This document shows positions 1 to 64,000 of a DNA stretch of 64,000 bases, piece by piece (within the stretch, counting starts at the first letter, position 1; each line of letters opens with the position of its first letter). Source of the DNA: Pulveribacter suum. GTDB lineage: Bacteria > Pseudomonadota > Gammaproteobacteria > Burkholderiales > Burkholderiaceae_C. The notes beneath the pieces were generated by a model, which was not told where the DNA came from, searched no databases, and saw nothing but the letters and a program-made list of their open reading frames with translations. The translations under genes and the position numbers were made by a program. The stretch covers positions 1,012,501 through 1,076,500 of the forward strand of contig NZ_CP027792.1 in NCBI RefSeq assembly GCF_003013695.1. The letters are read 5' to 3'.

Positions 1-170
1 CCTGGGGTGAAGGGCAGCTTGAATCCGAGCTGGCCGAAAACAGCTGGCTGACGGTGGAGGCCGACCCCCAGGTCATCTTCGACGCGCCCGTGCCCGAGCG
101 CTACGACCGCGCCCTGGCCCTGCTGGGCCTGCAGTCCTGGATGCTCTCGCCCGAGGCGGGGCACGCATGA
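1..170 (+). CDS. algH: YqgE/AlgH family protein (UPF0301), 3' end only
   Basis: The reading frame open from base 3 to the TGA at 168-170 encodes about 55 C-terminal residues that resemble the end of the YqgE/AlgH family (WGEGQLESELAEN, then a DPQVIFD segment and a terminal ALALLGL helix). The start lies upstream of the window. The biochemical role of the family is poorly defined; it has been linked to alginate control in Pseudomonas. The stop overlaps the ruvX start (ATGA), and the pairing of algH with ruvX is a common proteobacterial arrangement, which supports both calls. Confidence 0.85.
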   Translation, partial: WGEGQLESELAENSWLTVEADPQVIFDAPVPERYDRALALLGLQSWMLSPEAGHA

Positions 171-622
171 GCGGCGCGCCCGCTGCCGCCGTCGCCACCC
201 CTGCCGCTGACGCGGTCCCGCCGCACTTCCAGACCTTCCTGGCCTTTGACTTTGGCGCCAAGCGCACGGGCGTGGCCGTGGGCACGCGCATGCTGGGCAC
301 CGCCTCGCCCCAGGCGACCATCCGCGCCGAGGGCGCGGACGCCCGCTTTGCCCAGGTGGCCGAGCGCATCCGCGAGTGGCAGCCCGACGCGCTGGTGGTG
401 GGCATTCCCGTGCACCCCGACGGCACGGCCCATGAGAACACCGAGCGCGCCCTGAAGTTCTCGCGCCAGCTGCGCGGCCGCTTCGGCCTGCCCGTGTATG
501 GCGTGGACGAGCGCTACAGCACCACCGCCGCGCTGGAGGACGGCGCGCGCGACGCCGATGCGGGTGCGGCCTGCATCATCCTGGAACAGTTTCTGAGGAG
601 CCTCCCCCATGACCCATCCTGA
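167..622 (+). CDS. ruvX: RuvX/YqgF, putative Holliday junction resolvase / pre-16S rRNA nuclease
   Basis: The protein has 151 residues with an RNase H-like fold. Visible motifs are FDFGAKRTGVAVG near residue 26 (first catalytic Asp), VVGIPVHPDG in the middle, VDERYSTT and the C-terminal DADAGAACIILEQFL with the last acidic residue. The family trims the 5' end of pre-16S rRNA in E. coli (YqgF) and was originally proposed as a resolvase. About 20 residues precede the usual start of the domain, rich in Ala and Pro. The start is translationally coupled to algH by ATGA, and the 3' end overlaps pyrR by 14 bases, so these genes are co-transcribed. Confidence 0.93.
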   Translation: MSGAPAAAVATPAADAVPPHFQTFLAFDFGAKRTGVAVGTRMLGTASPQATIRAEGADARFAQVAERIREWQPDALVVGIPVHPDGTAHENTERALKFSRQLRGRFGLPVYGVDERYSTTAALEDGARDADAGAACIILEQFLRSLPHDPS

Positions 623-1130
623 CGCCAACCGGCCCGGCCACCTGCTGCTGGACGCCGAGGCGCTGTACGCGGAGCTCGCGCGCGGCGTGCGCGCGCTGCT
701 GGCGCCGGGCACCCGGCTGGCCGGCATCACCTCCGGCGGCGCCTGGCTGGCCGAGCGGCTGCAGCGCGACCTGGGCCTGGCGGATGCGCCTGGCGTGCTG
801 TCCTCGTCGCTGCACCGCGACGACTTCGCCCGCCGGGGCCTGGCCGCCAGCGCGCAGACCCAGCTGCCGTTCGACGTGAACGGCGCCGACATCCTGGTGC
901 TGGACGACGTGCTCTACACCGGCCGCACCGTGCGCGCCGTGCTCAACGAGCTGTTCGACTATGGCCGCCCGGCGCGCGTGCGCCTGGCCGTGCTGGTGGA
1001 CCGCGGCGGGCGCGAGCTGCCGGTCGCCGCCGAGTTCGCGGCCGCCCGTGTGCTGCTTGCGCCCAGCCAGTCGCTGGCGCTGGCCCGCACCGAAGCCGGC
1101 GCCTTCCATTTCGACGTCAAAGAGGCCTGA
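609..1130 (+). CDS. pyrR: PyrR: bifunctional pyr operon regulator / uracil phosphoribosyltransferase
   Basis: The product has 173 residues. The PRPP-binding signature [16 protein letters not shown] is intact, followed by the family-typical [25 protein letters not shown]. PyrR makes UMP from uracil and PRPP and, in Gram-positive bacteria, attenuates pyr transcription. Here it lies directly upstream of pyrB in the same operon, as in Pseudomonas and other proteobacteria, but I see no recognisable PyrR-binding attenuator in the short spaces. The ATG at 609 has a GAGGAG ribosome binding site just upstream, inside ruvX. pyrB starts 2 bases after the stop. Confidence 0.93.
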
Positions 1131-1132
1131 CG

Positions 1133-2095
1133 GTGCTGTACAAGCGCAACCCCCAACTGAACAAGAACGGCGAGCTGATCCACCTGCTGTCCATCGAAGG
1201 GCTGCCGCGCGACACGCTGACCCACATCCTGGACACGGCCGCCAACTTCGTCAGCGTCAACGACCGCGAGGTCAAGAAGGTGCCACTCTTGCGCGGCAAG
1301 AGCGTGTTCAACCTGTTCTTCGAGAACAGCACGCGCACCCGCACCACCTTCGAGATCGCCGCCAAGCGCCTGTCGGCCGATGTCTTCAACCTGGACATCG
1401 CGCGCTCTTCCACCGCCAAGGGCGAGACGCTGCTGGACACCATCGACAACCTCTCGGCCATGGCCGCCGACCTGTTTGTGGTGCGCCACAGCGAGTCCGG
1501 CGCGCCCTACCTGATCGCCCAGCACGTGGCGCCTCACGTGCACGTGGTGAATGCTGGCGACGGGCGCCACTCGCACCCCACGCAGGGGCTGCTGGACATG
1601 TACACCATCCGGCACTACAAGCGCGATTTTTCCAACCTCACGGTGGCCATCGTCGGCGACGTGCTGCACTCGCGCGTGGCGCGCTCGGACATCCACGCGC
1701 TGACCACGCTGGGCGCGGCCGAGGTGCGCGTGGTGGGCCCGCGCACGCTGGTGCCGTCCGATCTGTCGCACATGGGCGTGCGCGTGTTCCACAACCTGGA
1801 AGACGGCATTCGCGGCTGCGACGTGGTCATCACGCTGCGGCTGCAAAACGAGCGCATGAGCGGCGCGCTGCTGCCTTCCAGCCAGGAGTACTCCAAAAGC
1901 TTCGGCCTGACGCCCGAGAAGCTGCTCCTGGCCAAGCCCGACGCCATCGTCATGCACCCCGGCCCCATCAACCGCGGCGTGGAGATCGACTCCGCCGTGG
2001 TGGACGGGCCGCAGGCGGTGATCCTGCCGCAGGTGACCTTCGGCATCGCCGTGCGCATGGCCGTTATGTCCATCGTCGCGGGGAACGACGCTTGA
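1133..2095 (+). CDS. pyrB: Aspartate carbamoyltransferase catalytic chain
   Basis: The product has 320 residues and starts with GTG 2 bases after pyrR. It catalyses carbamoyl phosphate + aspartate to carbamoyl aspartate, the committed step of pyrimidine synthesis. The carbamoyl-phosphate loop [13 protein letters not shown], the [14 protein letters not shown] motif and [11 protein letters not shown] are all present, so the enzyme should be active. It is followed by an inactive-looking dihydroorotase homologue; in Pseudomonas-type ATCases such a homologue forms a dodecamer with PyrB. No pyrI regulatory chain is nearby. Confidence 0.96.
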
Positions 2096-2096
2096 C

Positions 2097-2190
2097 CCCC
2101 CTGAGCCGCTGTGCTGCTTCCCCCCAGGGGGACGCCATCACCGGACCGGCGAAGCCTGGTCCGCGGTGGCTTCTGGCCTGGGGTGGGGAG
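2097..2190 (+). repeat. GC-rich intergenic element with C/G hairpin after pyrB
   Basis: Just after the pyrB stop, CCCCCTG (2097-2103) can pair with CAGGGGG (2125-2131). A GC-rich stretch containing CCGGACCGGCGAAGCCTGGTCCG follows in pieces. The arrangement resembles a second class of interspersed intergenic element that I recall from Comamonadaceae genomes, but only one copy was noticed here. There is no T-tract, so I do not call it a terminator; it may still slow read-through into the next gene. Confidence 0.4.
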
Positions 2191-2204
2191 AACTGAGTGC
2201 TACT

Positions 2205-2253
2205 TATTTGATAGCTGCTTGCGCTTGACCAGCAAGCGTTAGCGGCCTTTTTG
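2205..2253 (+). repeat. Family repeat copy, forward, just upstream of pyrC'
   Basis: This copy of the window's ~48-bp repeat carries TTTGATAGCTGC, GCGCTTG, CAAGCG and GGCCTTTTT in the standard order. It ends only about 10 bases before the pyrC' ATG, so it takes the place where a ribosome binding site would be expected, and no clear Shine-Dalgarno sequence is visible. Confidence 0.8.
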
Positions 2254-2263
2254 CTGATAAACC

Positions 2264-3556
2264 ATGAAAATCCTGATCGAAAACGGCCGCGTCATCGACC
2301 CCGCCAGCGGGCTGGACCAGGTGTGCAGCGTGGCGCTGGCGGCCGGGCGCATCATTGCCGTGGACCGGCTGCCCGAGGGCTTTGCGCCGGCGCGGCGCAT
2401 CGATGCCAGCGGCTGCCTGGTACTGCCCGGCCTGGTGGACTTGGCCGCGCGGCTGCGCGAGCCCGGCTACGAGCACGAGGGCATGCTCGAATCCGAGATG
2501 GCCGCGGCCGTGGCCGGCGGCGTGACCAGCCTGGTCTGCCCGCCCGACACCGACCCGGTGCTGGACGAGCCGGGCCTGGTGCAGATGCTGAAGTTCCGCG
2601 CCGAAAAGCTGCACCAGGCGCGCCTGTTCCCGCTGGGGGCGCTCACGCGCGGGCTGGCCGGGGAGGTGCTGACCGAGATGGCCGAGCTGACCGAGGCCGG
2701 CTGCGTGGGCTTTTCCCAGGCCGAGGTGCAGCTGCCCAGCACCCAGGTGCTGCAGCGCGCGCTGCAGTACGCCGCCACCTTCGGCTACACCGTCTGGCTG
2801 CGCCCGCAAGAGCTGCACCTGGGCCGCGGCGTAGCCGCCAGCGGCCCGCTGGCCACGCGCATGGGCCTGTCCGGCGTGCCGGTGGCGGCCGAGACCATTG
2901 CGCTGCACACCATCTTCGAGCTGATGAAAACCACCGGCGCGCGCGTGCACCTGTGCCGCCTGTCCAGCAGCGCCGGGGTGGATCTGGTGCGCCAGGCCAA
3001 GGCGGCGGGTCTGCCCGTCAGCTGTGACGTGAGCATCAACTCGCTCATGTTCACCGACACCGATATCGGCTACTTCGACAGCCGCGCGCGCCTCACGCCG
3101 GTGCTGCGCCAGCAGCGCGACCGCGAGGCGCTGTCCGCCGGCCTGGCCGACGGCACCATCGACGCGCTGGTCTCCGACCACACGCCGGTGGACGACGACG
3201 CCAAGGCGCTGCCTTTTGCCGAAGCCGAGGCCGGCGCCACCGGGCTGGAGCTGCTGCTGTCGGTGGCCGTCAAGTGGTCGCAGGACGCTGGCGTGCCCCT
3301 GGCGCGCGCGCTGGCTGCCGTCACCGCCGAGCCGGCGCGGGTGCTGGGCGCCTCGCTGGGCACGCTGCAGGCCAGCGTCGGCCGCCTTGCCGAGGGGGGC
3401 GTGGGCGACCTGTGCATCGTGGATGCGGGCACCCACTGGACCGTGCAGGCCGCGGCGCTGGCCAGCCAGGGCCGGCACACGCCGTTCTCCGGCTACGAAC
3501 TGCCTGCGCGCGTGCGCGCCACCCTGGTGGGCGGGCAGGTCGCATTCGAGCGCTGA
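2264..3556 (+). CDS. pyrC': Dihydroorotase-like protein lacking metal ligands (non-catalytic PyrC')
   Basis: The product has 430 residues with a class I dihydroorotase/amidohydrolase fold. The diagnostic PGxxDxHxHLREPG motif reads PGLVDLAARLREPG (about residues 55-68): both His ligands are replaced, by Ala61 and Arg63. The HLCHxS-type ligand site reads HLCRLSS. A downstream SDHTPVDDD segment keeps the Asp. This pattern matches the inactive PyrC' (PyrX) partner of ATCase in Pseudomonas. By analogy the protein probably stabilises the PyrB dodecamer, and an active dihydroorotase should be encoded elsewhere. It is the fourth gene after ruvX, separated from pyrB by 168 bases that hold two repeat elements. 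Confidence 0.88.
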   Translation: MKILIENGRVIDPASGLDQVCSVALAAGRIIAVDRLPEGFAPARRIDASGCLVLPGLVDLAARLREPGYEHEGMLESEMAAAVAGGVTSLVCPPDTDPVLDEPGLVQMLKFRAEKLHQARLFPLGALTRGLAGEVLTEMAELTEAGCVGFSQAEVQLPSTQVLQRALQYAATFGYTVWLRPQELHLGRGVAASGPLATRMGLSGVPVAAETIALHTIFELMKTTGARVHLCRLSSSAGVDLVRQAKAAGLPVSCDVSINSLMFTDTDIGYFDSRARLTPVLRQQRDREALSAGLADGTIDALVSDHTPVDDDAKALPFAEAEAGATGLELLLSVAVKWSQDAGVPLARALAAVTAEPARVLGASLGTLQASVGRLAEGGVGDLCIVDAGTHWTVQAAALASQGRHTPFSGYELPARVRATLVGGQVAFER

Positions 3557-3567
3557 GCCTGCGCGCG

Positions 3568-4305
3568 GTGCGCACGCTGCGCGCGCTGTGGCGGCTGGCG
3601 CGCATCGCCGCCCACCTGTTGCTGGGCCTGGCCATCGTGGCGCTGCGCTTTCCGCGGCTGCAGGAAGACCAGCGCCAGGCCCGCGTGCAGGCCTGGTCGC
3701 TGGCGCTGCTGGGCCACGCCGGCATACGGCTGCAGGTGCGCGGCACGCCGCCCCTGGGCGGGCCGGTGCTGCTGGTGGCCAACCACTCGTCCTGGCTGGA
3801 CATTCCGATGCTGCACGCGGCGCGCTACTGCCGCTTCGTCTCCAAGGACGACGTGCAGGACTGGCCGCTGGTGGGCACCCTGGCCACCGCCGCGGGCACG
3901 CTCTACCTGGCGCGCGAGTCGCGCCGCGGCATGCTGCGCACGCTGGAGCTGATGCGCGCCGCCCTGGCGCAGGGCCAGGTGCTGGCCGTGTTTCCCGAGG
4001 GCACGACGGGCGACGGGCGCACGCTGCTGCCCTTTCACGCCAATTTGCTGCAGTCGGCCATCGCCAGCGGCGCGCCGGTGCAGCCCGTGGCCCTGGGCTT
4101 TGCCGATGCCGCCAGCGGCGCGCCCAGCTACGCGCCCTGCTGGCCGGGCGACGAGAGCCTGCTGCGCGCCGTCTGGCGCACGCTAGCGGCGCCGGCGCTG
4201 GTCGCGCAGGTGCACTTTGGCGCGCCCGAGCCGGCAGCCGGGCGCGAGCGGCGTGCCTGGGCCCGGTCGCTGCAGGCCGGCGTGGAGCGGCTGCGCCAGG
4301 CCTGA
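3568..4305 (+). CDS. plsC: Lysophospholipid acyltransferase (PlsC-type 1-acylglycerol-3-phosphate O-acyltransferase)
   Basis: The product has about 245 residues. The acyltransferase box NHSSWLD (H-x4-D) and the FPEGTTGDG box are both present, with a hydrophobic N-terminal helix (HLLLGLAIVALRF). The enzyme would transfer an acyl chain to lysophosphatidic acid at the inner membrane. I chose GTG at 3568, 11 bases after the pyrC' stop; in-frame CTG codons slightly upstream are alternatives. The tight spacing implies co-transcription with the pyr operon, so phospholipid and pyrimidine synthesis may be co-expressed. Confidence 0.85.
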   Translation: MRTLRALWRLARIAAHLLLGLAIVALRFPRLQEDQRQARVQAWSLALLGHAGIRLQVRGTPPLGGPVLLVANHSSWLDIPMLHAARYCRFVSKDDVQDWPLVGTLATAAGTLYLARESRRGMLRTLELMRAALAQGQVLAVFPEGTTGDGRTLLPFHANLLQSAIASGAPVQPVALGFADAASGAPSYAPCWPGDESLLRAVWRTLAAPALVAQVHFGAPEPAAGRERRAWARSLQAGVERLRQA

Positions 4306-4453
4306 GGCTCCCGCGCCACGGGCGGTGGTAACTTCCCCGTTACAAGCGCAGGGCCGCCGCAGCGCTGCGCTAACGTTCGCGCTTGCCGCGCCCGGCGCGG
4401 CGCATGGCGTCTGACAAGACAAGCTGCACCTGACCCAAGAAGAGGGGACCACC

Positions 4454-5641
4454 GTGAGACTCATCGAACGCGCAACCGCCATCATCCTCAGGCCCCGCCA
4501 GGCCTGGGCGGAGATCGACACCGAACCGGCCAGCACCGGGCAGCTCGTCACGGGCTACCTGATGATCCTGGCGGCCATCCCTGCCGTGTGCGCCTTCATC
4601 GGCCTGTCGCTGATCGGCGTGGGCGGCGCGGGCTACCGCTTTCGCCTGCCTTTGGCGGCCGGGCTGGTCAACATGGTGCTGTCCTATGTGCTCAGCATCG
4701 TGGGGGTGTACGTGCTGTCGCTGGTCATCAATGCACTGGCGCCCACATTCGGCGGCACGCGCAATCCGCTGCAGGCGCTGAAAGTGGCGGTATATGCCAG
4801 CACGGCCGCCATGCTGGGCGGCCTGTTCAGCCTGCTGCCCATGCTGGCCATCCTGGGCCTGGTGGCGGCGCTGTATTCGCTCTACCTGCTGTACCTGGGC
4901 CTGCCGGTGCTGATGCGCAGCCCCGCCGCGCGTGCGCTGCCCTACACCGCCGTGGTGGTGCTGGCGGCGCTGGTGATTGGCGCGGTGATGGCGGCGGTGG
5001 TCTCCCTGGCCAGTCCGGCCGCGCCCTCGGCCCTGGGCCGCGTGGGCGGTGCGCCTGCCGTGGTCATTGACACCCCGCAGGGCCGGGTGACGGTGGACAC
5101 CGCCCGTCTGGAAGAGAGGGGCAAGAAGATGCAGGAGGCGGCAGGCACGGCCGCGCAGGCCGGCGGCGCGCCCGCAGCGACTGGTGCGGCCGGCGCCTCG
5201 GCAAACCTGGCAGCCTTCAAGGCGGCGCTGCCGGCCAGCGTGGCCGGCCTGCCGCGCACGGCCTTCAACGCGCACGACGGCGCGGCCCTGGGCATCCCTA
5301 TCAGCCAGGCCGAAGCCGAATACGGCAGCGGCGAGCGCACGGTCACCATCTCCATCGTGGACAGCGGCCCCATGGGCCAGCTGGCGCAGATGGCCGGACT
5401 GGTGCAGGGCGAGAGCGAAACGGAAGATTCGGTGGACAAGACCTGGCAGGACAATGGCCGCACCATGCAGCACAGCTATGCCAAGGACGGCAGCCAGGCC
5501 GAGCTGCGTGCGATCCTGAAGAACGGCATGCTGGTCAGCGTGGAGGGCACGAACGTGCCCCTTCAGCAGGTGCAGGCTGCCATGGCGCAGATCGATCTGG
5601 GCACGCTGGAGCGCCTGCAGCGGCCCGCTGCCAAGCCTTGA
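4454..5641 (+). CDS. Yip1-family membrane protein with C-terminal exported domain
   Basis: The product has 395 residues and a GTG start preceded by AGAGGGGA. Residues 1 to about 190 carry about five transmembrane segments and begin with the family-typical RATAIILRPRQAWAEI. The remaining ~200 residues start with an Ala-rich linker and form a soluble domain, probably periplasmic. The Yip1 fold is known from eukaryotic vesicle proteins; bacterial members have no settled function. The gene stands alone: its 3' end faces the minus-strand ATPase gene only 27 bases away. Confidence 0.75.
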   Translation: MRLIERATAIILRPRQAWAEIDTEPASTGQLVTGYLMILAAIPAVCAFIGLSLIGVGGAGYRFRLPLAAGLVNMVLSYVLSIVGVYVLSLVINALAPTFGGTRNPLQALKVAVYASTAAMLGGLFSLLPMLAILGLVAALYSLYLLYLGLPVLMRSPAARALPYTAVVVLAALVIGAVMAAVVSLASPAAPSALGRVGGAPAVVIDTPQGRVTVDTARLEERGKKMQEAAGTAAQAGGAPAATGAAGASANLAAFKAALPASVAGLPRTAFNAHDGAALGIPISQAEAEYGSGERTVTISIVDSGPMGQLAQMAGLVQGESETEDSVDKTWQDNGRTMQHSYAKDGSQAELRAILKNGMLVSVEGTNVPLQQVQAAMAQIDLGTLERLQRPAAKP

Positions 5642-5668
5642 GCCTTTTCCGAAAAATCCGGGGCCGGC

Positions 5669-6733
5669 TCAGGCGCGGGCAAAGGTGACCACATGGTCCA
5701 CCTGTGGGCGAATGCCGATCCACTCGCCCACGGCGTGGTCATGGTGGCTGGGCACGTGGGCCATCACCGTAAGGCCCCCGGCCAGCTCCAGCGTGTAGAG
5801 AAACTCGGCGCCGCGAAACGACTTGCGCAGCACACGCGCCTGTACCGGCGCGGCGTCGTCGTGCACCACGTCGTCGGGGCGCAGCAGCACGTCGCAGCGC
5901 GCATCCTCATACGCCGAGGGCAGGGGGCAGCCATCGATGTCCGTCAGGTCGCCCAGCGGCGTGCGTGCCACCACATGGCCGCCCTGGTTGACCAGCTCGG
6001 CCGGGGCGAACACGCCGTGGCCGATGAAGCTGGCGACAAAGCGCGTGGCCGGGCGGTGGTACAGGGCATAGGCGTCGTCCCACTGGTGCAGATGGCCGGC
6101 TTCCATCACACCGATGCGGTCGCCGATGGCAAAGGCCTCCATCTGGTCATGCGTGACGAACAGCGCCGTGGCGCCTGCCGCCTTCAAAATGCCGCGCACC
6201 TCGTGCGCCAGGCGCTCGCGCAGGTCCACGTCCAGGTTGGAAAACGGCTCGTCCAGCAGCATCAGCCGCGGGCGCGGGGCCAGGGCCCGTGCCAGCGCCA
6301 CGCGCTGCTGCTGCCCGCCTGACAGCTCGTGCGGAAAGCGCGCCTCGCTGCCGGCCAGGCCGACCAGCGCCAGCGCCTCGCGCACGCGCTGGCCCTGCTC
6401 AGGCTTGGGCAAATCCTGCACGCCGAAGGCCACGTTGCGCCCCACCGACAGGTGCGGAAACAGGGCGTAGTCCTGGAACACCATGCCGATGCGCCGCTCT
6501 TCCGGCGGCACGCTGCGCCCGGGCGCCCCGACCCGCTCGCCCCCTAGGCGGATGCTGCCGCCGGCCACCGGCTCCAGCCCCGCCACGGCGCGCAGCAGCG
6601 TGGTCTTGCCGCAGCCCGAGGGGCCGATCAGCACGCCGATCTCGCCGGGCGCCAGGCCCAGCGTCACGCCCTGCACGGCCGGTTGCATGCGTGGGCCGTA
6701 GCGCACGTCCAGTTGGGAGACTTCCAGGAACAT
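5669..6733 (-). CDS. fbpC: Ferric iron ABC transporter ATP-binding protein (FbpC-like)
   Basis: The product has 354 residues. It has Walker [12 protein letters not shown], signature [15 protein letters not shown], Walker [13 protein letters not shown] and the switch His in [12 protein letters not shown]-terminal TOBE-like region of about 120 residues follows, as in FbpC/PotA-type ATPases. It should power the permease encoded divergently at 6838. Assignment to iron comes from similarity to FbpC, from the two-domain permease and from a Fur-like site in the shared 104-bp promoter region. No periplasmic iron-binding protein (FbpA) gene is adjacent. Confidence 0.85.
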
Positions 6734-6753
6734 GGCGGGATTTTAAGTTGCGT

Positions 6754-6774
6754 AGAATTATTCCCATTTGCATT
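6754..6774. promoter_or_regulatory. Putative Fur box between fbpC and fbpB
   Basis: The AT-rich stretch AGAATTATTCCCATTTGCAT stands out in GC-rich DNA and resembles betaproteobacterial Fur sites (AAT-ATTATTCTCATTTGCAT type). It starts 21 bases upstream of fbpC and lies 64 bases before fbpB, so it could repress both directions when iron is plentiful. It is not a perfect match to the 19-bp consensus. Confidence 0.55.
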
Positions 6775-6837
6775 GCTGGCCGCTGCGCCGGCGCCGGGAC
6801 GGCATTTTTCTCTCACAGCCTGTTCAGGCTCTTACAC

Positions 6838-8520
6838 ATGCTTGATGCCGCGCCCCTGGTGCACCCTTTTCGCGCTCCCCCCTCCTTGCCTCGCTTCCTT
6901 GCCGCGCCGCTGCGCTCCGCGTTCCTGATCCTGCTGTCCCTGGCGCTGGTGCTGCCCGTGCTGGCAGTGTTTGCCGCCTGGCTGCCCGGCACGGTGGGCG
7001 GTGAGCAGGCCGGCGCCATCGTGCGCGAGATGGCCGCCACGGTGCTGCCCGAGTACCTGTGGACCACCGTCCTCCTGGGGCTGGCCGTGGCACTGGGCGC
7101 CGCCGTGGTCGGCACGGCCAGCGCGGCGACCGTCACGCTGTTCGACTTTCCCGGCCGGCGGGCGCTGGAATGGCTGCTGCTGCTGCCCCTGGCCATGCCG
7201 GCCTATGTCACGGCCTATGCCTACACCGACTTTTTGCAGTTCAGCGGCCCGCTGCAGGTCTGGCTGCGCGAGACCTTCGGGCTGGAGGGGCGCCTGCTGC
7301 CCGAGGTGCGCAGCCTGTGGGGCGCCATCTGGGTCTTCATCTTCTCGCTGTACCCCTACGTCTATCTGCTGGCGCGCACGGCGCTGTCCGAGCGCGCGGC
7401 GCACCTGATGGAGGCGGCGCGCCTGCTCGGCGCATCGCCCGCGCGGCGCATCGCCCAGGTGGCGCTGCCGCTGGCGCGCCCCGCCGTAGCCGCCGGCGTA
7501 GCGCTGGTGCTGATGGAGACGCTCGCGGACTTCGGCGTGACCAGCTACTTCGGCATCCAGACCTTCACCGTGGGCATCTACAAGGCTTGGCTGGCCATGG
7601 ACGACCGCCTGGCCGCCGCGCAGCTGGCCACCATCTTGCTGGTGCTGGTGGCGCTGCTGCTGCACCTGGAGCTGCGCGCGCAGCGGCGCATGCGCTTTGC
7701 CGCGGGCGGTGTGGGCCGCGCCGGCTCGGCCGAGGCCGAACCCCTGCGGCTGGGCACGGGCGGGCGGGTGTTGGCCTGGGCCGTGTGCCTGGTGCCGGTG
7801 TTCATGGGCTTTTTCGCGCCGGTGCTGTTCATGCTGCGCCCGCTGGCGGCCGACTGGTCGGTGCTGCCCTGGGGGCGCTTCGTCGAATGGGCCGGCAACA
7901 GCGTGCGGCTGGGCGGCATCACGGCGGCACTGGCGGTGGCGATCAGCTTCGTGCTGGCCTTTGCCGTGCGCCGCAGCCGCGACACCTTCACCCGCGCCGT
8001 GGTGCGCCTGGCCAGCCTGGGCTACGCCGTGCCGGGCGCCGTCATCGTGGTGGGGCTGCTGCTGCCCGTGGGCTGGGTGCAGCAGGCGGCGCCCGCTTGG
8101 GGCCTGCCGGCACTGGTCACGGCCACGGCGGTGGGCATCGTCTGGGCCTACCTGGTGCGCTTTTGCGCGGTGGCGCTGCAGTCGCTGCAAAGCGGCTACG
8201 CGCGCATCCCCATGAGCCTGGACGACTCCTCGCGCATGCTCGGCGTGGGCGGCGTGCAGCTGCTCTCGCGCGTGCACTGGCCGCTGCTCAAGCGCTCGGC
8301 GTCGGCCGCAGCGCTGCTGGTGTTTGTGGACGTGATGAAGGAGCTGCCCGCCACGATGGTGCTGCGCCCGTTCAACAGCGACACGCTGGCCGTGGTGGCC
8401 TACCAGCTGGCGCGCGACGAGCGCCTGGGCGAGGCGGCGCTGCCCTCGCTGGCGCTGGTGGCCGTGGGTTTGGTGCCGGTCATATTGCTCAGCCGCACGC
8501 TGCGCGCGTCCAGACGCTGA
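6838..8520 (+). CDS. fbpB: Ferric iron ABC transporter permease (FbpB-like, fused double permease)
   Basis: The product has 560 residues with two tandem permease modules of about six transmembrane helices each. Each module has an EAA-type loop that contacts the ATPase: EAARLLGASPARRIAQVALP in the first half, DDSSRMLGVGGVQLLS in the second. The second module ends with the typical VDVMKELPATMVLRPFN. I start at the ATG at 6838 because the frame upstream runs through the divergent promoter. The partner ATPase is encoded divergently. The arsC-like gene follows after 16 bases and is probably co-transcribed. Confidence 0.87.
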   Translation: MLDAAPLVHPFRAPPSLPRFLAAPLRSAFLILLSLALVLPVLAVFAAWLPGTVGGEQAGAIVREMAATVLPEYLWTTVLLGLAVALGAAVVGTASAATVTLFDFPGRRALEWLLLLPLAMPAYVTAYAYTDFLQFSGPLQVWLRETFGLEGRLLPEVRSLWGAIWVFIFSLYPYVYLLARTALSERAAHLMEAARLLGASPARRIAQVALPLARPAVAAGVALVLMETLADFGVTSYFGIQTFTVGIYKAWLAMDDRLAAAQLATILLVLVALLLHLELRAQRRMRFAAGGVGRAGSAEAEPLRLGTGGRVLAWAVCLVPVFMGFFAPVLFMLRPLAADWSVLPWGRFVEWAGNSVRLGGITAALAVAISFVLAFAVRRSRDTFTRAVVRLASLGYAVPGAVIVVGLLLPVGWVQQAAPAWGLPALVTATAVGIVWAYLVRFCAVALQSLQSGYARIPMSLDDSSRMLGVGGVQLLSRVHWPLLKRSASAAALLVFVDVMKELPATMVLRPFNSDTLAVVAYQLARDERLGEAALPSLALVAVGLVPVILLSRTLRASRR

Positions 8521-8536
8521 ACCTAAACTGCCGGGC

Positions 8537-8899
8537 ATGACTCCCTCATCGCCCGACATCACCTTCTATCACAACGCCCGTTGCAGCAATTCGCGCGGCG
8601 CACTGGCGCTGCTGCGTGAACGCGGCATCGAGCCGGTCATCGTCGATTACATCGCCCACCCGCTGGATGCGGCGCAGCTCAAGGCGTTGGTGGAACGCCT
8701 GGCTGTGCCGGTGCGCGAGCTGCTGCGCAGCAAGGAGGCAGCCTACGCCGAGCTGGACCTGGGCAATGCTGCGCGCAGCGACGACGAGCTGATCGCCGCC
8801 GTGGCCGTACACCCCGAACTGCTGAACCGGCCCATCGTCGTCACCCCGCGCGGTGCGCTGCTGTGCCGCCCGCCGGAGCGGGTGCTGGAGATCCTGTAG
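8537..8899 (+). CDS. arsC: ArsC-family (glutaredoxin-dependent arsenate reductase-like) protein
   Basis: The product has 120 residues with a thioredoxin-like fold. The active-site loop reads HNARCSNSRG with Cys16, corresponding to HNPACGTSR of plasmid ArsC. The C-terminal RPIVVTPRGALLCRPPE holds the anion-binding arginines, so glutathione/glutaredoxin-dependent arsenate reduction is plausible. No arsB, acr3 or arsR is near. The chromosomal YfgD-type relatives are not firmly linked to arsenic, so the physiological role stays open. It follows fbpB closely. Confidence 0.8.
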   Translation: MTPSSPDITFYHNARCSNSRGALALLRERGIEPVIVDYIAHPLDAAQLKALVERLAVPVRELLRSKEAAYAELDLGNAARSDDELIAAVAVHPELLNRPIVVTPRGALLCRPPERVLEIL

Positions 8900-8921
8900 C
8901 GCTGCATGACACGACCCAAAC

Positions 8922-8976
8922 AATTGGGGTCAGATTCCAATTCTTTTGGGTTTTTAATTGGAATCTGACCCCAATT
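8922..8976. repeat. Perfect 21-bp inverted repeat with GGGGTCAGATTCC core
   Basis: Arm 8922-8942 (AATTGGGGTCAGATTCC then AATT) is exactly repeated in inverse at 8956-8976, with a 13-base loop containing a T-run. Short AATTAGGTTT repeats follow to about 8996. The GGGGTCAGATTC core is a motif I associate with REP-type/RAYT-linked palindromes in proteobacteria. No transposase gene is present here. The hairpin could also work as a terminator downstream of arsC. Confidence 0.8.
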
Positions 8977-9010
8977 AGGTTTTCAATTAGGTTTCTGAAA
9001 AATTTGGATG

Positions 9011-9057
9011 AAAAAGGCCTCCAGCGCTTACCCCGAAAGCGCTGACAGCTATCAAAT
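9011..9057 (-). repeat. Family repeat copy, reverse orientation
   Basis: AAAAAGGCCTCCAGCGCTT is followed by AAGCGCTGACAGCTATCAAA, the reverse complement of the family repeat. It lies between the 21-bp inverted repeat and the protease gene. Confidence 0.85.
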
Positions 9058-9167
9058 ATGCAGCGGCTCATGGAGCGATCTGCCCTAAGCTTCGCTTAAG
9101 CGCCCCAGCGCACACTGCCTGCCATGGCCGCGACAAGTCCAGCGGTGCAACCCATGAAAGGCAGACC

Positions 9168-10664
9168 ATGAACACCATCCTCTCCACCCCCCGCAGGCTC
9201 ATCCTGGCCCTGGTGGCCGCCGGGGCGCTGGGCGCCACGGGGGCCGGCCTGGTCACGCAGCGCCAAGCCCATGCGGTGGCCGCACCCGTTGCCGCGACTT
9301 CGGCTTCGACCACGGCTGCGGCAACAGTGCCCGGCACCGCCTTGCCCAGCTTCGCCCAGATCACCGCCGAGAACGGCCCGGCCGTGGTCAACATCAGCGT
9401 CAGCGGCATGCGCCGCACGGCCATGGCTGAAGGCGATGACGGCGAGGAGGGCGGCGCGCAAGACCCCATGCAGGACTTCTTCCGCCGCTTCGGCATGGCC
9501 CCGCAGGGCCCCGGCCGCATGCCGCAGAACGTGCCGGTGCGCGGCCAGGGTTCGGGCTTCATCGTCAGCCCCGATGGCGTGGTGCTAACCAATGCCCACG
9601 TGGTCAAGGGCGCCGATGAAGTCACCGTCAAGCTGACTGACCGGCGCGAGTTCCGCGCCAAGGTGCTGGGCGCCGACCCCAAGACCGACGTGGCGGTGCT
9701 GAAAATCGACGCGCACAACCTGCCCACCGTGCGCCTGGGCAACACGAAGGCGCTGGCCGTGGGCGAATGGGTGCTGGCCATCGGCTCGCCCTTCGGGTTC
9801 GAGAACAGCGTGACGGCCGGCGTGGTCAGCGCCAAGGGCCGGGCGCTGCCCGATGACAGCGCCGTGCCCTTCATCCAGACCGACGTGGCGGTGAACCCCG
9901 GCAACTCCGGCGGGCCGCTGTTCAACGCGCGCGGCGAGGTGGTGGGCATCAACTCGCAGATCTATAGCCGCTCGGGCGGCTACCAGGGCGTGTCGTTCGC
10001 CATCCCCATCGAGGTGGCCGAGCGCGTGAGCCAGCAGATCCAGAAGACCGGCAAAGTCAGCCACGCGCGCCTGGGCGTGACGGTGCAGGAGGTGAACCAG
10101 ACCCTGGCCGATTCCTTCGGCCTAGACAAGCCGCAGGGCGCGCTGGTGGCCGACGTGCAAAAGGGCGGCCCGGCCGACCAGGCGGGCCTGCAGTCGGGCG
10201 ACGTGATCCGCAGCGTGGATGGTCAGCCCATCGTCGGCTCGGGCGACCTGCCGGCTTTCATCAGCCAGGCCACCCCCGGCGCCAAGGTGCAGCTGGAGGT
10301 CTGGCGCAAGGGCGCCAGCGAGACCCTCAGCGCCACGCTGGGCGACGCGGCCGACAAAAAGGCCGTGGCCGATGCCGGTGCCACCGAGGGCACATCCCAG
10401 GGCCGTCTGGGCCTGGCGCTGCGGCCCCTGGAGAAGGGCGAACAGCGCGAGGCCGGCGTGGAAGGCGGCCTGCTGATCGAGCAGGCCAGCGGCGCCGCCG
10501 CCCGCGCCGGTGTGCAGGAGGGTGACGTGCTGCTGGCCATCAACGGCACGCCGGCACGCGACATCGGCCAGGTGCGCGGCGTGGTGGCCAAAGCCGGCAA
10601 GTCGGTGGCGCTGCTGGTGCTGCGCGATGGCAACCGCATCTTCGTGCCGGTGCGACTGGGTTGA
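9168..10664 (+). CDS. degP: Do-family periplasmic serine endoprotease (DegP/MucD type)
   Basis: The product has 498 residues with a signal-like hydrophobic N-terminus (LILALVAAGALGATGAG). The trypsin-like domain carries the catalytic triad His144 (TNAHVV), Asp174 (KTDVAVL) and Ser247 (GNSGGPL). Two PDZ domains follow, about 295-385 and 400-495. The linker GDDGEEGGAQDPMQDFFRRFGM near the N-terminus is the typical Do-family LA-loop region. It degrades or refolds misfolded envelope proteins. A two-component system follows after 142 bases; MucD-type proteases are often envelope-stress genes, but no RpoE gene is here. Confidence 0.93.
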   Translation: MNTILSTPRRLILALVAAGALGATGAGLVTQRQAHAVAAPVAATSASTTAAATVPGTALPSFAQITAENGPAVVNISVSGMRRTAMAEGDDGEEGGAQDPMQDFFRRFGMAPQGPGRMPQNVPVRGQGSGFIVSPDGVVLTNAHVVKGADEVTVKLTDRREFRAKVLGADPKTDVAVLKIDAHNLPTVRLGNTKALAVGEWVLAIGSPFGFENSVTAGVVSAKGRALPDDSAVPFIQTDVAVNPGNSGGPLFNARGEVVGINSQIYSRSGGYQGVSFAIPIEVAERVSQQIQKTGKVSHARLGVTVQEVNQTLADSFGLDKPQGALVADVQKGGPADQAGLQSGDVIRSVDGQPIVGSGDLPAFISQATPGAKVQLEVWRKGASETLSATLGDAADKKAVADAGATEGTSQGRLGLALRPLEKGEQREAGVEGGLLIEQASGAAARAGVQEGDVLLAINGTPARDIGQVRGVVAKAGKSVALLVLRDGNRIFVPVRLG

Positions 10665-10673
10665 GGTGTTTTT

Positions 10674-10755
10674 AGCCTCAAACCGTTATGGCGAAAGCGC
10701 GAGCAGCTAGCAAAAGCGTAGCAAACACCCGGCCGGCGGGGCTGCCTGCCGGGTG
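10674..10755. repeat. Degenerate family repeat plus GC hairpin after degP
   Basis: The stretch 10674-10716 is a diverged reverse copy of the family repeat (AGCGCGAGCAGCTAGCAAAA). Next to it CACCCGGC (10726-10733) pairs with GCCGGGTG (10748-10755). There is no T-tract, so terminator activity is uncertain. Confidence 0.45.
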
Positions 10756-10806
10756 CGTCGCTATGCTCGCGCCCATGCCCGCCACCGCCTGCCCGGAGAG
10801 CCTTCC

Positions 10807-11478
10807 ATGCGCCTGCTGCTGGTTGAAGACGACACCATGATCGGCGAAGCTGTGCAGGAGCTGCTGCGCGCCGAACACCATGCCGTGGACTGGGCGCGCA
10901 GCGGCACCGAGGCGGGCGCCGCGCTGGCCGCGCAGCGCTACGATCTGGTGCTGCTGGACCTGGGGCTGCCCGGGCGAGACGGCCTGGACGTGCTGCGCGA
11001 GCTGCGTGCGCGGCGCGACCGCACGCCGGTGCTCATCACCACCGCGCGCGACGCCGTGGCCCAGCGCGTGCAGGGGCTGGATGCGGGCGCCGACGACTAT
11101 TTGCTCAAGCCTTATGACATGGACGAACTGCTGGCGCGCATCCGGGCGCTGGCGCGGCGCGCGGGCGGGCGCAGCGACGAGACTTATGAGAGCGGCGGTG
11201 TGCGCATCCAGCCCGCCACGCGCGAGGCCAGCGTCGATGGCCAGCCCGTCACCTTGTCGGCACGCGAATGGGCGGTGCTGGAGCCGCTGTTGGCACGCCC
11301 CGGCGCTGTGCTGTCGCGCGCGCAGCTCGAAGACAAGCTCTACGGCTGGGGCGAGGAGATCAGCAGCAACGCCGTCGAGGTGTACGTCCATGGCCTGCGC
11401 AAGAAGCTGGGCGCGGGCCTGATCGTCACCGTGCGCGGCGTGGGCTACATGCTGCCGCGCGCGGAGCCGGCGCCATGA
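10807..11478 (+). CDS. OmpR-family response regulator (QseB/PmrA-like)
   Basis: The product has 223 residues. The N-terminal receiver domain has the acidic pair EDD at 7-9, phospho-acceptor Asp51 (LVLLDLGLPG) and the conserved Lys in DYLLKPYD. The C-terminal winged helix (about 125-220) ends with VEVYVHGLRKKLGAG and VRGVGYML. The ATG at 10807 is chosen because the receiver fold begins there and GGAGAGCC precedes it. The gene overlaps the sensor kinase by ATGA. The signal and target genes cannot be read from sequence; the nearest candidate target is degP. Confidence 0.92.
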   Translation: MRLLLVEDDTMIGEAVQELLRAEHHAVDWARSGTEAGAALAAQRYDLVLLDLGLPGRDGLDVLRELRARRDRTPVLITTARDAVAQRVQGLDAGADDYLLKPYDMDELLARIRALARRAGGRSDETYESGGVRIQPATREASVDGQPVTLSAREWAVLEPLLARPGAVLSRAQLEDKLYGWGEEISSNAVEVYVHGLRKKLGAGLIVTVRGVGYMLPRAEPAP

Positions 11479-12827
11479 GGGGCCAGGCCCCGCACTCGCT
11501 GCGCGCACGGCTGCTGCTGACGCTGCTCGTCGCCATCGCGCTCGGCGTGCTGGCGCAGGCGGCGCTCGCCTGGCGCGCGGCGTTGGCCGAGGCCGATGCG
11601 CTGTTCGACCACCAGATGCAGCAGACCGCGCAGGCGCTGCGCCCGGGCCTGCCGGCGTGGGGCTTGCGCGAGTACAGCGTCCCGCTGGTGCCGGGGCAGG
11701 AAAGTTCGGAGTTCGTGGTGCAGGTCTGGACGGCCGATGGCCTGCGCATCTTCGAGTCCAACGTCAGCCTGGGGCTGCCGCAGCGCGCCGTGCTGGGTTT
11801 CTCCAACGTGGAGGCGGGCGGCACCACCTACCGCGTGCTGTCGGTGGCCACGCCGCTGCAGGTCATCCAGGTGGCGCAGGACATGGCCGTGCGCCGCTCG
11901 CTGGCCCGCCAGCTGGCCCTGGGCACGGCCTGGCCCATCGCGCTGATGGCGCCGCTGCTGGCCCTGGCCGCCTGGTGGGCGGTGAGCGGCTCGCTCGCGC
12001 CCGTGGAGCGCGTGCGCCGCCAGGTGGCGCGCCGCCGCGCCGACGACCTGTCGCCTGTCGATGCCGCCGGCCTGCCCGCCGAGGTGCGGCCGCTGGTCGA
12101 TGAGCTGAACCTGCTGCTGGCGCGCATGCAGCAGGCGTTCGAGGCGCAGCAGCACTTCGTGGCGGATGCGGCGCACGAGCTGCGCTCGCCCCTGGCGGCC
12201 TTGAAATTGCAGGCCCAGGCCCTGGCGCGCGCGGTCGACGAGGCCACGCGCACGCGCGCCGCAGAGCGCCTGTCAGCCGGCATCGACCGCGCCACGCGGC
12301 TGGTCGAGCAGCTGCTGGCGCTGGCGCGCCAGGAGGCGCAGGCCAGCGGCGCCGCGCTGCAGCCCCTGGTGCTGGCCGAGCTGGTGCAGCGCGCCGTGAT
12401 GGACGCGGCGCCGGTCGCGCACGCGCGCGGCATCGACCTGGGGCTGGCGCCCTTGGCAGGCGACGCGGCCGCCGCCAGCGTGCGCGGGCAGGGCGAGGCG
12501 CTGGCCATCCTGCTGCGCAACCTGCTGGACAACGCCATCAAGTACACGCCCGAGGGCGGCATGGTGGACGTGGCATTGCAAGTGCAGGCCGATGCGCTGG
12601 TGCTCACCGTGGATGACAGCGGCCCCGGCATCGCACTTTCTGAGCGCGAGCGCGTGCTGCGGCGCTTCCACCGCGCGCAGGCGGCCGAGGGCGCGGCCGC
12701 GGCCGGCAGCGGCCTGGGCCTGTCGATCGCCCAGACCATCGCGCAGATGCACGGCGCCCAGCTGGCCCTGCTGGACGCCCCGCGCCTGGGCGGCCTGCGC
12801 GTGCAACTGGCGCTGCCGCGCGCCTGA
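11475..12827 (+). CDS. Sensor histidine kinase (QseC-like)
   Basis: The product has 450 residues. It has an N-terminal transmembrane helix (about 12-35), a periplasmic sensor loop of about 115 residues, a second helix near 152-175, a HAMP-like linker, then an H-box HFVADAAHELRSPLAAL with His234. The N-box LLRNLLDNAIKYTPEGG and G-boxes DDSGPGIALSERE and GSGLGLSIAQTIAQMHG complete the ATPase domain. It is coupled to the regulator by a 4-base overlap. The sensor region resembles 2CSK_N-type domains of QseC/TctE kinases; its ligand is unknown. Confidence 0.92.
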   Translation: MRGQAPHSLRARLLLTLLVAIALGVLAQAALAWRAALAEADALFDHQMQQTAQALRPGLPAWGLREYSVPLVPGQESSEFVVQVWTADGLRIFESNVSLGLPQRAVLGFSNVEAGGTTYRVLSVATPLQVIQVAQDMAVRRSLARQLALGTAWPIALMAPLLALAAWWAVSGSLAPVERVRRQVARRRADDLSPVDAAGLPAEVRPLVDELNLLLARMQQAFEAQQHFVADAAHELRSPLAALKLQAQALARAVDEATRTRAAERLSAGIDRATRLVEQLLALARQEAQASGAALQPLVLAELVQRAVMDAAPVAHARGIDLGLAPLAGDAAAASVRGQGEALAILLRNLLDNAIKYTPEGGMVDVALQVQADALVLTVDDSGPGIALSERERVLRRFHRAQAAEGAAAAGSGLGLSIAQTIAQMHGAQLALLDAPRLGGLRVQLALPRA

Positions 12828-12837
12828 CGGCCCGGCA

Positions 12838-12869
12838 AAAAAGGAGCGGCGACCCGCAAGGGTCGCCGC
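12838..12869 (-). terminator. Rho-independent terminator for nirK
   Basis: GCGGCGACCC (12846-12855) pairs perfectly with GGGTCGCCGC (12860-12869) around a GCAA loop. The A-run at about 12838-12842 becomes a T-run on the minus strand, so the hairpin terminates transcription coming from nirK. It also sits 19 bases after the kinase stop and may block convergent read-through. Confidence 0.8.
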
Positions 12870-12880
12870 CGTGACTCATC

Positions 12881-12935
12881 TTTTGATAGCTGCCAGCGCT
12901 TGGTTGGTGCGGGCTGGGGCCTGATTCCATTCAAA
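12881..12935 (+). repeat. Family repeat copy, left half conserved
   Basis: TTTTGATAGCTGCCAGCGCT is intact and the right half (GGTGCGGGCTGGGGCC) has diverged. A copy with the same type of right half occurs at 22867. Confidence 0.7.
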
Positions 12936-12970
12936 AGGAGGGCAGGCTCCGGCCCGGCAGCTCCAGGCCG

Positions 12971-14464
12971 TCAGCGCCCGGCGCCGCCCACCTTGTAGAC
13001 GCTCGCGTCTTTCTCGCCCGTCACCTCCAGGATGCCCACCGCCCCCTTGCCGGCGCGCGACAGGGCGTGGTCCACCAGGGTGTACTGGCCGGGGTAGTCC
13101 ACCTTGAACTCGACGATGGTCGCGCCGCCCGGGGCCACCAGGGTGGTCTGCACGTCCTTCTTGATCGAGCTGATCGAGCCTTCGCTATAGACCTTGTCGA
13201 AGATCTCGCCGATCACGTGAAAGGACGAGATCTTGTTGGGCCCGCCCACGCCGAAGTAGACGCGCACCGTCTCGCCGACCTTGGCGGTGAGCTTGTGCTC
13301 CTTGGTCAGCGAGCCCACGGCGCCGTTGAAGACGTAGTAGTCCGGCAGCTCGGCGGCCATCTTGTCCAGGTCGGCCTCCTGGTGCGTCTTGGCGCCGTGC
13401 GGGCGGGTGGTGTACATGTCGCCCTGCATCACGTAGTACTCGCGGTCCACCTTGGCCAGGCCTTCCTCGGGCTCGATCAGGATCAGGCCGTACATGCCGG
13501 CCGCAATGTGCTGGGGCACCAGCGGCGTGGCGCAGTGGTACACGTACAGGCCAGGCTTGAGGGCCTTGAAGGTGATGGTCTTTTCCTGGCCCGGCGCGAC
13601 CTGGGTGTGCTCGCCGCCGCCATGCCCGCCGGTGACCGAGTGCAGGTCGATGGAGTGGATCATCTTGCTGTCGCGGGCGTTGGCCAGGGTCAGCTCGACG
13701 CTGTCGCCGACGCGGGCGCGCAGCATGGGGCCGGGCACCTTGCGGTCGAACGTCCAGTAGGTGAAGCTGGTGCCGTCGTCCATCTTGCCGTTCAGCTCCA
13801 CCGTCTCCATGCGGTATTTCAGCAGCTGCGGCGCGCGGTTGCCGATGGGCGGGGGCACGGCGCTCGGGTCCATGGCGATGCTGATGGCCGCGGCGTCGGC
13901 CGGGCGCGAGGCCGGCGCGGTGTACAGCTGCGCGCCGCTCAGGGGCGAGACCTTGGCGGCCGTGGGCGCCGCGCTGCCGTTCTTGCCGGGCACGGCCTCG
14001 AAGGTGCCTTCCATGCCGATCTGGCGGTGGCCGGGGATGGTGCAGTAGTAGGTGAAGGTGCCGGCCTGCGTGACGGTGAAGCGCACCGTGACGGTGCCGG
14101 TGCTGGCGTCGAACTTGGGCGACTGCACGCCCAGCTCGGCAATGGCCAGGTCGTGCTGGGCGCCTTCGCCGCTCTTCAGGACGATCTCCACCGTGTCGCC
14201 GACGGCGGCGCGCAGCACCGGGTTGGCCACGCCGTGGTCATCGACGAAGACCATCTTGCCGTCCACGATGCCGGTCTCCAGCACAAAGCGGCGGACGGCG
14301 GCGTCGGCAGAAGCAGCGGCAACGGGCGCGCTGACGGCGGCAGGGGCGGGATGCCCCTGGCTGGCGTGCTGCCCGGCCAGCGCTGCGAAGGCCAGCGTGC
14401 CGGCGCACAGGGCGGCGGCGGCAAAGGCCAGGGGCTGACGGGGGAACGAACGGGGGGCTTGCAT
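12971..14464 (-). CDS. nirK: Copper nitrite reductase with extra N-terminal cupredoxin domain
   Basis: The product has 497 residues, against about 340-380 for the usual two-domain enzyme. It reduces nitrite to NO in the periplasm. Residues 1-30 look like a signal peptide. Residues about 57-158 form a plastocyanin-like domain with type 1 copper ligands His104, Cys141, His146 and Met151. The catalytic part (about 210-490) keeps type 1 ligands His270, Cys311, His319, Met324, type 2 ligands His275, His310, His466 and the catalytic Asp273 and His416. The layout recalls the three-copper enzyme of Hyphomicrobium denitrificans. No nirV, nor or nos genes are adjacent. FNR/NNR- and NsrR-like sites lie upstream. 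Confidence 0.93.
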   Translation of the reverse strand: MQAPRSFPRQPLAFAAAALCAGTLAFAALAGQHASQGHPAPAAVSAPVAAASADAAVRRFVLETGIVDGKMVFVDDHGVANPVLRAAVGDTVEIVLKSGEGAQHDLAIAELGVQSPKFDASTGTVTVRFTVTQAGTFTYYCTIPGHRQIGMEGTFEAVPGKNGSAAPTAAKVSPLSGAQLYTAPASRPADAAAISIAMDPSAVPPPIGNRAPQLLKYRMETVELNGKMDDGTSFTYWTFDRKVPGPMLRARVGDSVELTLANARDSKMIHSIDLHSVTGGHGGGEHTQVAPGQEKTITFKALKPGLYVYHCATPLVPQHIAAGMYGLILIEPEEGLAKVDREYYVMQGDMYTTRPHGAKTHQEADLDKMAAELPDYYVFNGAVGSLTKEHKLTAKVGETVRVYFGVGGPNKISSFHVIGEIFDKVYSEGSISSIKKDVQTTLVAPGGATIVEFKVDYPGQYTLVDHALSRAGKGAVGILEVTGEKDASVYKVGGAGR

Positions 14465-14550
14465 GACAGTCTTCCTTGTGAAGATGAGCTTTCGGTGTCC
14501 CCTCTGGCCGGCTGCGGATGCATCGGTGGAGACGGTTGCTATGATATTTA

Positions 14551-14574
14551 AAGATTCACTTTAAATGCACTTTA
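14551..14574 (-). promoter_or_regulatory. Putative NsrR site upstream of nirK
   Basis: On the minus strand the AT-rich imperfect palindrome reads AAGTGCATTTAAAGTGAATC followed by TT. It resembles the proteobacterial NsrR consensus (AAGATGCATTTAAAATACATCTT type). NsrR is an NO-sensing repressor. The site ends about 87 bases from the nirK start, where a promoter could overlap it. Confidence 0.6.
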
Positions 14575-14587
14575 AAGCCGAAATTTC

Positions 14588-14601
14588 TTGATGTGCGTCA
14601 A
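14588..14601. promoter_or_regulatory. FNR/NNR/Dnr-type box upstream of nirK
   Basis: TTGAT-GTGC-GTCAA matches the TTGAT-N4-ATCAA consensus in 9 of 10 positions. It is centred about 130 bases upstream of the nirK start codon. Activation by a Crp/FNR-type regulator responding to low oxygen or NO is expected for a denitrification gene. Confidence 0.75.
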
Positions 14602-14813
14602 TTGCAGCGGCGAAGCCTTGCCCGGAGGTTCAAGCCAAAAACGCCTCCAGCCTAATAGCAGCAAACGCCGGCAGCTCTTATTTATGTAGCAAAAGCGGCG
14701 GGAACTCCCGCCTCTGCCCGCCCGCACCGCAGCCCGCTATGCTGTGCGGCCATGGTGTTGCCCTTGTCCTTTCGCCTCCCGGCCTGCGGCTGGCTGCTGC
14801 CTGGAGCAGCGGC

Positions 14814-16208
14814 GTGATCCGCATCGCCTTGCTGTCCGGCCTGGGCCACACCATCGTGGTGGTGCTGGGCCTGTTGATCTACGTGCTGGGCACGCGCATC
14901 AACCAACAGCGCCGCCATCCGTCTGCGGCGCTGGGCTGGGTGCTGGGCATGGTCACGCTGCCCTACCTGACGCTGCCGCTGTTTTTGTTGTTCGGCGTGC
15001 GCAAGTTCGCCCGCCCGGCGCGGCGCCACCACTGGCAGGGGCCGCCGCCCATGGGCGAGGGCCCGGCCTGGGCCGCGCAGCTGCTGGCCGGCATGGAGGT
15101 GGCCCCGGCCGTGCGCAACCGGCACATCACCCTGCACCCGCACGGCGCCGCGGCGCTGGCCGGGCTGCTGGAGACCATCGCCTGCGCGCGTCAGCAGCTG
15201 GACGTGTGCACCTACGTCTTTGCGCACGACGAGATCGGCGCCCAGGTCTCGCGCGCCCTGCTGCAGGCCGTGGAGCGCGGCGTGGCCGTCCGCCTGCTGG
15301 TGGATGCCGTGGGCAGCCTGCAGACGCCGCCGGGCATGCTGCGCGCGCTGGCGCGCAGCGGCGTACAGGTGCGCCGCTTCATGCCGCTGCTGCACAACCC
15401 GCTGCGCGGGCACACCAACCTGCGCAACCACCGCAAGCTGGTCGTGGCCGACGGCCAGCGGCTGTGGAGCGGCGGGCGCAACCTGGCGTGCGAATACTTC
15501 CTGGACCGGCCCGGCCGCCCGGCCTGGGTGGACCTGAGCTTCGAGATCTGCGGCCCCCTGGCCCAGCATGCCCATATCCAGTTCGGCACCGACTGGCGCA
15601 TCGCCCAGGGCCGCACGCTCAGGCGCATGCGCCGCGCGCCGCACATGCCGGCACTGCCCGGGCCGGTGCACGGCCCGCTGGCGCAGTGGATCGTCAGCGG
15701 CCCCGACCACGCCGACGACACCGTGCACGCGCTGCTGATGGCCGGCGCCTTTCACGCGCAGCGGCGCATCGTCGCCGTCACGCCTTACTTCGTGCCCGAC
15801 GACGGCCTGCTGGACGCCTGGTGCCTGGCCTGCCGGCGCGGCGTACAGGTCAGCCTGCTGGTGCCGGCGCGCTCCAACCATGGCCTGGCCGACGTGGCGC
15901 GCGAGCGCGCGCTGCGCCAGCTGGTGGCCGCCGGTGCGCGCGTGTGGCTGTCGCCGGCCATGCTGCACGCCAAGGCGGTGCTGATCGATGACGACCTGGC
16001 GCTGGCCGGCTCGCTCAACCTGGACGCGCGCAGCCTGTTCCTGAACTACGAGGCCATGACCGCCTTCTACGGCGAGCAGGAGCTGCGCTGGCTGTCCGAC
16101 TGGTGCGCACAGCTGATCACCCAGGCGCAGCCCTACCAGGCGCACCCGCCCTCGCTGCCGCGCGACCTGGTCGAAGGCGTGGTGCGCGCCCTGGGCTTTC
16201 AGTTGTAG
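14814..16208 (+). CDS. cls: Cardiolipin synthase (phospholipase D family)
   Basis: The product has about 464 residues and two PLD domains. The HKD motifs are NHRKLVVAD in the first half and LHAKAVLID in the second, each followed by GSxN-like residues (SGGRN, AGSLN). Two N-terminal transmembrane helices (VVVLGLLIYVLG and LGMVTLPYLTLPLFLLFGV) fit bacterial Cls, which condenses phosphatidylglycerol to cardiolipin at the inner membrane. I prefer the GTG at 14814, just ahead of the first helix and with GGAG upstream; an in-frame ATG at 14739 would add 25 residues that look untypical. Confidence 0.88.
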   Translation: MIRIALLSGLGHTIVVVLGLLIYVLGTRINQQRRHPSAALGWVLGMVTLPYLTLPLFLLFGVRKFARPARRHHWQGPPPMGEGPAWAAQLLAGMEVAPAVRNRHITLHPHGAAALAGLLETIACARQQLDVCTYVFAHDEIGAQVSRALLQAVERGVAVRLLVDAVGSLQTPPGMLRALARSGVQVRRFMPLLHNPLRGHTNLRNHRKLVVADGQRLWSGGRNLACEYFLDRPGRPAWVDLSFEICGPLAQHAHIQFGTDWRIAQGRTLRRMRRAPHMPALPGPVHGPLAQWIVSGPDHADDTVHALLMAGAFHAQRRIVAVTPYFVPDDGLLDAWCLACRRGVQVSLLVPARSNHGLADVARERALRQLVAAGARVWLSPAMLHAKAVLIDDDLALAGSLNLDARSLFLNYEAMTAFYGEQELRWLSDWCAQLITQAQPYQAHPPSLPRDLVEGVVRALGFQL

Positions 16209-16300
16209 GCTGGCTCCCCCGGTCCGCGCTGGCCTACAGGGGGCGGCGCGGGGCACTTCTACCTTCAGGGCCTGCGCACCACCGAGAAAGGCCCGTTGCC

Positions 16301-16672
16301 ATGAACCCCGCCACCCACGACCCCCGCCCCGCCAGCGGCGCCCCCGCGCCGAATGCGGCCGCCCCGTCGCCCACGCTGCGCGACGAGCGGCGCATCGGCC
16401 GCATCATCGGCATCCTGCTGGCCATCGCCATCGTGGCGGTGCTGGCCTTCAACTTCCTGGCGCCGCGGGACCGCCTGCGCGCGCCGGGCGAGTCCCCCAC
16501 GCCCGCCGCCCAGGCCCCCGCAGAGCAGCACCAGCAGCCCACGACCACCGCCCCTGGCGACGGCACCGTGCAGCGCGTGACGCCCGAAGCGCCCGACAGC
16601 CCCACCCCGGCAGGGCGCGAAGGCATGGGCGCCCCAGCCGGCGCCGCACCCGCCACGCAGGACGCACGCTAA
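16301..16672 (+). CDS. Small single-pass membrane protein, Ala/Pro-rich (unknown)
   Basis: The product has 123 residues. The first ~30 are Ala/Pro-rich, then one transmembrane helix (IIGILLAIAIVAVLAFNFLA, about 35-54), then a disordered Pro/Ala/Gln-rich tail. The ATG at 16301 follows GAGAAAGG. I do not recognise a family. The orientation is probably N-terminus in the cytoplasm with the tail outside. Its 3' end overlaps the convergent hydrolase gene by four bases. Confidence 0.65.
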   Translation: MNPATHDPRPASGAPAPNAAAPSPTLRDERRIGRIIGILLAIAIVAVLAFNFLAPRDRLRAPGESPTPAAQAPAEQHQQPTTTAPGDGTVQRVTPEAPDSPTPAGREGMGAPAGAAPATQDAR

Positions 16673-17283
16673 ACCCGCTGCGGCGGCGCACCGGCCCGCA
16701 GATCGGCCCGAAAGGCCGGGCGAACCGAGCAGTCGAACGCACCGCCCAGCTGTTTGACCGCCATGTCGAAGCGTTCGACCGTCTCGGCCGCGATGCAGTC
16801 CTGCGGCACCCACACCTCGTAGCCGTACATGCAGGCGTCGGTGGCCGAGAGCATCACGCACATGTCGGCGGCCCAGCCGACGATGGTCAGCTTCTTCGTT
16901 CCCATCTGCGTCAGCAGGTGGCGCAGCGGCGTGGAATGGAACGCTGAGTGCTGCGGCTTGAGGATCACCAGGTCGTCGGGCGTGGGAGTGAGCAGCCGCG
17001 CAATGTCGCCGCGCGGGCCCGGCAGCATCTGGCAGGCCCCCAGGATGTCGCGAAACTCGCTGTGCCAGGTGCCGTAGTTGTCGTTGGCATAGATGGCGGT
17101 GACGCCGCGCGCCGCCAGGCGCTTTTTCAGGCGCGCCACCCGCTGCGCCGCCGCCCAGGCGCTGGGCAGCAGGTCGTCCGCCGTGGGGAAGCTCATGGGG
17201 TTGATGACATCGACCAGCAGCAGCACTTCGTCGCTGCAAGGCAAGGGGGCGCTGGTAAGGGCCTGCGCGCGGCTCGTGGACAT
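16669..17283 (-). CDS. Isochorismatase-family cysteine hydrolase
   Basis: The product has 204 residues. LLLVDVINPMSFP near residue 21 holds the first catalytic Asp, LVILKPQHSAF contains the catalytic Lys, and IVGWAADMCVMLSATDA carries the nucleophile Cys. The family includes isochorismatases, nicotinamidases and other amidases, so the substrate cannot be named. I start at MSTSRAQ (17283); an upstream ATG at 17340 would add 19 residues without domain similarity. The gene is single and convergent with the small membrane protein gene. Confidence 0.8.
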   Translation of the reverse strand: MSTSRAQALTSAPLPCSDEVLLLVDVINPMSFPTADDLLPSAWAAAQRVARLKKRLAARGVTAIYANDNYGTWHSEFRDILGACQMLPGPRGDIARLLTPTPDDLVILKPQHSAFHSTPLRHLLTQMGTKKLTIVGWAADMCVMLSATDACMYGYEVWVPQDCIAAETVERFDMAVKQLGGAFDCSVRPAFRADLRAGAPPQRV

Positions 17284-17352
17284 GGATAGGGCTCCGAAGG
17301 AAGAGGGCACCAAAGGCGAGCAGGCAACATAGCGCGGCACTTTCTGTGCACC

Positions 17353-17373
17353 TGTAGGAGGCGCGCGCCTACA
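17353..17373. repeat. TGTAGG...CCTACA palindrome
   Basis: TGTAGG and CCTACA flank a GC core (AGGCGCGCG). Similar TAGGAGGCG hairpins lie at 18452-18467 and 62797-62814. They look like short REP-like elements. Confidence 0.5.
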
Positions 17374-17458
17374 GCGCTGGCGTGGTCAATGCGGCTTCAA
17401 TGGAGTGTGCTGCGGCCCGCCGGGCTGTCCAGTCCCCTGCAACCACGAAAGAGTCACC

Positions 17459-18067
17459 ATGCCCAAACCACGCTATGACCAAGCCCAGCTCAAGGACCTG
17501 CTGCTGCAGATGATGGAAACCGAGCTCGGTGGCGAGCAGGTCTATCGCGCCGCCATCGAATGCGCCATCAACGAGGACCTGCGCAAGGAGTTCGAGGAAT
17601 ACCTGCAAGAAACGCTGACGCACCAGAACGTGGTGCGCAGCACCTGCGAAGCCCTGGGGCTCGACCCCGATGAGGAAACGCCCTCACGCGCCGTCGTCCG
17701 GCACATCGGCCAGTCCCTGGTCAAGGCCATCGCCCTGGCCGTGCAGGGCGGCGACCCGGCGGCCGCACAGCTGGTCGCCTGCGAATGCGTGGTGCATGCC
17801 GAAACCAAGGACCACGCCAACTGGGAGCTGCTGGGCAAGGTGGCCGAGGTGGCCACCGGCGATGTGGGCCGCGCCCTGAAGGCGGCGCACGAAGCCGTGG
17901 AAAAGGACGAGGACCACCACCTCTACCACTCCACGGGCTGGTGCCGCGAGCTGTGGATCGAGAGCCTGGGCATGCCGGCGGTGCTGCCGCCTCCTGAGGA
18001 GGTCAAGCAGGTGGAGACGGCCATCGGCGCCTCGCGTGCCGAGCAGCAGCGGGGCAAGATGCTGTGA
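17459..18067 (+). CDS. Ferritin-like domain protein
   Basis: The product has 202 residues, almost entirely helical. Acidic and His residues are spaced as in ferritin-like helices: METELGGEQVY, LQETLTHQNVV, VVHAETKDHANWELL and VEKDEDHHLYH. A di-iron or other metal site is therefore plausible, but the ExxH pattern is not exact. The C-terminus is charged and has no membrane segment. The ATG at 17459 follows GAAAGAG. The gene stands alone, convergent with the small Gln-rich gene. The specific function is unknown. Confidence 0.7.
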   Translation: MPKPRYDQAQLKDLLLQMMETELGGEQVYRAAIECAINEDLRKEFEEYLQETLTHQNVVRSTCEALGLDPDEETPSRAVVRHIGQSLVKAIALAVQGGDPAAAQLVACECVVHAETKDHANWELLGKVAEVATGDVGRALKAAHEAVEKDEDHHLYHSTGWCRELWIESLGMPAVLPPPEEVKQVETAIGASRAEQQRGKML

Positions 18068-18134
18068 CGGGCCGGCGGCCCATGGCCGCCTGACGCGTTC
18101 AACGCCCCATCGGCGCGCTGCCCCCGCCACCATG

Positions 18135-18159
18135 AAAAAAGCCCGCTTCAAGCGGGCTT
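18135..18159 (-). terminator. Terminator of the Gln/Ser/Asn-rich small gene
   Basis: AAGCCCGCT (18139-18147) and AGCGGGCTT (18151-18159) form a hairpin with a TCA loop. The adjacent A-run (18135-18140) is a T-run on the minus strand. It lies 18 bases beyond the minus-strand stop at 18178. Confidence 0.75.
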
Positions 18160-18177
18160 CGTTGCGATGGCGGCTCA

Positions 18178-18366
18178 TTACTTGGTCTGGTTGTGGCCCT
18201 GGCTGCGCTGGCTGTTGCTGTCCTGGGCGGACTGCTTGACGGCCTGGTTGCCCTGCTGGCCCTGGCTGGCACTCTGGCTGTTCTGGCCGGCCGCCTGCTG
18301 GGGCTGCTGCTGCTGGCTCTTGGCCTGGCTTTGGTTGTGATTCTGGCTCGACTGGTTCTGTGTCAT
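18178..18366 (-). CDS. Low-complexity Gln/Ser/Asn-rich small protein (unknown)
   Basis: The product has 62 residues beginning MTQNQSSQNHNQSQAK. About two thirds of the residues are Gln, Ser or Asn, with no hydrophobic stretch, so the protein should be soluble and disordered. An AGGAGT ribosome binding site precedes the ATG at 18366, and a good terminator follows, which argues that this is a real gene. The composition resembles prion-like low-complexity tracts. I know no function; small stress-related disordered proteins are one possibility. Confidence 0.6.
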   Translation of the reverse strand: MTQNQSSQNHNQSQAKSQQQQPQQAAGQNSQSASQGQQGNQAVKQSAQDSNSQRSQGHNQTK

Positions 18367-18451
18367 GGTGGACTCCTGAGTTGCCGCAGGCGAAAGTGCC
18401 TGCAGGTCTTGCATTGAAGGCCGATGGACATGGCAGCCGTGCCGGAGCGTT

Positions 18452-18467
18452 CCTACGAGGCGGTAGG
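18452..18467. repeat. CCTAC-GAGGCG-GTAGG hairpin
   Basis: A short perfect palindrome with the same GTAGGAG motif as the elements near 17353 and 62797. Confidence 0.45.
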
Positions 18468-18486
18468 AGCAGCGCGGCAGAAATGG

Positions 18487-18508
18487 AAAAGCCCGCTCGG
18501 CGGCGGGC
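18487..18508 (-). terminator. Terminator after tRNA-Arg
   Basis: GCCCGC (18491-18496) pairs with GCGGGC (18503-18508). The neighbouring AAAA gives a T-run on the minus strand, 26 bases after the tRNA 3' end. Confidence 0.7.
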
Positions 18509-18533
18509 TCGCGGGACGGGGGCAGGGCATCCC

Positions 18534-18608
18534 TGGTCCCTCCGACAGGAATCGAACCTGTATCTGGCGCTTAGGAGGCGCCCGTTCTATCCATTGAACT
18601 ACGGAGAG
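18534..18608 (-). tRNA. tRNA-Arg (anticodon CCU), CCA encoded
   Basis: On the minus strand the acceptor stem CTCTCCG pairs with CGGAGGG, and the D-arm begins TAGTTCAATGG. The anticodon stem-loop is GGGCGCCTCCTAAGCGCC with anticodon CCT, and the T-arm is ACAGG-TTCGATT-CCTGT. The discriminator A and CCA are encoded. It reads AGG codons, rare in this GC-rich genome. tRNA-Arg(CCU) genes are frequent integration sites for mobile elements, but nothing element-like flanks this one. Confidence 0.95.
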
Positions 18609-18680
18609 CGGCAAAGCCGGCGATTGTAAGCGGCGCGCAAAGGCTCTGGGCTCTGCCTCGGCTGCCGCCGGTAGCTACGC

Positions 18681-18729
18681 TTTTGATAGCTGCCAGCGCT
18701 GGATGGACAAGCGCTGGAGGCCGTTTTGG
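18681..18729 (+). repeat. Family repeat copy, forward, near-consensus
   Basis: TTTTGATAGCTGCCAGCGCT and ACAAGCGCTGGAGGCCGTTT are both present; this is one of the best-conserved copies. It abuts the tamB stop codon region. Confidence 0.9.
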
Positions 18730-18736
18730 CTTCGCA

Positions 18737-21700
18737 TCAGTCGTAGCGCACCGTGTAGATCAGGTCCACCGCGCTTTGCTGGCCGGTCTGGCCGCGCAGG
18801 GTCAGGCGCTTGGACAGGTCGTAGAAGATGAACAAAGTGCCCAGCACGCCCGACAGGCTGCGCTCGTAGGTCACGTACAGGTCGCGCGACAGGCGCTTGC
18901 CGAAGGTCAGCGCGGCGCTGCTGGCGGCCTCGCCCTGGCCGGGGCCCTTGAAGCCGATCTCGTCCAGCCCGATGCGCTGGGCAATGCCGCCGCCGCTCTT
19001 GTCGCCGCCGCCGCTGAGGAAAGCCAGCGCCGCCTGCTGCAACAGCGCCGCCTCGGCCCCGCCGGCCGCGGCGCTGCGGCCCAGCACCACCCAGGACAGC
19101 TTTTCCGCATCCGGCAGCTCGGGCTCGGAGTACAGCCGCACGCGCGGCGCGCGGGCAGAGCCGGTGACCTGCACGCCGGCGCGTACGGCGATGTTGGGGC
19201 GCAGGGCCAGCACGTCCAGCGCCGGGTTGTCGTAGGGGCCGTTGAAACGCAGCAGGCCGCTTTCCACGTCCAGCGCCTGGCCCCAGGCGCGGTAGCGGCC
19301 CTGGTCGGTGCGCACCTCGCCGGTCACGCGCGGCGCGCCGGCGGTGGCGGCGCTGGCGCGGATGTCCAGGCGCCCGGTCAGCCGCGTGGTGATGCCGTGG
19401 CCCTGCAGGGCGAAGTCGTCGCCCAGGTCCAGGGTGAGGGCGATGTCGGGCGTGCGTGCGGCCTGCACGCTGCCCTGCTCGCGGGCCTGGGTGGCGCGGG
19501 CGGCCTTTTGCGCCTTTTCGGCGGCCGCGCGGTCCAGCGCGGCCGAGCGCACGACCACGTCGTCGCCCAGCGTGGGCGCGCCCGCCTCGGGCAGGATGAT
19601 GGTGGCGCGGTCGGCCACCAGGTTGCCGCGCAGCGTGAGCTGGCCGTCCGCCAGCTGCGCGCGCACGTCGCCCGAGACGCTGGCCTGCCGGTCGGCGCGG
19701 GTCAGCACCTGCAGCGCGCGGGCCTGGGCGCGCAGGTCCATGCGGATGCCCGAGGCGCCGGGCTTGCCGGCGGCCATGTCGGCCCAGGACAGCGTGCCGC
19801 TGCCGCTGAGGGTGCCGCCGTCGGCCGGGGCCGCCGTGCGGTTGCCGCTGAAGCCGGCGATGCGCGCGCGGCTGCCGTGCCCGCCCTTGAGGTGCAGCTC
19901 GGTGACAACCAGCTGCTCGCCCTGCAGCGTGGCGCGCAGGCGCCCCTCCTGCAGGTCCACGCCGTCCAGCAGCGAGCGCACGGCAAAGCGGTCGGCGGCC
20001 AGCTGGCCGCTCCAGCGCGGTGCGGCGCGGCTGCCCGACAGGCGCGCGTCGGCCGACAGCGTGCCATGCACGCGCCAGCCCGGCGGGGCCAGCAGCGACC
20101 ACACGCCGACCTCGGGCAGCTCGGCGCGCACGGTGGCGGCCAGCGGCGCGTCCTCGGGCCACAGCCAGCCGCCCTCGGCACTGCGCGCCAGCTGCGTGCT
20201 GCCCTCGGCCTGCACGCGGCCGGCGCGTTCGCTGTCCCAGGCGAGGCGGGCGCGCAGCGCCTGGCCGTCGGCGGTCAGCTCCAGCGCCAGCTCGCGCAGG
20301 CCGGCGGCCGTGGTGCCGCTGCTGCTGGTCTGCGGCCGGCCTTCGCCCTGGCCTTCGCCGCTGCTGCGCACCACGGTGACGGCCGGCGCGGCCTCGGCCT
20401 CGCCGGTGGCGATGCGCAGTTCGCCGCCCGTGCGGCGCACGCTGGCCTGGGCGCGCAGTCCGGCGGGGGTGGCGGCCACGTCCCAGCGGCCAGCCAGCGT
20501 CAGGTCGCCCGACAGGCCCAGGCGCGCCAGGGCGCCCTGGCCATCGGTCTTGAAGGCATCGGCCCAGGCCAGCGGCACGCCCTGCAGCTCGCCCTGACTG
20601 GTCAGCTCCAGGCCGCCCTGGGCGTCCTGGGCGTAGCGCAGGGGCTGCCAGCGCAGCGTGGCCTGGCCCGGCTGCTGGCCGGACAGGCGGGCGCTGCCGG
20701 CCCCGGCCTGCACGGCCAGGCGCGGGGACTGCTGCACGGCCACGGTGACGGGCTCGTCCAGGCGCACCGTCCAGGGGCCGGGCTGGCCCTTGGCGCTGGC
20801 CTGCACGCGCAGCTCGTCCAGCTGCGCCTGCCACTGCCCGGCGCCGCGGCTGCCGCCACTGGCGCGCAGGTGCACTTCGGCCTGTTGCTCGGCGCCCTGT
20901 CGCACCTGGCCGTCCAGCGCCAAGGTCAGGCTGGGCAGGCTGCCGCGCAGCGCGGCGCTGGTGCGCAGCACCTCGACGGCCAGCGCGCCGGCGCCGCCGC
21001 TGCCCGGTTGCGCGGCGCGCGTGAGCTGCAGGCGCGGCGCCTGCAGCTGCGCCTGCAGCGTGAAGTCGCCCGCCCGCTCGGCGGGTTGCCGGGGCGCGGC
21101 CAGCAGGCCGGCGGCCTGCAGCTGCTGCTGCGCGGCCTGCCAGCCGCCGCGCCACTGGGCATCCAGGCTGGCGTTGCCGTCCAGGGCGAAGCCGCCCAGG
21201 TCCACGGGCAGGCCGGCCAGCCAGGCCTGGGCACGCGCGGCATCGGCCACGCGCAGCGCCAGCGTGCCGCTGCCGCTGGCCGGGGCCATCTGGCCGTCTA
21301 CCCGCGCCGTGGCGCCGGGCAGCTCGGCCTGCAGGCGCCCGCGCGCGGCCAGCGCCTGGGTGTCGATGTGCAGCTGCTGGCCGCGCAGCTGCGCGCCCTG
21401 GGCCTGCACCAGCAGCTCGGGCAGCTCCAGCAGGTGGCCCTGCCAGGTGCCCTGGGCGGACAGGCGTTGCAGCAGCAGGGCCGGCGGCGCGCCCTTGGCC
21501 GGCCCGCGGCGCAGCGCGCGCGGCGCGCTGGCGCGCAGGTCCGCGGCAAAGCGCACGGCCGCGTCGCCCTGGGCGCTGCCGCTGGCGCTGGCGCTGCCCG
21601 ACAGCGGGGCCGGGGCGAAGCGGGTGTGCAGCTCGGCGGGGTTCACGCTTTGCACGCGGGCCTGGCCCTGCAGGGCGCCGCTGCCCGGCGTGAAGCTGCC

Positions 21701-22858
21701 CTGGGCACTGATGCTGCCGCCCCCGGCGCGCAGCTCGGCGCCGGGCACCGTCCAGGTGCTGCCGTCGAACAGGGCCTGGCCTTGCAGCGCCTGCACGGGC
21801 AGGTGCTGCGTGTCCCAGGGGCCAGGCTGGTCGTTGGCCAGGTCGGCGCCGATGCGCCAGCCGCCGCCCTCCAGCGGCTGCACGCTGGCCTTGCCGCCCA
21901 GGCGGGTGATGGGCGCCTGCGGCCACAGCAGCGCCAGGTCCACGGCCTGCAGCGCGGCGTCGGCCTGCTGCAGGGGCTGGGCGGCCCAGGGGGCGATGCG
22001 GGCCTGCACGTCGGCGTGCAGGGGCGCGTCGCTGCCGGGCTCTTGCGGGCCGCCGCGCAGCTGGGCGGTGGCGTTCAGCAGCGCCTCGCGTCCGGCCAGG
22101 GTGCCGCTGATGCGGGCGCTGGCCTGGGCGTGCAGGGTTTCGTCGCTGCCGGGCACGGCGGTGCGCACGGTGCCGCTGGCGCTGGCCTCCAGCGCCATGG
22201 GCGCGTGCGCGTCCAGCGTGGCCTGCAGCGCGTAGCGGCCCTGGGCGACGGCGACGTGGTCCACGGTCAGCTGGTGCTGCTGGCCGTCGTAGCGGTAGCG
22301 GCCCGTCAGGTCATCGACCACCACCGGTTGGGCCGGCTCGCCCCGGCCGGCCCAGACCAGGTGGTCCACGCGAAAGGGTACGTCCACCTGCAGCGGCAGC
22401 ACCAGCTGCTGCAGCGGCTCGGGCGGGCCGTCGCTCTCCTGGGGCTCGCCGCGCTGGGTGAGGATGACGCTGGCCGCATGCACCTCGCCCAGCTTGAGCT
22501 GGCGCGACAGCAGCGGCGCGAGCTGCCAGCCGATGTCGGCGTCCTGCACCTCCACGGCCAGGGTGTCGCTTTGCCAGCGCAGCCAGCCGATGTGGCCGCC
22601 GGTGCGCAGCGAGCCGGTCACGTCCTTCATCTGCAGCTGCTGGCCGGCGGGCAGGTAGGACGAGGCGCGCGACAGCGCCGCGGCCAGCGAGGTGCTGCGG
22701 CCCGACCACCACCACGCCAGCGCAGCCAGCGCCAGCAGCAGCACCACCAGCAGCGCCAGGGCCCGGCGCACCCAGCGCCAGCGGCTCTTGCGCGGCGGCG
22801 CAGGCTGGGGGGCCACGGCGGCGGCGTAGGGGTCGGAGGACTGGGGGTGCGTGGGCAT
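18737..22858 (-). CDS. tamB: Translocation and assembly module inner-membrane protein TamB
   Basis: The product has 1373 residues. One N-terminal transmembrane anchor (ALALLVVLLLALAALAWWWSG, near 33-53) is followed by a very long beta-rich periplasmic region, as in the AsmA/TamB family. The C-terminal DUF490 domain ends with VLGTLFIFYDLSKRLTLRGQ and VDLIYTVRYD. TamB spans the periplasm, works with TamA in outer-membrane protein assembly and is implicated in phospholipid transport. tamA lies directly upstream, 114 bases away, with repeat sequences in the gap. The length is typical for the family. Confidence 0.95.
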   Translation of the reverse strand: MPTHPQSSDPYAAAVAPQPAPPRKSRWRWVRRALALLVVLLLALAALAWWWSGRSTSLAAALSRASSYLPAGQQLQMKDVTGSLRTGGHIGWLRWQSDTLAVEVQDADIGWQLAPLLSRQLKLGEVHAASVILTQRGEPQESDGPPEPLQQLVLPLQVDVPFRVDHLVWAGRGEPAQPVVVDDLTGRYRYDGQQHQLTVDHVAVAQGRYALQATLDAHAPMALEASASGTVRTAVPGSDETLHAQASARISGTLAGREALLNATAQLRGGPQEPGSDAPLHADVQARIAPWAAQPLQQADAALQAVDLALLWPQAPITRLGGKASVQPLEGGGWRIGADLANDQPGPWDTQHLPVQALQGQALFDGSTWTVPGAELRAGGGSISAQGSFTPGSGALQGQARVQSVNPAELHTRFAPAPLSGSASASGSAQGDAAVRFAADLRASAPRALRRGPAKGAPPALLLQRLSAQGTWQGHLLELPELLVQAQGAQLRGQQLHIDTQALAARGRLQAELPGATARVDGQMAPASGSGTLALRVADAARAQAWLAGLPVDLGGFALDGNASLDAQWRGGWQAAQQQLQAAGLLAAPRQPAERAGDFTLQAQLQAPRLQLTRAAQPGSGGAGALAVEVLRTSAALRGSLPSLTLALDGQVRQGAEQQAEVHLRASGGSRGAGQWQAQLDELRVQASAKGQPGPWTVRLDEPVTVAVQQSPRLAVQAGAGSARLSGQQPGQATLRWQPLRYAQDAQGGLELTSQGELQGVPLAWADAFKTDGQGALARLGLSGDLTLAGRWDVAATPAGLRAQASVRRTGGELRIATGEAEAAPAVTVVRSSGEGQGEGRPQTSSSGTTAAGLRELALELTADGQALRARLAWDSERAGRVQAEGSTQLARSAEGGWLWPEDAPLAATVRAELPEVGVWSLLAPPGWRVHGTLSADARLSGSRAAPRWSGQLAADRFAVRSLLDGVDLQEGRLRATLQGEQLVVTELHLKGGHGSRARIAGFSGNRTAAPADGGTLSGSGTLSWADMAAGKPGASGIRMDLRAQARALQVLTRADRQASVSGDVRAQLADGQLTLRGNLVADRATIILPEAGAPTLGDDVVVRSAALDRAAAEKAQKAARATQAREQGSVQAARTPDIALTLDLGDDFALQGHGITTRLTGRLDIRASAATAGAPRVTGEVRTDQGRYRAWGQALDVESGLLRFNGPYDNPALDVLALRPNIAVRAGVQVTGSARAPRVRLYSEPELPDAEKLSWVVLGRSAAAGGAEAALLQQAALAFLSGGGDKSGGGIAQRIGLDEIGFKGPGQGEAASSAALTFGKRLSRDLYVTYERSLSGVLGTLFIFYDLSKRLTLRGQTGQQSAVDLIYTVRYD

Positions 22859-22866
22859 GGAGACTT

Positions 22867-22970
22867 AAAAACAGGAGCTGCTGGCGCTTGGTGGGTGCGG
22901 GTTTTGGGGCTTAAAGTGGGTTAATTTGGCGTGTATCAAGCGCGAGCAGCTATGCAAAACATAGCGGCAG
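22867..22970. repeat. Two partial family repeats between tamA and tamB
   Basis: A forward copy (22867-22915: GGAGCTGCTGGCGCTTG, diverged right half) is followed by a partial reverse copy (22933-22970: CAAGCGCGAGCAGCTATGC). They fill the tamA-tamB gap. Confidence 0.6.
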
Positions 22971-22972
22971 CC

Positions 22973-24946
22973 TCAGAACGTGAAGCCCAGGCGCAGGTGC
23001 AGGCGCACCTGCTTGTCTTGCACGCCATAGGCCAAGTCTGCCTGCAGCGGGCCCACGGGGCTGCGCCAGCGCAGGCCGGCTCCCACGCCCACGCGGGCGC
23101 GCATCTCGCCCAGGCGGTCGGCCACCGCGCCCACGTCGATGAAGGTGGCGCTCTCGAAATCCGAGCGGTTGCCGCGCACGGTGAGGGGGCGCTGCCACTC
23201 CACGCTGCCCACGGCCAGGTAGCGGCCGCCGTAGAGCGTGTCGTTTTCGGTGCGCGCGCCGATGCGCCGCCAGCCGTAGCCGCGCACGGTGGTGTCGCCG
23301 CCGGTCAGGAACATCTGCGTGACGGGAATCGGCGCGTCCTGGCGCGCCAGCACGGCGCCGGCCTCGGCGCGCAGCGCCAGGCGGCTTTCGCGGCGGATGC
23401 CTTCGCCCAGGTCCACCCGGCCCATGGGGCGAAAGCCCTGCCAGCGCACGTAGGCGCGCGTGAACGGCCGGCGCACCGGGTGCAGCGTGGTGCCCACGCC
23501 CAGCTCGGCGCCCACGCCCCAGCCGCGCGTGGGATTGCTGTTGTCGTTGAAGTAGCGCCCTGTCCAGCCGTAGTTGACGGTGAGCGCGCTGCTGGACGGC
23601 GGAGCTTCCTCGCCCTGGCTCTTGGCCGTGTCCAGCTGCAGGAAGTAGCTGCGGTCGATGTGGTCGGCGCTCTTGGTGCGCCCGCCGCGCAGGCGGCTGC
23701 TGTTGACCTCGTAGTCGCCCGTGGTCTCGCGCTGCAGCTGCAGGCCGCTGAACCAGCGCCAGCCGTCGTCGCCGGGCAGGGCCGTCCAGTCGGTGGACAA
23801 CAGCTTGTGCTTGGTGTCCAGCTCGATCTTGGACAGCGCCCGCCAGCCAATGCCGGGCAGCCGGTTGTGGGTGTGGTCCAGCGACAGGCGCGGGCCGCTG
23901 TCGGTGGACAGGCCCACGCCGAAGACGGCCTTTTGCAGCGGCGCCTCGCGCACCTGAGCCGTCACGGGCGCCGCGGCGGCGGGCGCTGCGGGGTCGATGG
24001 CGTCGGTGTCCAGCGCCAGGAAGACCGCGTCGTAGTAGCCGCTGCTGGCCAGGCGCTGCTGCGCGTCCAGCAGGCTTTGCTCGCTGTAGGGCGCGCCGGT
24101 GGGCAGCCGGGCGATGCGCCGCGCGCCTTCGGGGTCGTAGCGCTCGCTGCCCTTGATCTGCAGCGCGCCGAAGCGGATGTCCGGCCCCGGCGCGTAGTGC
24201 ACCTGCAGCGCTGCCTCGGCGCGGTCGGCGTCCACCTCGGCGCGGCTTTTGTCCACGCGGGCCAGGGCGTAGCGGCGCGACTGCAGCTGGCGCAGGCCCT
24301 GCGACTTGGCATCGTCCCAGTCGCGCTGGGTGAAAGGCGCACCCGGCTGCAGGCCAAAGCCGCGCTGCAGCCGCGCCTGGCGGCGCGCCAGGTCCGGCGC
24401 GTCAGGGCGATCCGGCGCGTCGCTGCCGCCCACTTCGATGGCCGTGCTGGCAATGTGCGTGCGCTGGCCCGGCGTGACGCTGACGGTGATGGTGCGCAGC
24501 GGCGTGTCGCGCCTCGCACCGGCGCCGGGCGCGGGGTTGTCGTGCAAGGCGATGGCGATCTCGGGGCTGAAGTAGCCCAGCGTGGCCAGCAGCTGGCGCA
24601 CGTCGGCCTCGGCGGCGCCCAGCAGGCGGCGCAGCTCGGTGTCCTGCAGGTCGGGCAGATGGGCAAAGCGCTGCAGCTGCAGGTAGCGCGACAGGTATTC
24701 GCGCACCTTGTCGTCGTCCGCCTGCACCTGCAGGGCAAAGGCGTCGGGGCCGCTGCGCTCGGGCGCGTCAGAGGCGATGGCGCCGTGGCGTTCGTCGGGC
24801 GCCTGCTCGCCGCGCTCGCCGCGCAGCAGGCTGCAGCCGGGCAGGGCGCTGGACAGGGTCAGCACCAACAGCAGCGCCGACCATCGGGCCGGCGCGCGCT
24901 GAAGGGAACGGGGCAGGCGGGGCAAGGGGCGGTGGTTCGTCGGCAC
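22973..24946 (-). CDS. tamA: Translocation and assembly module outer-membrane protein TamA
   Basis: The product has 657 residues of the Omp85/BamA superfamily. After the N-terminal export signal come about three POTRA domains (roughly 70-350), then a 16-strand barrel that ends with an outer-membrane signature in LRLHLRLGFTF (terminal Phe). Motifs such as LFLTGGDTTVRGYGWRRIG match the conserved barrel loop. The start is GTG, 6 bases after the VWA gene. The export signal ends LSSALPGCSLLRG, which looks partly like a lipobox, so lipidation is possible. TamA with TamB helps insert certain outer-membrane proteins. Confidence 0.93.
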   Translation of the reverse strand: MPTNHRPLPRLPRSLQRAPARWSALLLVLTLSSALPGCSLLRGERGEQAPDERHGAIASDAPERSGPDAFALQVQADDDKVREYLSRYLQLQRFAHLPDLQDTELRRLLGAAEADVRQLLATLGYFSPEIAIALHDNPAPGAGARRDTPLRTITVSVTPGQRTHIASTAIEVGGSDAPDRPDAPDLARRQARLQRGFGLQPGAPFTQRDWDDAKSQGLRQLQSRRYALARVDKSRAEVDADRAEAALQVHYAPGPDIRFGALQIKGSERYDPEGARRIARLPTGAPYSEQSLLDAQQRLASSGYYDAVFLALDTDAIDPAAPAAAAPVTAQVREAPLQKAVFGVGLSTDSGPRLSLDHTHNRLPGIGWRALSKIELDTKHKLLSTDWTALPGDDGWRWFSGLQLQRETTGDYEVNSSRLRGGRTKSADHIDRSYFLQLDTAKSQGEEAPPSSSALTVNYGWTGRYFNDNSNPTRGWGVGAELGVGTTLHPVRRPFTRAYVRWQGFRPMGRVDLGEGIRRESRLALRAEAGAVLARQDAPIPVTQMFLTGGDTTVRGYGWRRIGARTENDTLYGGRYLAVGSVEWQRPLTVRGNRSDFESATFIDVGAVADRLGEMRARVGVGAGLRWRSPVGPLQADLAYGVQDKQVRLHLRLGFTF

Positions 24947-24952
24947 TGCGTT

Positions 24953-26140
24953 CTATTTTGACAAGAGGCGCATGGCCTCCTCCAGCCCTTTGAGCGACAG
25001 GGGGAACATGCGCCCACCCATCAGCTGCTGAATGATGGCGATGCTCTGGCGGTACTGCCACACGCCCTGGGGCTCGGGGTTGATCCAGGCGTATTTCGGG
25101 AAGGCATGGGTGAGGCGCTGCAGCCACTCGGCGCCGGCTTCCTCGTTGTTGTATTCCACGCTGCCGCCGGGCTGCACGATCTCGTAGGGGCTCATGGTCG
25201 CATCGCCCACGAACACCAGCTTGTAGTCCTTGTTGTACTTTCGTATGACGTCCAAGGTCGAAAACTTCTCGGCAAAGCGGCGGCGGTTGTTCTTCCACAT
25301 GAAGTCATAGACGCAGTTGTGGAAGTAATAGAACTCCAGGTGCTTGAACTCGGATTTCACGGCCGAAAAGAGTTCTTCCACCCGCTGCACGTGCTCGTCC
25401 ATGGTGCCGCCCACGTCCATGAGCAGCAGCAGGCGCACGTTGTTGTGCCGCTCGGGCACCATCTTGATGTCCAGCCAGCCGGCGTTGGCGGCGGTGGAGC
25501 GGATGGTGTCCGGCAGGTCCAGCTCCATCTCGCTGCCGGTGCGGGCGAACTTGCGCAGGCGGCGCAGCGCCACCTTGATGTTGCGCGTGCCCAGCTCCTG
25601 GGTGTCGTCGTAGTCGCGGTAGGCGCGCTGCTCCCACACCTTCACGGCGCTCTTGTTGCGTCCGGCGCCACCAATGCGCACGCCCTGCGGGTTGTAGCCA
25701 CCGTGGCCGAAGGGGCTGGTGCCGCCCGTGCCGATCCACTTGCTGCCGCCCTCGTGGCGCTCCTTTTGCTCCTCCAGGCGCTTCTTGAGGGTTTCCATCA
25801 GCTCGTCCCAGCCCATCTTCTCAATGGCGGCCTTTTGCTCGGGCGTGAGCTCGCGCTCGAGCATCTTGCGCAGCCAGTCGGCCGGGATTTCTTTCGTGAT
25901 GTCGGTCAGCAGTTCCACGCCCTTGAAGTAAGCGGCAAAGGCGCGGTCGAACTTGTCGAAGTGCTTTTCGTCCTTGACCAGGGCGGTGCGGGCCAGGTGG
26001 TAGAAGTCCTCCATGCTCCAGGCATCGTTGGAGTTCGGCCCGGCCACGCCGGCGGCGAGGGCTTCGAGCAGCGTGAGAAATTCGCGCACCGACACCGGCA
26101 GCTTGGCCGCGCGCAGGGCATAGAAGAAGTCGATCAGCAT
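24953..26140 (-). CDS. VWA-domain protein, CoxE-like partner of MoxR
   Basis: The product has 395 residues. The N-terminal half resembles CoxE/DUF-type VWA proteins (MLIDFFYALRAAKLPVSVREFLTLLEAL). The C-terminal half contains a von Willebrand A domain, whose metal site reads LLLMDVGGTMDEHV, a DxGxT variant of the usual DxSxS. It has no signal peptide or membrane segment. MoxR ATPases act with VWA proteins in metal insertion or protein maturation. A MoxR gene lies three genes upstream in the same operon, and tamA starts 6 bases downstream. Confidence 0.88.
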   Translation of the reverse strand: MLIDFFYALRAAKLPVSVREFLTLLEALAAGVAGPNSNDAWSMEDFYHLARTALVKDEKHFDKFDRAFAAYFKGVELLTDITKEIPADWLRKMLERELTPEQKAAIEKMGWDELMETLKKRLEEQKERHEGGSKWIGTGGTSPFGHGGYNPQGVRIGGAGRNKSAVKVWEQRAYRDYDDTQELGTRNIKVALRRLRKFARTGSEMELDLPDTIRSTAANAGWLDIKMVPERHNNVRLLLLMDVGGTMDEHVQRVEELFSAVKSEFKHLEFYYFHNCVYDFMWKNNRRRFAEKFSTLDVIRKYNKDYKLVFVGDATMSPYEIVQPGGSVEYNNEEAGAEWLQRLTHAFPKYAWINPEPQGVWQYRQSIAIIQQLMGGRMFPLSLKGLEEAMRLLSK

Positions 26141-26161
26141 GAAAAATGCCGCCAGCGCCCG

Positions 26162-26761
26162 TCAGGCAGGCGCGTGGCGCTCCAAAAGATAGTGCAACTG
26201 CGCCCGCGCCTCGGGCCATTCGCCCGCGCGCATGCTGTACATGACGGTGTCGCGGATGGTGCCGTCGCGGCGCAGCGCATGGCCGCGGATGACGCCATCC
26301 TTCTTCGCGCCCAGCCGCTCGATGGCGCGCTGCGAGGCGAAGTTGAAGTTGTCCGTGCGCCAGCCGACCACGTGGCATTGCAGCTGGTCGAAGGCGTGGC
26401 CCATCATGAGCAGCTTGGCGGCGGTGTTCACATGCGTGCGCTGCACGCTTTGCGCATACCAGGTGTAGCCGATCTCCACGCGCCGCACGGCCGGCAGGAT
26501 GTCGTGGTAGCTGGTGCTGCCCAGCACGCGGCCGCTGGCGTCATCCAGCACGGCAAAGGCCAGGCGGTTGCCGGCCTCGCGCATGGCCAGGGCGGTCTCA
26601 ATGTAGGCGCGCGTGTCCTGCGGCTCGGGCACGCTGGTCACGCGGATGCGCCACAGCGCGCCATCGGCGGCGGCGGCGGCCAGGCCGGCCTCGTGCGCCA
26701 GGGCCAGCGGCTCCAGCCGCACGCCGCGGCCTTGCAGGGTGACGGGCGCGGCGAACGCCAT
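26162..26761 (-). CDS. GNAT-family N-acetyltransferase (RimJ/RimL-like)
   Basis: The product has 199 residues. The acetyl-CoA fold is visible: GRVLGSTSYHDI, then RVEIGYTWYAQSVQRTHVNTAAKLLMMGHAF (V-strand and P-loop region), then VVGWRTDNFNFASQRAIERLGAKKDG, typical of RimJ/RimL relatives that modify protein N-termini or small amines. The P-loop lacks the full RxxGxG/A signature (QRTHVNTA), which is common in this subfamily. The gene lies between the moxR-proximal small membrane gene (5 bases) and the VWA gene (21 bases), so it belongs to the operon. The substrate is unknown. Confidence 0.85.
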   Translation of the reverse strand: MAFAAPVTLQGRGVRLEPLALAHEAGLAAAAADGALWRIRVTSVPEPQDTRAYIETALAMREAGNRLAFAVLDDASGRVLGSTSYHDILPAVRRVEIGYTWYAQSVQRTHVNTAAKLLMMGHAFDQLQCHVVGWRTDNFNFASQRAIERLGAKKDGVIRGHALRRDGTIRDTVMYSMRAGEWPEARAQLHYLLERHAPA

Positions 26762-26766
26762 GGCCG

Positions 26767-27003
26767 TCAGGCCCCCGTGCCGCCGCGTGCCGCGCGGCCG
26801 CTGCGCCAGCGCCGCGCCAGGTTCAGCCCCAGGCCGCCGCCCAGGCCCACCAGCGCGATGCCGGCGATGCTGGCTGCGCCGTAGCCCTCGGCGAACAGGT
26901 CCAGGCCCAGCAGCAGCGCGGTCCCATAGCCGGCAAGCGCGCCAGCCACGAAGCCCACCGCATCGCTGGCGCCTTCCAGCAGCAGCCGTCGTGCAGCACT
27001 CAT
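26767..27003 (-). CDS. Small two-helix membrane protein (unknown)
   Basis: The product has 78 residues with two Gly/Ala-rich hydrophobic helices (AVGFVAGALAGYGTALLLGL and AASIAGIALVGLGGGLGLNL) and a basic C-terminus (RRWRSGRAARGG). It probably sits in the inner membrane with the C-terminus inside. It starts 14 bases after moxR and ends 5 bases before the GNAT gene. I do not recognise the family. Its position suggests a membrane anchor or accessory of the MoxR-VWA pair, but that is only inference. Confidence 0.65.
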   Translation of the reverse strand: MSAARRLLLEGASDAVGFVAGALAGYGTALLLGLDLFAEGYGAASIAGIALVGLGGGLGLNLARRWRSGRAARGGTGA

Positions 27004-27017
27004 GGCGGTGCGCTCCT

Positions 27018-27872
27018 TCAGCGGTTGCGCTGGTTCATGAAGACCAGCTTTTCGAACAGGCTCACGTCCTGTTCGTTCTTGAGCAGTGCGCCCACCAGCG
27101 GCGGCACTGCCACCTTGTTGTCGCCCGACTGCAGCGCCTCCAAAGGGATTTCCTCGGCCAGCAGCAGCTTGAGCCAGTCGATGAACTCGCTGGTAGAGGG
27201 CTTTTTCTTCAGGCCCGGCAGGTTACGCACGTCATAGAACGTCTTCATCGCTGCCGTCAGCAGCTCGCTCTTGAGCGTGGGGAAGTGCACATCGACGATC
27301 TTCTTCATCGTCTCGGGCTCGGGGAACTTGATGTAGTGGAAGAAGCACCGGCGCAGGAAGGCGTCGGGCAGCTCCTTTTCGTTGTTGGACGTGATGAACA
27401 CCAGCGGCCGGTGCTTGGCCCGGATCATCTCGCGCGTCTCATAGCAGTAGAACTCCATCCGGTCGAGCTCGCGCAGCAGGTCGTTGGGGAATTCGATGTC
27501 GGCCTTGTCGATCTCGTCGATCAACAGCGCCACGGGCTGGTCCGCCGTGAAGGCCTGCCACAGCACGCCCTTGACGATGTAGTTCTGGATGTCCTTGACG
27601 CGTTCCGAACCTTCGATGTCTGCCAGCTGGCTGTCGCGCAGGCGGCTCACCGCGTCATATTCATACAGGCCCTGCTGCGCCTTGGTGGTGGACTTGATGT
27701 GCCACTGCAGCAGCGGCATGCCCAGCGCCTGCGCCACCTCTTCGGCCAGCAGTGTCTTGCCGGTGCCGGGTTCGCCCTTGACCAGCAGGGGGCGCTGCAG
27801 CGTGATGGCAGCATTCACGGCCAGCATCAGATCCTGCGTGGCCACGTAATTCTGGGAACCCTGGAATTTCAT
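27018..27872 (-). CDS. moxR: MoxR-family AAA+ ATPase
   Basis: The product has 284 residues. Walker A is GEPGTGKT at 33-40, Walker B LLIDEIDKADIEFPN, sensor 1 FITSNNEKELPDAFLRRC with the arginine finger. The C-terminal lid resembles the AAA_lid of the APE2220/CGN subfamilies of MoxR proteins. These ATPases remodel or mature protein complexes with VWA partners. It is the first gene of a six-gene minus-strand run ending in tamB. The promoter must lie in the 128-base divergent gap shared with the cytochrome c4 gene. Confidence 0.93.
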   Translation of the reverse strand: MKFQGSQNYVATQDLMLAVNAAITLQRPLLVKGEPGTGKTLLAEEVAQALGMPLLQWHIKSTTKAQQGLYEYDAVSRLRDSQLADIEGSERVKDIQNYIVKGVLWQAFTADQPVALLIDEIDKADIEFPNDLLRELDRMEFYCYETREMIRAKHRPLVFITSNNEKELPDAFLRRCFFHYIKFPEPETMKKIVDVHFPTLKSELLTAAMKTFYDVRNLPGLKKKPSTSEFIDWLKLLLAEEIPLEALQSGDNKVAVPPLVGALLKNEQDVSLFEKLVFMNQRNR

Positions 27873-28000
27873 GAAATCTGGAAGAAGGAAAAGAAGAAAG
27901 AAGAACGAGGGAAATCGTTGATGAAGTCGCTTGACAGGCGCTCGCTATAATCTTTTCGAGTTACTGCTGAGACAACCAATCATCTGATTGTGCGCGCAAA

Positions 28001-28657
28001 ATGAAAAAAACATTGACCACGATATTCGGCCTGGCTGTTGCTCTTGCGGCCAGCATGGCGACCGCCCAGGACGTCAAGGGCGACGTGAAGGCCGGGGCCG
28101 GCAAGATCGCCATGTGCATTGGCTGCCACGGCATCCCGGGCTACCAGGCGAGCTTTCCTGAGGTGCACAAGGTGCCCATGATCTCGGGGCAGGGCGCCGG
28201 CTACATCTCCGCCGCGTTGCACGCCTACCAAAAGGGCGAGCGCCGCCACCCCACGATGCGCGGCGTCGCCGACTCGCTCACCGACCAGGACATTGCCGAC
28301 GTCGCGGCCTACTACGCCAGCCAGGCGCAGGGCGAGGGCGGCGGTGCCAAAGCGCGCGAGGCGAACGCCAGCGTCGCGCCGCTGCTGCAAAAGGGCGCCT
28401 GCGTGTCCTGCCACGGCGACAACTTCTCCAAGCCCATCGACGGCTCCTACCCCAAGATTGCCGGCCAGTACGCCGACTACCTGTTCGTCGCCCTGAAATC
28501 CTACAAGGTCGATCACGGCTCCTACGTGGGCCGCAGCAACGGCGTGATGGCCGGTATCGCCAAGCAGTTCACCAATGCCGAGCTGAAGGAGCTGGCGCAG
28601 TACATCGGTTCGCTGGAAGGCGACCTGCGCGTGGTGCCCCAGTCGCGCTTCAGGTGA
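28001..28657 (+). CDS. Cytochrome c4-type dihaem cytochrome c
   Basis: The product has 218 residues. Residues 1-22 are a signal peptide cut after ATA or TAQ. Two haem motifs, CIGCH (39-43) and CVSCH (134-138), lie in tandem class I domains. Met ligands are likely in MISGQG-type and MAGIAKQF segments. Cytochrome c4 is a periplasmic electron carrier that commonly feeds terminal oxidases and denitrification enzymes, so it may supply the aa3 oxidase or NirK in this window. An AT-rich element, TATAAT, lies about 50 bases upstream. A strong terminator follows. Confidence 0.92.
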   Translation: MKKTLTTIFGLAVALAASMATAQDVKGDVKAGAGKIAMCIGCHGIPGYQASFPEVHKVPMISGQGAGYISAALHAYQKGERRHPTMRGVADSLTDQDIADVAAYYASQAQGEGGGAKAREANASVAPLLQKGACVSCHGDNFSKPIDGSYPKIAGQYADYLFVALKSYKVDHGSYVGRSNGVMAGIAKQFTNAELKELAQYIGSLEGDLRVVPQSRFR

Positions 28658-28705
28658 GCCGCGGCGGCTGATGGGCCTGCTGCCCAGCTGCTGCCAAATG
28701 TTATG

Positions 28706-28731
28706 AAAAGCCCGCGAAAGCGGGCTTTTTT
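28706..28731 (+). terminator. Rho-independent terminator after cytochrome c4
   Basis: GCCCGC-GAAA-GCGGGC (28710-28725) followed by TTTTTT, 52 bases after the stop codon. Confidence 0.92.
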
Positions 28732-29132
28732 GCGTTCTTCGGTCCGCAAATCCGGCACGCACCGCTGCGGTATTGAAGCTTTTGGCGCCTGCGCTTCCTA
28801 CAATGGGTGCCCCATGCGTTTCCCGGCTTCCACCCCTTGCGTCCGTACTGCCCGGCTGGCCTGCTGCGCCGCCGCGCATGCGCGTGCGCTGCGCCTGTGC
28901 GGGGTGGGGCAGCCGGTCCTGCCCGCCCCGTGCCTTTGCGCCCGGCGGCCGCTTCTGCAGTCCTGAACCCGCTTCGGGGCCAGCGTCATCCAGCACTGCC
29001 GGGCCCCAGGCCAAGGGGCCGCGCCGCCGCCCGGCGGCCCCGCCAGGCTTTTCTTCGTGATGACAACGCCGCCGCCGGCCCGATTTTTTGCGCCGGCCTG
29101 CCCCTTCGACGCCGCCCTGCAGGAGCCTTGCC
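28732..29132. other. Intergenic stretch without recognisable gene
   Basis: These 401 bases lie between the c4 terminator and the usp gene. TACAAT at 28799-28804 could be a -10 element, with the downstream transcript beginning near 28811. Open frames exist on both strands, but all give Arg/Pro/Ala-rich translations typical of non-coding GC-rich DNA. I see no repeat copy. It may be a long leader of the usp gene. Confidence 0.5.
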
Positions 29133-30020
29133 ATGCGCATTCAGACCATCGTTGCCCTTACCGACTTCTCCACCACGGCCGAGCATGCCCTTGACCGCGC
29201 CGCGCTGCTGGCCGCCCACCATGGGGCGCGGCTGGAACTGCTGTACGCGGCCGAGCAGCAGGACGCGAAGTTCTGCGACCCGCAGGCCCGGCTGGAGCAG
29301 CGCGCGCGCCAGCTGGCGCGCCGCCATGGGCTGGCCGTGGGGGCGCTGCCGAACGCCGGGGTGGCGGCCGTTCTCACGGCAGCGGGCCGGGCCGACCTGC
29401 TGGTGATGGATTCGCGCCTGCACGGCCGCCGGCCGTGGCCGGCGCGCGCCACCGGCCTGCTGGCGCGGGTGCTGCGCGCCAGTGCCTGCCCGGTGCTCGT
29501 GGTGCAGACTGCGGCGCGCGCACCCTATGCGCACGCGCTGGTGCATGCCAGCGGCGACGCCGGCGGCGCCCTGCAGCGCAGCGCTATCGGCCTGCAGGGG
29601 GGCGCGACGGTGGAGCTGTTCCATGCCGCGCGGGCGCTGCGCGGGCTGCCCCTGGCTTGCGGCGAGGCGTTCGCGCGGGCGCTGCGCAGCCGGCGCCAGC
29701 AGGCACAGCCGCAGCGGGCCCGGCTGCGCGTGTCCGATGCCTTCGAGGCGCGGCGCAACCGCGTTGGCCTGGCCACTGGCGGGCTGGACGCCGTGCGCCA
29801 GCTGGCCGTGCAGCAGCAAAGCACACGGGCCGACCTGCTGGTGCTGGCGCATGCGCGGCGCAGCCTGCTGCGTGATCTGCTGCAGGCCGGCAAGCCGCAC
29901 CGGCTGCTGGCCGGCCCGGACGGAGTGGGCTGCGACGTGCTGCTGGTGCCAGGCGCGCTGGCCGCCGCGGCAGTGCGCCCACAGGCTATGGGCAGTGGAT
30001 GGACGCAGGCGGCTTCGTGA
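29133..30020 (+). CDS. Universal stress protein, tandem UspA-like
   Basis: The product has 295 residues. The first domain starts IQTIVALTDFSTTAEHALDRAALLA and ends with the LLARVLRASACPVLVVQ strand of Usp proteins. The second half (about 130-280) is a diverged copy ending GPDGVGCDVLLVPG. The ATP-binding G-x2-G-x9-G-S/T loop is not clearly conserved, so ATP binding is doubtful. The ATG at 29133 has AGGAG upstream. It resembles UspA family proteins that accompany stress or low-oxygen responses; the specific trigger is not shown. Confidence 0.75.
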   Translation: MRIQTIVALTDFSTTAEHALDRAALLAAHHGARLELLYAAEQQDAKFCDPQARLEQRARQLARRHGLAVGALPNAGVAAVLTAAGRADLLVMDSRLHGRRPWPARATGLLARVLRASACPVLVVQTAARAPYAHALVHASGDAGGALQRSAIGLQGGATVELFHAARALRGLPLACGEAFARALRSRRQQAQPQRARLRVSDAFEARRNRVGLATGGLDAVRQLAVQQQSTRADLLVLAHARRSLLRDLLQAGKPHRLLAGPDGVGCDVLLVPGALAAAAVRPQAMGSGWTQAAS

Positions 30021-30038
30021 GCCGCCAAGGAGCGCGCT

Positions 30039-30482
30039 TCAGGGCTTGCCGTCCTGCGTGGCCCGGCGCTGCACGCAGGCCACGTAGGCCTGGCCGTCGG
30101 GCGCGCGGCCTGCGCGCTGGGCTTCCCACAGCATGGTGCCCAGGCATTCCATGGCCACATGGTGGGCGTCGTGCAGCGAATCCAGGCGACGCGCCAGCAG
30201 CTCCACCGCCTGGCGGATGCCGCGCGGCTGGTCGATGCTGCACTGCTCGCTGATGGACAGGTGCATGGACAGGTGCAGGAACGGGTTGGTCTGGTCGGCA
30301 CCCTCGGCATAGACGCGCGCCAGCGCCGCCTCGGCATCGGCCAGGTCGACGTGGTATTCGGGGTGCTTGGCAGTCCACAGCCCGGCCAGCGTCTCGATGG
30401 CTTCCATGGGCTGGCCGGCCTGCTGCTTGGCGTGGGCCGCGCAAAAAAAGCGCCGCACGTCGGCTTGTGAGGGGTTGAACAT
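30039..30482 (-). CDS. DUF1841 family protein
   Basis: The product has 147 residues starting MFNPSQADVRRFF, the hallmark of the DUF1841 family of betaproteobacteria and relatives. It contains the conserved HPEYHVDLADAEAAL, NPFLHLSMHLSISEQ and GTMLWEAQR segments. The function is unknown. It is a soluble helical protein without a signal. The frame extends further upstream, but the family start at 30482 fits. It faces the usp gene tail to tail. Confidence 0.82.
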   Translation of the reverse strand: MFNPSQADVRRFFCAAHAKQQAGQPMEAIETLAGLWTAKHPEYHVDLADAEAALARVYAEGADQTNPFLHLSMHLSISEQCSIDQPRGIRQAVELLARRLDSLHDAHHVAMECLGTMLWEAQRAGRAPDGQAYVACVQRRATQDGKP

Positions 30483-30533
30483 GGCGGCCAGCGTAGCACG
30501 CCCCCGAAGGGCCCACGGCCTGCGTGGACTCAC

Positions 30534-30582
30534 AATTTGATAGCTGCCAGCGCTTGACTGGCGGGCACTGGAGGCCGATTTG
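30534..30582 (+). repeat. Family repeat copy, forward
   Basis: TTTGATAGCTGCCAGCGCTTG and CACTGGAGGCCGATTTG. It ends within a few bases of the antiporter stop codon at 30586. Confidence 0.85.
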
Positions 30583-30585
30583 CCT

Positions 30586-32451
30586 TCAAGCCGCGGGCGG
30601 CTCGTCGCTGTCCTGCGGGACGCTGGCGCGCGCGGACATGCGCTCCTGGCGCTCCTTGGCCAGCTGCTCCACCAGCTGCTGGCGGCCCTGGCGGGCGACG
30701 GCCAGCATGGCCTCGCGGTCGCCCTGGTGGGCGTACATGCGCTCGGACAGGTCCACGTTGTGCGCCGTGAAGCGCTCGGCGAAGGCGGCGGCGTCGGCTG
30801 GGTTCTCGCCCATCAGCTCCAGCACCGTGCGGGCGCTCAGCACGCTGGCGCGAAACAGCTCGCGCTCGACGTGCTGCACGCCCAGGTCGCGCAGTGCGTG
30901 CCAGTGCGTCACGTCGCGCGCGCGGGCGACGATCTGCAAATGCGGGAAGTGCTTGCGCGCGGCCTGCACGATCTTGAGCGACTGCTCGGGCGCGTCCACC
31001 GCCACCACCAACACCCGCGCCTGGCCGGCGCCGGCCAGGCGCAGCAGGGACACGCGCGTGGCGTCGCCGTAGAAGACGCGGTAGCCGAAGGTGTGGGCCA
31101 CCTCCAGCATCTCCACGCTGTGGTCCAGCACCGTGGCCTTCAGCCCCTGGGCCAGCACCATGCGGGCGACGATCTGCCCGTAGCGGCCGAAGCCGGCAAT
31201 GATGATGGGCGCGCTTTGCGGCGGCTCCGACAGGGTGCGCTCGTCCGGCACCGGCGGCATGGCCGGCGGGCCCAGGCGGGCGTGGCGCAGCAGCAGCGCG
31301 CGGTCCACCGCCACCAGCAAAAGCGGCGACAGCAGCATGGACAGCGCCACCGCCCCGATCAGCAGGGAGGCCGCTTCGGTGCCGATGGCGCCGAAGCCGG
31401 CGCCGCTCTGGAAGACCACGAAGGCGAACTCGCCGCCCTGCGCCAGCACCAGCGTGAACACCGGCCGCTCCTGGTAGGGCATGCCGCTGGCGCGCGCCAG
31501 CAGCCAGATCACCACGCCCTTGACGGCCAGAAAGCCCAGCAGCAGCCCCAGCATGGCCCAGGGCGCGCGGGCCAGCACGCCGAAATCGATGCTCATGCCC
31601 ACGGCGATGAAGAACAGGCCCAGCAGCAGGCCCTTGAACGGCTCGATGTCGGTTTCCAGCTCGCGCCGGTACTCGCTGTCGGCCAGCAGCACGCCGGCCA
31701 GAAAGGCGCCCAGCGCCATCGACAGGCCCACCGACAGCATCAGCATGGCGATGCCCACCACCAGGAACAGCGAGGTGGCGGTGAAGATCTCCGGCTGCTT
31801 GCTGCGGGCGATCCAGCGCAGCACCGGGCGCAGCAGCAGCCGCCCGCCCAGCACGATGGCGCCCACCACCGCGGCGGTGCGCAGCGCCTCCAGCGCCAGG
31901 TCGCCCGCACCGTGCGGCTGGCGCGCGGCAGCGGCGCCCAGGAGGGGCAGCAGCGCCAGGATGGGAATGGCCGCCACGTCCTGGAACAGCAGGATGGAGA
32001 AGGCCTTTTGCCCGCTGTCGGTGCGCATCAGGTTGCGCTCGGCCAGCACCTGCAGCGCGATCGCCGTGGACGACAGCGCCAACCCCAGCGCCGCCACCAG
32101 CGCCACGCGCCAGGGCAAGCCCAGCGCCCAGGCGAGGGCCCACAGCACCACGGCGCAGCCGGCCATCTGCGCCAGCCCCAGACCCAGGATGGGGCGGCGC
32201 AGGCTCCACAGGCGGCTGGGCTGCAGCTCCAGCCCGACCAGGAACAGCATCAGCACCACGCCGAATTCGGCGAAGTGCAGGATGTCCTGCACGTTGCTCA
32301 CCAAGGCGAGGCCCCAGGGCCCGATGGCGATGCCGGCGGCCAGGTAGCCAATGATGGCGCCCAGCCCCAGGGCGCGGGCGATGGGCACGGCGATCACCGC
32401 CGCGGCCAGGTAGGTGAAGCCGTAGGTGAGCCAGACGGGGGCTTGGGCCAT
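30586..32451 (-). CDS. kefB: Kef-type K+/H+ antiporter with RCK domain (CPA2 family)
   Basis: The product has 621 residues. Residues 1 to about 385 form 12-13 transmembrane helices of the Na+/H+ exchanger type (motifs LAAGIAIGPWGLALV, LFFIAVGMSIDF). The C-terminal cytoplasmic RCK/TrkA-N domain begins PIIIAGFGRYGQIVARMVL with a Rossmann nucleotide site. It probably exports K+ against protons under electrophile or pH stress, as KefB/KefC do. No KefF/KefG-type ancillary gene is adjacent. I start at MAQAPVW (32451); an ATG seven codons upstream is also possible. Confidence 0.88.
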   Translation of the reverse strand: MAQAPVWLTYGFTYLAAAVIAVPIARALGLGAIIGYLAAGIAIGPWGLALVSNVQDILHFAEFGVVLMLFLVGLELQPSRLWSLRRPILGLGLAQMAGCAVVLWALAWALGLPWRVALVAALGLALSSTAIALQVLAERNLMRTDSGQKAFSILLFQDVAAIPILALLPLLGAAAARQPHGAGDLALEALRTAAVVGAIVLGGRLLLRPVLRWIARSKQPEIFTATSLFLVVGIAMLMLSVGLSMALGAFLAGVLLADSEYRRELETDIEPFKGLLLGLFFIAVGMSIDFGVLARAPWAMLGLLLGFLAVKGVVIWLLARASGMPYQERPVFTLVLAQGGEFAFVVFQSGAGFGAIGTEAASLLIGAVALSMLLSPLLLVAVDRALLLRHARLGPPAMPPVPDERTLSEPPQSAPIIIAGFGRYGQIVARMVLAQGLKATVLDHSVEMLEVAHTFGYRVFYGDATRVSLLRLAGAGQARVLVVAVDAPEQSLKIVQAARKHFPHLQIVARARDVTHWHALRDLGVQHVERELFRASVLSARTVLELMGENPADAAAFAERFTAHNVDLSERMYAHQGDREAMLAVARQGRQQLVEQLAKERQERMSARASVPQDSDEPPAA

Positions 32452-32544
32452 GGTGAAGAGGAGGGGGGACAACGCACGGCCGGACGGCCGGGGGAAATTG
32501 TGGCACCAGCCGGCACGGCCACGGGTTGCACTGGAGGTTGCTAT

Positions 32545-32595
32545 TCAAATAATAGCTGCTGGCGCTTGCGTGACAAGCGCTGGAGGCTGATTTGT
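32545..32595 (+). repeat. Family repeat copy, forward
   Basis: AATAGCTGCTGGCGCTTG and GACAAGCGCTGGAGGCTGAT. It lies in the divergent promoter region between the antiporter and lysE-type genes. Confidence 0.88.
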
Positions 32596-32702
32596 CTTGT
32601 ATTCGTTCGTGGGCCACGTGCCGCATGGCGCGCGGGCGCGCCCGTAGAATTGCGCCCTTCTTTTCCCGTCTTCCCCCTTTTTTTCTACCGGCGGCACGCA
32701 CT

Positions 32703-33341
32703 ATGGACTGGCATACCTGGATGGCATTTTTCGCGGCGTCGTGGGTGATCGCCATCTCGCCCGGCTCGGGCGCGGTGCTGTCCATGAGCCACGGGCTGTC
32801 GTACGGCGTGCGCGGCGCCGGCGGCACCATCGTCGGGCTGGAGCTGGGGCTGCTGTTCATCCTGGTGGTGGCCGGCGCGGGCGTGGGCTCGCTGCTGATC
32901 GCCTCGGAGCTGGCCTTCAGCGTGGTCAAGGTGCTGGGCGCCTGCTACCTCATCTACCTGGGCTGGTGCCAGTGGCGCGCCGGCAGCGCCGGCACCCTGG
33001 GCGGCGATGTGACTGCCGCCCCGATGAGCCTGCGCCGGCGCGTCTTCACCGGCGCGCTGACCAACGCCACCAACCCCAAGGGCATCCTGTTCATGGTGGC
33101 CGTGCTGCCGCAGTTCATGACCGACACGCGCCCGCTGTGGCAGCAGCTGGTGGTGATGGCGGTCACGCTGGTGGCGGTGGACCTGGTCGTCATGAGCGGC
33201 TACGCCGCCGGCGCCAGCGCGCTGCGCCGCCTGATGCAGAGCGCCAGCGCCATGCGGGCGCAAAACCGCGTCTTCGGCTCGCTGCTGATGGCGGTGGGCG
33301 CGGGGCTGTTCTTCGTCAAGCGGGGCGGGCAGAGCGCCTGA
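32703..33341 (+). CDS. LysE/RhtB-family amino acid exporter
   Basis: The product has 212 residues with about six transmembrane helices. The N-terminal ASWVIAISPGSGAVLSMSHGLSYGVRGA matches the LysE/RhtB signature, and TNATNPKGILFMVAVLPQFM the central loop. Members export lysine, threonine, homoserine lactone or related compounds; the substrate is not evident. The ATG at 32703 fits the family start. The 3' end overlaps the convergent epimerase gene by 26 bases. Confidence 0.88.
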   Translation: MDWHTWMAFFAASWVIAISPGSGAVLSMSHGLSYGVRGAGGTIVGLELGLLFILVVAGAGVGSLLIASELAFSVVKVLGACYLIYLGWCQWRAGSAGTLGGDVTAAPMSLRRRVFTGALTNATNPKGILFMVAVLPQFMTDTRPLWQQLVVMAVTLVAVDLVVMSGYAAGASALRRLMQSASAMRAQNRVFGSLLMAVGAGLFFVKRGGQSA

Positions 33342-34302
33342 GCGGCGCGGTGGCCGGCACGGCCGCCAGCGTCTGCCGTATGCCCTCGGCATAAGAGGTC
33401 TTGCGCAGCGGCCCTATCAGCTGCGAAAGGGCCGAATCATCCATGAGTAGCGGCTCGCTCAGCAGGTAGTGCATCTCCACCATCTCGCGCATGAGGCGGC
33501 TGAACAGGCCCAGCAGGCGCAGCGTGCCGCGCCCGGCCACGCGCAGCTTCAGGGGGCGGCCGGTGAGGCGCTCCATCTCCTGCACCAGCGCGCGCTGCGT
33601 GGTCGCGCCCGCGCCGGCCAGGTGCCAGGTGCGGCCGTAGGCGGCGGGCGTGTCCGCCAGCCGGACGACGACGGGGCCGGCGTCCGGCACGTAGAGGAAT
33701 TCGTGCGGCGCGTCGATGGGCCCCAGCATGTCGGCCGTGCCCCCGCGCACCGCGGCGCAGGCGGCGCCGTGCAGCAGGCTGGTGAGCACGCCCGGGCCAT
33801 AGAAGTCCGGCAGGCGCAGCACCGTGGCCTGGATGCGGCCGGCCGCGTGGGCCTGCAGCAGCAGCTCCTCCTGCGCCAGGCGCATGCGGCCCTTGAAGGT
33901 GTGCGGCTGGCGCGGGTGGTCCTCGCGCACCGGATTGCCGCCCTGCACGCGGCCGTAGGGGTAGATGGTGCCGATCAGCACGACGCGCCGCACGCCGGCG
34001 TCGATGGCGGCCTGCAGCGTGCGCTGCATCAGCTGCGGGTGCCGGTCGAAATGCCAGTAAGGCACGCCGACCAGGTAGACCAGGGTGTCCACGCCGCGGG
34101 CGGCGGCGCGTATCGAGGCGGGCGAATCGGGGTTCCAGGTCACGCATTCGGCCAGCGGGTTGGCGCCGTAGGCGGCCTGCAGCCGGCCGGCTTCGCGCCC
34201 GACCACGCGAAAGCGCCGGCCCTGGGCCGACAGGGCGGCGGCGATGCTCTGCCCGATGGGGCCGCAGGCGCCGAACAGGGCCAGGGTGTTCAAGGGTTCC
34301 AT
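33316..34302 (-). CDS. NAD(P)-dependent epimerase/dehydratase family protein (atypical SDR)
   Basis: The product has 328 residues. The N-terminal Rossmann motif is LALFGACGPIGQSIAAAL (GxxGxxG). The region VVLIGTIYPYG contains a Tyr but not the full YxxxK, and RLPDFYGPGV is the typical substrate-side segment of extended SDRs. The substrate is unknown. I start at MEPLNTLALFG (34302), because a longer frame would run into the divergent LysR promoter. A LysR-type regulator is transcribed divergently and probably controls it. Confidence 0.82.
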   Translation of the reverse strand: MEPLNTLALFGACGPIGQSIAAALSAQGRRFRVVGREAGRLQAAYGANPLAECVTWNPDSPASIRAAARGVDTLVYLVGVPYWHFDRHPQLMQRTLQAAIDAGVRRVVLIGTIYPYGRVQGGNPVREDHPRQPHTFKGRMRLAQEELLLQAHAAGRIQATVLRLPDFYGPGVLTSLLHGAACAAVRGGTADMLGPIDAPHEFLYVPDAGPVVVRLADTPAAYGRTWHLAGAGATTQRALVQEMERLTGRPLKLRVAGRGTLRLLGLFSRLMREMVEMHYLLSEPLLMDDSALSQLIGPLRKTSYAEGIRQTLAAVPATAPLRRSARPA

Positions 34303-34333
34303 CTCTTTTCTTCCAGTCGCAAGGAGCGCCCAG

Positions 34334-34350
34334 TCTGCGATCGGCGCAGA
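34334..34350. promoter_or_regulatory. Putative LysR operator (TCTGCG-N5-CGCAGA)
   Basis: A perfect 6-bp inverted repeat, TCTGCG-ATCGG-CGCAGA, lies in the 61-bp divergent region. It contains a T-N11-A core as LysR-type regulators prefer. Confidence 0.5.
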
Positions 34351-34363
34351 AGAAAGAAAATGC

Positions 34364-35314
34364 ATGGAAATGCATGGCGACCCAACAGATTTGAATAACG
34401 AAGGAGCGCCCGAGCCCCGCTGGGAGTGGTACCGCAGCTTCCTGCACGTGGCGCAGGCCGGCTCGCTGTCGGCCGCCGCGCGGGCGCTGGGCCTGAGCCA
34501 GCCGACCCTGGGCCGGCACATCGACCAGCTGGAGGCGACGCTGGGGCTGCGCCTGTTCACCCGCTCGCCCGAAGGCTTTGCGCCCACCGACGCCGGCCAG
34601 GCGCTGCTGCCCTACGCCGCCACCCTGGCCACGACGGCGGCTGCGCTGCGCCGCACGGCGTCCGGCGCCCGGGGCGGGCCGGACGGGGGGCTGCGCGGCG
34701 CAGTGCGCATTTCTGCCAGCGAGGTCATGGGCGTGGAGGTGCTGCCGCCCATCCTGGCGGCGCTGCAGCGCATGCATCCGCTGCTGAAGCTGGAACTGGT
34801 GCTGTCCAACCAGGCGGACGACCTGCTGCGGCGCGAGGCCGACATCGCCGTGCGCATGTTCCGCCCCGTGCAGCAGGCGCTGCTGGTGCGGCGCGTCGGC
34901 GCGGTGGAGCTGGGCCTGTTTGCGCATGCGGACTACCTGGACGCGCGCGGCACGCCGCTCTCCGTGGCGCAGCTGGGCGGGCACGCCCTGGTCGGCTACG
35001 GCCAGGAAAGCGACTTCATCCGCGGGCTGCGCCGTCAGCTGCCGGACTTTGCCTGGGACCGATTCGTCTTTCGCGCCGACAGCGATCTGGCGCAGCTGGC
35101 TGCCATCCGCGCCGGCCTGGGCATCGGCGTATGCCAGGCGAGCCTCGCGGCGCGGGATGCGCGCCTGATGCGGCTGCTGCCGCAGCAGTTCGCGCCGCGC
35201 CTGGATACCTGGATCGCCATGCACGGCGACCTGCGCCACAGCAGTGGGTGCCAGGCGGTCTTCGACGCGCTGGCCGACGGGCTGGCGCAGTACCTGGCCT
35301 GCCAGCCCGGCTGA
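34364..35314 (+). CDS. LysR-family transcriptional regulator
   Basis: The product has 316 residues. The winged helix-turn-helix spans about residues 20-75 (VAQAGSLSAAARALGLSQPTLGRHIDQLEATLG). The substrate-binding domain occupies about 100-305 and starts GAVRISASEVMG. ATG at 34364 and ATG at 34370 are both possible; I take the first. It is divergent from the epimerase gene with a 61-base gap that contains a palindrome, the usual set-up for control of the neighbour. The inducer is unknown. Confidence 0.9.
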   Translation: MEMHGDPTDLNNEGAPEPRWEWYRSFLHVAQAGSLSAAARALGLSQPTLGRHIDQLEATLGLRLFTRSPEGFAPTDAGQALLPYAATLATTAAALRRTASGARGGPDGGLRGAVRISASEVMGVEVLPPILAALQRMHPLLKLELVLSNQADDLLRREADIAVRMFRPVQQALLVRRVGAVELGLFAHADYLDARGTPLSVAQLGGHALVGYGQESDFIRGLRRQLPDFAWDRFVFRADSDLAQLAAIRAGLGIGVCQASLAARDARLMRLLPQQFAPRLDTWIAMHGDLRHSSGCQAVFDALADGLAQYLACQPG

Positions 35315-35374
35315 GGCGCGGGCAGTCGCCCACTGGACACGGCGGCGCCGGGCCCCTCGCTACAGTGGCCCGCC

Positions 35375-35842
35375 ATGACAAAGACCTTCCACAGCTATTC
35401 CGAGGTCACTGCCAGCATCGGGCAGGAAGTGGCCGTGACCGACTGGATCGACATCACCCAGGCGCAGATCGACCTGTTCGCCCAGGCCACCGGCGACCAC
35501 CAGTGGATTCATACCGATCCGGCGCGGGCGGCGGCCGGGCCGTTCGGCACCACCATCGCGCACGGCTTTCTGACGCTGTCGCTGATGCCGCGCTTCATGG
35601 AGGCGGCCTTCGAGGTCGAGGGCACGAAGATGGGCGTCAACTACGGGCTGAACCGGGTGCGCTTTCCGGCGCCCGTGCCCTCTGGCAGCCGGCTGCGCGC
35701 GCGATTGACGCTGGCCGCCGCCGAGGCGGTGGCGCCGGACGGCCTGCAGATGACCTGGGACGTGACCGTGGAGCGCGAGGGCAGTGACAAGCCCGTGTGC
35801 GTGGCCGAGGCGCTGGTGCGCAGCTACGGCGCCAGGGCCTGA
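35375..35842 (+). CDS. MaoC-family (R)-specific enoyl-CoA hydratase
   Basis: The product has 155 residues, a single hot-dog domain. The hydratase-2 motif is intact: ATGDHQWIHTDPARAAAGPFGTTIAHGFLTLSLMP, with the catalytic Asp and His in DHQWIHTD. It hydrates trans-2-enoyl-CoA in fatty acid breakdown or polyhydroxyalkanoate precursor supply. The closest type is the NodN/PhaJ-like stand-alone group. The gene is separate from the LysR gene by 60 bases and overlaps trmL tail to tail by 19 bases. Confidence 0.88.
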   Translation: MTKTFHSYSEVTASIGQEVAVTDWIDITQAQIDLFAQATGDHQWIHTDPARAAAGPFGTTIAHGFLTLSLMPRFMEAAFEVEGTKMGVNYGLNRVRFPAPVPSGSRLRARLTLAAAEAVAPDGLQMTWDVTVEREGSDKPVCVAEALVRSYGARA

Positions 35843-36324
35843 TGGCCCGCGGCCGCGGTGGCCGACAGAAAGCTGTTTTGCCGCCAGGCCTCATACACCG
35901 TGATGGCCACGGCGTTGGACAGGTTCAGGCTGCGCTGCGCCGGCAGCATGGGCAGGCGCAGGCGCTGCGTGGGCGGAAAGGTCTCGCGCAGCACGGGCGG
36001 CAGGCCGCGCGATTCGGCACCGAACACCAGCCAGTCGCCGGGCAAAAAGCCCGTGTCATGGACCGACTGCGTGGCGTGCGTGGTCAGCGCAAACATGCGC
36101 GCCAGATCGGGCTCCTCCTGGCGCAGCAGCGCCGTCCAGCCGGCGTGGCGGCGCACTTCGGCGTACTCGTGGTAGTCCAGCCCGGCGCGGCGCAGCAGGC
36201 CGTCGTCCATGGAAAAGCCCAGGGGCTCCACCAGGTGCAGCGTGCAACCGGTGTTGGCCGCCAGGCGGATCACGTTGCCAGTGTTGGGCGGGATCTCGGG
36301 TTCGACCAGGACGATGTGAAACAT
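35824..36324 (-). CDS. trmL: tRNA (cytidine/uridine-2'-O-)-methyltransferase TrmL
   Basis: The product has 166 residues of the SPOUT family. Motif 1 is EPEIPPNTGNVIRLAANTG near the N-terminus, motif 2 LVFGAESRGLPP, motif 3 LPMLPAQRSLNLSNAVAITVYEA with the trefoil knot. It methylates the wobble position of tRNA-Leu isoacceptors. I start at MFHIV (36324); an ATG two codons upstream is possible. It overlaps the MaoC gene by 19 bases, tail to tail. Confidence 0.92.
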   Translation of the reverse strand: MFHIVLVEPEIPPNTGNVIRLAANTGCTLHLVEPLGFSMDDGLLRRAGLDYHEYAEVRRHAGWTALLRQEEPDLARMFALTTHATQSVHDTGFLPGDWLVFGAESRGLPPVLRETFPPTQRLRLPMLPAQRSLNLSNAVAITVYEAWRQNSFLSATAAAGHQALAP

Positions 36325-36396
36325 GCGCACTATTGTGATTGCGAAGCCGCCGCCGCGAACAGACGCAAAGAGGCGGCTGCGCCCCCCTTTTGGTAA

Positions 36397-37122
36397 TCAA
36401 TCGTATCGAAACGGGGTGCGCGCCAGCACCAGGGCATCGACCTGCACGGCCCCCGCAGCGCGCAGTGCCAGCGCGGCCGTGTGCAAGGTGGCGCCGGTGG
36501 TCATCACGTCATCGACCAGCAGCACACGCCGGCCCTGCACTGCACCGGCGGCCAGCGGCTGCAGCGCAAAGGTGCCGCGCAGATTGCGCAGGCGCGCCGG
36601 GCGGGCCAGGCCGCTTTGCGCCGGCGTGTCGTGCAGGCGCAGCAGCAGGTCGTGGCGCAGCCGCACGCCTGCGCCCAGCGCGCGGGCCAGCAGCAGGGCC
36701 TGGTTGTAGCCGCGCTCGCGCAGTCGCGCGGGCGACAGGGGCACGGGCAGCACCAGTTCGGCGTGCTGCAACAGGGCGGACGCGCCGGACGCGGCCTGCA
36801 TCACCGGGGCGAGAGCAGCGGCCCAGCCGGGATCGGCCTGGAACTTGAACTGCGCCACCACGCCGGCCCACGGGTAGCCGTACTCCACTGCGGCCACGCA
36901 GCCATCCAGCGGCGGCGGCTCGCGCAGGCAGGCGCCGCACCGGGCGATGCCGGGTGCCACCGGGCTGGCGCAGCTGCCGCAGCGCGCCACCGGCGGCGTG
37001 AACTGCGACTGGCACGCTGCGCACAGCCGCTGCGCCGGCCAGGCGTGGCACAGCGCGCACTGGCTGGGCACCAGCGCTGCAGCGCGCCGCAACAGGGCGG
37101 TCAGGGCCGGGGCCAAGGGCAT
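36397..37122 (-). CDS. comF: ComF-family phosphoribosyltransferase-like protein
   Basis: The product has 241 residues. The N-terminal ~70 residues hold a zinc-ribbon-like set of CxxC pairs (CALC, CAAC, CGSC, CGAC). The C-terminal half is a type I phosphoribosyltransferase domain with RERGYNQALLLARAL and the PRPP loop VLLVDDVMTTGATL. ComF is needed for DNA uptake in competent bacteria and has a proposed role in DNA repair; its enzymatic role is unsettled. The start at 37122 is chosen because the domain begins there. The divergent bioC-like gene starts 48 bases away. Confidence 0.88.
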   Translation of the reverse strand: MPLAPALTALLRRAAALVPSQCALCHAWPAQRLCAACQSQFTPPVARCGSCASPVAPGIARCGACLREPPPLDGCVAAVEYGYPWAGVVAQFKFQADPGWAAALAPVMQAASGASALLQHAELVLPVPLSPARLRERGYNQALLLARALGAGVRLRHDLLLRLHDTPAQSGLARPARLRNLRGTFALQPLAAGAVQGRRVLLVDDVMTTGATLHTAALALRAAGAVQVDALVLARTPFRYD

Positions 37123-37170
37123 CGGCTCAATATACTCGTCGGCCTCAGCGGCCGTCCCTGTCTTCGTCCC

Positions 37171-38067
37171 ATGTCCGAGCAACTGCCTCCCACCATCGAC
37201 CCCCAGGCTGCCGCACGCTGGCACGCCAGCGTGGCGCCAGAGTCCCCCTGGCTGCACGAGGAGGTGGCGCGGCGCATGCACGAGCGCCTGCAATGGATCG
37301 TGCAGCCCCCGGCCGCGTGGTGTGACTGGGATCCGCTGCGCGGCGGCATGCAGGCCCACGCGCTGGTGGCGCAACACTTCCCGCAGGCGGCCAGCCACGT
37401 GGCCGAAACCTCCTCGCCTCAGGGCCTAGCGGCGGCCCAGGCACGGCTGGCGCGGCCGTGGTGGAGCCCCGCGCGCTGGTCCGGCGCCGCCCCGCGCTTC
37501 GGCGTGCCGCCCGACGGCGGCGTGCAAATGCTGTGGTCCAGCATGGCGCTGCACATGGCGGCCGACCCGCAGGCGCTGATCCAGGCCTGGCACCGCGCTT
37601 TGGCGGTGGACGGCTACCTGATGTTTTCCTGCCTGGGCCCGGACACGCTGCGCGAGCTGCGCGCGCTGTACGCCCGCCTGGGCTGGCCCGAGCCGGCGCA
37701 CGCCTTCACCGACATGCACGACTGGGGCGACATGCTGATGCACGCCGGCTTCTCCGAGCCGGTGATGGACATGGAGCGCATCACCCTGACCTTCGCCACG
37801 CCCGAGCGGCTGCTGCAGGAGCTGCGCGGCCTGGGGCGCAATCTGCACCCGCAGCGCTTTGCCGGCCTGCGCGGCAGGCGCTGGCACCGGCAGCTGCAGC
37901 AGCAGCTGGCCGGGCAGCTGGGCGATCCCGCACAGGGCGGCCAGCTGGCGCTGACCTTTGAAATCATCTACGGGCACGCCATCAAGCCCGTGCCCCGGGT
38001 GCGCGTGGGCGGCGAGAGCGCCGTGTCGCTGCAGGACATGCGTGCCATGCTGCGCGACAGGCGCTGA
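37171..38067 (+). CDS. BioC-like methyltransferase with degenerate SAM motif
   Basis: The product has 298 residues. The overall layout follows BioC (malonyl-ACP methyltransferase): an N-terminal RMHERLQWI helix, then MLWSSMALHMAADPQALIQAW, then YLMFSCLGPDTLRELR and DMHDWGDMLMHAGFSEPVMDME. The SAM-binding glycine motif normally found after the first helix reads WCDWDPLRGGMQAH instead of the usual DLGCGTG form. Either SAM binding is altered or the protein has a changed role. No bio genes are adjacent. It is divergent from comF. Confidence 0.65.
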   Translation: MSEQLPPTIDPQAAARWHASVAPESPWLHEEVARRMHERLQWIVQPPAAWCDWDPLRGGMQAHALVAQHFPQAASHVAETSSPQGLAAAQARLARPWWSPARWSGAAPRFGVPPDGGVQMLWSSMALHMAADPQALIQAWHRALAVDGYLMFSCLGPDTLRELRALYARLGWPEPAHAFTDMHDWGDMLMHAGFSEPVMDMERITLTFATPERLLQELRGLGRNLHPQRFAGLRGRRWHRQLQQQLAGQLGDPAQGGQLALTFEIIYGHAIKPVPRVRVGGESAVSLQDMRAMLRDRR

Positions 38068-38438
38068 GCGCGGCACGGTGGACGCCCGGCGCCTGTCAAT
38101 GATGCCGATCAATGCGAGCTACAATAAATTTTGCTTGCGGATTGGGAACTTCCTGCGGCCCTGGGGCACCGGGCGCATCTGACGTGCCTGCGGCAGGCGG
38201 CTCTCGCCTTCCAGGCCCCTGATGTGCGCCATCGCCTGATTGCGCCTGCTCGGGGCTAACGCGTATTGCCGCGTCGTCCGGCCCTGGGGCATGCTGGATA
38301 CAGGCGGAAGGTTCCACCCCGCATCATGGAGACAACAGGGCGCCCGGGAGCGGCCTGGACTGATGAGCGGCCGTGTGCGCGCAGGCGTGTGCACGGCAGG
38401 GAATTGGTCAATTGGAGCTTAGGAAAAAAGTGAGAACG
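38068..38438. other. Long leader/promoter region of the cox operon
   Basis: This 371-base gap has no credible open frame. TACAAT at 38119-38124, followed by the AT-rich AAATTTTGC, is a possible -10 element, although no good -35 was found. If used, it would give coxB an untranslated leader of about 300 bases. Several GC hairpins are possible. I see no copy of the family repeat. Confidence 0.45.
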
Positions 38439-39608
38439 ATGAAGCGCATATCCAACAAGCTGGGGTCGTTGCTGCTGGGAGGCTCTGCCTGGGTCGCCAC
38501 TGCGGTCCACGCCGTGCAGGACCTGCCCGGCGGCCCTGCCGTCAACCAGCTCAACCTGCATCCGCCGGTCACGAAAATAGCCGAGGAGCAGCACTTCCTG
38601 CACTGGATGATGCTCGTCGTCTGCACGGTGATCTTCATCGGCGTGTTCGGCGTGATGTTCTATTCCATCTGGCACCACCGCAAGTCGCGCGGTGCCAAGG
38701 CGGCAAATTTCCACGAGTCCGTCACCGTCGAGGTCGCCTGGACCGTCATTCCCTTCATCATCGTCATCCTGATGGCGCTGCCCGCTACCAAGGTGCTGGT
38801 GGCCCAGAAGGACACCACCAACGCCGACCTGACCATCAAGGCCACTGGCTACCAGTGGAAGTGGGGCTACGACTACATCGCCGGCGAGGGCGAGGGTCTA
38901 GCCTATATCTCCACGCTGGACAGCAGCCACCGCCGGATGTCCGACAGCGGCGACGTCTCCAAGGCGCCGGCCGACTACCTGCTGAAGGTGGACAACCCGC
39001 TCATCGTGCCCGTGGGCAAGAAGGTGCGCATCATCACCACGGCCAATGACGTGATCCACTCCTTCATGGTGCCGGCCTTCGGCATCAAGCAGGACGCGAT
39101 CCCCGGCTTTGTGCGCGACACGTGGTTCCGCGCCGAGAAGGTGGGCGACTACTACGGCCAGTGCGCCGAGCTGTGCGGCAAGGAGCACGCCTACATGCCC
39201 ATCCACGTGAAGGTGGTTTCCGCGCCGGAATACACCGCCTGGGTGGATGCCGAAAAGAAGAAGGTTGCCGCCCGCCAGGACGATCCGAACAAGGTCTGGA
39301 CGCTGGAGGCCCTGCTGCCACGCGGCGAGAAGGTCTATGCCGCCAACTGCGCGGCCTGCCACCAGGCCAACGGCAAGGGCGCCGGCCCCATCAAGCCGCT
39401 GGACGGCTCGGCCATCGTGCTCGACCAGGACCATGCCAAGCAGATCCACATCGTGCTCAACGGCGCAGCCGGCGGTGCCATGCCGCCATGGAAGCAGCTG
39501 GGCGACACCGACCTGGCCGCCGTCGTCACCTATACCAAGAATGCCTGGTCCAACAAGACCGGCCAGGTGGTGCAGCCCGCCGAAATTCTGGCCCAGCGCG
39601 GCAAGTAA
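38439..39608 (+). CDS. coxB: Cytochrome c oxidase subunit II with fused cytochrome c domain
   Basis: The product has 389 residues. A signal peptide (about 1-26) and two transmembrane helices (about 55-80 and 95-120) precede the periplasmic CuA domain with CAELCGKEHAYM (Cys242, Cys246, His250, Met253). A C-terminal cytochrome c domain carries CAACH (304-308). This caa3-like form lets the oxidase take electrons directly through its own haem. I use ATG 38439; a GTG at 38430 in frame has the better-placed AGGA ribosome binding site and is equally possible. coxA follows 25 bases later. Confidence 0.95.
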   Translation: MKRISNKLGSLLLGGSAWVATAVHAVQDLPGGPAVNQLNLHPPVTKIAEEQHFLHWMMLVVCTVIFIGVFGVMFYSIWHHRKSRGAKAANFHESVTVEVAWTVIPFIIVILMALPATKVLVAQKDTTNADLTIKATGYQWKWGYDYIAGEGEGLAYISTLDSSHRRMSDSGDVSKAPADYLLKVDNPLIVPVGKKVRIITTANDVIHSFMVPAFGIKQDAIPGFVRDTWFRAEKVGDYYGQCAELCGKEHAYMPIHVKVVSAPEYTAWVDAEKKKVAARQDDPNKVWTLEALLPRGEKVYAANCAACHQANGKGAGPIKPLDGSAIVLDQDHAKQIHIVLNGAAGGAMPPWKQLGDTDLAAVVTYTKNAWSNKTGQVVQPAEILAQRGK

Positions 39609-39633
39609 GCACGGATCGAAGAGGACCTAAGTC

Positions 39634-41277
39634 ATGAGCGCAGTTCTGGACAACCACGGGCACAGCGCCGCGGGCCACGCCCCCGGGCACGACGACCATC
39701 ACCATCACCCCACGCCCACCGGCCTGCGGCGCTGGCTGTTCGCCACCAACCACAAGGACATCGGCACGCTGTACATGCTGTTTTCCTTCACCATGCTGAT
39801 GATCGGCGGTGTGCTGGCGATGCTGATCCGTGCCGAGCTGTTCGAGCCAGGCCTGCAGCTGGTCAACCCCGAGCTGTTCAACCAGCTCACCACCATGCAC
39901 GGCATCATCATGGTGTTCGGCGCCATCATGCCGGCCTTCGTCGGCTTCGCGAACTGGATGCTGCCGCTGCAGATCGGCGCCTCCGACATGGCGTTCGCGC
40001 GCATGAACAACTTCAGCTTCTGGCTGCTGGTGCCGGCCGCCATCATGCTGGTCAGCTCGTTCTTCATGCCCGGTGGCGCACCGGCCGCGGGCTGGACGAT
40101 GTATGCGCCGCTCACCCTGCAGATGGGCCCGTCCATGGACGTGGCGATCTTCTCGCTGCACATCATGGGCGCCAGCTCCATCATGGGCGCGATCAACATC
40201 ATCGTCACCATCCTGAACATGCGCGCGCCCGGCATGACGCTGATGAAGATGCCCATGTTCTGCTGGACCTGGCTGATCACGGCCTACCTGCTGATCGCCG
40301 TGATGCCCGTGCTGGCCGGCGCCATCACCATGACGCTGACCGACCGCCACTTCGGCACCAGCTTCTTCAACGCCGCCGGCGGCGGTGACCCGATCATGTA
40401 CCAGCACATCTTCTGGTTCTTCGGGCACCCCGAGGTGTACATCATGATCCTGCCGGCGTTCGGCATCGTCAGCCAGGTCGTGCCGGCATTCAGCCGCAAG
40501 CGCCTGTTCGGCTACGCCTCCATGGTGTATGCCGTGGCGGCGATTGCCATCCTGTCGTTCATCGTCTGGGCGCACCACATGTTCACCACCGGCATGCCGG
40601 TGACGGGCCAGCTGTTCTTCATGTACGCCACCATGCTGATCTCGGTGCCCACCGCCGTGAAGATCTTCAACTGGACGGCCACCATGTGGCGCGGCTCGAT
40701 GACGTTCGAGACGCCCATGCTGTGGGCCGTCGGCTTCATCTTCGTGTTCACCATCGGCGGCTTCACCGGGCTGTTCGTGGCCATGGCGCCGCTGGACATC
40801 CAGTTGCAGGACACCTACTACGTGGTCGCGCACTTCCACTACGTGCTGGTGGCAGGCTCGTTGTTTGCCATGTTCTCCGGCTACTACTACTGGGCGCCCA
40901 AGTGGACTGGCGTGATGTACAGCGAGAGCCGCGGCCGCATCCATTTCTGGGGTTCGATGATCACCTTCAACCTCACCTTCTTCCCGATGCACTTCCTGGG
41001 CCTGGCCGGCATGCCGCGCCGCTATGCCGACTACCCCATGCAGTTCGCGGACTTCAACATGATCGCCTCCATCGGCGGCTTCGGTTTCGGTCTGATGCAG
41101 GTGTATTTCTTCTTCTTCGTGGTGCTGCCGGCCATGCGCGGCCGCGGCGCGCCGGCGCCGCAAAAGCCCTGGGAAGGGGCCGAGGGCCTGGAATGGGAAG
41201 TGCCTTCGCCTGCGCCCTTCCACACCTTCGAGGTGCCGCCCAAGCTGGACGCCACTGCCACGCGCGTGATCGGCTGA
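39634..41277 (+). CDS. coxA: Cytochrome c oxidase subunit I
   Basis: The product has 547 residues and 12 transmembrane helices. It starts after a His-rich N-terminal tail ([12 protein letters not shown]) and reads [18 protein letters not shown]. The haem-copper site is visible: [17 protein letters not shown] (CuB His and the cross-linked Tyr) and IVWAHHMF (two CuB His). VVAHFHYVL holds the haem a and a3 His ligands. This is an A1-type proton-pumping oxidase that reduces oxygen to water. An RBS (AAGAGGA) lies upstream. Confidence 0.97.
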
Positions 41278-41299
41278 CGCCGTCAGAAACGAGGACGCG

Positions 41300-41413
41300 A
41301 TGCCGCTGCCCGAAGACAAGAGACGCGCCAACGTTCGCCTGGGTTTGATCCTGGGGTCCCTGGCGCTGGCCTTTCTCGTAGGCTTTTTCGTGCGCATGGT
41401 CTGGCTGCGCTGA
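41300..41413 (+). CDS. Cytochrome oxidase small assembly protein (37 aa)
   Basis: A very short frame (MPLPEDKRRANVRLGLIL...) with one transmembrane helix, LGLILGSLALAFLVGFFVRM, lies between coxA and ctaG with GAGGA upstream. Peptides of this type are annotated as small assembly proteins at the same position in Comamonadaceae cox operons. It probably assists oxidase maturation at the membrane; the mechanism is unknown. Confidence 0.8.
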   Translation: MPLPEDKRRANVRLGLILGSLALAFLVGFFVRMVWLR

Positions 41414-41459
41414 ACGCGCGCACCAGGCTTGCACGCACCGGACAGGAGAGGTCTGAGCG

Positions 41460-42083
41460 ATGGGGATTCGACAGGAAAACGTAAAGATGGTGGGCAAGCT
41501 GGCGGTCGTGACGCTGGGCATGTTCGCTTTCGGCTACGTGCTGATTCCCATCTACAAGAGCATCTGCGAGGTGACGGGCATCAACATCCTGACGCTGTCC
41601 GAGCGCCTGGTGCCCGGCAACGGCACGGCCGGCCCGAATGCCCGCCTGCCGGCCAACACCCAGGTGGACAAGAGCCGCACCATCACCGTGGTGTTCGACG
41701 CCAACGCGCGCGGGCCCTGGGACTTCAAGCCTGCCCAGCGCTCCGTCCAGGTGCATCCCGGCGAGCTGGCCACGGTGGTGTATGAATTCCAGAACGTGCA
41801 GGATCGGCGCATGTCCGCGCAGGCCATTCCCAGCTACGCGCCGCGCCAGGCGGCTCCGCACTTCACCAAGCTCGAATGCTTTTGCTTCAGCCAGTACACG
41901 CTGGAGCCGGGCGAGAAGAAGGAGTGGCCGGTGGCCTTCGTGATCGATCCGCGCCTGTCCAAGGACGTAACCACGATCACGCTGTCCTATACCTTCTTCG
42001 AGGTGGGCGGCCGCACGCCCGCCGCACCGCAGTCCACCGCCGCGGCGCCACTGCCCTCAGCGAAAGGGGAGGGCGGTGCGTGA
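41460..42083 (+). CDS. ctaG: Cytochrome c oxidase assembly protein CtaG (Cox11)
   Basis: The product has 207 residues with one N-terminal transmembrane anchor (VVTLGMFAFGYVLIPIYKSICEV). The copper-binding signature ECFCFSQYTLEPGEKKEWPV is intact, with the CFC motif. Cox11 delivers copper to the CuB site of subunit I. The ATG at 41460 follows GGAGAGG. The stop overlaps the following DUF2970 gene by the GTGA arrangement. Confidence 0.95.
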   Translation: MGIRQENVKMVGKLAVVTLGMFAFGYVLIPIYKSICEVTGINILTLSERLVPGNGTAGPNARLPANTQVDKSRTITVVFDANARGPWDFKPAQRSVQVHPGELATVVYEFQNVQDRRMSAQAIPSYAPRQAAPHFTKLECFCFSQYTLEPGEKKEWPVAFVIDPRLSKDVTTITLSYTFFEVGGRTPAAPQSTAAAPLPSAKGEGGA

Positions 42084-42295
42084 ATCCGCAGGAACAACCT
42101 CCCGAGCCGCCGCGCAAGACGTCGCTGGTGCGCACGCTGCGCGCCGTGGCCTGGTCGCTGATCGGGCTGCGCGCAGGCGAGGAATATCGGCGCGACCTGC
42201 AGAGCATCCATCCGCTGCACGTGCTGCTGGTCGGCCTGATCGCGCTGTTCGCCTTCGTGGCGGGCTTGATCTTGCTGGTCAAATGGGTGGTCTGA
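42080..42295 (+). CDS. DUF2970 family small membrane protein
   Basis: The product has 71 residues starting at GTG, overlapping the ctaG stop. SLVRTLRAVAWSLIGLR is followed by EEYRRDLQSIHPLHVLLVGL, the hallmark of DUF2970, and a single transmembrane helix at the C-terminus. It occurs regularly in betaproteobacterial oxidase operons between ctaG and coxC and may help assembly, but no function has been shown. Confidence 0.88.
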   Translation: MNPQEQPPEPPRKTSLVRTLRAVAWSLIGLRAGEEYRRDLQSIHPLHVLLVGLIALFAFVAGLILLVKWVV

Positions 42296-42383
42296 TGCCG
42301 ATCGCTGGTGGCGGATGGACGAACAACAAACAACATGACGCCGGATCGACACCGGCAAGAGATCTTGAGATCGAGGAGCTGAC

Positions 42384-43265
42384 ATGAGTGCAACCACCCC
42401 GGGCACCGCGCCCTACTACTACGTCCCTGCAGAGTCGCGCCATCCCATCATGGCGGCGATCGGCCTGTTCTTCGTGATCATGGGCGCCAGCCAGTGGATC
42501 AACGGCACCGAGTGGGGCAAGTATTCCTTCTGGTTCGGCATCGTCTGGTGGCTGTTCGTGCTGTTCCAGTGGTTCCGCGAGGCTGCACACGAGAGCGAGC
42601 GCGGCCTGTACGGGCGCAAGATCGACCTGTCGTACCGCTGGAGCATGAGCTGGTTCATCTTCTCCGAGGTAATGTTCTTCGGCGCCTTCTTCACGGCCCT
42701 GTGGTGGGCGCGCGCGCACTCGGTGCCGGCGCTGGGCGGCGTTGAAAACAGCCTGCTGTGGCCCGGCTTCAAGGCCGTCTGGCCCAGCCTGGCGGCTGGC
42801 GCCACCGCTTCGCCCGCCGGCACGGTGGAGCCGTTCCAGACCGTCGGCCCGTTCTGGCTGCCCACCATCAACACCGCGCTGCTGCTGACTTCCGGTGTCA
42901 CGCTGACCATCGCCCACCACGCGCTGCGCCTGGGCCAGCGCGCGCGCACCATCGCCTTCATGTGGATTACGGTGCTGCTGGGCATCATCTTCCTGTGCGT
43001 GCAGGGCTACGAGTACTACCACCTGTACACCGAGCTGAACCTGAAGCTGACCTCGGGCGTGTTCGGCTCCACGTTCTTCCTGCTCACGGGCTTTCATGGC
43101 TTTCACGTGTTTGTTGGCATGCTGATGCTGCTGTTCATCACGCTGCGGCTGCAAAGCGGCCACTTTACGGCCGAGCGCCACTTCGGCTTCGAGGGCGCCG
43201 CCTGGTACTGGCACTTCGTGGACGTGGTCTGGCTGGGTCTGTACATCCTGGTGTACTGGATGTGA
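42384..43265 (+). CDS. coxC: Cytochrome c oxidase subunit III
   Basis: The product has 293 residues with seven transmembrane helices. YYVPAESRHPIMAAIGLFF opens the protein; WFIFSEVMFFGAFFTALWWAR and TGFHGFHVFVGMLMLLF are conserved subunit III segments. YWHFVDVVWLGLYILVYWM is the typical C-terminus. Subunit III stabilises the catalytic core and its proton uptake. GAGGAG lies upstream of the ATG. A terminator follows 26 bases after the stop, ending the first part of the cluster. Confidence 0.96.
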   Translation: MSATTPGTAPYYYVPAESRHPIMAAIGLFFVIMGASQWINGTEWGKYSFWFGIVWWLFVLFQWFREAAHESERGLYGRKIDLSYRWSMSWFIFSEVMFFGAFFTALWWARAHSVPALGGVENSLLWPGFKAVWPSLAAGATASPAGTVEPFQTVGPFWLPTINTALLLTSGVTLTIAHHALRLGQRARTIAFMWITVLLGIIFLCVQGYEYYHLYTELNLKLTSGVFGSTFFLLTGFHGFHVFVGMLMLLFITLRLQSGHFTAERHFGFEGAAWYWHFVDVVWLGLYILVYWM

Positions 43266-43291
43266 CGGGCCAGTCGCTCAAGGCCGACAAG

Positions 43292-43316
43292 AAAAGCGCC
43301 GCAAGGCGCTTTTTTT
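43292..43316 (+). terminator. Rho-independent terminator after coxC
   Basis: AGCGCC-GCAA-GGCGCT with AAAA before and TTTTTTT after. It closes the coxB-coxC operon and could also act on the minus strand. Confidence 0.92.
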
Positions 43317-43347
43317 ACGGGCTGCCTTGCGAGCGGCAGGCAACTAT

Positions 43348-43440
43348 CAAAATGAGAGCTGCTGGCGCTTGCTTCAAGCCATTTTGCGTATGAAAACAGT
43401 CGAAGAAGCGCGCCAGCCAAGCGCTGGCAGCTCACTTTTA
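43348..43440. repeat. Composite pair of family repeat halves
   Basis: A forward half (43348-43388: GAGAGCTGCTGGCGCTTG) is followed by a reverse half (43405-43440: CGCCAGCCAAGCGCTGGCAG). They lie between the coxC terminator and the DUF2909 gene. Confidence 0.7.
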
Positions 43441-43450
43441 TATAGTGCCG

Positions 43451-43684
43451 TCAGTTCGATCCAACCGGCAGGCCCGTGGGCTGGATGTAGCCCAGCTTCC
43501 AGGCCAGCAGCAGGCACAGGAACAGCGCGACCGACAGGCCCACGCGCAGCGCCAGCGACCAGGCCATGCGCGCGCTGCGCTTGCGGTCGTCGTCGCCGGG
43601 CCGGCTGCCGCGCATCATGAAAAACAGCGCCGACGCCAGGCTGGCAAGAATGGCGAGAAACGCCAGGGCCACGAGGATCTTCAT
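43451..43684 (-). CDS. Twin transmembrane protein, DUF2909 family
   Basis: The product has 77 residues with two helices (ILVALAFLAILASLASALFFMM and ALRVGLSVALFLCLLLAWKLG) joined by a basic GSRPGDDDRKRSARM loop. This matches the DUF2909 twin-transmembrane family. It is encoded opposite to the oxidase genes, divergent from surf1 by 15 bases, a conserved arrangement in betaproteobacterial oxidase clusters. The function is unknown; a role in oxidase assembly is guessed from context. Confidence 0.85.
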   Translation of the reverse strand: MKILVALAFLAILASLASALFFMMRGSRPGDDDRKRSARMAWSLALRVGLSVALFLCLLLAWKLGYIQPTGLPVGSN

Positions 43685-43699
43685 GGAAGGCATTATCTG

Positions 43700-44476
43700 G
43701 TGAACACCGACCGCCGCGCACGCCTGGGCTGGCGCTTTTGGCTGATCACGCTGGCCGCGCTGGCGGCGGTGGTGCTCACCGCATCGCTGGGGCGCTGGCA
43801 GCTGTCGCGCGCCGCGCAAAAGCTGGCGCTGCAGGCTGCCCTGGACGAGCGCGCGGCCCAGCCGCCGCTGGCCATGCAGAGCCTGGCCGAAGTGCGTGAT
43901 GACCGCGCCCTGCAGCCGCTGCTGCACCGCCAGGTGCAGCTGCGCGGCCAGTGGGTGCAAGGCGCCAGCGTCTTCCTCGACAACCGCCAGATGTACGGGC
44001 GCCCGGGCTTTTTCGTGTTCACGCCGCTGCGGCTGGCGCTGCCCGCGGGCGCGGAGCCGGGCGCCGTGGTGCTGGTGCAGCGCGGCTGGGTGCTGCGCGA
44101 CTTCCTGCAGCGCACCCGCCTGCCCGAAGTGGCCACGCCCGCCGGCGACGTGCAGCTGCAGGGCCGCGTGGCCGGTGCGCCCTCGCGGCTGTATGAATTC
44201 CAGCCGTCGGCCGGCACCGGCCCAGGGTCTTCGCGCATCCGGCAAAATCTCGACCTGGCGGCCTTTGCCGCCGAGACCGGCCTGCCGCTGCTGCCCCTGT
44301 CGGTGGTGCAGACCGGCGCGGGCTCAGGCGGCCTGTCGCGCGACTGGCCCGCCGTGGACAACGGCGTGGACAAGCACTACGGCTACGCATTCCAATGGTT
44401 CGGGCTGTGCGCCCTGGTGGCAATCCTCTATGTCTGGTTCCAACTCGTCCGACGCTTCGCTCGCCCGCGGCCCTGA
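43700..44476 (+). CDS. surf1: SURF1-family cytochrome oxidase assembly protein
   Basis: The product has 258 residues with a transmembrane helix at each end (FWLITLAALAAVVLTASLGRWQLSRA and YAFQWFGLCALVAILYVWFQLVRR). The conserved segments are GRWQLSRAAQK, FLDNRQMYGRPGFFVFTPL and DNGVDKHYGYAFQWF. Surf1 helps insert haem a into subunit I. The start is GTG at 43700. The last 47 bases overlap the next gene in another frame. Confidence 0.93.
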   Translation: MNTDRRARLGWRFWLITLAALAAVVLTASLGRWQLSRAAQKLALQAALDERAAQPPLAMQSLAEVRDDRALQPLLHRQVQLRGQWVQGASVFLDNRQMYGRPGFFVFTPLRLALPAGAEPGAVVLVQRGWVLRDFLQRTRLPEVATPAGDVQLQGRVAGAPSRLYEFQPSAGTGPGSSRIRQNLDLAAFAAETGLPLLPLSVVQTGAGSGGLSRDWPAVDNGVDKHYGYAFQWFGLCALVAILYVWFQLVRRFARPRP

Positions 44477-45188
44477 CCTCTCCGCGCGCAGCAGCGCCGC
44501 CCCCGACGAGCCGCTGGGCCTGACGGTGCACACGCTGCCGCAGGCCGGCGACGCGCTGGCCACGCTGCAGCGCTCGCGCCGCGGGCGCTGGCAGATGCTG
44601 GGCCTGCTGCTGGTGTGCGCGGCGCCGGTCATCGCGTCCTACTTCACCTACTACGTCATCCGGCCCGAGGGGCGGCGCAACTTCGGCGAGCTGATCGAGC
44701 CGCAGCGCCCCATGCCGGCCGCGCTGCGCGCCACCGGCCCCGACGGCGCCCCGCACCTGCTGGACGAGCTGCGCGGCCAGTGGCTGCTGGTCAGCACCGC
44801 CGGCGGCGCCTGCGAGGGCAGCTGCCGCAACAACCTGTACCTGCAGCGCCAGCTGCGCGAGAGCATGGGCCGCGACAAGGACCGCATGGACTGGGTCTGG
44901 CTGGTCACCGACGACGCCCCGCTGCCCGGGGACATCAGCCCTGCCCTGGCCCAGGCCACCGTGCTGCGCGCTTCGCAGCAGGACGTGCAGCAGTGGCTGG
45001 CCCCGGCCGCAGGCCATCCGATGGATGAGCACCTCTACGTGATCGACCCCCACGGCAACTGGATGATGCGCTTTCCCGCCCGGCTCGACCGCGAAGGCGC
45101 CGCCCGCGCCAAGCGCGACCTGGAGCGCCTGCTGCGCGCCTCCGCGCCCTGGGACAAGGCCGGCCGCCAGCCGCCGGAGCCGCGCTGA
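44430..45188 (+). CDS. Membrane-anchored Sco/thioredoxin-like protein of the oxidase cluster
   Basis: The product has 252 residues: a cytoplasmic N-terminus of about 50 residues, one transmembrane helix (about 54-77), then a periplasmic domain. The domain reads GQWLLVSTAGGACEGSCRNNLYLQRQL with a CxxxC pair (Cys128, Cys132) and ends MDEHLYVIDPHGNWMMRF. The CxxxC plus a downstream His near YVIDP parallels Sco copper chaperones, so a second Sco-like factor is plausible. It is usually annotated only as an oxidase-associated transmembrane protein. It overlaps surf1 by 47 bases and ctaA by one base. Confidence 0.72.
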   Translation: MSGSNSSDASLARGPDLSARSSAAPDEPLGLTVHTLPQAGDALATLQRSRRGRWQMLGLLLVCAAPVIASYFTYYVIRPEGRRNFGELIEPQRPMPAALRATGPDGAPHLLDELRGQWLLVSTAGGACEGSCRNNLYLQRQLRESMGRDKDRMDWVWLVTDDAPLPGDISPALAQATVLRASQQDVQQWLAPAAGHPMDEHLYVIDPHGNWMMRFPARLDREGAARAKRDLERLLRASAPWDKAGRQPPEPR

Positions 45189-46384
45189 TGGCGCCTTCGT
45201 CCGTGCAGCCGCTGTATGACCTGGCGCCCCTGCTGGAGCTGATGGCGCTGGGCCTGCTGATCGCCGCGCTGCCGCTGGCCTGGGTCTGGCGCAAGCACCG
45301 CGGCCGCACGCCGGCCGCGCGCGTGCAGGCGCTGCTGGTGCTGACGCTGTTTCTGACCTTCGACCTGGTGCTGTTCGGCGCCTTCACGCGGCTGACCGAC
45401 TCCGGCCTGGGCTGCCCCGACTGGCCCGGCTGCTACGGCAGCGCCAGCCCGGTGGGCGCGCGCGCCGAGATCTCTGCCGCCCAGGCGGCCCTGCCCAGCG
45501 GCCCCGTTACGCACGGCAAGGCCTGGGTGGAGATGATCCACCGCTACCTGGCCACCGGCGTGGGTGTGCTCATCATCGTGCTCACCGTGCTGGCCTGGCG
45601 CGAGCACCTGCGCCGCCGGCGCGCGGGGAGCGCGGAGGGCGTGCTGATCAACCCCTGGTGGCCCACGCTCACGCTCCTCTGGGTCTGCCTGCAGGGCGCC
45701 TTTGGCGCACTCACCGTGACCATGAAGCTGTTCCCGGCCATCGTCACCCTGCACCTGCTGGGCGGCGCGGTGCTGCTGGCACTGCTGTGCGCCCAGGCCG
45801 TGCGCGTCGGCCAGCGCGTGCAGGGCGCGGCGGCCCAGCCGCTGCCGCAGGCTCTGCGGCTGGCGCTGGCCGGCACTGCGGCCCTGGTGCTGGCGCAGCT
45901 GCTGCTGGGCGGCTGGGTCAGCACCAACTATGCCGTGCTGGCCTGCAGCACCTTCCCGCAGTGCCAGGGCGCGTGGTGGCCCGACATGGCCTTTGCCGAA
46001 GGTTTTGAGCTGTGGCGCCCGCTGGGCCTGCGCGGCGACGGCAGCCACATCAGCTTCGCCGCCCTCACCGCCATCCATTACGCGCACCGCCTGGCCGCCT
46101 ATGGGGTGCTGGCCGCGCTGGGCCTGCTGGCCTGGCGGCTGGGGCGTGTGCCCGCGCTGCGTGTCCAGGCGCGCTGGCTGGCCGCGCTGGCGCTGGCGCA
46201 GCTGGCCACCGGCCTGTCCAACGTGGTGCTGGGCTGGCCGCTGGCCGCCGCCGTGCTGCACACCGGCGGCGCCGCGGCGCTGGTGGTGGTGCTGACCTGG
46301 GCGCTGGCCGCCAGCCGCAGCCAGGCCGCCGCGGCCACGGCCGCTGCCGCCGCGCCCTTTTCCGCAAAGAGAGTTTCTGCATGA
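45188..46384 (+). CDS. ctaA: Haem A synthase (COX15/CtaA)
   Basis: The product has 398 residues with about eight transmembrane helices. The signature [20 protein letters not shown] and the motif [16 protein letters not shown] supply haem ligands. The second half repeats the pattern with [18 protein letters not shown] and [22 protein letters not shown]. It oxidises haem O to haem A for the oxidase. The start codon overlaps the upstream stop, and its stop overlaps ctaB by ATGA. Confidence 0.95.
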
Positions 46385-47298
46385 GTGCCGCCCCCGCACC
46401 CCCGACCGCCCCCGCCGCCCACGCCCTGCCGCCGCGGGTGGCGCAGTTCTACGCCCTGACCAAGCCGCGCGTGGTGCAGCTGATCGTGTTTTGTGCCTTC
46501 ATCGGCATGGTGCTGGCCGTGCCCGGCCTGCCCGGCGCTGCGCAGTGGGGCCAGATGGCCGTGGCCAGCGCCGGCATCTGGCTGGTGGCCGGCGCGGCAG
46601 CCGCCTTCAACTGCCTGGTGGAGCGCGGCATCGACGCGCGCATGAAGCGCACCGCCTGGCGGCCCACGGCGCGCGGCGAGCTGTCGGGCACGCAGGCGCT
46701 GGTGTTCTCGGCGCTGCTGTGCGCGGCTGGCTCGGCGCTGCTGTACTTCTTCGTCAACCCGCTGACCATGTGGCTGACGTTTGCCACCTTCGTGGGCTAC
46801 GCCGTCATCTACACCGTCATCCTCAAGCCCCTGACGCCGCAGAACATCGTGATCGGCGGCGCTTCCGGGGCCATGCCGCCGGTGCTGGGCTGGGCGGCCA
46901 TGACGGGCTACGTGGGGCCCGAGGCGCTCATCCTGTTCCTCATCATCTTCCTGTGGACGCCGCCGCACTTCTGGGCCCTGGCGCTGTACCGCGTGGAGGA
47001 CTACCGCAAGGCCGGCCTGCCCATGCTGCCCGTCACGCACGGCAATGAGTTCACCCGGCTGCAGGTCTTTCTCTATACCCTGATCCTGTTCGCCGGCTGC
47101 CTGATGCCCTTCATCTACGGCATGAGCTCGTGGATCTACCTGGTGGCCGCCATCGGCCTGGGGCTGGGCTTTTGCGCCTACGGCTTCGCGCTGTGGCGGC
47201 ACTATTCCGACCAGCTGGCGCGCAAGACCTTCCGTTTCTCCCTGATCCACCTGAGCGTGCTGTTCGCCGCGCTGCTGGTGGACCACTACGTTCTGTAA
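46381..47298 (+). CDS. ctaB: Protohaem IX farnesyltransferase (haem O synthase)
   Basis: The product has 305 residues of the UbiA prenyltransferase fold with about nine helices. It starts [20 protein letters not shown]. The Asp-rich motif [19 protein letters not shown] has the first loop Asp as Glu-Arg-x-Ile-Asp, and [26 protein letters not shown] follows. It makes haem O from haem B and farnesyl diphosphate, the substrate of CtaA. It overlaps ctaA by four bases and sco1 by one. Confidence 0.95.
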
Positions 47299-47921
47299 TG
47301 CCGATCATCAACCGCCGTTTTGCTCTTAAAAATATAGCTACCTGCGCAGTGTCCGCGGGCGCTGCAGCCGTTTTTCTTGCTGCCTGCTCGCCCAAGGGCG
47401 CAAGCTTCCAGGGGGTGGACGTCACGGGCGCCGACTACGCGCGCGACCTGCCCCTGACCGACCAGCACGGCCAGCGCCGCAGCCTGAAGGAATTCGCCGG
47501 CAAGGTGGTGGTCGTGTTCTTCGGCTACACCCAGTGCCCGGACGTGTGCCCCACCTCCATGGGCGAGCTGGCCGAGGTCAAGCGCGCCCTGGGCGCCGAC
47601 GGCGATCGCCTGCAGGGCATCTTCGTCACCGTGGACCCGGAGCGCGACACGCCCGAGGTGCTCAAGGCCTACATGGCCAGCTTCGACCCCAGCTTCATCG
47701 CCCTGCACGGCACGCCCGAAGAGCTGGCCGCCGTCGCCAAGGACTTCAAGATCTACTACAAGCGCGTGGAGGGCAGCACCCCCACCAGCTACACCATGGA
47801 CCACTCGGCCGGCAACTACGTCTATGACCCCGCCGGCCGCCTGCGCCTGTACCACCGCTACGGCAGTGGCACCCAGGCCCTGGCCGCGGACGTGCGTGCG
47901 CTGCTGGATGAAGCGCGCTGA
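47298..47921 (+). CDS. sco1: SCO1/SenC copper chaperone, lipoprotein
   Basis: The product has 207 residues. The N-terminus ends in the lipobox FLAAC with Cys30, so the mature protein should be lipid-anchored. The thioredoxin-like domain has GYTQCPDVCPTSM (Cys80, Cys84) and the copper-binding His in TMDHSAGNYVYDP. Sco1 delivers copper to CuA of CoxB. The ATG overlaps the ctaB stop (TAATG). Codons for residues 11-27 coincide with a copy of the family repeat, and they include ATA, AAA and TTT codons unlike the rest of the gene. Confidence 0.95.
   Translation: MPIINRRFALKNIATCAVSAGAAAVFLAACSPKGASFQGVDVTGADYARDLPLTDQHGQRRSLKEFAGKVVVVFFGYTQCPDVCPTSMGELAEVKRALGADGDRLQGIFVTVDPERDTPEVLKAYMASFDPSFIALHGTPEELAAVAKDFKIYYKRVEGSTPTSYTMDHSAGNYVYDPAGRLRLYHRYGSGTQALAADVRALLDEAR
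47328..47376 (+). repeat. Family repeat copy inside the sco1 signal sequence
   Basis: ATAGCTACCTGCGCAGTG...GGCGCTGCAGCCGTTTTT follows the repeat order and spacing, with one base fewer before CC than the intergenic consensus. It is read in the frame I-A-T-C-A-V-S-A-G-A-A-A-V-F-L. It is diverged; similarity is clear in the two end blocks. Confidence 0.6.
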
Positions 47922-47999
47922 CGCCTGCCGGCAAACTGTCGTCTGCGCCACCTTCGCGGCAGCGCGCACCGGCCCGGCGCTTCGACTACAGTGCGTTAC

Positions 48000-49778
48000 A
48001 TGTTGACCGCAGCCGCCTCGCCCGGCGGTTCCCCCCGGGCCGCAGCTGCGCCGCCGACTGACGCGGCCGCCCCGGCCCTGCAGGCCACGCCGCTGGAGCG
48101 CGCCGCCATGGACGCCGCCCCCGACGGCATCCTGGTCGTGGACAGCCAGGGCCGCATCCAGATGGTCAACGCCCAGATGGAAAGCCTGTGCGGCTACACC
48201 AGTGAGCAGCTGGTGGGCCAGCCGGTGGAGCTGCTGGTTCCGGCGCATTTGCGCTGCGCCCACGTGGCGCACATGCAGCACTACCACGGCCAGCCCACAC
48301 GCCGCAGCATGGGCAAGGGCGCCGACCTGTGGCTGGTGCGCCGCGACGGCAGCCAGCTGCCCGTGGACGTGGCGCTGGGCCACTCGGCCGCCTATGGCGG
48401 CACGGTGGTGGCCTTCGTGCGCGACATGTCCGAGCTGCGCCTGCTGCAGGCGCGCATGCATTACCAGGCCACGCACGACACCCTGACCGGCCTGGCCAAC
48501 CGCTGGCACTTCGGCCAGTGCCTGGAACAGGCCATCGCCGCGCACACGCCCCAGAGCGCCCGGCCCTTTGCCCTGCTGCTGCTGGACCTGGACGACTTCA
48601 AAGCCATCAACGACGGCTACGGCCACGCCGCCGGCGACCTGGTGCTGCGCGAGGTCGCCCGGCGCCTGCAGGACGAGCTGGGCGCGGCCGGCACGCTGGC
48701 GCGCCTGGGCGGCGATGAATTCACCGTGCTGCTGCCGGGCGTGGGCACGCAGGCCGAGGCCGAGCGCATCGCCGCGCGGCTGATCAGGGCGCTGTGCCTG
48801 CCCTGCCGGCTGCAGGGCTTCGAGCTGGACTTCGGCGCCAGCCTGGGTATCGCCCTGTTCCCGCATGACGCGCGCGACGCCGAAACGCTGTTGCGCTTTG
48901 CCGACATGGCGATGTACCACGCCAAGCAGCTGGGCCGCGCGCGCCACGCCTGCTACGCGCCCGAACTGGGCGAACGCGTGGCCGACAAGATCCGTGTGCA
49001 CGAACGCCTGCGCCTGGCCCTGGCCACGGGCGAGGGCCTGGTGCTGCACTACCAGCCGCAGGTGGAGGTGGCCAGCGGGCGCATGGTGGCCGTGGAGGCG
49101 CTGCTGCGCTGGCATGACGCGCAGCTGGGCGACGTGGCGCCGGCGCGCTTCGTGCCGGTGGCCGAGGCCACCGGCCTCATCCTGGAGCTGGGCGCCTGGG
49201 TCATGGCTGAGGCCTGCCGGCAGATCGCGCGCTGGCGCGGCCAGGGCCTGGCGCTGCGCGTGGCGGTGAACCTGTCGGCCCAGCAGCTGCGCCAGAGCGA
49301 CCTGGTGGAGCAGGTGGCGCACAACCTGCGCGAGCACGGCGTGCCGCCCGGGCAGCTGGAGCTGGAGGTGACCGAATCCCAGGCCATGGCCGACCCGCAG
49401 CAGGCCCGCCAGGTGCTGGGCGCGCTGCGCGCCCTGGGCGTGGAGCTGGCGCTGGACGACTTCGGCACCGGCCAGTCCTCGCTGGCCTGGCTGCGCGAGC
49501 TGCCTGTCACGCACATCAAGGTGGACCGCGAATTCCTGCACGACGTGCCGCACGACGCGGCCGACGCCACCCTGGTGCGCGCCGTGCTGGCCCTGGCCCA
49601 CACCATGTGCCTGAAGGTGGTGGCCGAAGGGGTGGAGCGCGAAGAGCAGCTGCACTGGCTGCGCGCGCTGGGCTGCGAGCTGTACCAGGGCTGGCTGTTC
49701 GCCAAGGCCCTGCCGCCCCAGGCCGTGCAGGCGCTGCACGCCGGCCAGGGCGCGCACGGCCACGCGCTGCCGGCCTGA
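48000..49778 (+). CDS. PAS-GGDEF-EAL cyclic di-GMP protein
   Basis: The product has 592 residues. A PAS domain (about 40-150) begins MDAAPDGILVVDSQGRIQMVNAQMESLCGY. The diguanylate cyclase domain keeps RLGGDEF (GGDEF at 237-241). The phosphodiesterase domain keeps EALLRW (EAL at 366-368) and later DDFGTGQSSLAWL and KVDREFL. Both catalytic motifs look intact, so it may make and break c-di-GMP. No transmembrane segment is present, so it is cytoplasmic. ATG 48000 is used; a GTG three codons upstream is possible. Confidence 0.93.
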   Translation: MLTAAASPGGSPRAAAAPPTDAAAPALQATPLERAAMDAAPDGILVVDSQGRIQMVNAQMESLCGYTSEQLVGQPVELLVPAHLRCAHVAHMQHYHGQPTRRSMGKGADLWLVRRDGSQLPVDVALGHSAAYGGTVVAFVRDMSELRLLQARMHYQATHDTLTGLANRWHFGQCLEQAIAAHTPQSARPFALLLLDLDDFKAINDGYGHAAGDLVLREVARRLQDELGAAGTLARLGGDEFTVLLPGVGTQAEAERIAARLIRALCLPCRLQGFELDFGASLGIALFPHDARDAETLLRFADMAMYHAKQLGRARHACYAPELGERVADKIRVHERLRLALATGEGLVLHYQPQVEVASGRMVAVEALLRWHDAQLGDVAPARFVPVAEATGLILELGAWVMAEACRQIARWRGQGLALRVAVNLSAQQLRQSDLVEQVAHNLREHGVPPGQLELEVTESQAMADPQQARQVLGALRALGVELALDDFGTGQSSLAWLRELPVTHIKVDREFLHDVPHDAADATLVRAVLALAHTMCLKVVAEGVEREEQLHWLRALGCELYQGWLFAKALPPQAVQALHAGQGAHGHALPA

Positions 49779-49789
49779 AGCGTCCCGCG

Positions 49790-50059
49790 TCAGGCCGCTG
49801 CTGGCGCCGACGTCCTTTTGGTGCGAGCGCCCTTGGCCCAGGCCGACAGCTGCGCCCGCTCGATCTCGCACTGCCAGCGGGCGCGGCGCGCCAGCGCCTG
49901 CTCGCGCTCCAGCAGCGCCAGGGCACGCGCCACCGATTCGCGCGCGGTCGCCAGCAGCGCTGGCAGTACCACTTGGCCGGGCAGTCGCACCAGCGTGCTG
50001 CGCTGCAGCTCGGTCCGCTGCAGCAGCGCGCCTGCCAGCTGGGCGGGCACGCCGCGCAC
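49790..50059 (-). CDS. Hypothetical small helical protein
   Basis: The product has 89 residues from a GTG start. It is Leu/Arg/Ala-rich and mostly helical (VALPALLATARESVARALALLEREQALARRARWQ is its core, shown here only as an impression of the composition), with a basic C-terminus KGARTKRTSAPAAA. It is tail to tail with the GGDEF/EAL gene. I do not recognise a family. GC-rich shadow frames of this length are common, so it is a tentative gene. Confidence 0.4.
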   Translation of the reverse strand: MRGVPAQLAGALLQRTELQRSTLVRLPGQVVLPALLATARESVARALALLEREQALARRARWQCEIERAQLSAWAKGARTKRTSAPAAA

Positions 50060-50089
50060 GCGGGCGGCGCGGTGGCGGGATTTTGATAT

Positions 50090-50137
50090 AAAAAAGGCCT
50101 CCGGCCCTTGACTGTCAAGCGCTGGCAGCTATCAAAT
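50090..50137 (-). repeat. Family repeat copy, reverse
   Basis: AAAAAAGGCCTCCGGCCCTTG followed by CAAGCGCTGGCAGCTATCAA. It lies in the 188-base gap upstream of the small hypothetical gene. Confidence 0.88.
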
Positions 50138-50247
50138 TGATAGTGGGGTGACACCCGGGGCGCGTGTGGGCGCCCGCGTGCCGCCGCTGCCGGCGCCGCC
50201 GAATGACCTCGGTCACCCGGCGGGGCAGCGCGGCCGACGGCCCCGGC

Positions 50248-51270
50248 TTACTGCGCGGTGATCTTCTGCTCGCGGATCACCCGGCCCATGGCGGCCGTGT
50301 CGGCCTGCATGCGGTTGGCCAGCCCTTCGGCGGACGAGCCCACGGCCTGCCAGCCCTGGGCGAACAGCTTGGCGCGCACGTCGGGGCTGCGGGCGATGCC
50401 GGCCAGCACGGCCGACAGGCGCGCGCGCACGGGCGCGGGCAGGCCCACGGGCGCGGCAAAGGCGTTCCAGATCTCCAGCTGGAAGTCGCGTACGCCGGCC
50501 TCGGCCAGGCTGGGCACTTCGGGCGCCAGCGTACTGCGGCCGGCGGACGTCACGCCGATGCGGCGGATCTTGCCGGCGCGCTCCTGCGACAGGGCCAGCG
50601 CCGGTGGCAGCAGCGCCATCTGCAGCTGCCCGCCGCCCATGGCGGTGGCCACCTGCGGGTAGCCGGGGTAGGGGATGTGCACCGGGTTGATGCCGGTGCG
50701 TGCCTTCAGCAGCTCCGTGCCCAGGTGGCCTACTGTGCCCACGCCTGGGGTGCCGTAGCTCCAGCGATCGCCTGCGGCGCGCGCCGCATCCAGAAAGGCG
50801 CGCGCATCGCCGCTGGAAGGCACGCCATCCTGCCCCACGGGGGCCGTGAGCACCAGCGGCGACACGCCGATCAGCGACAGCGGCGCCAGGTCGCGCGCCG
50901 GGTCGTAGGCCACCTGCGGGTTGATCAACCGGGCGATCGTCAGGTTGCCGTTGATGAACAGGCCGATGGTGTGGCCATCCGTCGCCTTGGCCACCGCATC
51001 GGCGCCAATGTTGCCGCCCGCGCCGACCTTGTTGTCCACGATGACCGGCTGGCCCAGGGCCTGCGACAGCGGCTCGGCAAAGGTGCGCGCCGTCAGGTCG
51101 GGTGAGGAGCCGGGCGGAAAGCCCACGATGATGCGCACCGTTTTGGCCGGCCAGCCGGGCGTGGCGGGCGTGGCAGGCGCGGCAGCGCCCTGGGCCTGCT
51201 GGGCGATGCCCCAGGCGGGGGCGAGCGCGAGGGCGGCGGCCAGGGCGAGCAGGGGGCGGCGAGCGGTCAT
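50248..51270 (-). CDS. Tripartite tricarboxylate transporter substrate-binding protein (Bug/TctC family)
   Basis: The product has 340 residues. A signal peptide (RRPLLALAAALALAPAWGIAQ) precedes the Bug fold: WPAKTVRIIVGFPPGSSPDLTARTFAEPLSQALGQPVIVDNKVGAGGNIGADAVAKA is the typical N-lobe. These periplasmic proteins bind carboxylates or other small acids and are numerous in Burkholderiales. No tctA/tctB membrane genes are adjacent, so it is an orphan receptor. I start at 51270 because AGGAG lies ahead and the signal peptide begins there. Confidence 0.9.
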   Translation of the reverse strand: MTARRPLLALAAALALAPAWGIAQQAQGAAAPATPATPGWPAKTVRIIVGFPPGSSPDLTARTFAEPLSQALGQPVIVDNKVGAGGNIGADAVAKATDGHTIGLFINGNLTIARLINPQVAYDPARDLAPLSLIGVSPLVLTAPVGQDGVPSSGDARAFLDAARAAGDRWSYGTPGVGTVGHLGTELLKARTGINPVHIPYPGYPQVATAMGGGQLQMALLPPALALSQERAGKIRRIGVTSAGRSTLAPEVPSLAEAGVRDFQLEIWNAFAAPVGLPAPVRARLSAVLAGIARSPDVRAKLFAQGWQAVGSSAEGLANRMQADTAAMGRVIREQKITAQ

Positions 51271-51326
51271 GGGGGAAGTCTCCTGGAGTGATGCGGCGCG
51301 CAGCCCTGCCAAGGGCCGCGCGCATG

Positions 51327-51363
51327 AAAAAAGGCGCGCCGCCCGGGCAGGGCAGCGCGCCTT
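51327..51363 (-). terminator. Terminator after rpoH
   Basis: AAGGCGCGC (51331-51339) pairs with GCGCGCCTT (51355-51363). The A-run (51327-51332) provides the T-run on the minus strand, 44 bases beyond the rpoH stop. Confidence 0.85.
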
Positions 51364-51406
51364 GAATTATCCGCCCGGCCCTTGGCAGGGCCGGCGGGGC
51401 AGGGGG

Positions 51407-52336
<930 letters not shown>

Positions 52337-52370
52337 GGCAGATGTCCTTTCATGTAACTTGAATCTCATA

Positions 52371-52397
52371 TTAGCACTCGGTTAGAGAGAGTGCTAA
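52371..52397. promoter_or_regulatory. CIRCE element (HrcA operator) upstream of rpoH
   Basis: TTAGCACTC-N9-GAGTGCTAA matches the CIRCE consensus exactly. It is 35-61 bases upstream of the rpoH start codon. A possible -10 (TAATAT on the minus strand) overlaps its proximal half. HrcA binding would repress rpoH in non-stress conditions. Confidence 0.95.
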
Positions 52398-52475
52398 GGC
52401 CATAAGTTCCTGTCGTGCCGTAGGAGGGTGGCGCATGCTGGAGCTATCCTCTTTCCAGTGCATTTGTTTCAGTGC

Positions 52476-52523
52476 ATTTTTGCCTTCAACGCTTGCTGGT
52501 CAAGCGCGGGCAGCTATCAAATT
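52476..52523 (-). repeat. Family repeat copy, reverse
   Basis: TTTTTGCCTTCAACGCTTG and CAAGCGCGGGCAGCTATCAA. It lies between the CIRCE element and cutA, ending 16 bases before the cutA ATG. Confidence 0.82.
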
Positions 52524-52539
52524 TGATGAGGAGAGCCCT

Positions 52540-52866
52540 ATGGTCGACGACGAAGCCGCCCTTGCCATCGTGACCACCACCGTGCCCAGCCAGCAGGATG
52601 CCTCTCGCTTGGCCGCGGCAGCCGTGCAGCAGCGCCTGGCGGCCTGCGTGCAGGTGGAGGCGATCGCCTCGCACTACGTCTGGCAGGGCGGGCAGTGCGA
52701 GGATGCCGAGTGGCGCCTGGCCTGCAAGACGCTGGCGGCCGCCGCCCCGGCCTTGCGCGCCTGGCTGCGCGCGCAGCACCCTTACGAGGTGCCGCAGCTG
52801 CTCACGCACACGGTGCAGGCCGAAGCCGACTACGCCCGGTGGGTGGCGCATCAGGTGGACGGCTGA
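52540..52866 (+). CDS. cutA: Divalent-cation tolerance protein CutA
   Basis: The product has 108 residues. IVTTTVPSQQDASRLAAAAVQQRLAACVQ is the conserved N-terminal half and HPYEVPQLLTHTVQAEADYARWV the C-terminal half, both typical of the CutA1 trimer. The family binds divalent metal such as copper; its exact role is debated. The ATG at 52540 follows GAGGAGAG. A longer frame starting at 52435 translates the upstream repeat and is rejected. ftsY is tail to tail. Confidence 0.93.
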   Translation: MVDDEAALAIVTTTVPSQQDASRLAAAAVQQRLAACVQVEAIASHYVWQGGQCEDAEWRLACKTLAAAAPALRAWLRAQHPYEVPQLLTHTVQAEADYARWVAHQVDG

Positions 52867-52882
52867 AGCCCGCCCCCGCCGG

Positions 52883-54025
52883 TCAGGCCAGCAGCGCCTG
52901 GGCGAATTCGCGGGCGCTGAAGGTTTCCAGGTCTTCCACGCGCTCGCCCACGCCGATGAAATAGACCGGGATCGGCCGCTCCTGCGCGATGGCCGCCAGC
53001 ACGCCGCCCTTGGCCGTGCCGTCCAGCTTGGTCACGATCAGGCCGGTGAGCGAGAGCGCATCGTCGAAGGCGCGCACCTGGGCCAGCGCGTTCTGGCCGG
53101 TGTTGCCGTCGATGACCAGCAGCACCTCGTGCGGCGCGCCGGCGTCGGCCTTGGCGATCACGCGGCGGATCTTTTGCAGCTCCTGCATCAGGTGCAGTTG
53201 CGTGGGCAGGCGGCCGGCGGTGTCCACCAGCACCACGTCCTTGCCGCGGGCGCGCCCGGCGCTCACGGCGTCAAAACTGACGGCGGCCGGGTCGCCCCCC
53301 TCCTGGCTGACGATCTCCACCGTATTGCGCGTGGCCCACACGCCCAGCTGCTCGCGCGCGGCGGCGCGGAAGGTGTCGGCCGCGGCCAGCAGCACGCTCT
53401 GGCCGTGGTCGGCCAGGTGGCGGGTGAGCTTGCCGATGGAGGTGGTCTTGCCCGCGCCGTTGACGCCGGCGACCATGACCACGGTGGGTGTGTGCTCGCC
53501 GATGACCAGGGGCTTTTCCAGCGGGCGCAGCAGGTCGGCCAGGGCGTCGGCCAGCAGCGCCTTGACGGCGGCGGGCTCGGTGGTCTTGGTCTCCTTCACC
53601 CGGCGCTTGAGGTCTTGCAGCAGGTGCTGGGTGGCGCGCACGCCGGTGTCGGCCATCAGCAGGGCCTCTTCCAGCTCCTCGTACAGCGCGTCATTGATCT
53701 GCGTGCCGGTGAAGACGGTGGTGATGCTGGTGCCGGTTTTCTTCAGGCCGGTCTTCAGCCGCTCCACCCAGTGCTGGCGCGCGGCGCCGGCGGGCAGGGG
53801 CTTGTCCATGGGCTCGGCCACGGCCGGCGGGGCGCTGGGGGCGCCGGTGCCAAAGGACTTGCGCAGCCAGGCCATGGCACCGGCGCTCTCCGGCGCGGCG
53901 GGTGCGGCGGGCGTAGCAAGAGCAGCGGGCGCGGGGGCCGGGACGGGTGCGGCGGCCGGGGCGGGCGGCAGGGGCGCCTCGGCAGGGATGTCGTCGGGTG
54001 TTTTTTTCTTGAAGAAGCTGAACAT
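52883..54025 (-). CDS. ftsY: Signal recognition particle receptor FtsY
   Basis: The product has 380 residues. An acidic/Pro/Ala-rich A domain (about 1-80) precedes the NG domain. GTPase motifs are VNGAGKTTSIGKL (P-loop), DTFRAAAREQL, DTAGRLPTQLHLM and TKLDGTAKGG. FtsY receives ribosome-nascent chain complexes bound by Ffh at the inner membrane. The gene is divergent from the M16 protease pair, 29 bases away. In many bacteria ftsY lies next to rsmD, and here rsmD is three genes further along. Confidence 0.96.
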   Translation of the reverse strand: MFSFFKKKTPDDIPAEAPLPPAPAAAPVPAPAPAALATPAAPAAPESAGAMAWLRKSFGTGAPSAPPAVAEPMDKPLPAGAARQHWVERLKTGLKKTGTSITTVFTGTQINDALYEELEEALLMADTGVRATQHLLQDLKRRVKETKTTEPAAVKALLADALADLLRPLEKPLVIGEHTPTVVMVAGVNGAGKTTSIGKLTRHLADHGQSVLLAAADTFRAAAREQLGVWATRNTVEIVSQEGGDPAAVSFDAVSAGRARGKDVVLVDTAGRLPTQLHLMQELQKIRRVIAKADAGAPHEVLLVIDGNTGQNALAQVRAFDDALSLTGLIVTKLDGTAKGGVLAAIAQERPIPVYFIGVGERVEDLETFSAREFAQALLA

Positions 54026-54054
54026 TGGCGGGTTCTTAGAATCGCAGCCATTCT

Positions 54055-55497
54055 ATGAAACGCGCTCTCACCCTTCTTGCCCTGCTGGCGGGCATGCACG
54101 CCCTGGCCCAGCAGCCCGCGTCCCCCGCGCCCGTTCATCCGCCGGCGTCCGAATCGGCCAAGGCCACTGGCGCGCAGCAGTTCACCTTGCAGAACGGCAT
54201 GCAGCTCATCGTGCAGCCGGACCGGCGCGCGCCTACCGCGGTGCACATGGTGTGGCTGCGTGTGGGCTCCATGGACGAGGTGGACGGCACCTCGGGCGTG
54301 GCCCACGTGCTGGAGCACATGATGTTCAAGGGTTCCAAGACGCTGCCCCCGGGCGAGTTCTCGCGCCGCGTGGCGGCCTTAGGGGGGCAGGAGAACGCCT
54401 TCACCAGCCGCGACTACACGGGCTACTACCAGCAGATCCCCGCCAGCCGGCTGCAGGACGTGATGCAGCTCGAATCCGACCGCTTCGCCCACAACCAGTG
54501 GCCGGACGAGGAGTTCAAGCGCGAGCTGGAGGTGGTCAAGGAGGAGCGCCGCATGCGCACCGACGACCAGCCGCGCGCCTCCCTCATCGAGCAGCTGTAT
54601 GCCAGCACCTTCATCGCCTCGCCCTACCGCCGCCCCGTGGTGGGCTGGATGAGCGACCTGGACGCGATGACGCCGGGCGACGCGCGCGAGTTCTACGCGC
54701 GCTGGTACGTGCCCGCCAACGCCGTCATCGTGGTGGCCGGCGACGTGGAGCCGGCCCAGGTGCTGGCCCTGGCGCAAAAGACCTACGGCGCCATTCCCGC
54801 GCGCGCCGTGCCGCCGCGCAAGCCGCGCGAGGAGCCCGAGCAAAAGGGCATGCGCCGCATCGCGTTCAAGGCGCCGGCCGACCAGGCCTACGTGGCCCTG
54901 GCCTTTCGCGTGCCCGGCCTGCAGCGGGTCAGCGAGCTGGCCGCCACCGACCGCGACGCGCTGGCGCTGATGGCGCTGTCGGCCGTGCTCAGCGGCTATG
55001 ACGGCGCGCGGCTGCAGCGCGCGCTGACGCAAGGCGCCGACCGCGTGGCCGACAACGCGGGCAGCGACGCCTCCGTCGTCGGGCGCGGGCCGTCGCTGTT
55101 CCTGCTCAGCGGCGTGCCCGCCGCCGGCAAGAGCGCGCAGGATGTGGAAGCCGCCCTGCGCGCCGAGGTGGCGCGCGTGGCGCGCGAGGGCATCAGCGCG
55201 GCCGAGCTGTCGCGCGTGACCACGCAGTGGGCGGCCGGCACCATCTACGCCCGCGACTCGCTGCAGTCCCAGGCCAGCGACCTGGGCCACAACTGGGTGC
55301 AGGGCCTGCCGCTGGACGCCGACGAGCGATTGCTGCAGCTGCTGCGCGGCGTGACGCCGGCCGAGGTGCAGTCCGTGGCCGCGCGCTACTTCGGCGACGA
55401 CCAGTTGACCGTCGCCACCCTGGTGCCCCAGCCCATGGCCGCCCGCCCCAGCAAGCCCGCCCCGGACGCCGCCGCGCCCGAAGGCCGCCTGCACTGA
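54055..55497 (+). CDS. M16-family zinc protease, catalytic subunit
   Basis: The product has 480 residues. After a short signal-like N-terminus (ALTLLALLAGMHALAQQ) the inverted zinc motif HVLEH lies at 84-88, followed by the distal Glu in LEVVKEERRMRTDD. The fold continues with FRVPGLQRV-type segments of peptidase M16 (pitrilysin, insulinase, mitochondrial processing peptidase). The protein is probably periplasmic. The following gene encodes a non-catalytic paralogue; pairs of this type form heterodimers in other bacteria. The substrate is unknown. Confidence 0.92.
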   Translation: MKRALTLLALLAGMHALAQQPASPAPVHPPASESAKATGAQQFTLQNGMQLIVQPDRRAPTAVHMVWLRVGSMDEVDGTSGVAHVLEHMMFKGSKTLPPGEFSRRVAALGGQENAFTSRDYTGYYQQIPASRLQDVMQLESDRFAHNQWPDEEFKRELEVVKEERRMRTDDQPRASLIEQLYASTFIASPYRRPVVGWMSDLDAMTPGDAREFYARWYVPANAVIVVAGDVEPAQVLALAQKTYGAIPARAVPPRKPREEPEQKGMRRIAFKAPADQAYVALAFRVPGLQRVSELAATDRDALALMALSAVLSGYDGARLQRALTQGADRVADNAGSDASVVGRGPSLFLLSGVPAAGKSAQDVEAALRAEVARVAREGISAAELSRVTTQWAAGTIYARDSLQSQASDLGHNWVQGLPLDADERLLQLLRGVTPAEVQSVAARYFGDDQLTVATLVPQPMAARPSKPAPDAAAPEGRLH

Positions 55498-55523
55498 CAC
55501 CAAAGAAGAACAAGGGCACTGCC

Positions 55524-56903
55524 ATGTCTCTCCTGAAAACTATCAAAACAATAGCTGCTCGCGCTTGCCTGGTAAGCGCTGGAGCCATTTTTTATACCCA
55601 ATCGGCCTGGGCGCTGCTGCCCATCGAGCACTGGAGCGAGCCCAGCGGCGCGCGCGTCTGGCTGGTGCAAAGCCCGGCCATTCCCATGGTGGATGTGCAG
55701 GTGGACTTCGACGCCGGCACGCGCCGCGACCCGGCCGCGCAGGCCGGCCTGGCCAGCGCCTTCGCCCTGATGAGCAGCAAGGGCGTGCTGGCCGGCGCCG
55801 CGAGCGAGCCGGCGCTGGACGAAAACGACCTGGGCGAGGCCTGGGCCGACCTGGGCGCCAGTTTTGACGCCGGGGCCGAGCGCGACGGCCTGGCGTTTTC
55901 GCTGCGCTCGCTGACCGAGGCCGACTTGCTGGAGCGCGCTGCCCGCCTGGCCGCGCGCCAGCTGGGCCAGCCCAGCCTGCCCACCGCCGTCTGGCAGCGC
56001 GAGCGCGCCCGCTGGCAGGCCAGCATCCGCGAGGCCGACACCCGCCCCGGCACCGTGGCTGGCAAGGCCTTCGGCCAGGCCGTCTTTGGCAGCCACCCCT
56101 ATGGCCAGTTCGCCACCGCGCAGACCCTCTCGGCCATCGAGGTGGCCGACCTGCAGGCCTACCAGTCGCGCTACCTGCAGGCCTGCCGCGCCCGCGTGTC
56201 CATCGTCGGCGCCGTCACCCGCGCCCAGGCGCAGGGCCTGGTGCAGACCCTGCTGTCGCGCCTGCCTGCGGGCGACGCCGCCGCCTGCGCGCCGCTGCCA
56301 CCGGTGCCCGAGGTGCAACCGCTGGCACAGCCGGTGCAGGAAGACATCCCGTTCGCCTCGGCCCAGGCGCACGTGCTCATCGGCCAGCCCGGCTTCGTGC
56401 GGCGCGACCCGGACTTCCTGGCGCTGCTGGTGGGCAACCACATCCTGGGCGGCGGGGGCTTCACCTCGCGCCTGACGAACGAGGTGCGCGAAAAGCGCGG
56501 CCTGACCTACGGCGTGTACAGCCAGTTCAGCCCCGGGCTGAACGCCGGCGCCTTCGCCATCGGCCTGCAGACACGCCCCGACCAGGCCGCCCAGGCCGTG
56601 CAGCTGACGCGGGAGGTGCTGGAGCGCTTCGTTGCCGAAGGCCCGACCGAGGCCGAGCTGCGCGCTGCCAAGGACAACCTGGTGGGCGGCTTCGCCCTGC
56701 GCATCGACAGCAACCGCAAGCTGCTGGGCAATGTGGTCAACATCGCCTGGAACGATCTGCCGCTGGACTACCTGGAATACTGGACCGACCGCGTGGAGGC
56801 GATCACCGTGGCCGACATCCGCGCCGCCATGCAGCGCAAGCTGCAGCCCGCTCGCATGGTCACCGTGATCGTCGGCGCGCAGCAGCCAGGAGCCAAGCCA
56901 TGA
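55524..56903 (+). CDS. M16-family protein, non-catalytic partner
   Basis: The product has 459 residues. It keeps the M16 fold but the HxxEH zinc motif is missing: the corresponding region reads AGLASAFALMSSKGV. It retains the substrate-side segment GGGGFTSRLTNEVREKRGLTYGVYSQF (Arg-Tyr motif), as expected from the partner of a heterodimer. Residues 1-27 form an export signal whose codons (55545-55594) are a copy of the family repeat. It starts 26 bases after the catalytic gene and overlaps rsmD by ATGA. Confidence 0.9.
   Translation: MSLLKTIKTIAARACLVSAGAIFYTQSAWALLPIEHWSEPSGARVWLVQSPAIPMVDVQVDFDAGTRRDPAAQAGLASAFALMSSKGVLAGAASEPALDENDLGEAWADLGASFDAGAERDGLAFSLRSLTEADLLERAARLAARQLGQPSLPTAVWQRERARWQASIREADTRPGTVAGKAFGQAVFGSHPYGQFATAQTLSAIEVADLQAYQSRYLQACRARVSIVGAVTRAQAQGLVQTLLSRLPAGDAAACAPLPPVPEVQPLAQPVQEDIPFASAQAHVLIGQPGFVRRDPDFLALLVGNHILGGGGFTSRLTNEVREKRGLTYGVYSQFSPGLNAGAFAIGLQTRPDQAAQAVQLTREVLERFVAEGPTEAELRAAKDNLVGGFALRIDSNRKLLGNVVNIAWNDLPLDYLEYWTDRVEAITVADIRAAMQRKLQPARMVTVIVGAQQPGAKP
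55545..55594 (+). repeat. Family repeat copy inside an M16 signal peptide
   Basis: AAAACAATAGCTGCTCGCGC, TTGCCTGGTAAGCGCTGGAG and CCATTTTTTAT reproduce the family repeat almost base for base, but with GAGCC for the usual GAGGCC (one base lost). It is read I-A-A-R-A-C-L-V-S-A-G-A-I-F-Y, in the same frame as the copy in sco1. Confidence 0.85.
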
Positions 56904-57508
56904 GCGCCGCACGCAAGAAAACCCCCGCCACTGCGCGCGTGCCCGGCCCGCCACCAGGCGAGGTGCGCATCATCGGCGGGCAGTGGAAGCGCTCCAAGCT
57001 GCCGGTGCCCGACAAGCCCGGGCTGCGCCCCACGCCCGACCGCGTACGCGAGACGCTGTTCAACTGGCTGGGCCAGGACCTGACCGGCTGGCATTGCCTG
57101 GACGCCTTTGCCGGCACGGGCGCCCTGGGGCTGGAGGCGGCCTCGCGCGGGGCCACGGCCGTGCTGCTGGTCGAGCACGACGCCGGCCTGTGCGCGGCAC
57201 TGGCCCGGGCCGCCGAGCGCCTGCGCGCCTCGGCCGTGCGGGTGCAGTGCGGCGACGGCTTGGCCGCGCTGCGCGCCGCGTCGCCAGGCAGCCTGCACCT
57301 GGTGCTGCTCGATCCGCCTTTCGGACGGACCGAGTTCTTCGCCCCGGCGCTGGAAGCCGCCGCGCGCGCCATCGCCGCGGAGGGTTTCATCTACCTGGAG
57401 GCGCCCAGCCTCTGGGGCCCGGACGCCCTGGCCGCCAGCGGGCTGGCGCTGCACCGTCATCTGCACGCAGGCGCGGTGCATGCCCACCTATTGCGTCGGG
57501 TGACCTGA
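56900..57508 (+). CDS. rsmD: 16S rRNA (guanine966-N2)-methyltransferase RsmD
   Basis: The product has 202 residues. RIIGGQWKRSKLPVPDKPGLRPTPDRVRETLFNWL is the typical N-terminus. The SAM motif is LDAFAGTGALGLEAASRG and the catalytic motif LLDPPFG (DPPF/NPPY type). It methylates G966 of 16S rRNA in the small subunit. The gene is coupled to the M16 gene by a four-base overlap. coaD follows, as in many genomes. Confidence 0.94.
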   Translation: MSAARKKTPATARVPGPPPGEVRIIGGQWKRSKLPVPDKPGLRPTPDRVRETLFNWLGQDLTGWHCLDAFAGTGALGLEAASRGATAVLLVEHDAGLCAALARAAERLRASAVRVQCGDGLAALRAASPGSLHLVLLDPPFGRTEFFAPALEAAARAIAAEGFIYLEAPSLWGPDALAASGLALHRHLHAGAVHAHLLRRVT

Positions 57509-57519
57509 CTTTCGCTATG

Positions 57520-57566
57520 CTTTTTATAGCTGTCCGCGCTGGCCAGGCAAGCGCCGGAGAGCGAAA
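57520..57566 (+). repeat. Family repeat copy, forward
   Basis: TTTTTATAGCTGTCCGCGCT and CAGGCAAGCGCCGGAGAGC. It fills the gap between rsmD and coaD. Confidence 0.8.
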
Positions 57567-57636
57567 TTGCTGTCAATCCCGCAGCCGGGCCGCATAATTC
57601 GCCGCACTCTCCGCGTAAGTAAATAAGGACTCCGCC

Positions 57637-58125
57637 ATGGCACACGTGATCGCCGTCTATCCCGGAACGTTCGATCCCATCACCCTGGGCCACGAAGACG
57701 TGGTGCGCCGCGCCGTGCAGCTGTTCGACGAGATCGTCGTGGCCGTGGCAGCCGGCCATCACAAGAAGACGCTGTTCACCCTGGAAGAGCGCATGACCAT
57801 GGTGCGCGAAGCGATGCAGCCCTTTCCCCAGGTGCGGGTGGAAAGTTTTTCCGGCCTGATGCGCGACTTCATCGTCCAGCGCGGGGCCAAGGCCATGGTG
57901 CGGGGCCTGCGGGCAGTGACCGACTTCGACTATGAGTTTCAGCTGGCCGGCATGAACCGCCACCTGATGCCCGAGGTGGAAACGGTGTTCCTCACGCCCA
58001 GCGACAAATACCAGTTCATCAGCAGCACGTTCGTGCGCGAGATTGCCTCGCTGGGGGGCGAGGTGGACAAGTTCGTTTCGTTGGAGGTGCAGCAGCGGCT
58101 GCAGGACAAGCTGCGCGGCGGCTAG
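57637..58125 (+). CDS. coaD: Phosphopantetheine adenylyltransferase
   Basis: The product has 162 residues. AVYPGTFDPITLGHEDVVRRA holds the TxGH nucleotidyltransferase signature, VRGLRAVTDFDYEFQLAGMNRHL and YQFISSTFVREIASLGG are the other conserved segments. It converts 4'-phosphopantetheine and ATP to dephospho-CoA, the penultimate step of coenzyme A synthesis. The ATG at 57637 follows AAGGACT. A strong bidirectional terminator follows the gene. Confidence 0.96.
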   Translation: MAHVIAVYPGTFDPITLGHEDVVRRAVQLFDEIVVAVAAGHHKKTLFTLEERMTMVREAMQPFPQVRVESFSGLMRDFIVQRGAKAMVRGLRAVTDFDYEFQLAGMNRHLMPEVETVFLTPSDKYQFISSTFVREIASLGGEVDKFVSLEVQQRLQDKLRGG

Positions 58126-58152
58126 GCGCAGCAGCGCTCTTGCAGCACAAAC

Positions 58153-58184
58153 AAAAAAGCCACCCGGCTACGGGTGGCTTTTTT
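58153..58184. terminator. Bidirectional terminator between coaD and the BON-domain gene
   Basis: AAAAAAGCCACCCG-GCTA-CGGGTGGCTTTTTT is a perfect 14-bp stem with A- and T-runs on both sides. It serves two convergent genes. Confidence 0.95.
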
Positions 58185-58201
58185 GTTGCAGCGGTCAGGC
58201 C

Positions 58202-58516
58202 TTACGGGCGGACCACCACGCTGTTGCGCACATCGCGGACGTGCTTGGTGTTGCGGGCGATAGCCTCGGCGCGCTCCTTTTCGGCCTGCGACTTGGCAAA
58301 GCCCGACAGCTGCACCGTGCCATTGAGCGTTTCCACGCTGATGGAGGTGGCGGCCACGTTCTTGTCTTCGGCCATCTTGGCCTTGATGGCGGTGGTGATG
58401 CCGGCGTCATCCACGTATTCACCCACGGACTGCTGCTGGCGTGCCACAGAGCAGCCAGTAGAGACGATGGTGGCGCCTGCCAGCATGGCAAAGGCAATGG
58501 CTCGTGCGTATTTCAT
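58202..58516 (-). CDS. BON-domain lipoprotein (OsmY-like)
   Basis: The product has 104 residues. The signal peptide ends in the lipobox IVSTGC, so it is probably lipid-anchored in the outer membrane. One BON domain follows: GEYVDDAGITTAIKAKMAEDKNV then VETLNGTVQLSGFAKSQAEKERAEAIARNTKHVRDVRNSVVV. BON domains bind phospholipid and occur in osmotic-stress proteins such as OsmY. AAGGAAATAACC precedes the ATG at 58516. It is the first of several minus-strand stress-type genes. Confidence 0.88.
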   Translation of the reverse strand: MKYARAIAFAMLAGATIVSTGCSVARQQQSVGEYVDDAGITTAIKAKMAEDKNVAATSISVETLNGTVQLSGFAKSQAEKERAEAIARNTKHVRDVRNSVVVRP

Positions 58517-58628
58517 GGTTATTTCCTTGACGGGTTGAAAAACAAAAACACGGGTGCGTGGAATATCCGCCTCGGCCTGTTGCACCCTCCGCTGGCCGGA
58601 CAGGGTTGGTTATGGGTTGCCGTCTCGC

Positions 58629-59210
58629 TCAGCGCTGCAGCCAGTCGCTGATCTCGTCGGCGTGTTCTTCCTCATCGGCCAAGATGCCCTCCAGCATGCG
58701 CCGGGTAGTGGGGTCCTTGTCGCCGATCAGTTCGACCATCTGCCGATACGACTCTACGGCGATGCGCTCTGCCACCAGGTTGGCATGCAGCATGTCGCGC
58801 AGATCGCTGGATTCGTCATAGTCGGCATGGCTGCGTTCCTGCAGGCTGCTGGGGCGGAAGTCAGGCGAGCCGCCCAGCTGCACGATGCGCTCGGCAATCA
58901 GGTCTGCATGGGCTGCCTCTTCGTTGGCATGCACCAGCAGCTCGTCAGCAATCGCTGGGGACTCCATGCCTTGCGCCGTGAAGTAGTGGCGCTTGTAGCG
59001 CAGCACACATACCAGTTCGGTAGCCAGCGCATCGTTGAGCAGCTTGATGATGTCTTCGCGCCATGGGCCGTAGCCGGGCGTCACGGCGCCGTCATCCAGG
59101 TTGGCCGTGGCCGCCTTGCGCAGCGCGTCTTCGTCCAGCTTCAAGGGCGTGTACTGGCCGGCAGCCGCTGGGTGGCTGCTGGTTGCGTCACTCTTGTGGG
59201 GTTTGTTCAT
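58629..59210 (-). CDS. Ferritin-like / bacterioferritin-type di-iron protein
   Basis: The product has 193 residues. Di-iron ligands appear in order: LNDALATELVCVLRYKRHYF (Glu), HANEEAAHADLIAERI (ExxH), LVAERIAVESYRQMVEL (Glu) and LADEEEHADEISDWL (ExxH). The disordered N-terminus of about 30 residues is Ala/His-rich. It probably stores iron or detoxifies peroxide, as bacterioferritin and Dps relatives do. Between BON and DUF883-like genes, it fits a stress group. The start at 59210 gives the complete fold. Confidence 0.85.
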   Translation of the reverse strand: MNKPHKSDATSSHPAAAGQYTPLKLDEDALRKAATANLDDGAVTPGYGPWREDIIKLLNDALATELVCVLRYKRHYFTAQGMESPAIADELLVHANEEAAHADLIAERIVQLGGSPDFRPSSLQERSHADYDESSDLRDMLHANLVAERIAVESYRQMVELIGDKDPTTRRMLEGILADEEEHADEISDWLQR

Positions 59211-59256
59211 TGTTCTTGCCTCGCCAGGGGTTTTTGGGCCGCTTTGCAACGGCGAC

Positions 59257-59667
59257 TCAGCGGTCGCTGCGGCGCGTCATGATCAATGCGGTGGCCAGGG
59301 CGGCACCAGCAGCGGCCGCCATCAGCATCGAACGGCCCGGCTGATCGGAAACATAGCGGCAGGTGGCGTCGGCCGCCTGGTTGAGCTGGCGGCGTGCACG
59401 CTCGCTGGTTTCGGCGGCGTAGTTGATACTGCGGCTGGCAAATTCCTGCGCCCGGGCAGCCAGGTCGTCAATGGCAGGGTCCACTTCGTCGCGCATGCGC
59501 TTGACGCCGCTCTCGGCCTTGTCCAGCGCGTCATTGGCCAGACGCCGGGTGGTGTTGACCGCCTCGCGGGCGCTGCTGGTCACGTTGTCTGCTGCATCGT
59601 GGGCAGCGGAAGCAGCCTTCTGCGCGGTGCTTTCGACGTTGTTCTGGGCGTTGTTCTGTGTGCTCAT
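59257..59667 (-). CDS. DUF883/ElaB-YqjD-like membrane-anchored protein
   Basis: The product has 136 residues. A long amphipathic, coiled-coil-like region (AASAAHDAADNVTSSAREAVNTTRRLANDALDKAESG) precedes a C-terminal hydrophobic helix, SMLMAAAAGAALATALIM, ending TRRSDR. E. coli ElaB/YqjD have this form: they anchor in the inner membrane, are stationary-phase expressed and bind ribosomes. AGGACAC lies upstream of the ATG. Relation to the family is inferred from layout, so the name is tentative. Confidence 0.7.
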   Translation of the reverse strand: MSTQNNAQNNVESTAQKAASAAHDAADNVTSSAREAVNTTRRLANDALDKAESGVKRMRDEVDPAIDDLAARAQEFASRSINYAAETSERARRQLNQAADATCRYVSDQPGRSMLMAAAAGAALATALIMTRRSDR

Positions 59668-59729
59668 GGATGTGTCCTAACTATCTGTCTGTTGGTTGTG
59701 GACCGTATCGGCCGGTCAGGCTTTCGCTG

Positions 59730-59894
59730 TCAGCCTCTGCGCATCAGGCTCAGGATGAAGGTCACCACGGCCATGATCACAAAGACGAAGAAAAGCACCT
59801 TGGCGATGCCCACGGCACCTGCCGCGATGCCGCCGAAGCCGAAGAGTGCGGCCACCAGTGCGATGACCAGAAAAACCACTGCGTAATGCAACAT
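59730..59894 (-). CDS. DUF1328 (YtjA) small membrane protein
   Basis: The product has 54 residues with two helices: [47 protein letters not shown] spans nearly the whole chain. It ends LSLMRRG. This is the DUF1328/YtjA family, stress-inducible in enterobacteria. A strong AGGAGG ribosome binding site is present 8 bases before the ATG at 59894. The function is not known. Confidence 0.9.
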
Positions 59895-60047
59895 GAGACC
59901 TCCTGTTTGTCCTTGCCAGCACCCTTGGCTTGAGTGCATCGGGTGTGTGGTTGGACTGTAGGAGTGGTCAATTGCCGCAGGCGCCAGTGGCGGTCGTGCA
60001 GCCTTGTAGGACGCTACCGCCGCGGCGCGGCAAGGCGCTGCAGGCCG

Positions 60048-61406
60048 TCAGGCAGCAGGAGGCGGACCAGCGTGCGGCAGCAGCGCGCTGACAAGCGTGC
60101 CCTCGCCGGGAGCGGAACTCACCGTGAGCCGTCCACCCTCGGTTTCCACCCGGTGGCGCATGCCGCGCAAGCCATGGGACTCGGCGCCGACGGCGGCCGT
60201 ATCGAACCCCGCACCATCGTCGCGCACCTGCACGGAGGCATGGCTTTCATAGTTGTTCACGGACACCAGAACCTGGCTGGGGCTGGCGTATTTGCCGATG
60301 TTGGTCAGCGCTTCCTGCACCAGCCGGTAGACCGTGAGCTGGGCCGACTCCGACAGCGGTGCCTGCTCCAGCTGCGCATGCACGGGGATGCCGCTGCGCT
60401 CGGAAAACTCCCGCGTCAGGATCTCCAGCGAAGCGGTCAGGCCCAGGTTGGACAGCGAAGAGGGACGCAGGTCCTCGATGATGCGCCGCTTGAGCGCGAT
60501 GCCGCTGTTGAGCGTGTCCACCAGATGCTGCAGCCGCTCGGCACTTTCGGGCGCCGCCGGCTCCATGCGTGCCTTCAGGCGCGCCACGTCCAGCTTGGCG
60601 GCCGTGAGCAGGGCGCCCAGCTCGTCGTGCAGCTCGCGCGCCAGGTGGGCGCGCTCCTCCTCGCGAATCTGCTGCAGATGGTGAGCCAGCTCGGATAGTG
60701 ACGCGGTGCGCTCACGCACCAGCTGCTCCAGCCGGTCGCGCTCGCGTGCCAGCACCTGCTGTTCGCGTACGTCGGATTCGCGCAGCGCCCGGCTGTTGCG
60801 CAGGTACAGGTAGAAAGCCAGCAGGCCCACCGCGGCTGCGGCGGCAATGCCCATGCGCGAGAGCGTCAGGGAATGCTGGATTTCCTCGGTGCTGAGCGTG
60901 ATCTGCTGCGTGCTGCGCTCCAGCATGCGCGTGATGGTGCTGCGGATGGCATCCATGTCCTCGCGCCCCTCGTCGGTGGACAGGACGAAGCGCCAGGATT
61001 CGGCCTCCGCATCCTGGTGGCGCAGCTTCAGCGTCAGCTCCATTTCCGACAGTTTGCGCTCGATCAGCTGGAGCAGCTGCGCCAGCTCCTTCTGTCCCTG
61101 CGATTGACGGGTGTAGGTTTCCTGCAGCGTACGTACGCTGGCATTGATGGTAGAGACGGCCTGCTCGTAAGGTCGCAGGTAACTTTTGTCACCCGTCAGC
61201 AAAAAGCCACGCTGGCCCGTCTCGGCGTTGAGCATGCCTTGCAGCACCTGATCCAGGGCCGCGCGCGCGGCGTGCGAGCGCCCCAGGGCCTCGACGGCCT
61301 CCACCGAGCGCTTGTAACCCATCTCGTTGACATACACCATCACCACCACTGCCAGCAGCGCCAGCGGCAGGCTGAGGGCAATCGCGCGCAGCCGGGACCA
61401 ATTCAC
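60048..61406 (-). CDS. CHASE3-domain sensor histidine kinase (NarX/DegS-type HisKA_3)
   Basis: The product has 452 residues. Two transmembrane helices (about 8-27 and 186-202) flank a periplasmic CHASE3 domain with ETGQRGFLLTGDKSYL at 62-77. A coiled-coil linker leads to HisKA_3, AHLARELHDELGALL (His260). The ATPase domain has NIGKYASPSQV, DDGAGFD and GLRGMRHRVE, and it lacks the extra DHp of bigger kinases. The kinase is divergent from the NarL-type regulator, 152 bases away, and almost certainly its partner. The ligand of CHASE3 domains is generally unknown. Confidence 0.93.
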   Translation of the reverse strand: MNWSRLRAIALSLPLALLAVVVMVYVNEMGYKRSVEAVEALGRSHAARAALDQVLQGMLNAETGQRGFLLTGDKSYLRPYEQAVSTINASVRTLQETYTRQSQGQKELAQLLQLIERKLSEMELTLKLRHQDAEAESWRFVLSTDEGREDMDAIRSTITRMLERSTQQITLSTEEIQHSLTLSRMGIAAAAAVGLLAFYLYLRNSRALRESDVREQQVLARERDRLEQLVRERTASLSELAHHLQQIREEERAHLARELHDELGALLTAAKLDVARLKARMEPAAPESAERLQHLVDTLNSGIALKRRIIEDLRPSSLSNLGLTASLEILTREFSERSGIPVHAQLEQAPLSESAQLTVYRLVQEALTNIGKYASPSQVLVSVNNYESHASVQVRDDGAGFDTAAVGAESHGLRGMRHRVETEGGRLTVSSAPGEGTLVSALLPHAGPPPAA

Positions 61407-61558
61407 GATCGTTCTTCTCCGGGATGCAGCGGGACAGGGGACGGAAAGTGCATATGATTGACCTGTGCCGTCATGCTAGCTGCAAGTAGGTGGCGGCAGG
61501 CGCATCGGAAACCAAATCTCACGCGGGCACCTGTGGGTGGCCCGGGAAAGAAGACTCA

Positions 61559-62191
61559 ATGATCAACATAGGCATTGTGGATGACCATGCAATCGTGCGG
61601 TCGGGATTGAAACAGTTCCTGTCCGAGCATGTGGACCTGCGCGTCGTGGGCGAGGCGTCCAACGGGCGCGAAGCCATCGACCTGGTGCGCGCGCACGAGA
61701 TCGACGTGCTGTTGATGGACCTGTCCATGCCGGGGCAAAGCGGGCTGGATGCACTGGCCATGCTGCGCGCCAAAGCGCCGGACATGGGCATCCTGATCCT
61801 GAGCGGCTACCCTGAAGAGCACTACGCCATCAGCCTGATTCGTCAGGGTGCCAGCGGCTACCTGAACAAGGAGTGCGAGCCCAAGGAGATCGTGGAGGCC
61901 ATCCGCACCATCTCGCTGGGACGGCGCTACCTCACCCCGGCCGTGGCGGACCTGTTGGCCCAGCAGCTCAACCGCAAGGATGATGCGCCGCCGCACGAAC
62001 AGCTGTCCGAGCGCGAGTTCCAGGTGTTCCTGAAACTGGCCAAGGGCGAAACGGCGGGCGAGATCGCCAAGGCGCTCTCGCTGAGCGTCAAGACCGTGAG
62101 CACATACCGCACGCGGCTGATGGAGAAGATGGGGTTGTCGTCCAACAGCGACCTGACCTACTACGCCCTCAAGAACAAGCTGATCGATTGA
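61559..62191 (+). CDS. NarL/FixJ-family response regulator
   Basis: The product has 210 residues. The receiver domain opens MINIGIVDDHAIVRSGLKQFL with phospho-acceptor Asp54 (VLLMDLSMPG) and the conserved Lys in GYLNKECEP. The LuxR-type helix-turn-helix at the C-terminus reads LSEREFQVFLKLAKGETAGEIAKALSLSVKTVSTYRTRLMEKMG. The ATG at 61559 has GAAAGAAG upstream. It is partner of the divergent CHASE3 kinase. The nearby stress-type genes are possible targets, but I found no convincing common operator. Confidence 0.94.
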   Translation: MINIGIVDDHAIVRSGLKQFLSEHVDLRVVGEASNGREAIDLVRAHEIDVLLMDLSMPGQSGLDALAMLRAKAPDMGILILSGYPEEHYAISLIRQGASGYLNKECEPKEIVEAIRTISLGRRYLTPAVADLLAQQLNRKDDAPPHEQLSEREFQVFLKLAKGETAGEIAKALSLSVKTVSTYRTRLMEKMGLSSNSDLTYYALKNKLID

Positions 62192-62239
62192 TGGATGCAG
62201 CCAGGGGTGAAAGGGCAGGGCCTGCGGGCCGTGCCCCCA

Positions 62240-62273
62240 GCAAAAAGGGCCAGCACATGCTGGCCCTTTTTGC
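62240..62273. terminator. Bidirectional terminator between the two response regulators
   Basis: GCAAAAAGGGCCAGCA and TGCTGGCCCTTTTTGC form a perfect 16-bp stem with A/T runs in both directions. It ends the NarL-type gene and the convergent receiver gene. Confidence 0.95.
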
Positions 62274-62292
62274 GTGTGGAAGCGGTAAGCCC

Positions 62293-62703
62293 TCAGCTGG
62301 CCAAGCTGCTGGACGCAGGGCGGGGTGCCTGAGCGGCGCCGTGGGCGATGCAGTAGTCCACCAGTGCCTCGATCTCGTTGGACTTGTCGAAGACTGCGTC
62401 CACGCCCAGCTGGGCACAGCGCATGCGCACATCCGGCGTGGCGTAGTTGCTGAGCACCACCATTTTTTGATTGGACAGGCGGTTGCGACAGGCCGCCAGT
62501 ACGCCCAGGCCGCTGCCCTGGCGCAGGAAAAGATCGACGATGGCCAGGTCCCATTGCGAAGAATGCGCTGCCAGCCAGGCCTTGCCATCGTCTTCGGTTT
62601 CGGCAATGCCGACGGGCTCTATCTGCGCCAGCTCCTGCAGCGCGCCAATCAAGTTCTCTCGGATGGTGGCGTTGTCTTCGACAATGTACGTACGCAATTT
62701 CAC
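62293..62703 (-). CDS. Stand-alone response regulator receiver domain
   Basis: The product has 136 residues, GTG start at 62703. It has only a receiver domain: MKLRTYIVEDNATIRENLIGAL, phospho-acceptor Asp57 (LAIVDLFLRQGSGLGVL) and the Lys in VFDKSNEIEAL. No output domain follows. The short C-terminal tail (APRPASSSLAS) is low complexity. It may be a phosphate sink or an adaptor of the neighbouring CHASE3/NarL system, with which it shares only location. Its start codon assignment relies on the receiver domain boundary. Confidence 0.85.
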   Translation of the reverse strand: MKLRTYIVEDNATIRENLIGALQELAQIEPVGIAETEDDGKAWLAAHSSQWDLAIVDLFLRQGSGLGVLAACRNRLSNQKMVVLSNYATPDVRMRCAQLGVDAVFDKSNEIEALVDYCIAHGAAQAPRPASSSLAS

Positions 62704-62796
62704 AGGATTCCCTTTCGGCCCGCCCTCGTGGCGGCGAACCTGGTCCCAATGTAGAGACCGATCACAGGGATTCTGCCAGTGGCAGCTTGCTGGCCT

Positions 62797-62814
62797 CGTA
62801 GGAGGCGAGCTACG
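62797..62814. repeat. CGTAG-GAGGCGAG-CTACG hairpin
   Basis: A short palindrome with the GTAGGAGGCG motif also seen at 17353 and 18452. It overlaps the end of the MoeB/ThiF-type gene. Confidence 0.45.
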
Positions 62815-63574
62815 CCGGCCTGCTGTGGCATCCCTGACACACGGGGCACTGCGGATCGCGTGCCACGCGCACTGGGGTCCACTCCATGCTGCGGCCATCC
62901 AGCAACAGCAGCCGCCCTGTCAGGGGCTGGCCCATGCCCACGATCAGCTTGAGCGCCTCGGCTGCCTGCATGGTGCCAATGATGCCCACCATGGGGGCGA
63001 ACACGCCCAGGGTGGAGCACTGCACCTCCTCGAATTGCGCCTGGGGCGGAAACAGGCAGGCATAGCAGGGCGAGTTTTCGTTGCGCGGGTCGTACACCGA
63101 GATCTGTCCATCCAGGCGAATGGCCGCGCCTGCCACCAGCGGCTGGCCCGTGCGCACGCAGGCGGCGTTGATGGCCTGGCGCGTGCGGTAGTTATCGGTG
63201 CAGTCCAGCACCACATCGGCCCGACGGGCCAGGCGCACCAGCGCCGCCTCGTCCACCCGCTCGCGCACCAGGTTCAGCTGGACATCCGGGTTGATGGCCT
63301 GCACGGCCTGCGCGGCCGAGTCCACCTTGGCCAGGCCCACGCGCGCCGTGGTGTGGGCGATCTGGCGCTGCAGATTGGTCAGGTCCACCACGTCGTCGTC
63401 CACCAGGGTCAGCGTGCCCACGCCGGCCGAGCCCAGGAACAGCGCCGCGGGCGAGCCCAGGCCGCCAGCGCCCACGATCAGCACGTGCGCGGCCAGCAGG
63501 CGCTCCTGCCCCTCGATGCCGATCTCGTCGAGCATGATGTGGCGCGAGTAGCGCAGGAGCTGTTCGTCGGTCAT
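62810..63574 (-). CDS. moeB: MoeB/ThiF-family sulfur-carrier adenylyltransferase
   Basis: The product has 254 residues. LLRYSRHIMLDEIGIEGQERLL is the conserved N-terminus; the nucleotide loop GAGGLGSPAALFLGSAGVG and the LVDDDVVDLTNLQRQI segment follow. CTDNYRTRQAIN and the zinc Cys pairs (CYACLFP, CPVCQGC) are present. It adenylates the C-terminal Gly of MoaD or ThiS for molybdopterin or thiamine synthesis; without the carrier gene nearby the pathway is open. The C-terminal processing protease lies 76 bases upstream. Confidence 0.9.
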   Translation of the reverse strand: MTDEQLLRYSRHIMLDEIGIEGQERLLAAHVLIVGAGGLGSPAALFLGSAGVGTLTLVDDDVVDLTNLQRQIAHTTARVGLAKVDSAAQAVQAINPDVQLNLVRERVDEAALVRLARRADVVLDCTDNYRTRQAINAACVRTGQPLVAGAAIRLDGQISVYDPRNENSPCYACLFPPQAQFEEVQCSTLGVFAPMVGIIGTMQAAEALKLIVGMGQPLTGRLLLLDGRSMEWTPVRVARDPQCPVCQGCHSRPA

Positions 63575-63650
63575 GGGGGTTCCAGCATGGCAAAAGAAAA
63601 AGGCCGGGCCTGGGCCAGGTCCGGCCTGATGCGCACGGGCGCGGGAGGGC

Positions 63651-64000
63651 TCAGTTCTCCTTGGGCTCTTCCTTGCGCTCGGTCAGCGTCTTGCTGGCGA
63701 CCACGGTGCGGCCCTTGAGCTGGTTCAGCGCCTGGAGCAGCTGGAAATCCTTGTCCGTGCCGAACTCGGGCAACTTGCGCTCGGCGATGGGCTTCTTGGC
63801 TTCTTCCTCCAGGCGCTTGCGGGCTTCCTCGCGGGCCTTCTCGCGGGCCGGGTTCTGCGCTTCATCCTCCTGGCCGCTGGACAGGTGCTTTTCCAGATCG
63901 GCCTCGCGCATGCGCAGCGAGGCGAACAGGTCGCCCTCGGCGGTCTCGTCCAGCATCACGTCGGGCACGATGCCCTTGGCCTGGATGGACTTGCCGCTGG
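63651..64000 (-). CDS. ctpA: C-terminal processing protease (S41/CtpA), 3' part
   Basis: The visible C-terminal 116 residues begin SGKSIQAKGIVPDVML, the end of the S41 protease core (typical of tail-specific proteases), followed by a charged helical tail rich in Glu, Lys and Arg (EKAREEARKRLEEEAKK). The start and the catalytic Ser/Lys lie beyond the window edge. These periplasmic proteases process or degrade proteins at their C-terminus. The stop at 63651 is followed after 76 bases by the MoeB-type gene. Confidence 0.85.
   Translation of the reverse strand, partial: SGKSIQAKGIVPDVMLDETAEGDLFASLRMREADLEKHLSSGQEDEAQNPAREKAREEARKRLEEEAKKPIAERKLPEFGTDKDFQLLQALNQLKGRTVVASKTLTERKEEPKEN

Follow-up and report, generated by a model that had tools for sequence, protein, structure and literature searches.

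The gene of a non-catalytic M16 family protein in Pulveribacter suum (M16B, 459 aa) raises the question of whether a repeat that is dispersed over a genome can become the export signal of a conserved protein. M16B occupies positions 55524..56903 on the + strand of the window, that is, the whole 64,000-nucleotide stretch of DNA analysed here, and was recognized as an ORF with a Pfam PF05193 match of 127.3 bits and a marginal match to PF00675 (22.7 bits against a cut-off of 22.3). Its ATG follows the stop codon of a second M16 gene, M16A (54055..55497, + strand; ORF with PF00675 at 92.5 bits), by 26 bases, and the N-terminus of M16A bears, by eye, no likeness to the repeat. M16A contains HVLEH, which fits HxxEH, presumably the characteristic motif of the M16 family. 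No HxxEH was found on inspection of the M16B sequence, which together with the marginal PF00675 match agrees with the label non-catalytic given in the first-pass annotation.

Sec and lipoprotein signal peptides are characterized by a positively charged n-region, a hydrophobic core, and an A-x-A motif or lipobox. Judged by eye and from sequence only, these features are found at the N-termini of both M16B and a second protein of the window, the SCO1/SenC lipoprotein treated below. In M16B they consist of MSLLKTIKT (n-region), IAARACLVSAGAIFY (core), and the A-x-A junction between SAWA and LLP, and the 11-residue hydropathy of this stretch is 1.88. By its composition, the N-terminus MSLLK-TIKTIAARACLVSAGAIFYTQ-SAWA is a predicted signal peptide (MSLLKTIKTIAARACLVSAGAIFYTQSAWA; 55524..55613, + strand) that would be cleaved after AWA; apart from five residues at its start and four at its end, it is encoded by a copy of the repeat. 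This copy (55539..55603, + strand) supplies codons 6–26 in frame 1 of the repeat. It scores 63.8 bits against a profile of 44 other copies, from which it was itself excluded (E 2.2e-18 in the set searched, match over 62 bases), and with 77.6 bits it ranks second among the 150 copies scored by a covariance model built from the same 44 copies. The match noticed in the first-pass annotation is real but extends slightly beyond the range 55545..55594 proposed there. A missing base, GAGCC in place of GAGGCC, had been thought to keep one frame open in the gene. This does not hold, as no other form is as frequent as GAGCC in the repeat: in 45 aligned copies the column contains C in 24, G in 21, and no gap, and by string GAGCC occurs in 23 and GAGGC in 11 of the 45, the remainder having other forms. 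The unusual codons of the segment, in turn, were noted correctly. After codon 30, M16B uses ATA for none of 14 Ile, GTA for none of 33 Val, AAA for none of 7 Lys, and TTT for 3 of 15 Phe residues, and third-position GC is 0.33 in codons 6–26 vs. 0.93 elsewhere in the gene.

With its 3.36 Mb, the genome contains the 65-bp palindromic repeat at least 150 times. A DNA search of this genome gave at least 40 matches, 40 being the number scored out of 255 candidates, and an exact core pattern gave 20 matches vs. none for the reversed control. Fifteen of these exact matches lie on the + strand and five on the − strand. The window itself contains further copies at 2199..2263 (+, 50.1 bits), 9000..9064 (−, 46.8 bits), 30528..30592 (+, 51.3 bits), 32540..32604 (+, 55.7 bits), 50080..50144 (−, 55.6 bits), and 52465..52529 (−, 45.2 bits). 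At least three of the 44 model copies are intragenic (L035, L046, L047). When the genes flanking 135 copies were called by a home-made, unvalidated codon-usage procedure, with intragenic copies counted too, the setting was co-directional for 45 and 40, convergent for 35, divergent for 5, and ambiguous for 10 copies. This corresponds to the pattern of 3′-end elements and is similar to what the accessible text of a study on REP sequences reports (PMC3733652). Divergent gene pairs are nearly avoided in this genome, and convergent ones are frequent. Within the genus, copy number contrasts sharply among close relatives (149, 106, 9, 8, and 7 at E <= 1e-6). No description of this 65-bp repeat was found in the literature searched, which comprised mostly papers available without subscription.

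The repeat consensus consists of the hairpin CCAGCGCTTG-N5-CAAGCGCTGG with CTAT...ATAGCT upstream and a T run downstream, and its GC content, taken over bases 1–55 in the 44 model copies, is 53%. The hairpin cells are paired in 83.8% of cases, compared to 26.8–46.4% for slid partners. A conserved RNA hairpin is nevertheless unsupported, because covariation was null among the model copies and weak among the gene copies (2 of 2000 shuffles as high for 67 copies, 148 of 2000 for 30 thinned ones); RNAalifold predicted just three pairs. An intrinsic terminator would have a stable, GC-rich hairpin with a T run directly behind it. Four of four other copies fold with z-scores of −2.4 to −4.8, the M16B copy with −1.36, and the latter was absent from a terminator scan of positions 54000–58700. 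In the window, L028, and L036, a single tRNA was the only Rfam match at the gathering score.

The repeat at the 5′ end of M16B persists in many genera. We compared 140 distinct M16B 5′ ends, including that of P. suum, which were left after dropping 13 duplicates and came from five genus genomes, 150 family genomes, and named genomes. The family search had given 76 orthologue-level matches (E <= 1e-130), of which 70 were used (G018, G092, G042, G129, G076, and G028 were left out), and 80 of 141 relatives were kept from the named-genome search. The repeat score was at least 15 bits in 70 of the 140 5′ ends, 5–15 bits in 11, and below 5 bits in 59. Sixty-nine of the 70 high-scoring 5′ ends match at the same place (L120 matches elsewhere), with L106 and L206 off by one codon. 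Within the genus the repeat-like peptide is kept in three of four relatives, with 47.7 bits in L010, 38.4 in L011, and only 6.6 in L012; Melaminivora alkalimesophila (L013, duplicate L184) has an unrelated, GC-rich signal peptide. Orthologues with scores near zero mostly possess other signal peptides. It had been suggested beforehand that orthologues sharing the N-terminal amino acids but encoding them by non-repeat DNA would speak against a repeat origin. Instead, where the peptide is shared, the rare repeat codons are mostly found as well. The core of the first-pass annotation, namely that an intergenic repeat was turned into signal-peptide sequence, stands.

Silent sites in particular have stayed close to the repeat. 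Among the 139 other M16B orthologues, Ile10 is ATA in 74 of 79, compared with a background of 5% ATA among Ile codons over the initial 90 codons of the mature part. Divided by repeat score, the figures are 61 of 61 for the 69 others with at least 15 bits and 13 of 18 for the 70 below 15 bits. Ala11 is GCT in 78 of 96 (64 of 65 at 15 bits or more and 14 of 31 below), again with a background of 5%. In a thinned set of 31 orthologues with less than 80% identity over 90 mature residues, the better a third codon position is conserved among the 44 model copies, the more often it agrees with the repeat (Spearman 0.65, P 0.0026, 19 positions). Agreement is 83% at positions conserved among these copies and 54% at variable ones; all these values are biased upwards because the 31 were picked by repeat score. 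In the signal peptides of the 46 orthologues scoring at most 1 bit, 13 of the 52 Ile codons are ATA and 26 of the 322 Ala codons are GCT. Part of the ATA use may thus be general to signal peptides, or the low scorers may be remnants, but given these frequencies a codon bias common to signal peptides accounts for no more than part of the retention. That rare codons such as ATA survive in orthologues with as little as about 60% protein identity is unusual, and this signature makes two forces testable, exchange with other copies of the repeat and selection acting on the element itself.

A second gene of the window has the same arrangement. The SCO1/SenC lipoprotein gene (47298..47921, + strand; ORF with orthologues, Pfam PF02630 at 154.8 bits) has a signal peptide that matches the repeat, with a copy at 47322..47386 (+ strand; 21.9 bits, E 2.7e-5) read in the frame that M16B also uses. 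By eye, its parts are RRFALKN, IATCAVSAGAAAVF, and LAAC. The score of this copy is modest, and relatives reach 51.5 (G002), 35.5 (G008), and 34.2 bits (G019). Seventy-five of 92 SCO1 5′ ends could be anchored, including three that look mis-anchored but were counted (L392, L401, L406); 16 of the 75 (P. suum included) score at least 15 bits, in the same frame, and 23 reach at least 8 bits. The Ile of the KxIA motif is ATA in 22 of 25 cases. Seven order-level homologues (L315–L321) lack the repeat, and because they score only 0–1.6 bits, the repeat-derived signal appears to be the derived state for SCO1. Many unrelated genes with the same frame, as once proposed as a check, were not found; there is one further gene, SCO1/SenC.

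What distinguishes the frame used by both genes is its hydrophobicity. Of 133 other copies, 63 have an open frame 1 on the + strand of the repeat, and in 29 of those the 11-residue hydropathy is at least 1.6; in the other five frames this value is reached by 0, 0, 1, 11, and 0 copies, which makes frame 1 the most hydrophobic of the six. A peptide-profile search of eight genomes identified M16B and SCO1 as the only clear signal peptides among the 30 loci of matches listed, and the other long open frames in this search were, by eye, antisense or upstream.

We consider it likely, with a probability of about 0.85, that the repeat entered the 5′ end of M16B ancestrally as a Sec signal and, independently, SCO1 as a lipoprotein signal, and that both have since been inherited mostly vertically. 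The repeat, which has multiplied in several Comamonadaceae genomes and mostly resides at gene 3′ ends, would have landed at the 5′ end of M16B in the ancestor of the group. The frame taken would have been the one of six that provides a Lys followed by a hydrophobic stretch, T-I-K-x-I-A-A-x-A-x-L-x-S-A-G-A-x-F. An upstream ATG would have contributed the n-region and the A-x-A junction the cleavage site, resulting in the Sec signal peptide of M16B, and the same event in SCO1/SenC would have produced a lipoprotein signal. From then on the coding copies would have been passed on mainly by vertical descent, with local loss or replacement, and a DNA/RNA constraint or exchange with other copies would have held their silent sites near the repeat consensus. 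In a midpoint-rooted tree of 100 M16B proteins, each of the two groups formed by the deepest split includes carriers of the repeat, and its distribution requires 13 changes vs. 31.3 in shuffles, at least six of the 13 being forced by well-supported branches. Because of these changes, a single origin at M16B has to be assumed together with many losses, and an early gain followed by local losses is the simplest reading, with multiple gains also being possible; we infer the single origin on this basis. On two occasions, the repeat would thereby have provided conserved genes with a working protein module, an export signal, each time in one and the same frame and across many genera.

Several other explanations have to be weighed against this scenario. 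Were the start of M16B mis-called, the repeat would be 5′ untranslated sequence and translation would begin downstream, as has been suggested for many repeats annotated at N-termini in the accessible text of the REP study (PMC3733652). The ATG at 55524 is our choice, as the mechanical ORF runs open farther upstream into M16A. The next in-frame starts, however, are a GTG at residue 48 and an ATG at residue 55, and a true start 3′ of the repeat, raised earlier as a possible objection, is unlikely because both fall within the M16 domain match (residues 44–193). Moreover, deprived of the repeat-coded segment, M16B has no signal-like sequence ahead of the junction of A-W-A with LLPIEHW, SCO1 does not begin signal-like either, and the register is constant in most orthologues, which renders a mis-called start very improbable. 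That the likeness between a conserved signal peptide and the repeat is convergent, both being rich in Ala and Ile, could be argued from the low complexity of signal peptides and the hydrophobic frame, but the match exists at the DNA level over 62 bases and includes the rare repeat codons that have been kept, and such convergence is hardly credible. The direction of transfer might also be the reverse, the repeat family having been founded by intergenic copies of the sequence that encodes the M16B signal peptide. The M16B copy is nearer to the consensus than nearly all others, as expressed by its rank, and M16B occurs widely within the family of bacteria. On the other hand, the unrelated SCO1 contains the repeat in the same frame while its seven order-level relatives lack it, the palindrome exceeds what a signal peptide needs, as the pairing values illustrate, and CobN and PutA carry the repeat in other frames. 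We therefore regard this reverse origin as improbable.

Ancestral capture followed by mostly vertical descent leaves two possibilities for the force that maintains the DNA sequence, a DNA/RNA constraint on the element or exchange with other copies. A constraint may be at work, but covariation in the hairpin is null or weak. Repeated re-insertion or gene conversion, which would renew the coding copies in each lineage, overlaps with the preferred scenario. In three of five genomes the M16B copy scores best against the repeats of its own genome (most clearly in G124, 50.6 vs. 25.9–42.8 bits), but in the other two this is not the case, and these samples comprise 7–8 copies each, which in four genomes were the best matches to the own-genome model. 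The M16B repeat score also correlates with the copy number in the genome (Spearman 0.75 for 38 of 80 genomes, uncorrected for phylogeny), being at least 15 bits in 9 of 10 genomes with four or more copies vs. 6 of 28 with fewer; the values behind this correlation were entered by hand, and the copy counts among them were obtained under stricter filters and go up to 65, the top value meaning at least 65. A strict link is disfavoured because G004 retains 38.4 bits in M16B with only nine copies. Shared ancestry alone can yield both patterns, the register is identical in all but two of 69 M16B copies, and the PutA copies of three genus members share place and orientation, as descent would give. Renewal in each lineage is on balance unlikely, albeit far from negligible. 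A broader proposal, that the repeat is a ready-made signal cassette captured by several unrelated genes whose coding and intergenic copies evolve in concert, strikes us as rather doubtful. If true, the export signals of conserved proteins would be tied at the DNA level to a selfish repeat family.

The first-pass annotation knew of no described case of this kind, but a printed precedent exists in the Yersinia YPAL/RU-2 fusion YPO1552, in which the translated repeat forms part of a predicted signal peptide (Delihas, 2007; reviewed in PMC2229807). As far as the accessible text of these sources goes, both systems involve a short palindromic repeat that is fused in frame and whose hydrophobic translation lies in a predicted signal peptide. 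The Yersinia case, however, concerns a putative exported protein of 144 aa that is conserved in two Yersinia species and has a signal formed in part by the element, whereas in the present case two conserved families owe almost their entire signal to the repeat, in many genera and with silent-site retention. Rickettsia palindromic elements (RPE) are, according to the available part of a review (PMC10969869), palindromic repeats located in frame within many unrelated conserved genes, to which the in-frame insertions into the conserved protein genes PutA and CobN are comparable. RPE are about 150 bp long and occur in Rickettsia, compared with 65 bp in Comamonadaceae, and are thus set apart by their description rather than by sequence; the term signal peptide is absent from the main text of that review. 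The REP sequences with GTAG or CGTC tags are likewise palindromic, high in copy number, mostly found between co-directional or convergent genes, and in some cases intragenic (PMC3733652, accessible text), all of which is similar to the 65-bp repeat. The tag of GTAG-tagged REP is missing from most copies here, since 38 of 45 have A and only 5 have G at the position of its first base, and the main text of that paper does not name Acidovorax, Delftia, Polaromonas, Rhodoferax, or Comamonas. BRE, a repeat of Betaproteobacteria including Comamonadaceae of which some copies lie within coding sequences, as in our case, is about 90 bp long and in Bordetella has 69% GC and at most 29 copies per genome (PMC3110155, accessible text). 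It differs by description, and not by a comparison of sequences, from the present repeat with its 65 bp, about 53% GC, and at least 150 copies. Since the available text of PMC2229807 and PMC10969869 reports the Yersinia fusion and the in-frame RPE, respectively, both repeat-derived signal peptides and in-frame palindromic elements are already known in kind. New, as far as the literature searched extends, is that nearly the whole signal is repeat-derived in two conserved families, with a shared frame, across many genera, and with retention of silent sites.

Further copies of the repeat are located within coding sequences of the P. suum genome (G000). PutA contains an in-frame copy (L173:901-965; G000:C1:2411949-2412013, − strand) between its two enzyme domains, where it has extra residues compared to solved homologues. 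Weaker traces of the repeat occupy the corresponding place in G002 (19.2 bits) and G003 (9.4 bits) and share its orientation, and G001 has none there, suggesting an insertion shared within the genus. The in-frame copy in CobN (L150:901-965; G000:C1:1191951-1192015, − strand) is an insertion relative to solved CobN. In a FAD-dependent oxidoreductase (PF01266; L047:996-1060, G000:C1:2230235-2230299) the repeat is read on the opposite strand, and the solved homologue has the repeat-covered segment at about equal length. CysN has a frame-1 copy (L035:1001-1065; G000:C1:2579177-2579241, + strand) in an N-terminal extension ahead of the GTPase domain, which is probably an in-frame copy, although a TTG inside the repeat could be the start instead. 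Finally, an outer-membrane efflux lipoprotein (PF02321; L046, G000:C1:2278320-2278384, − strand), which we take to be NodT-like, has its ATG two codons upstream of the repeat; in this one sequence the repeat probably forms the n-region of the lipoprotein signal, before the hydrophobic core and in another frame.
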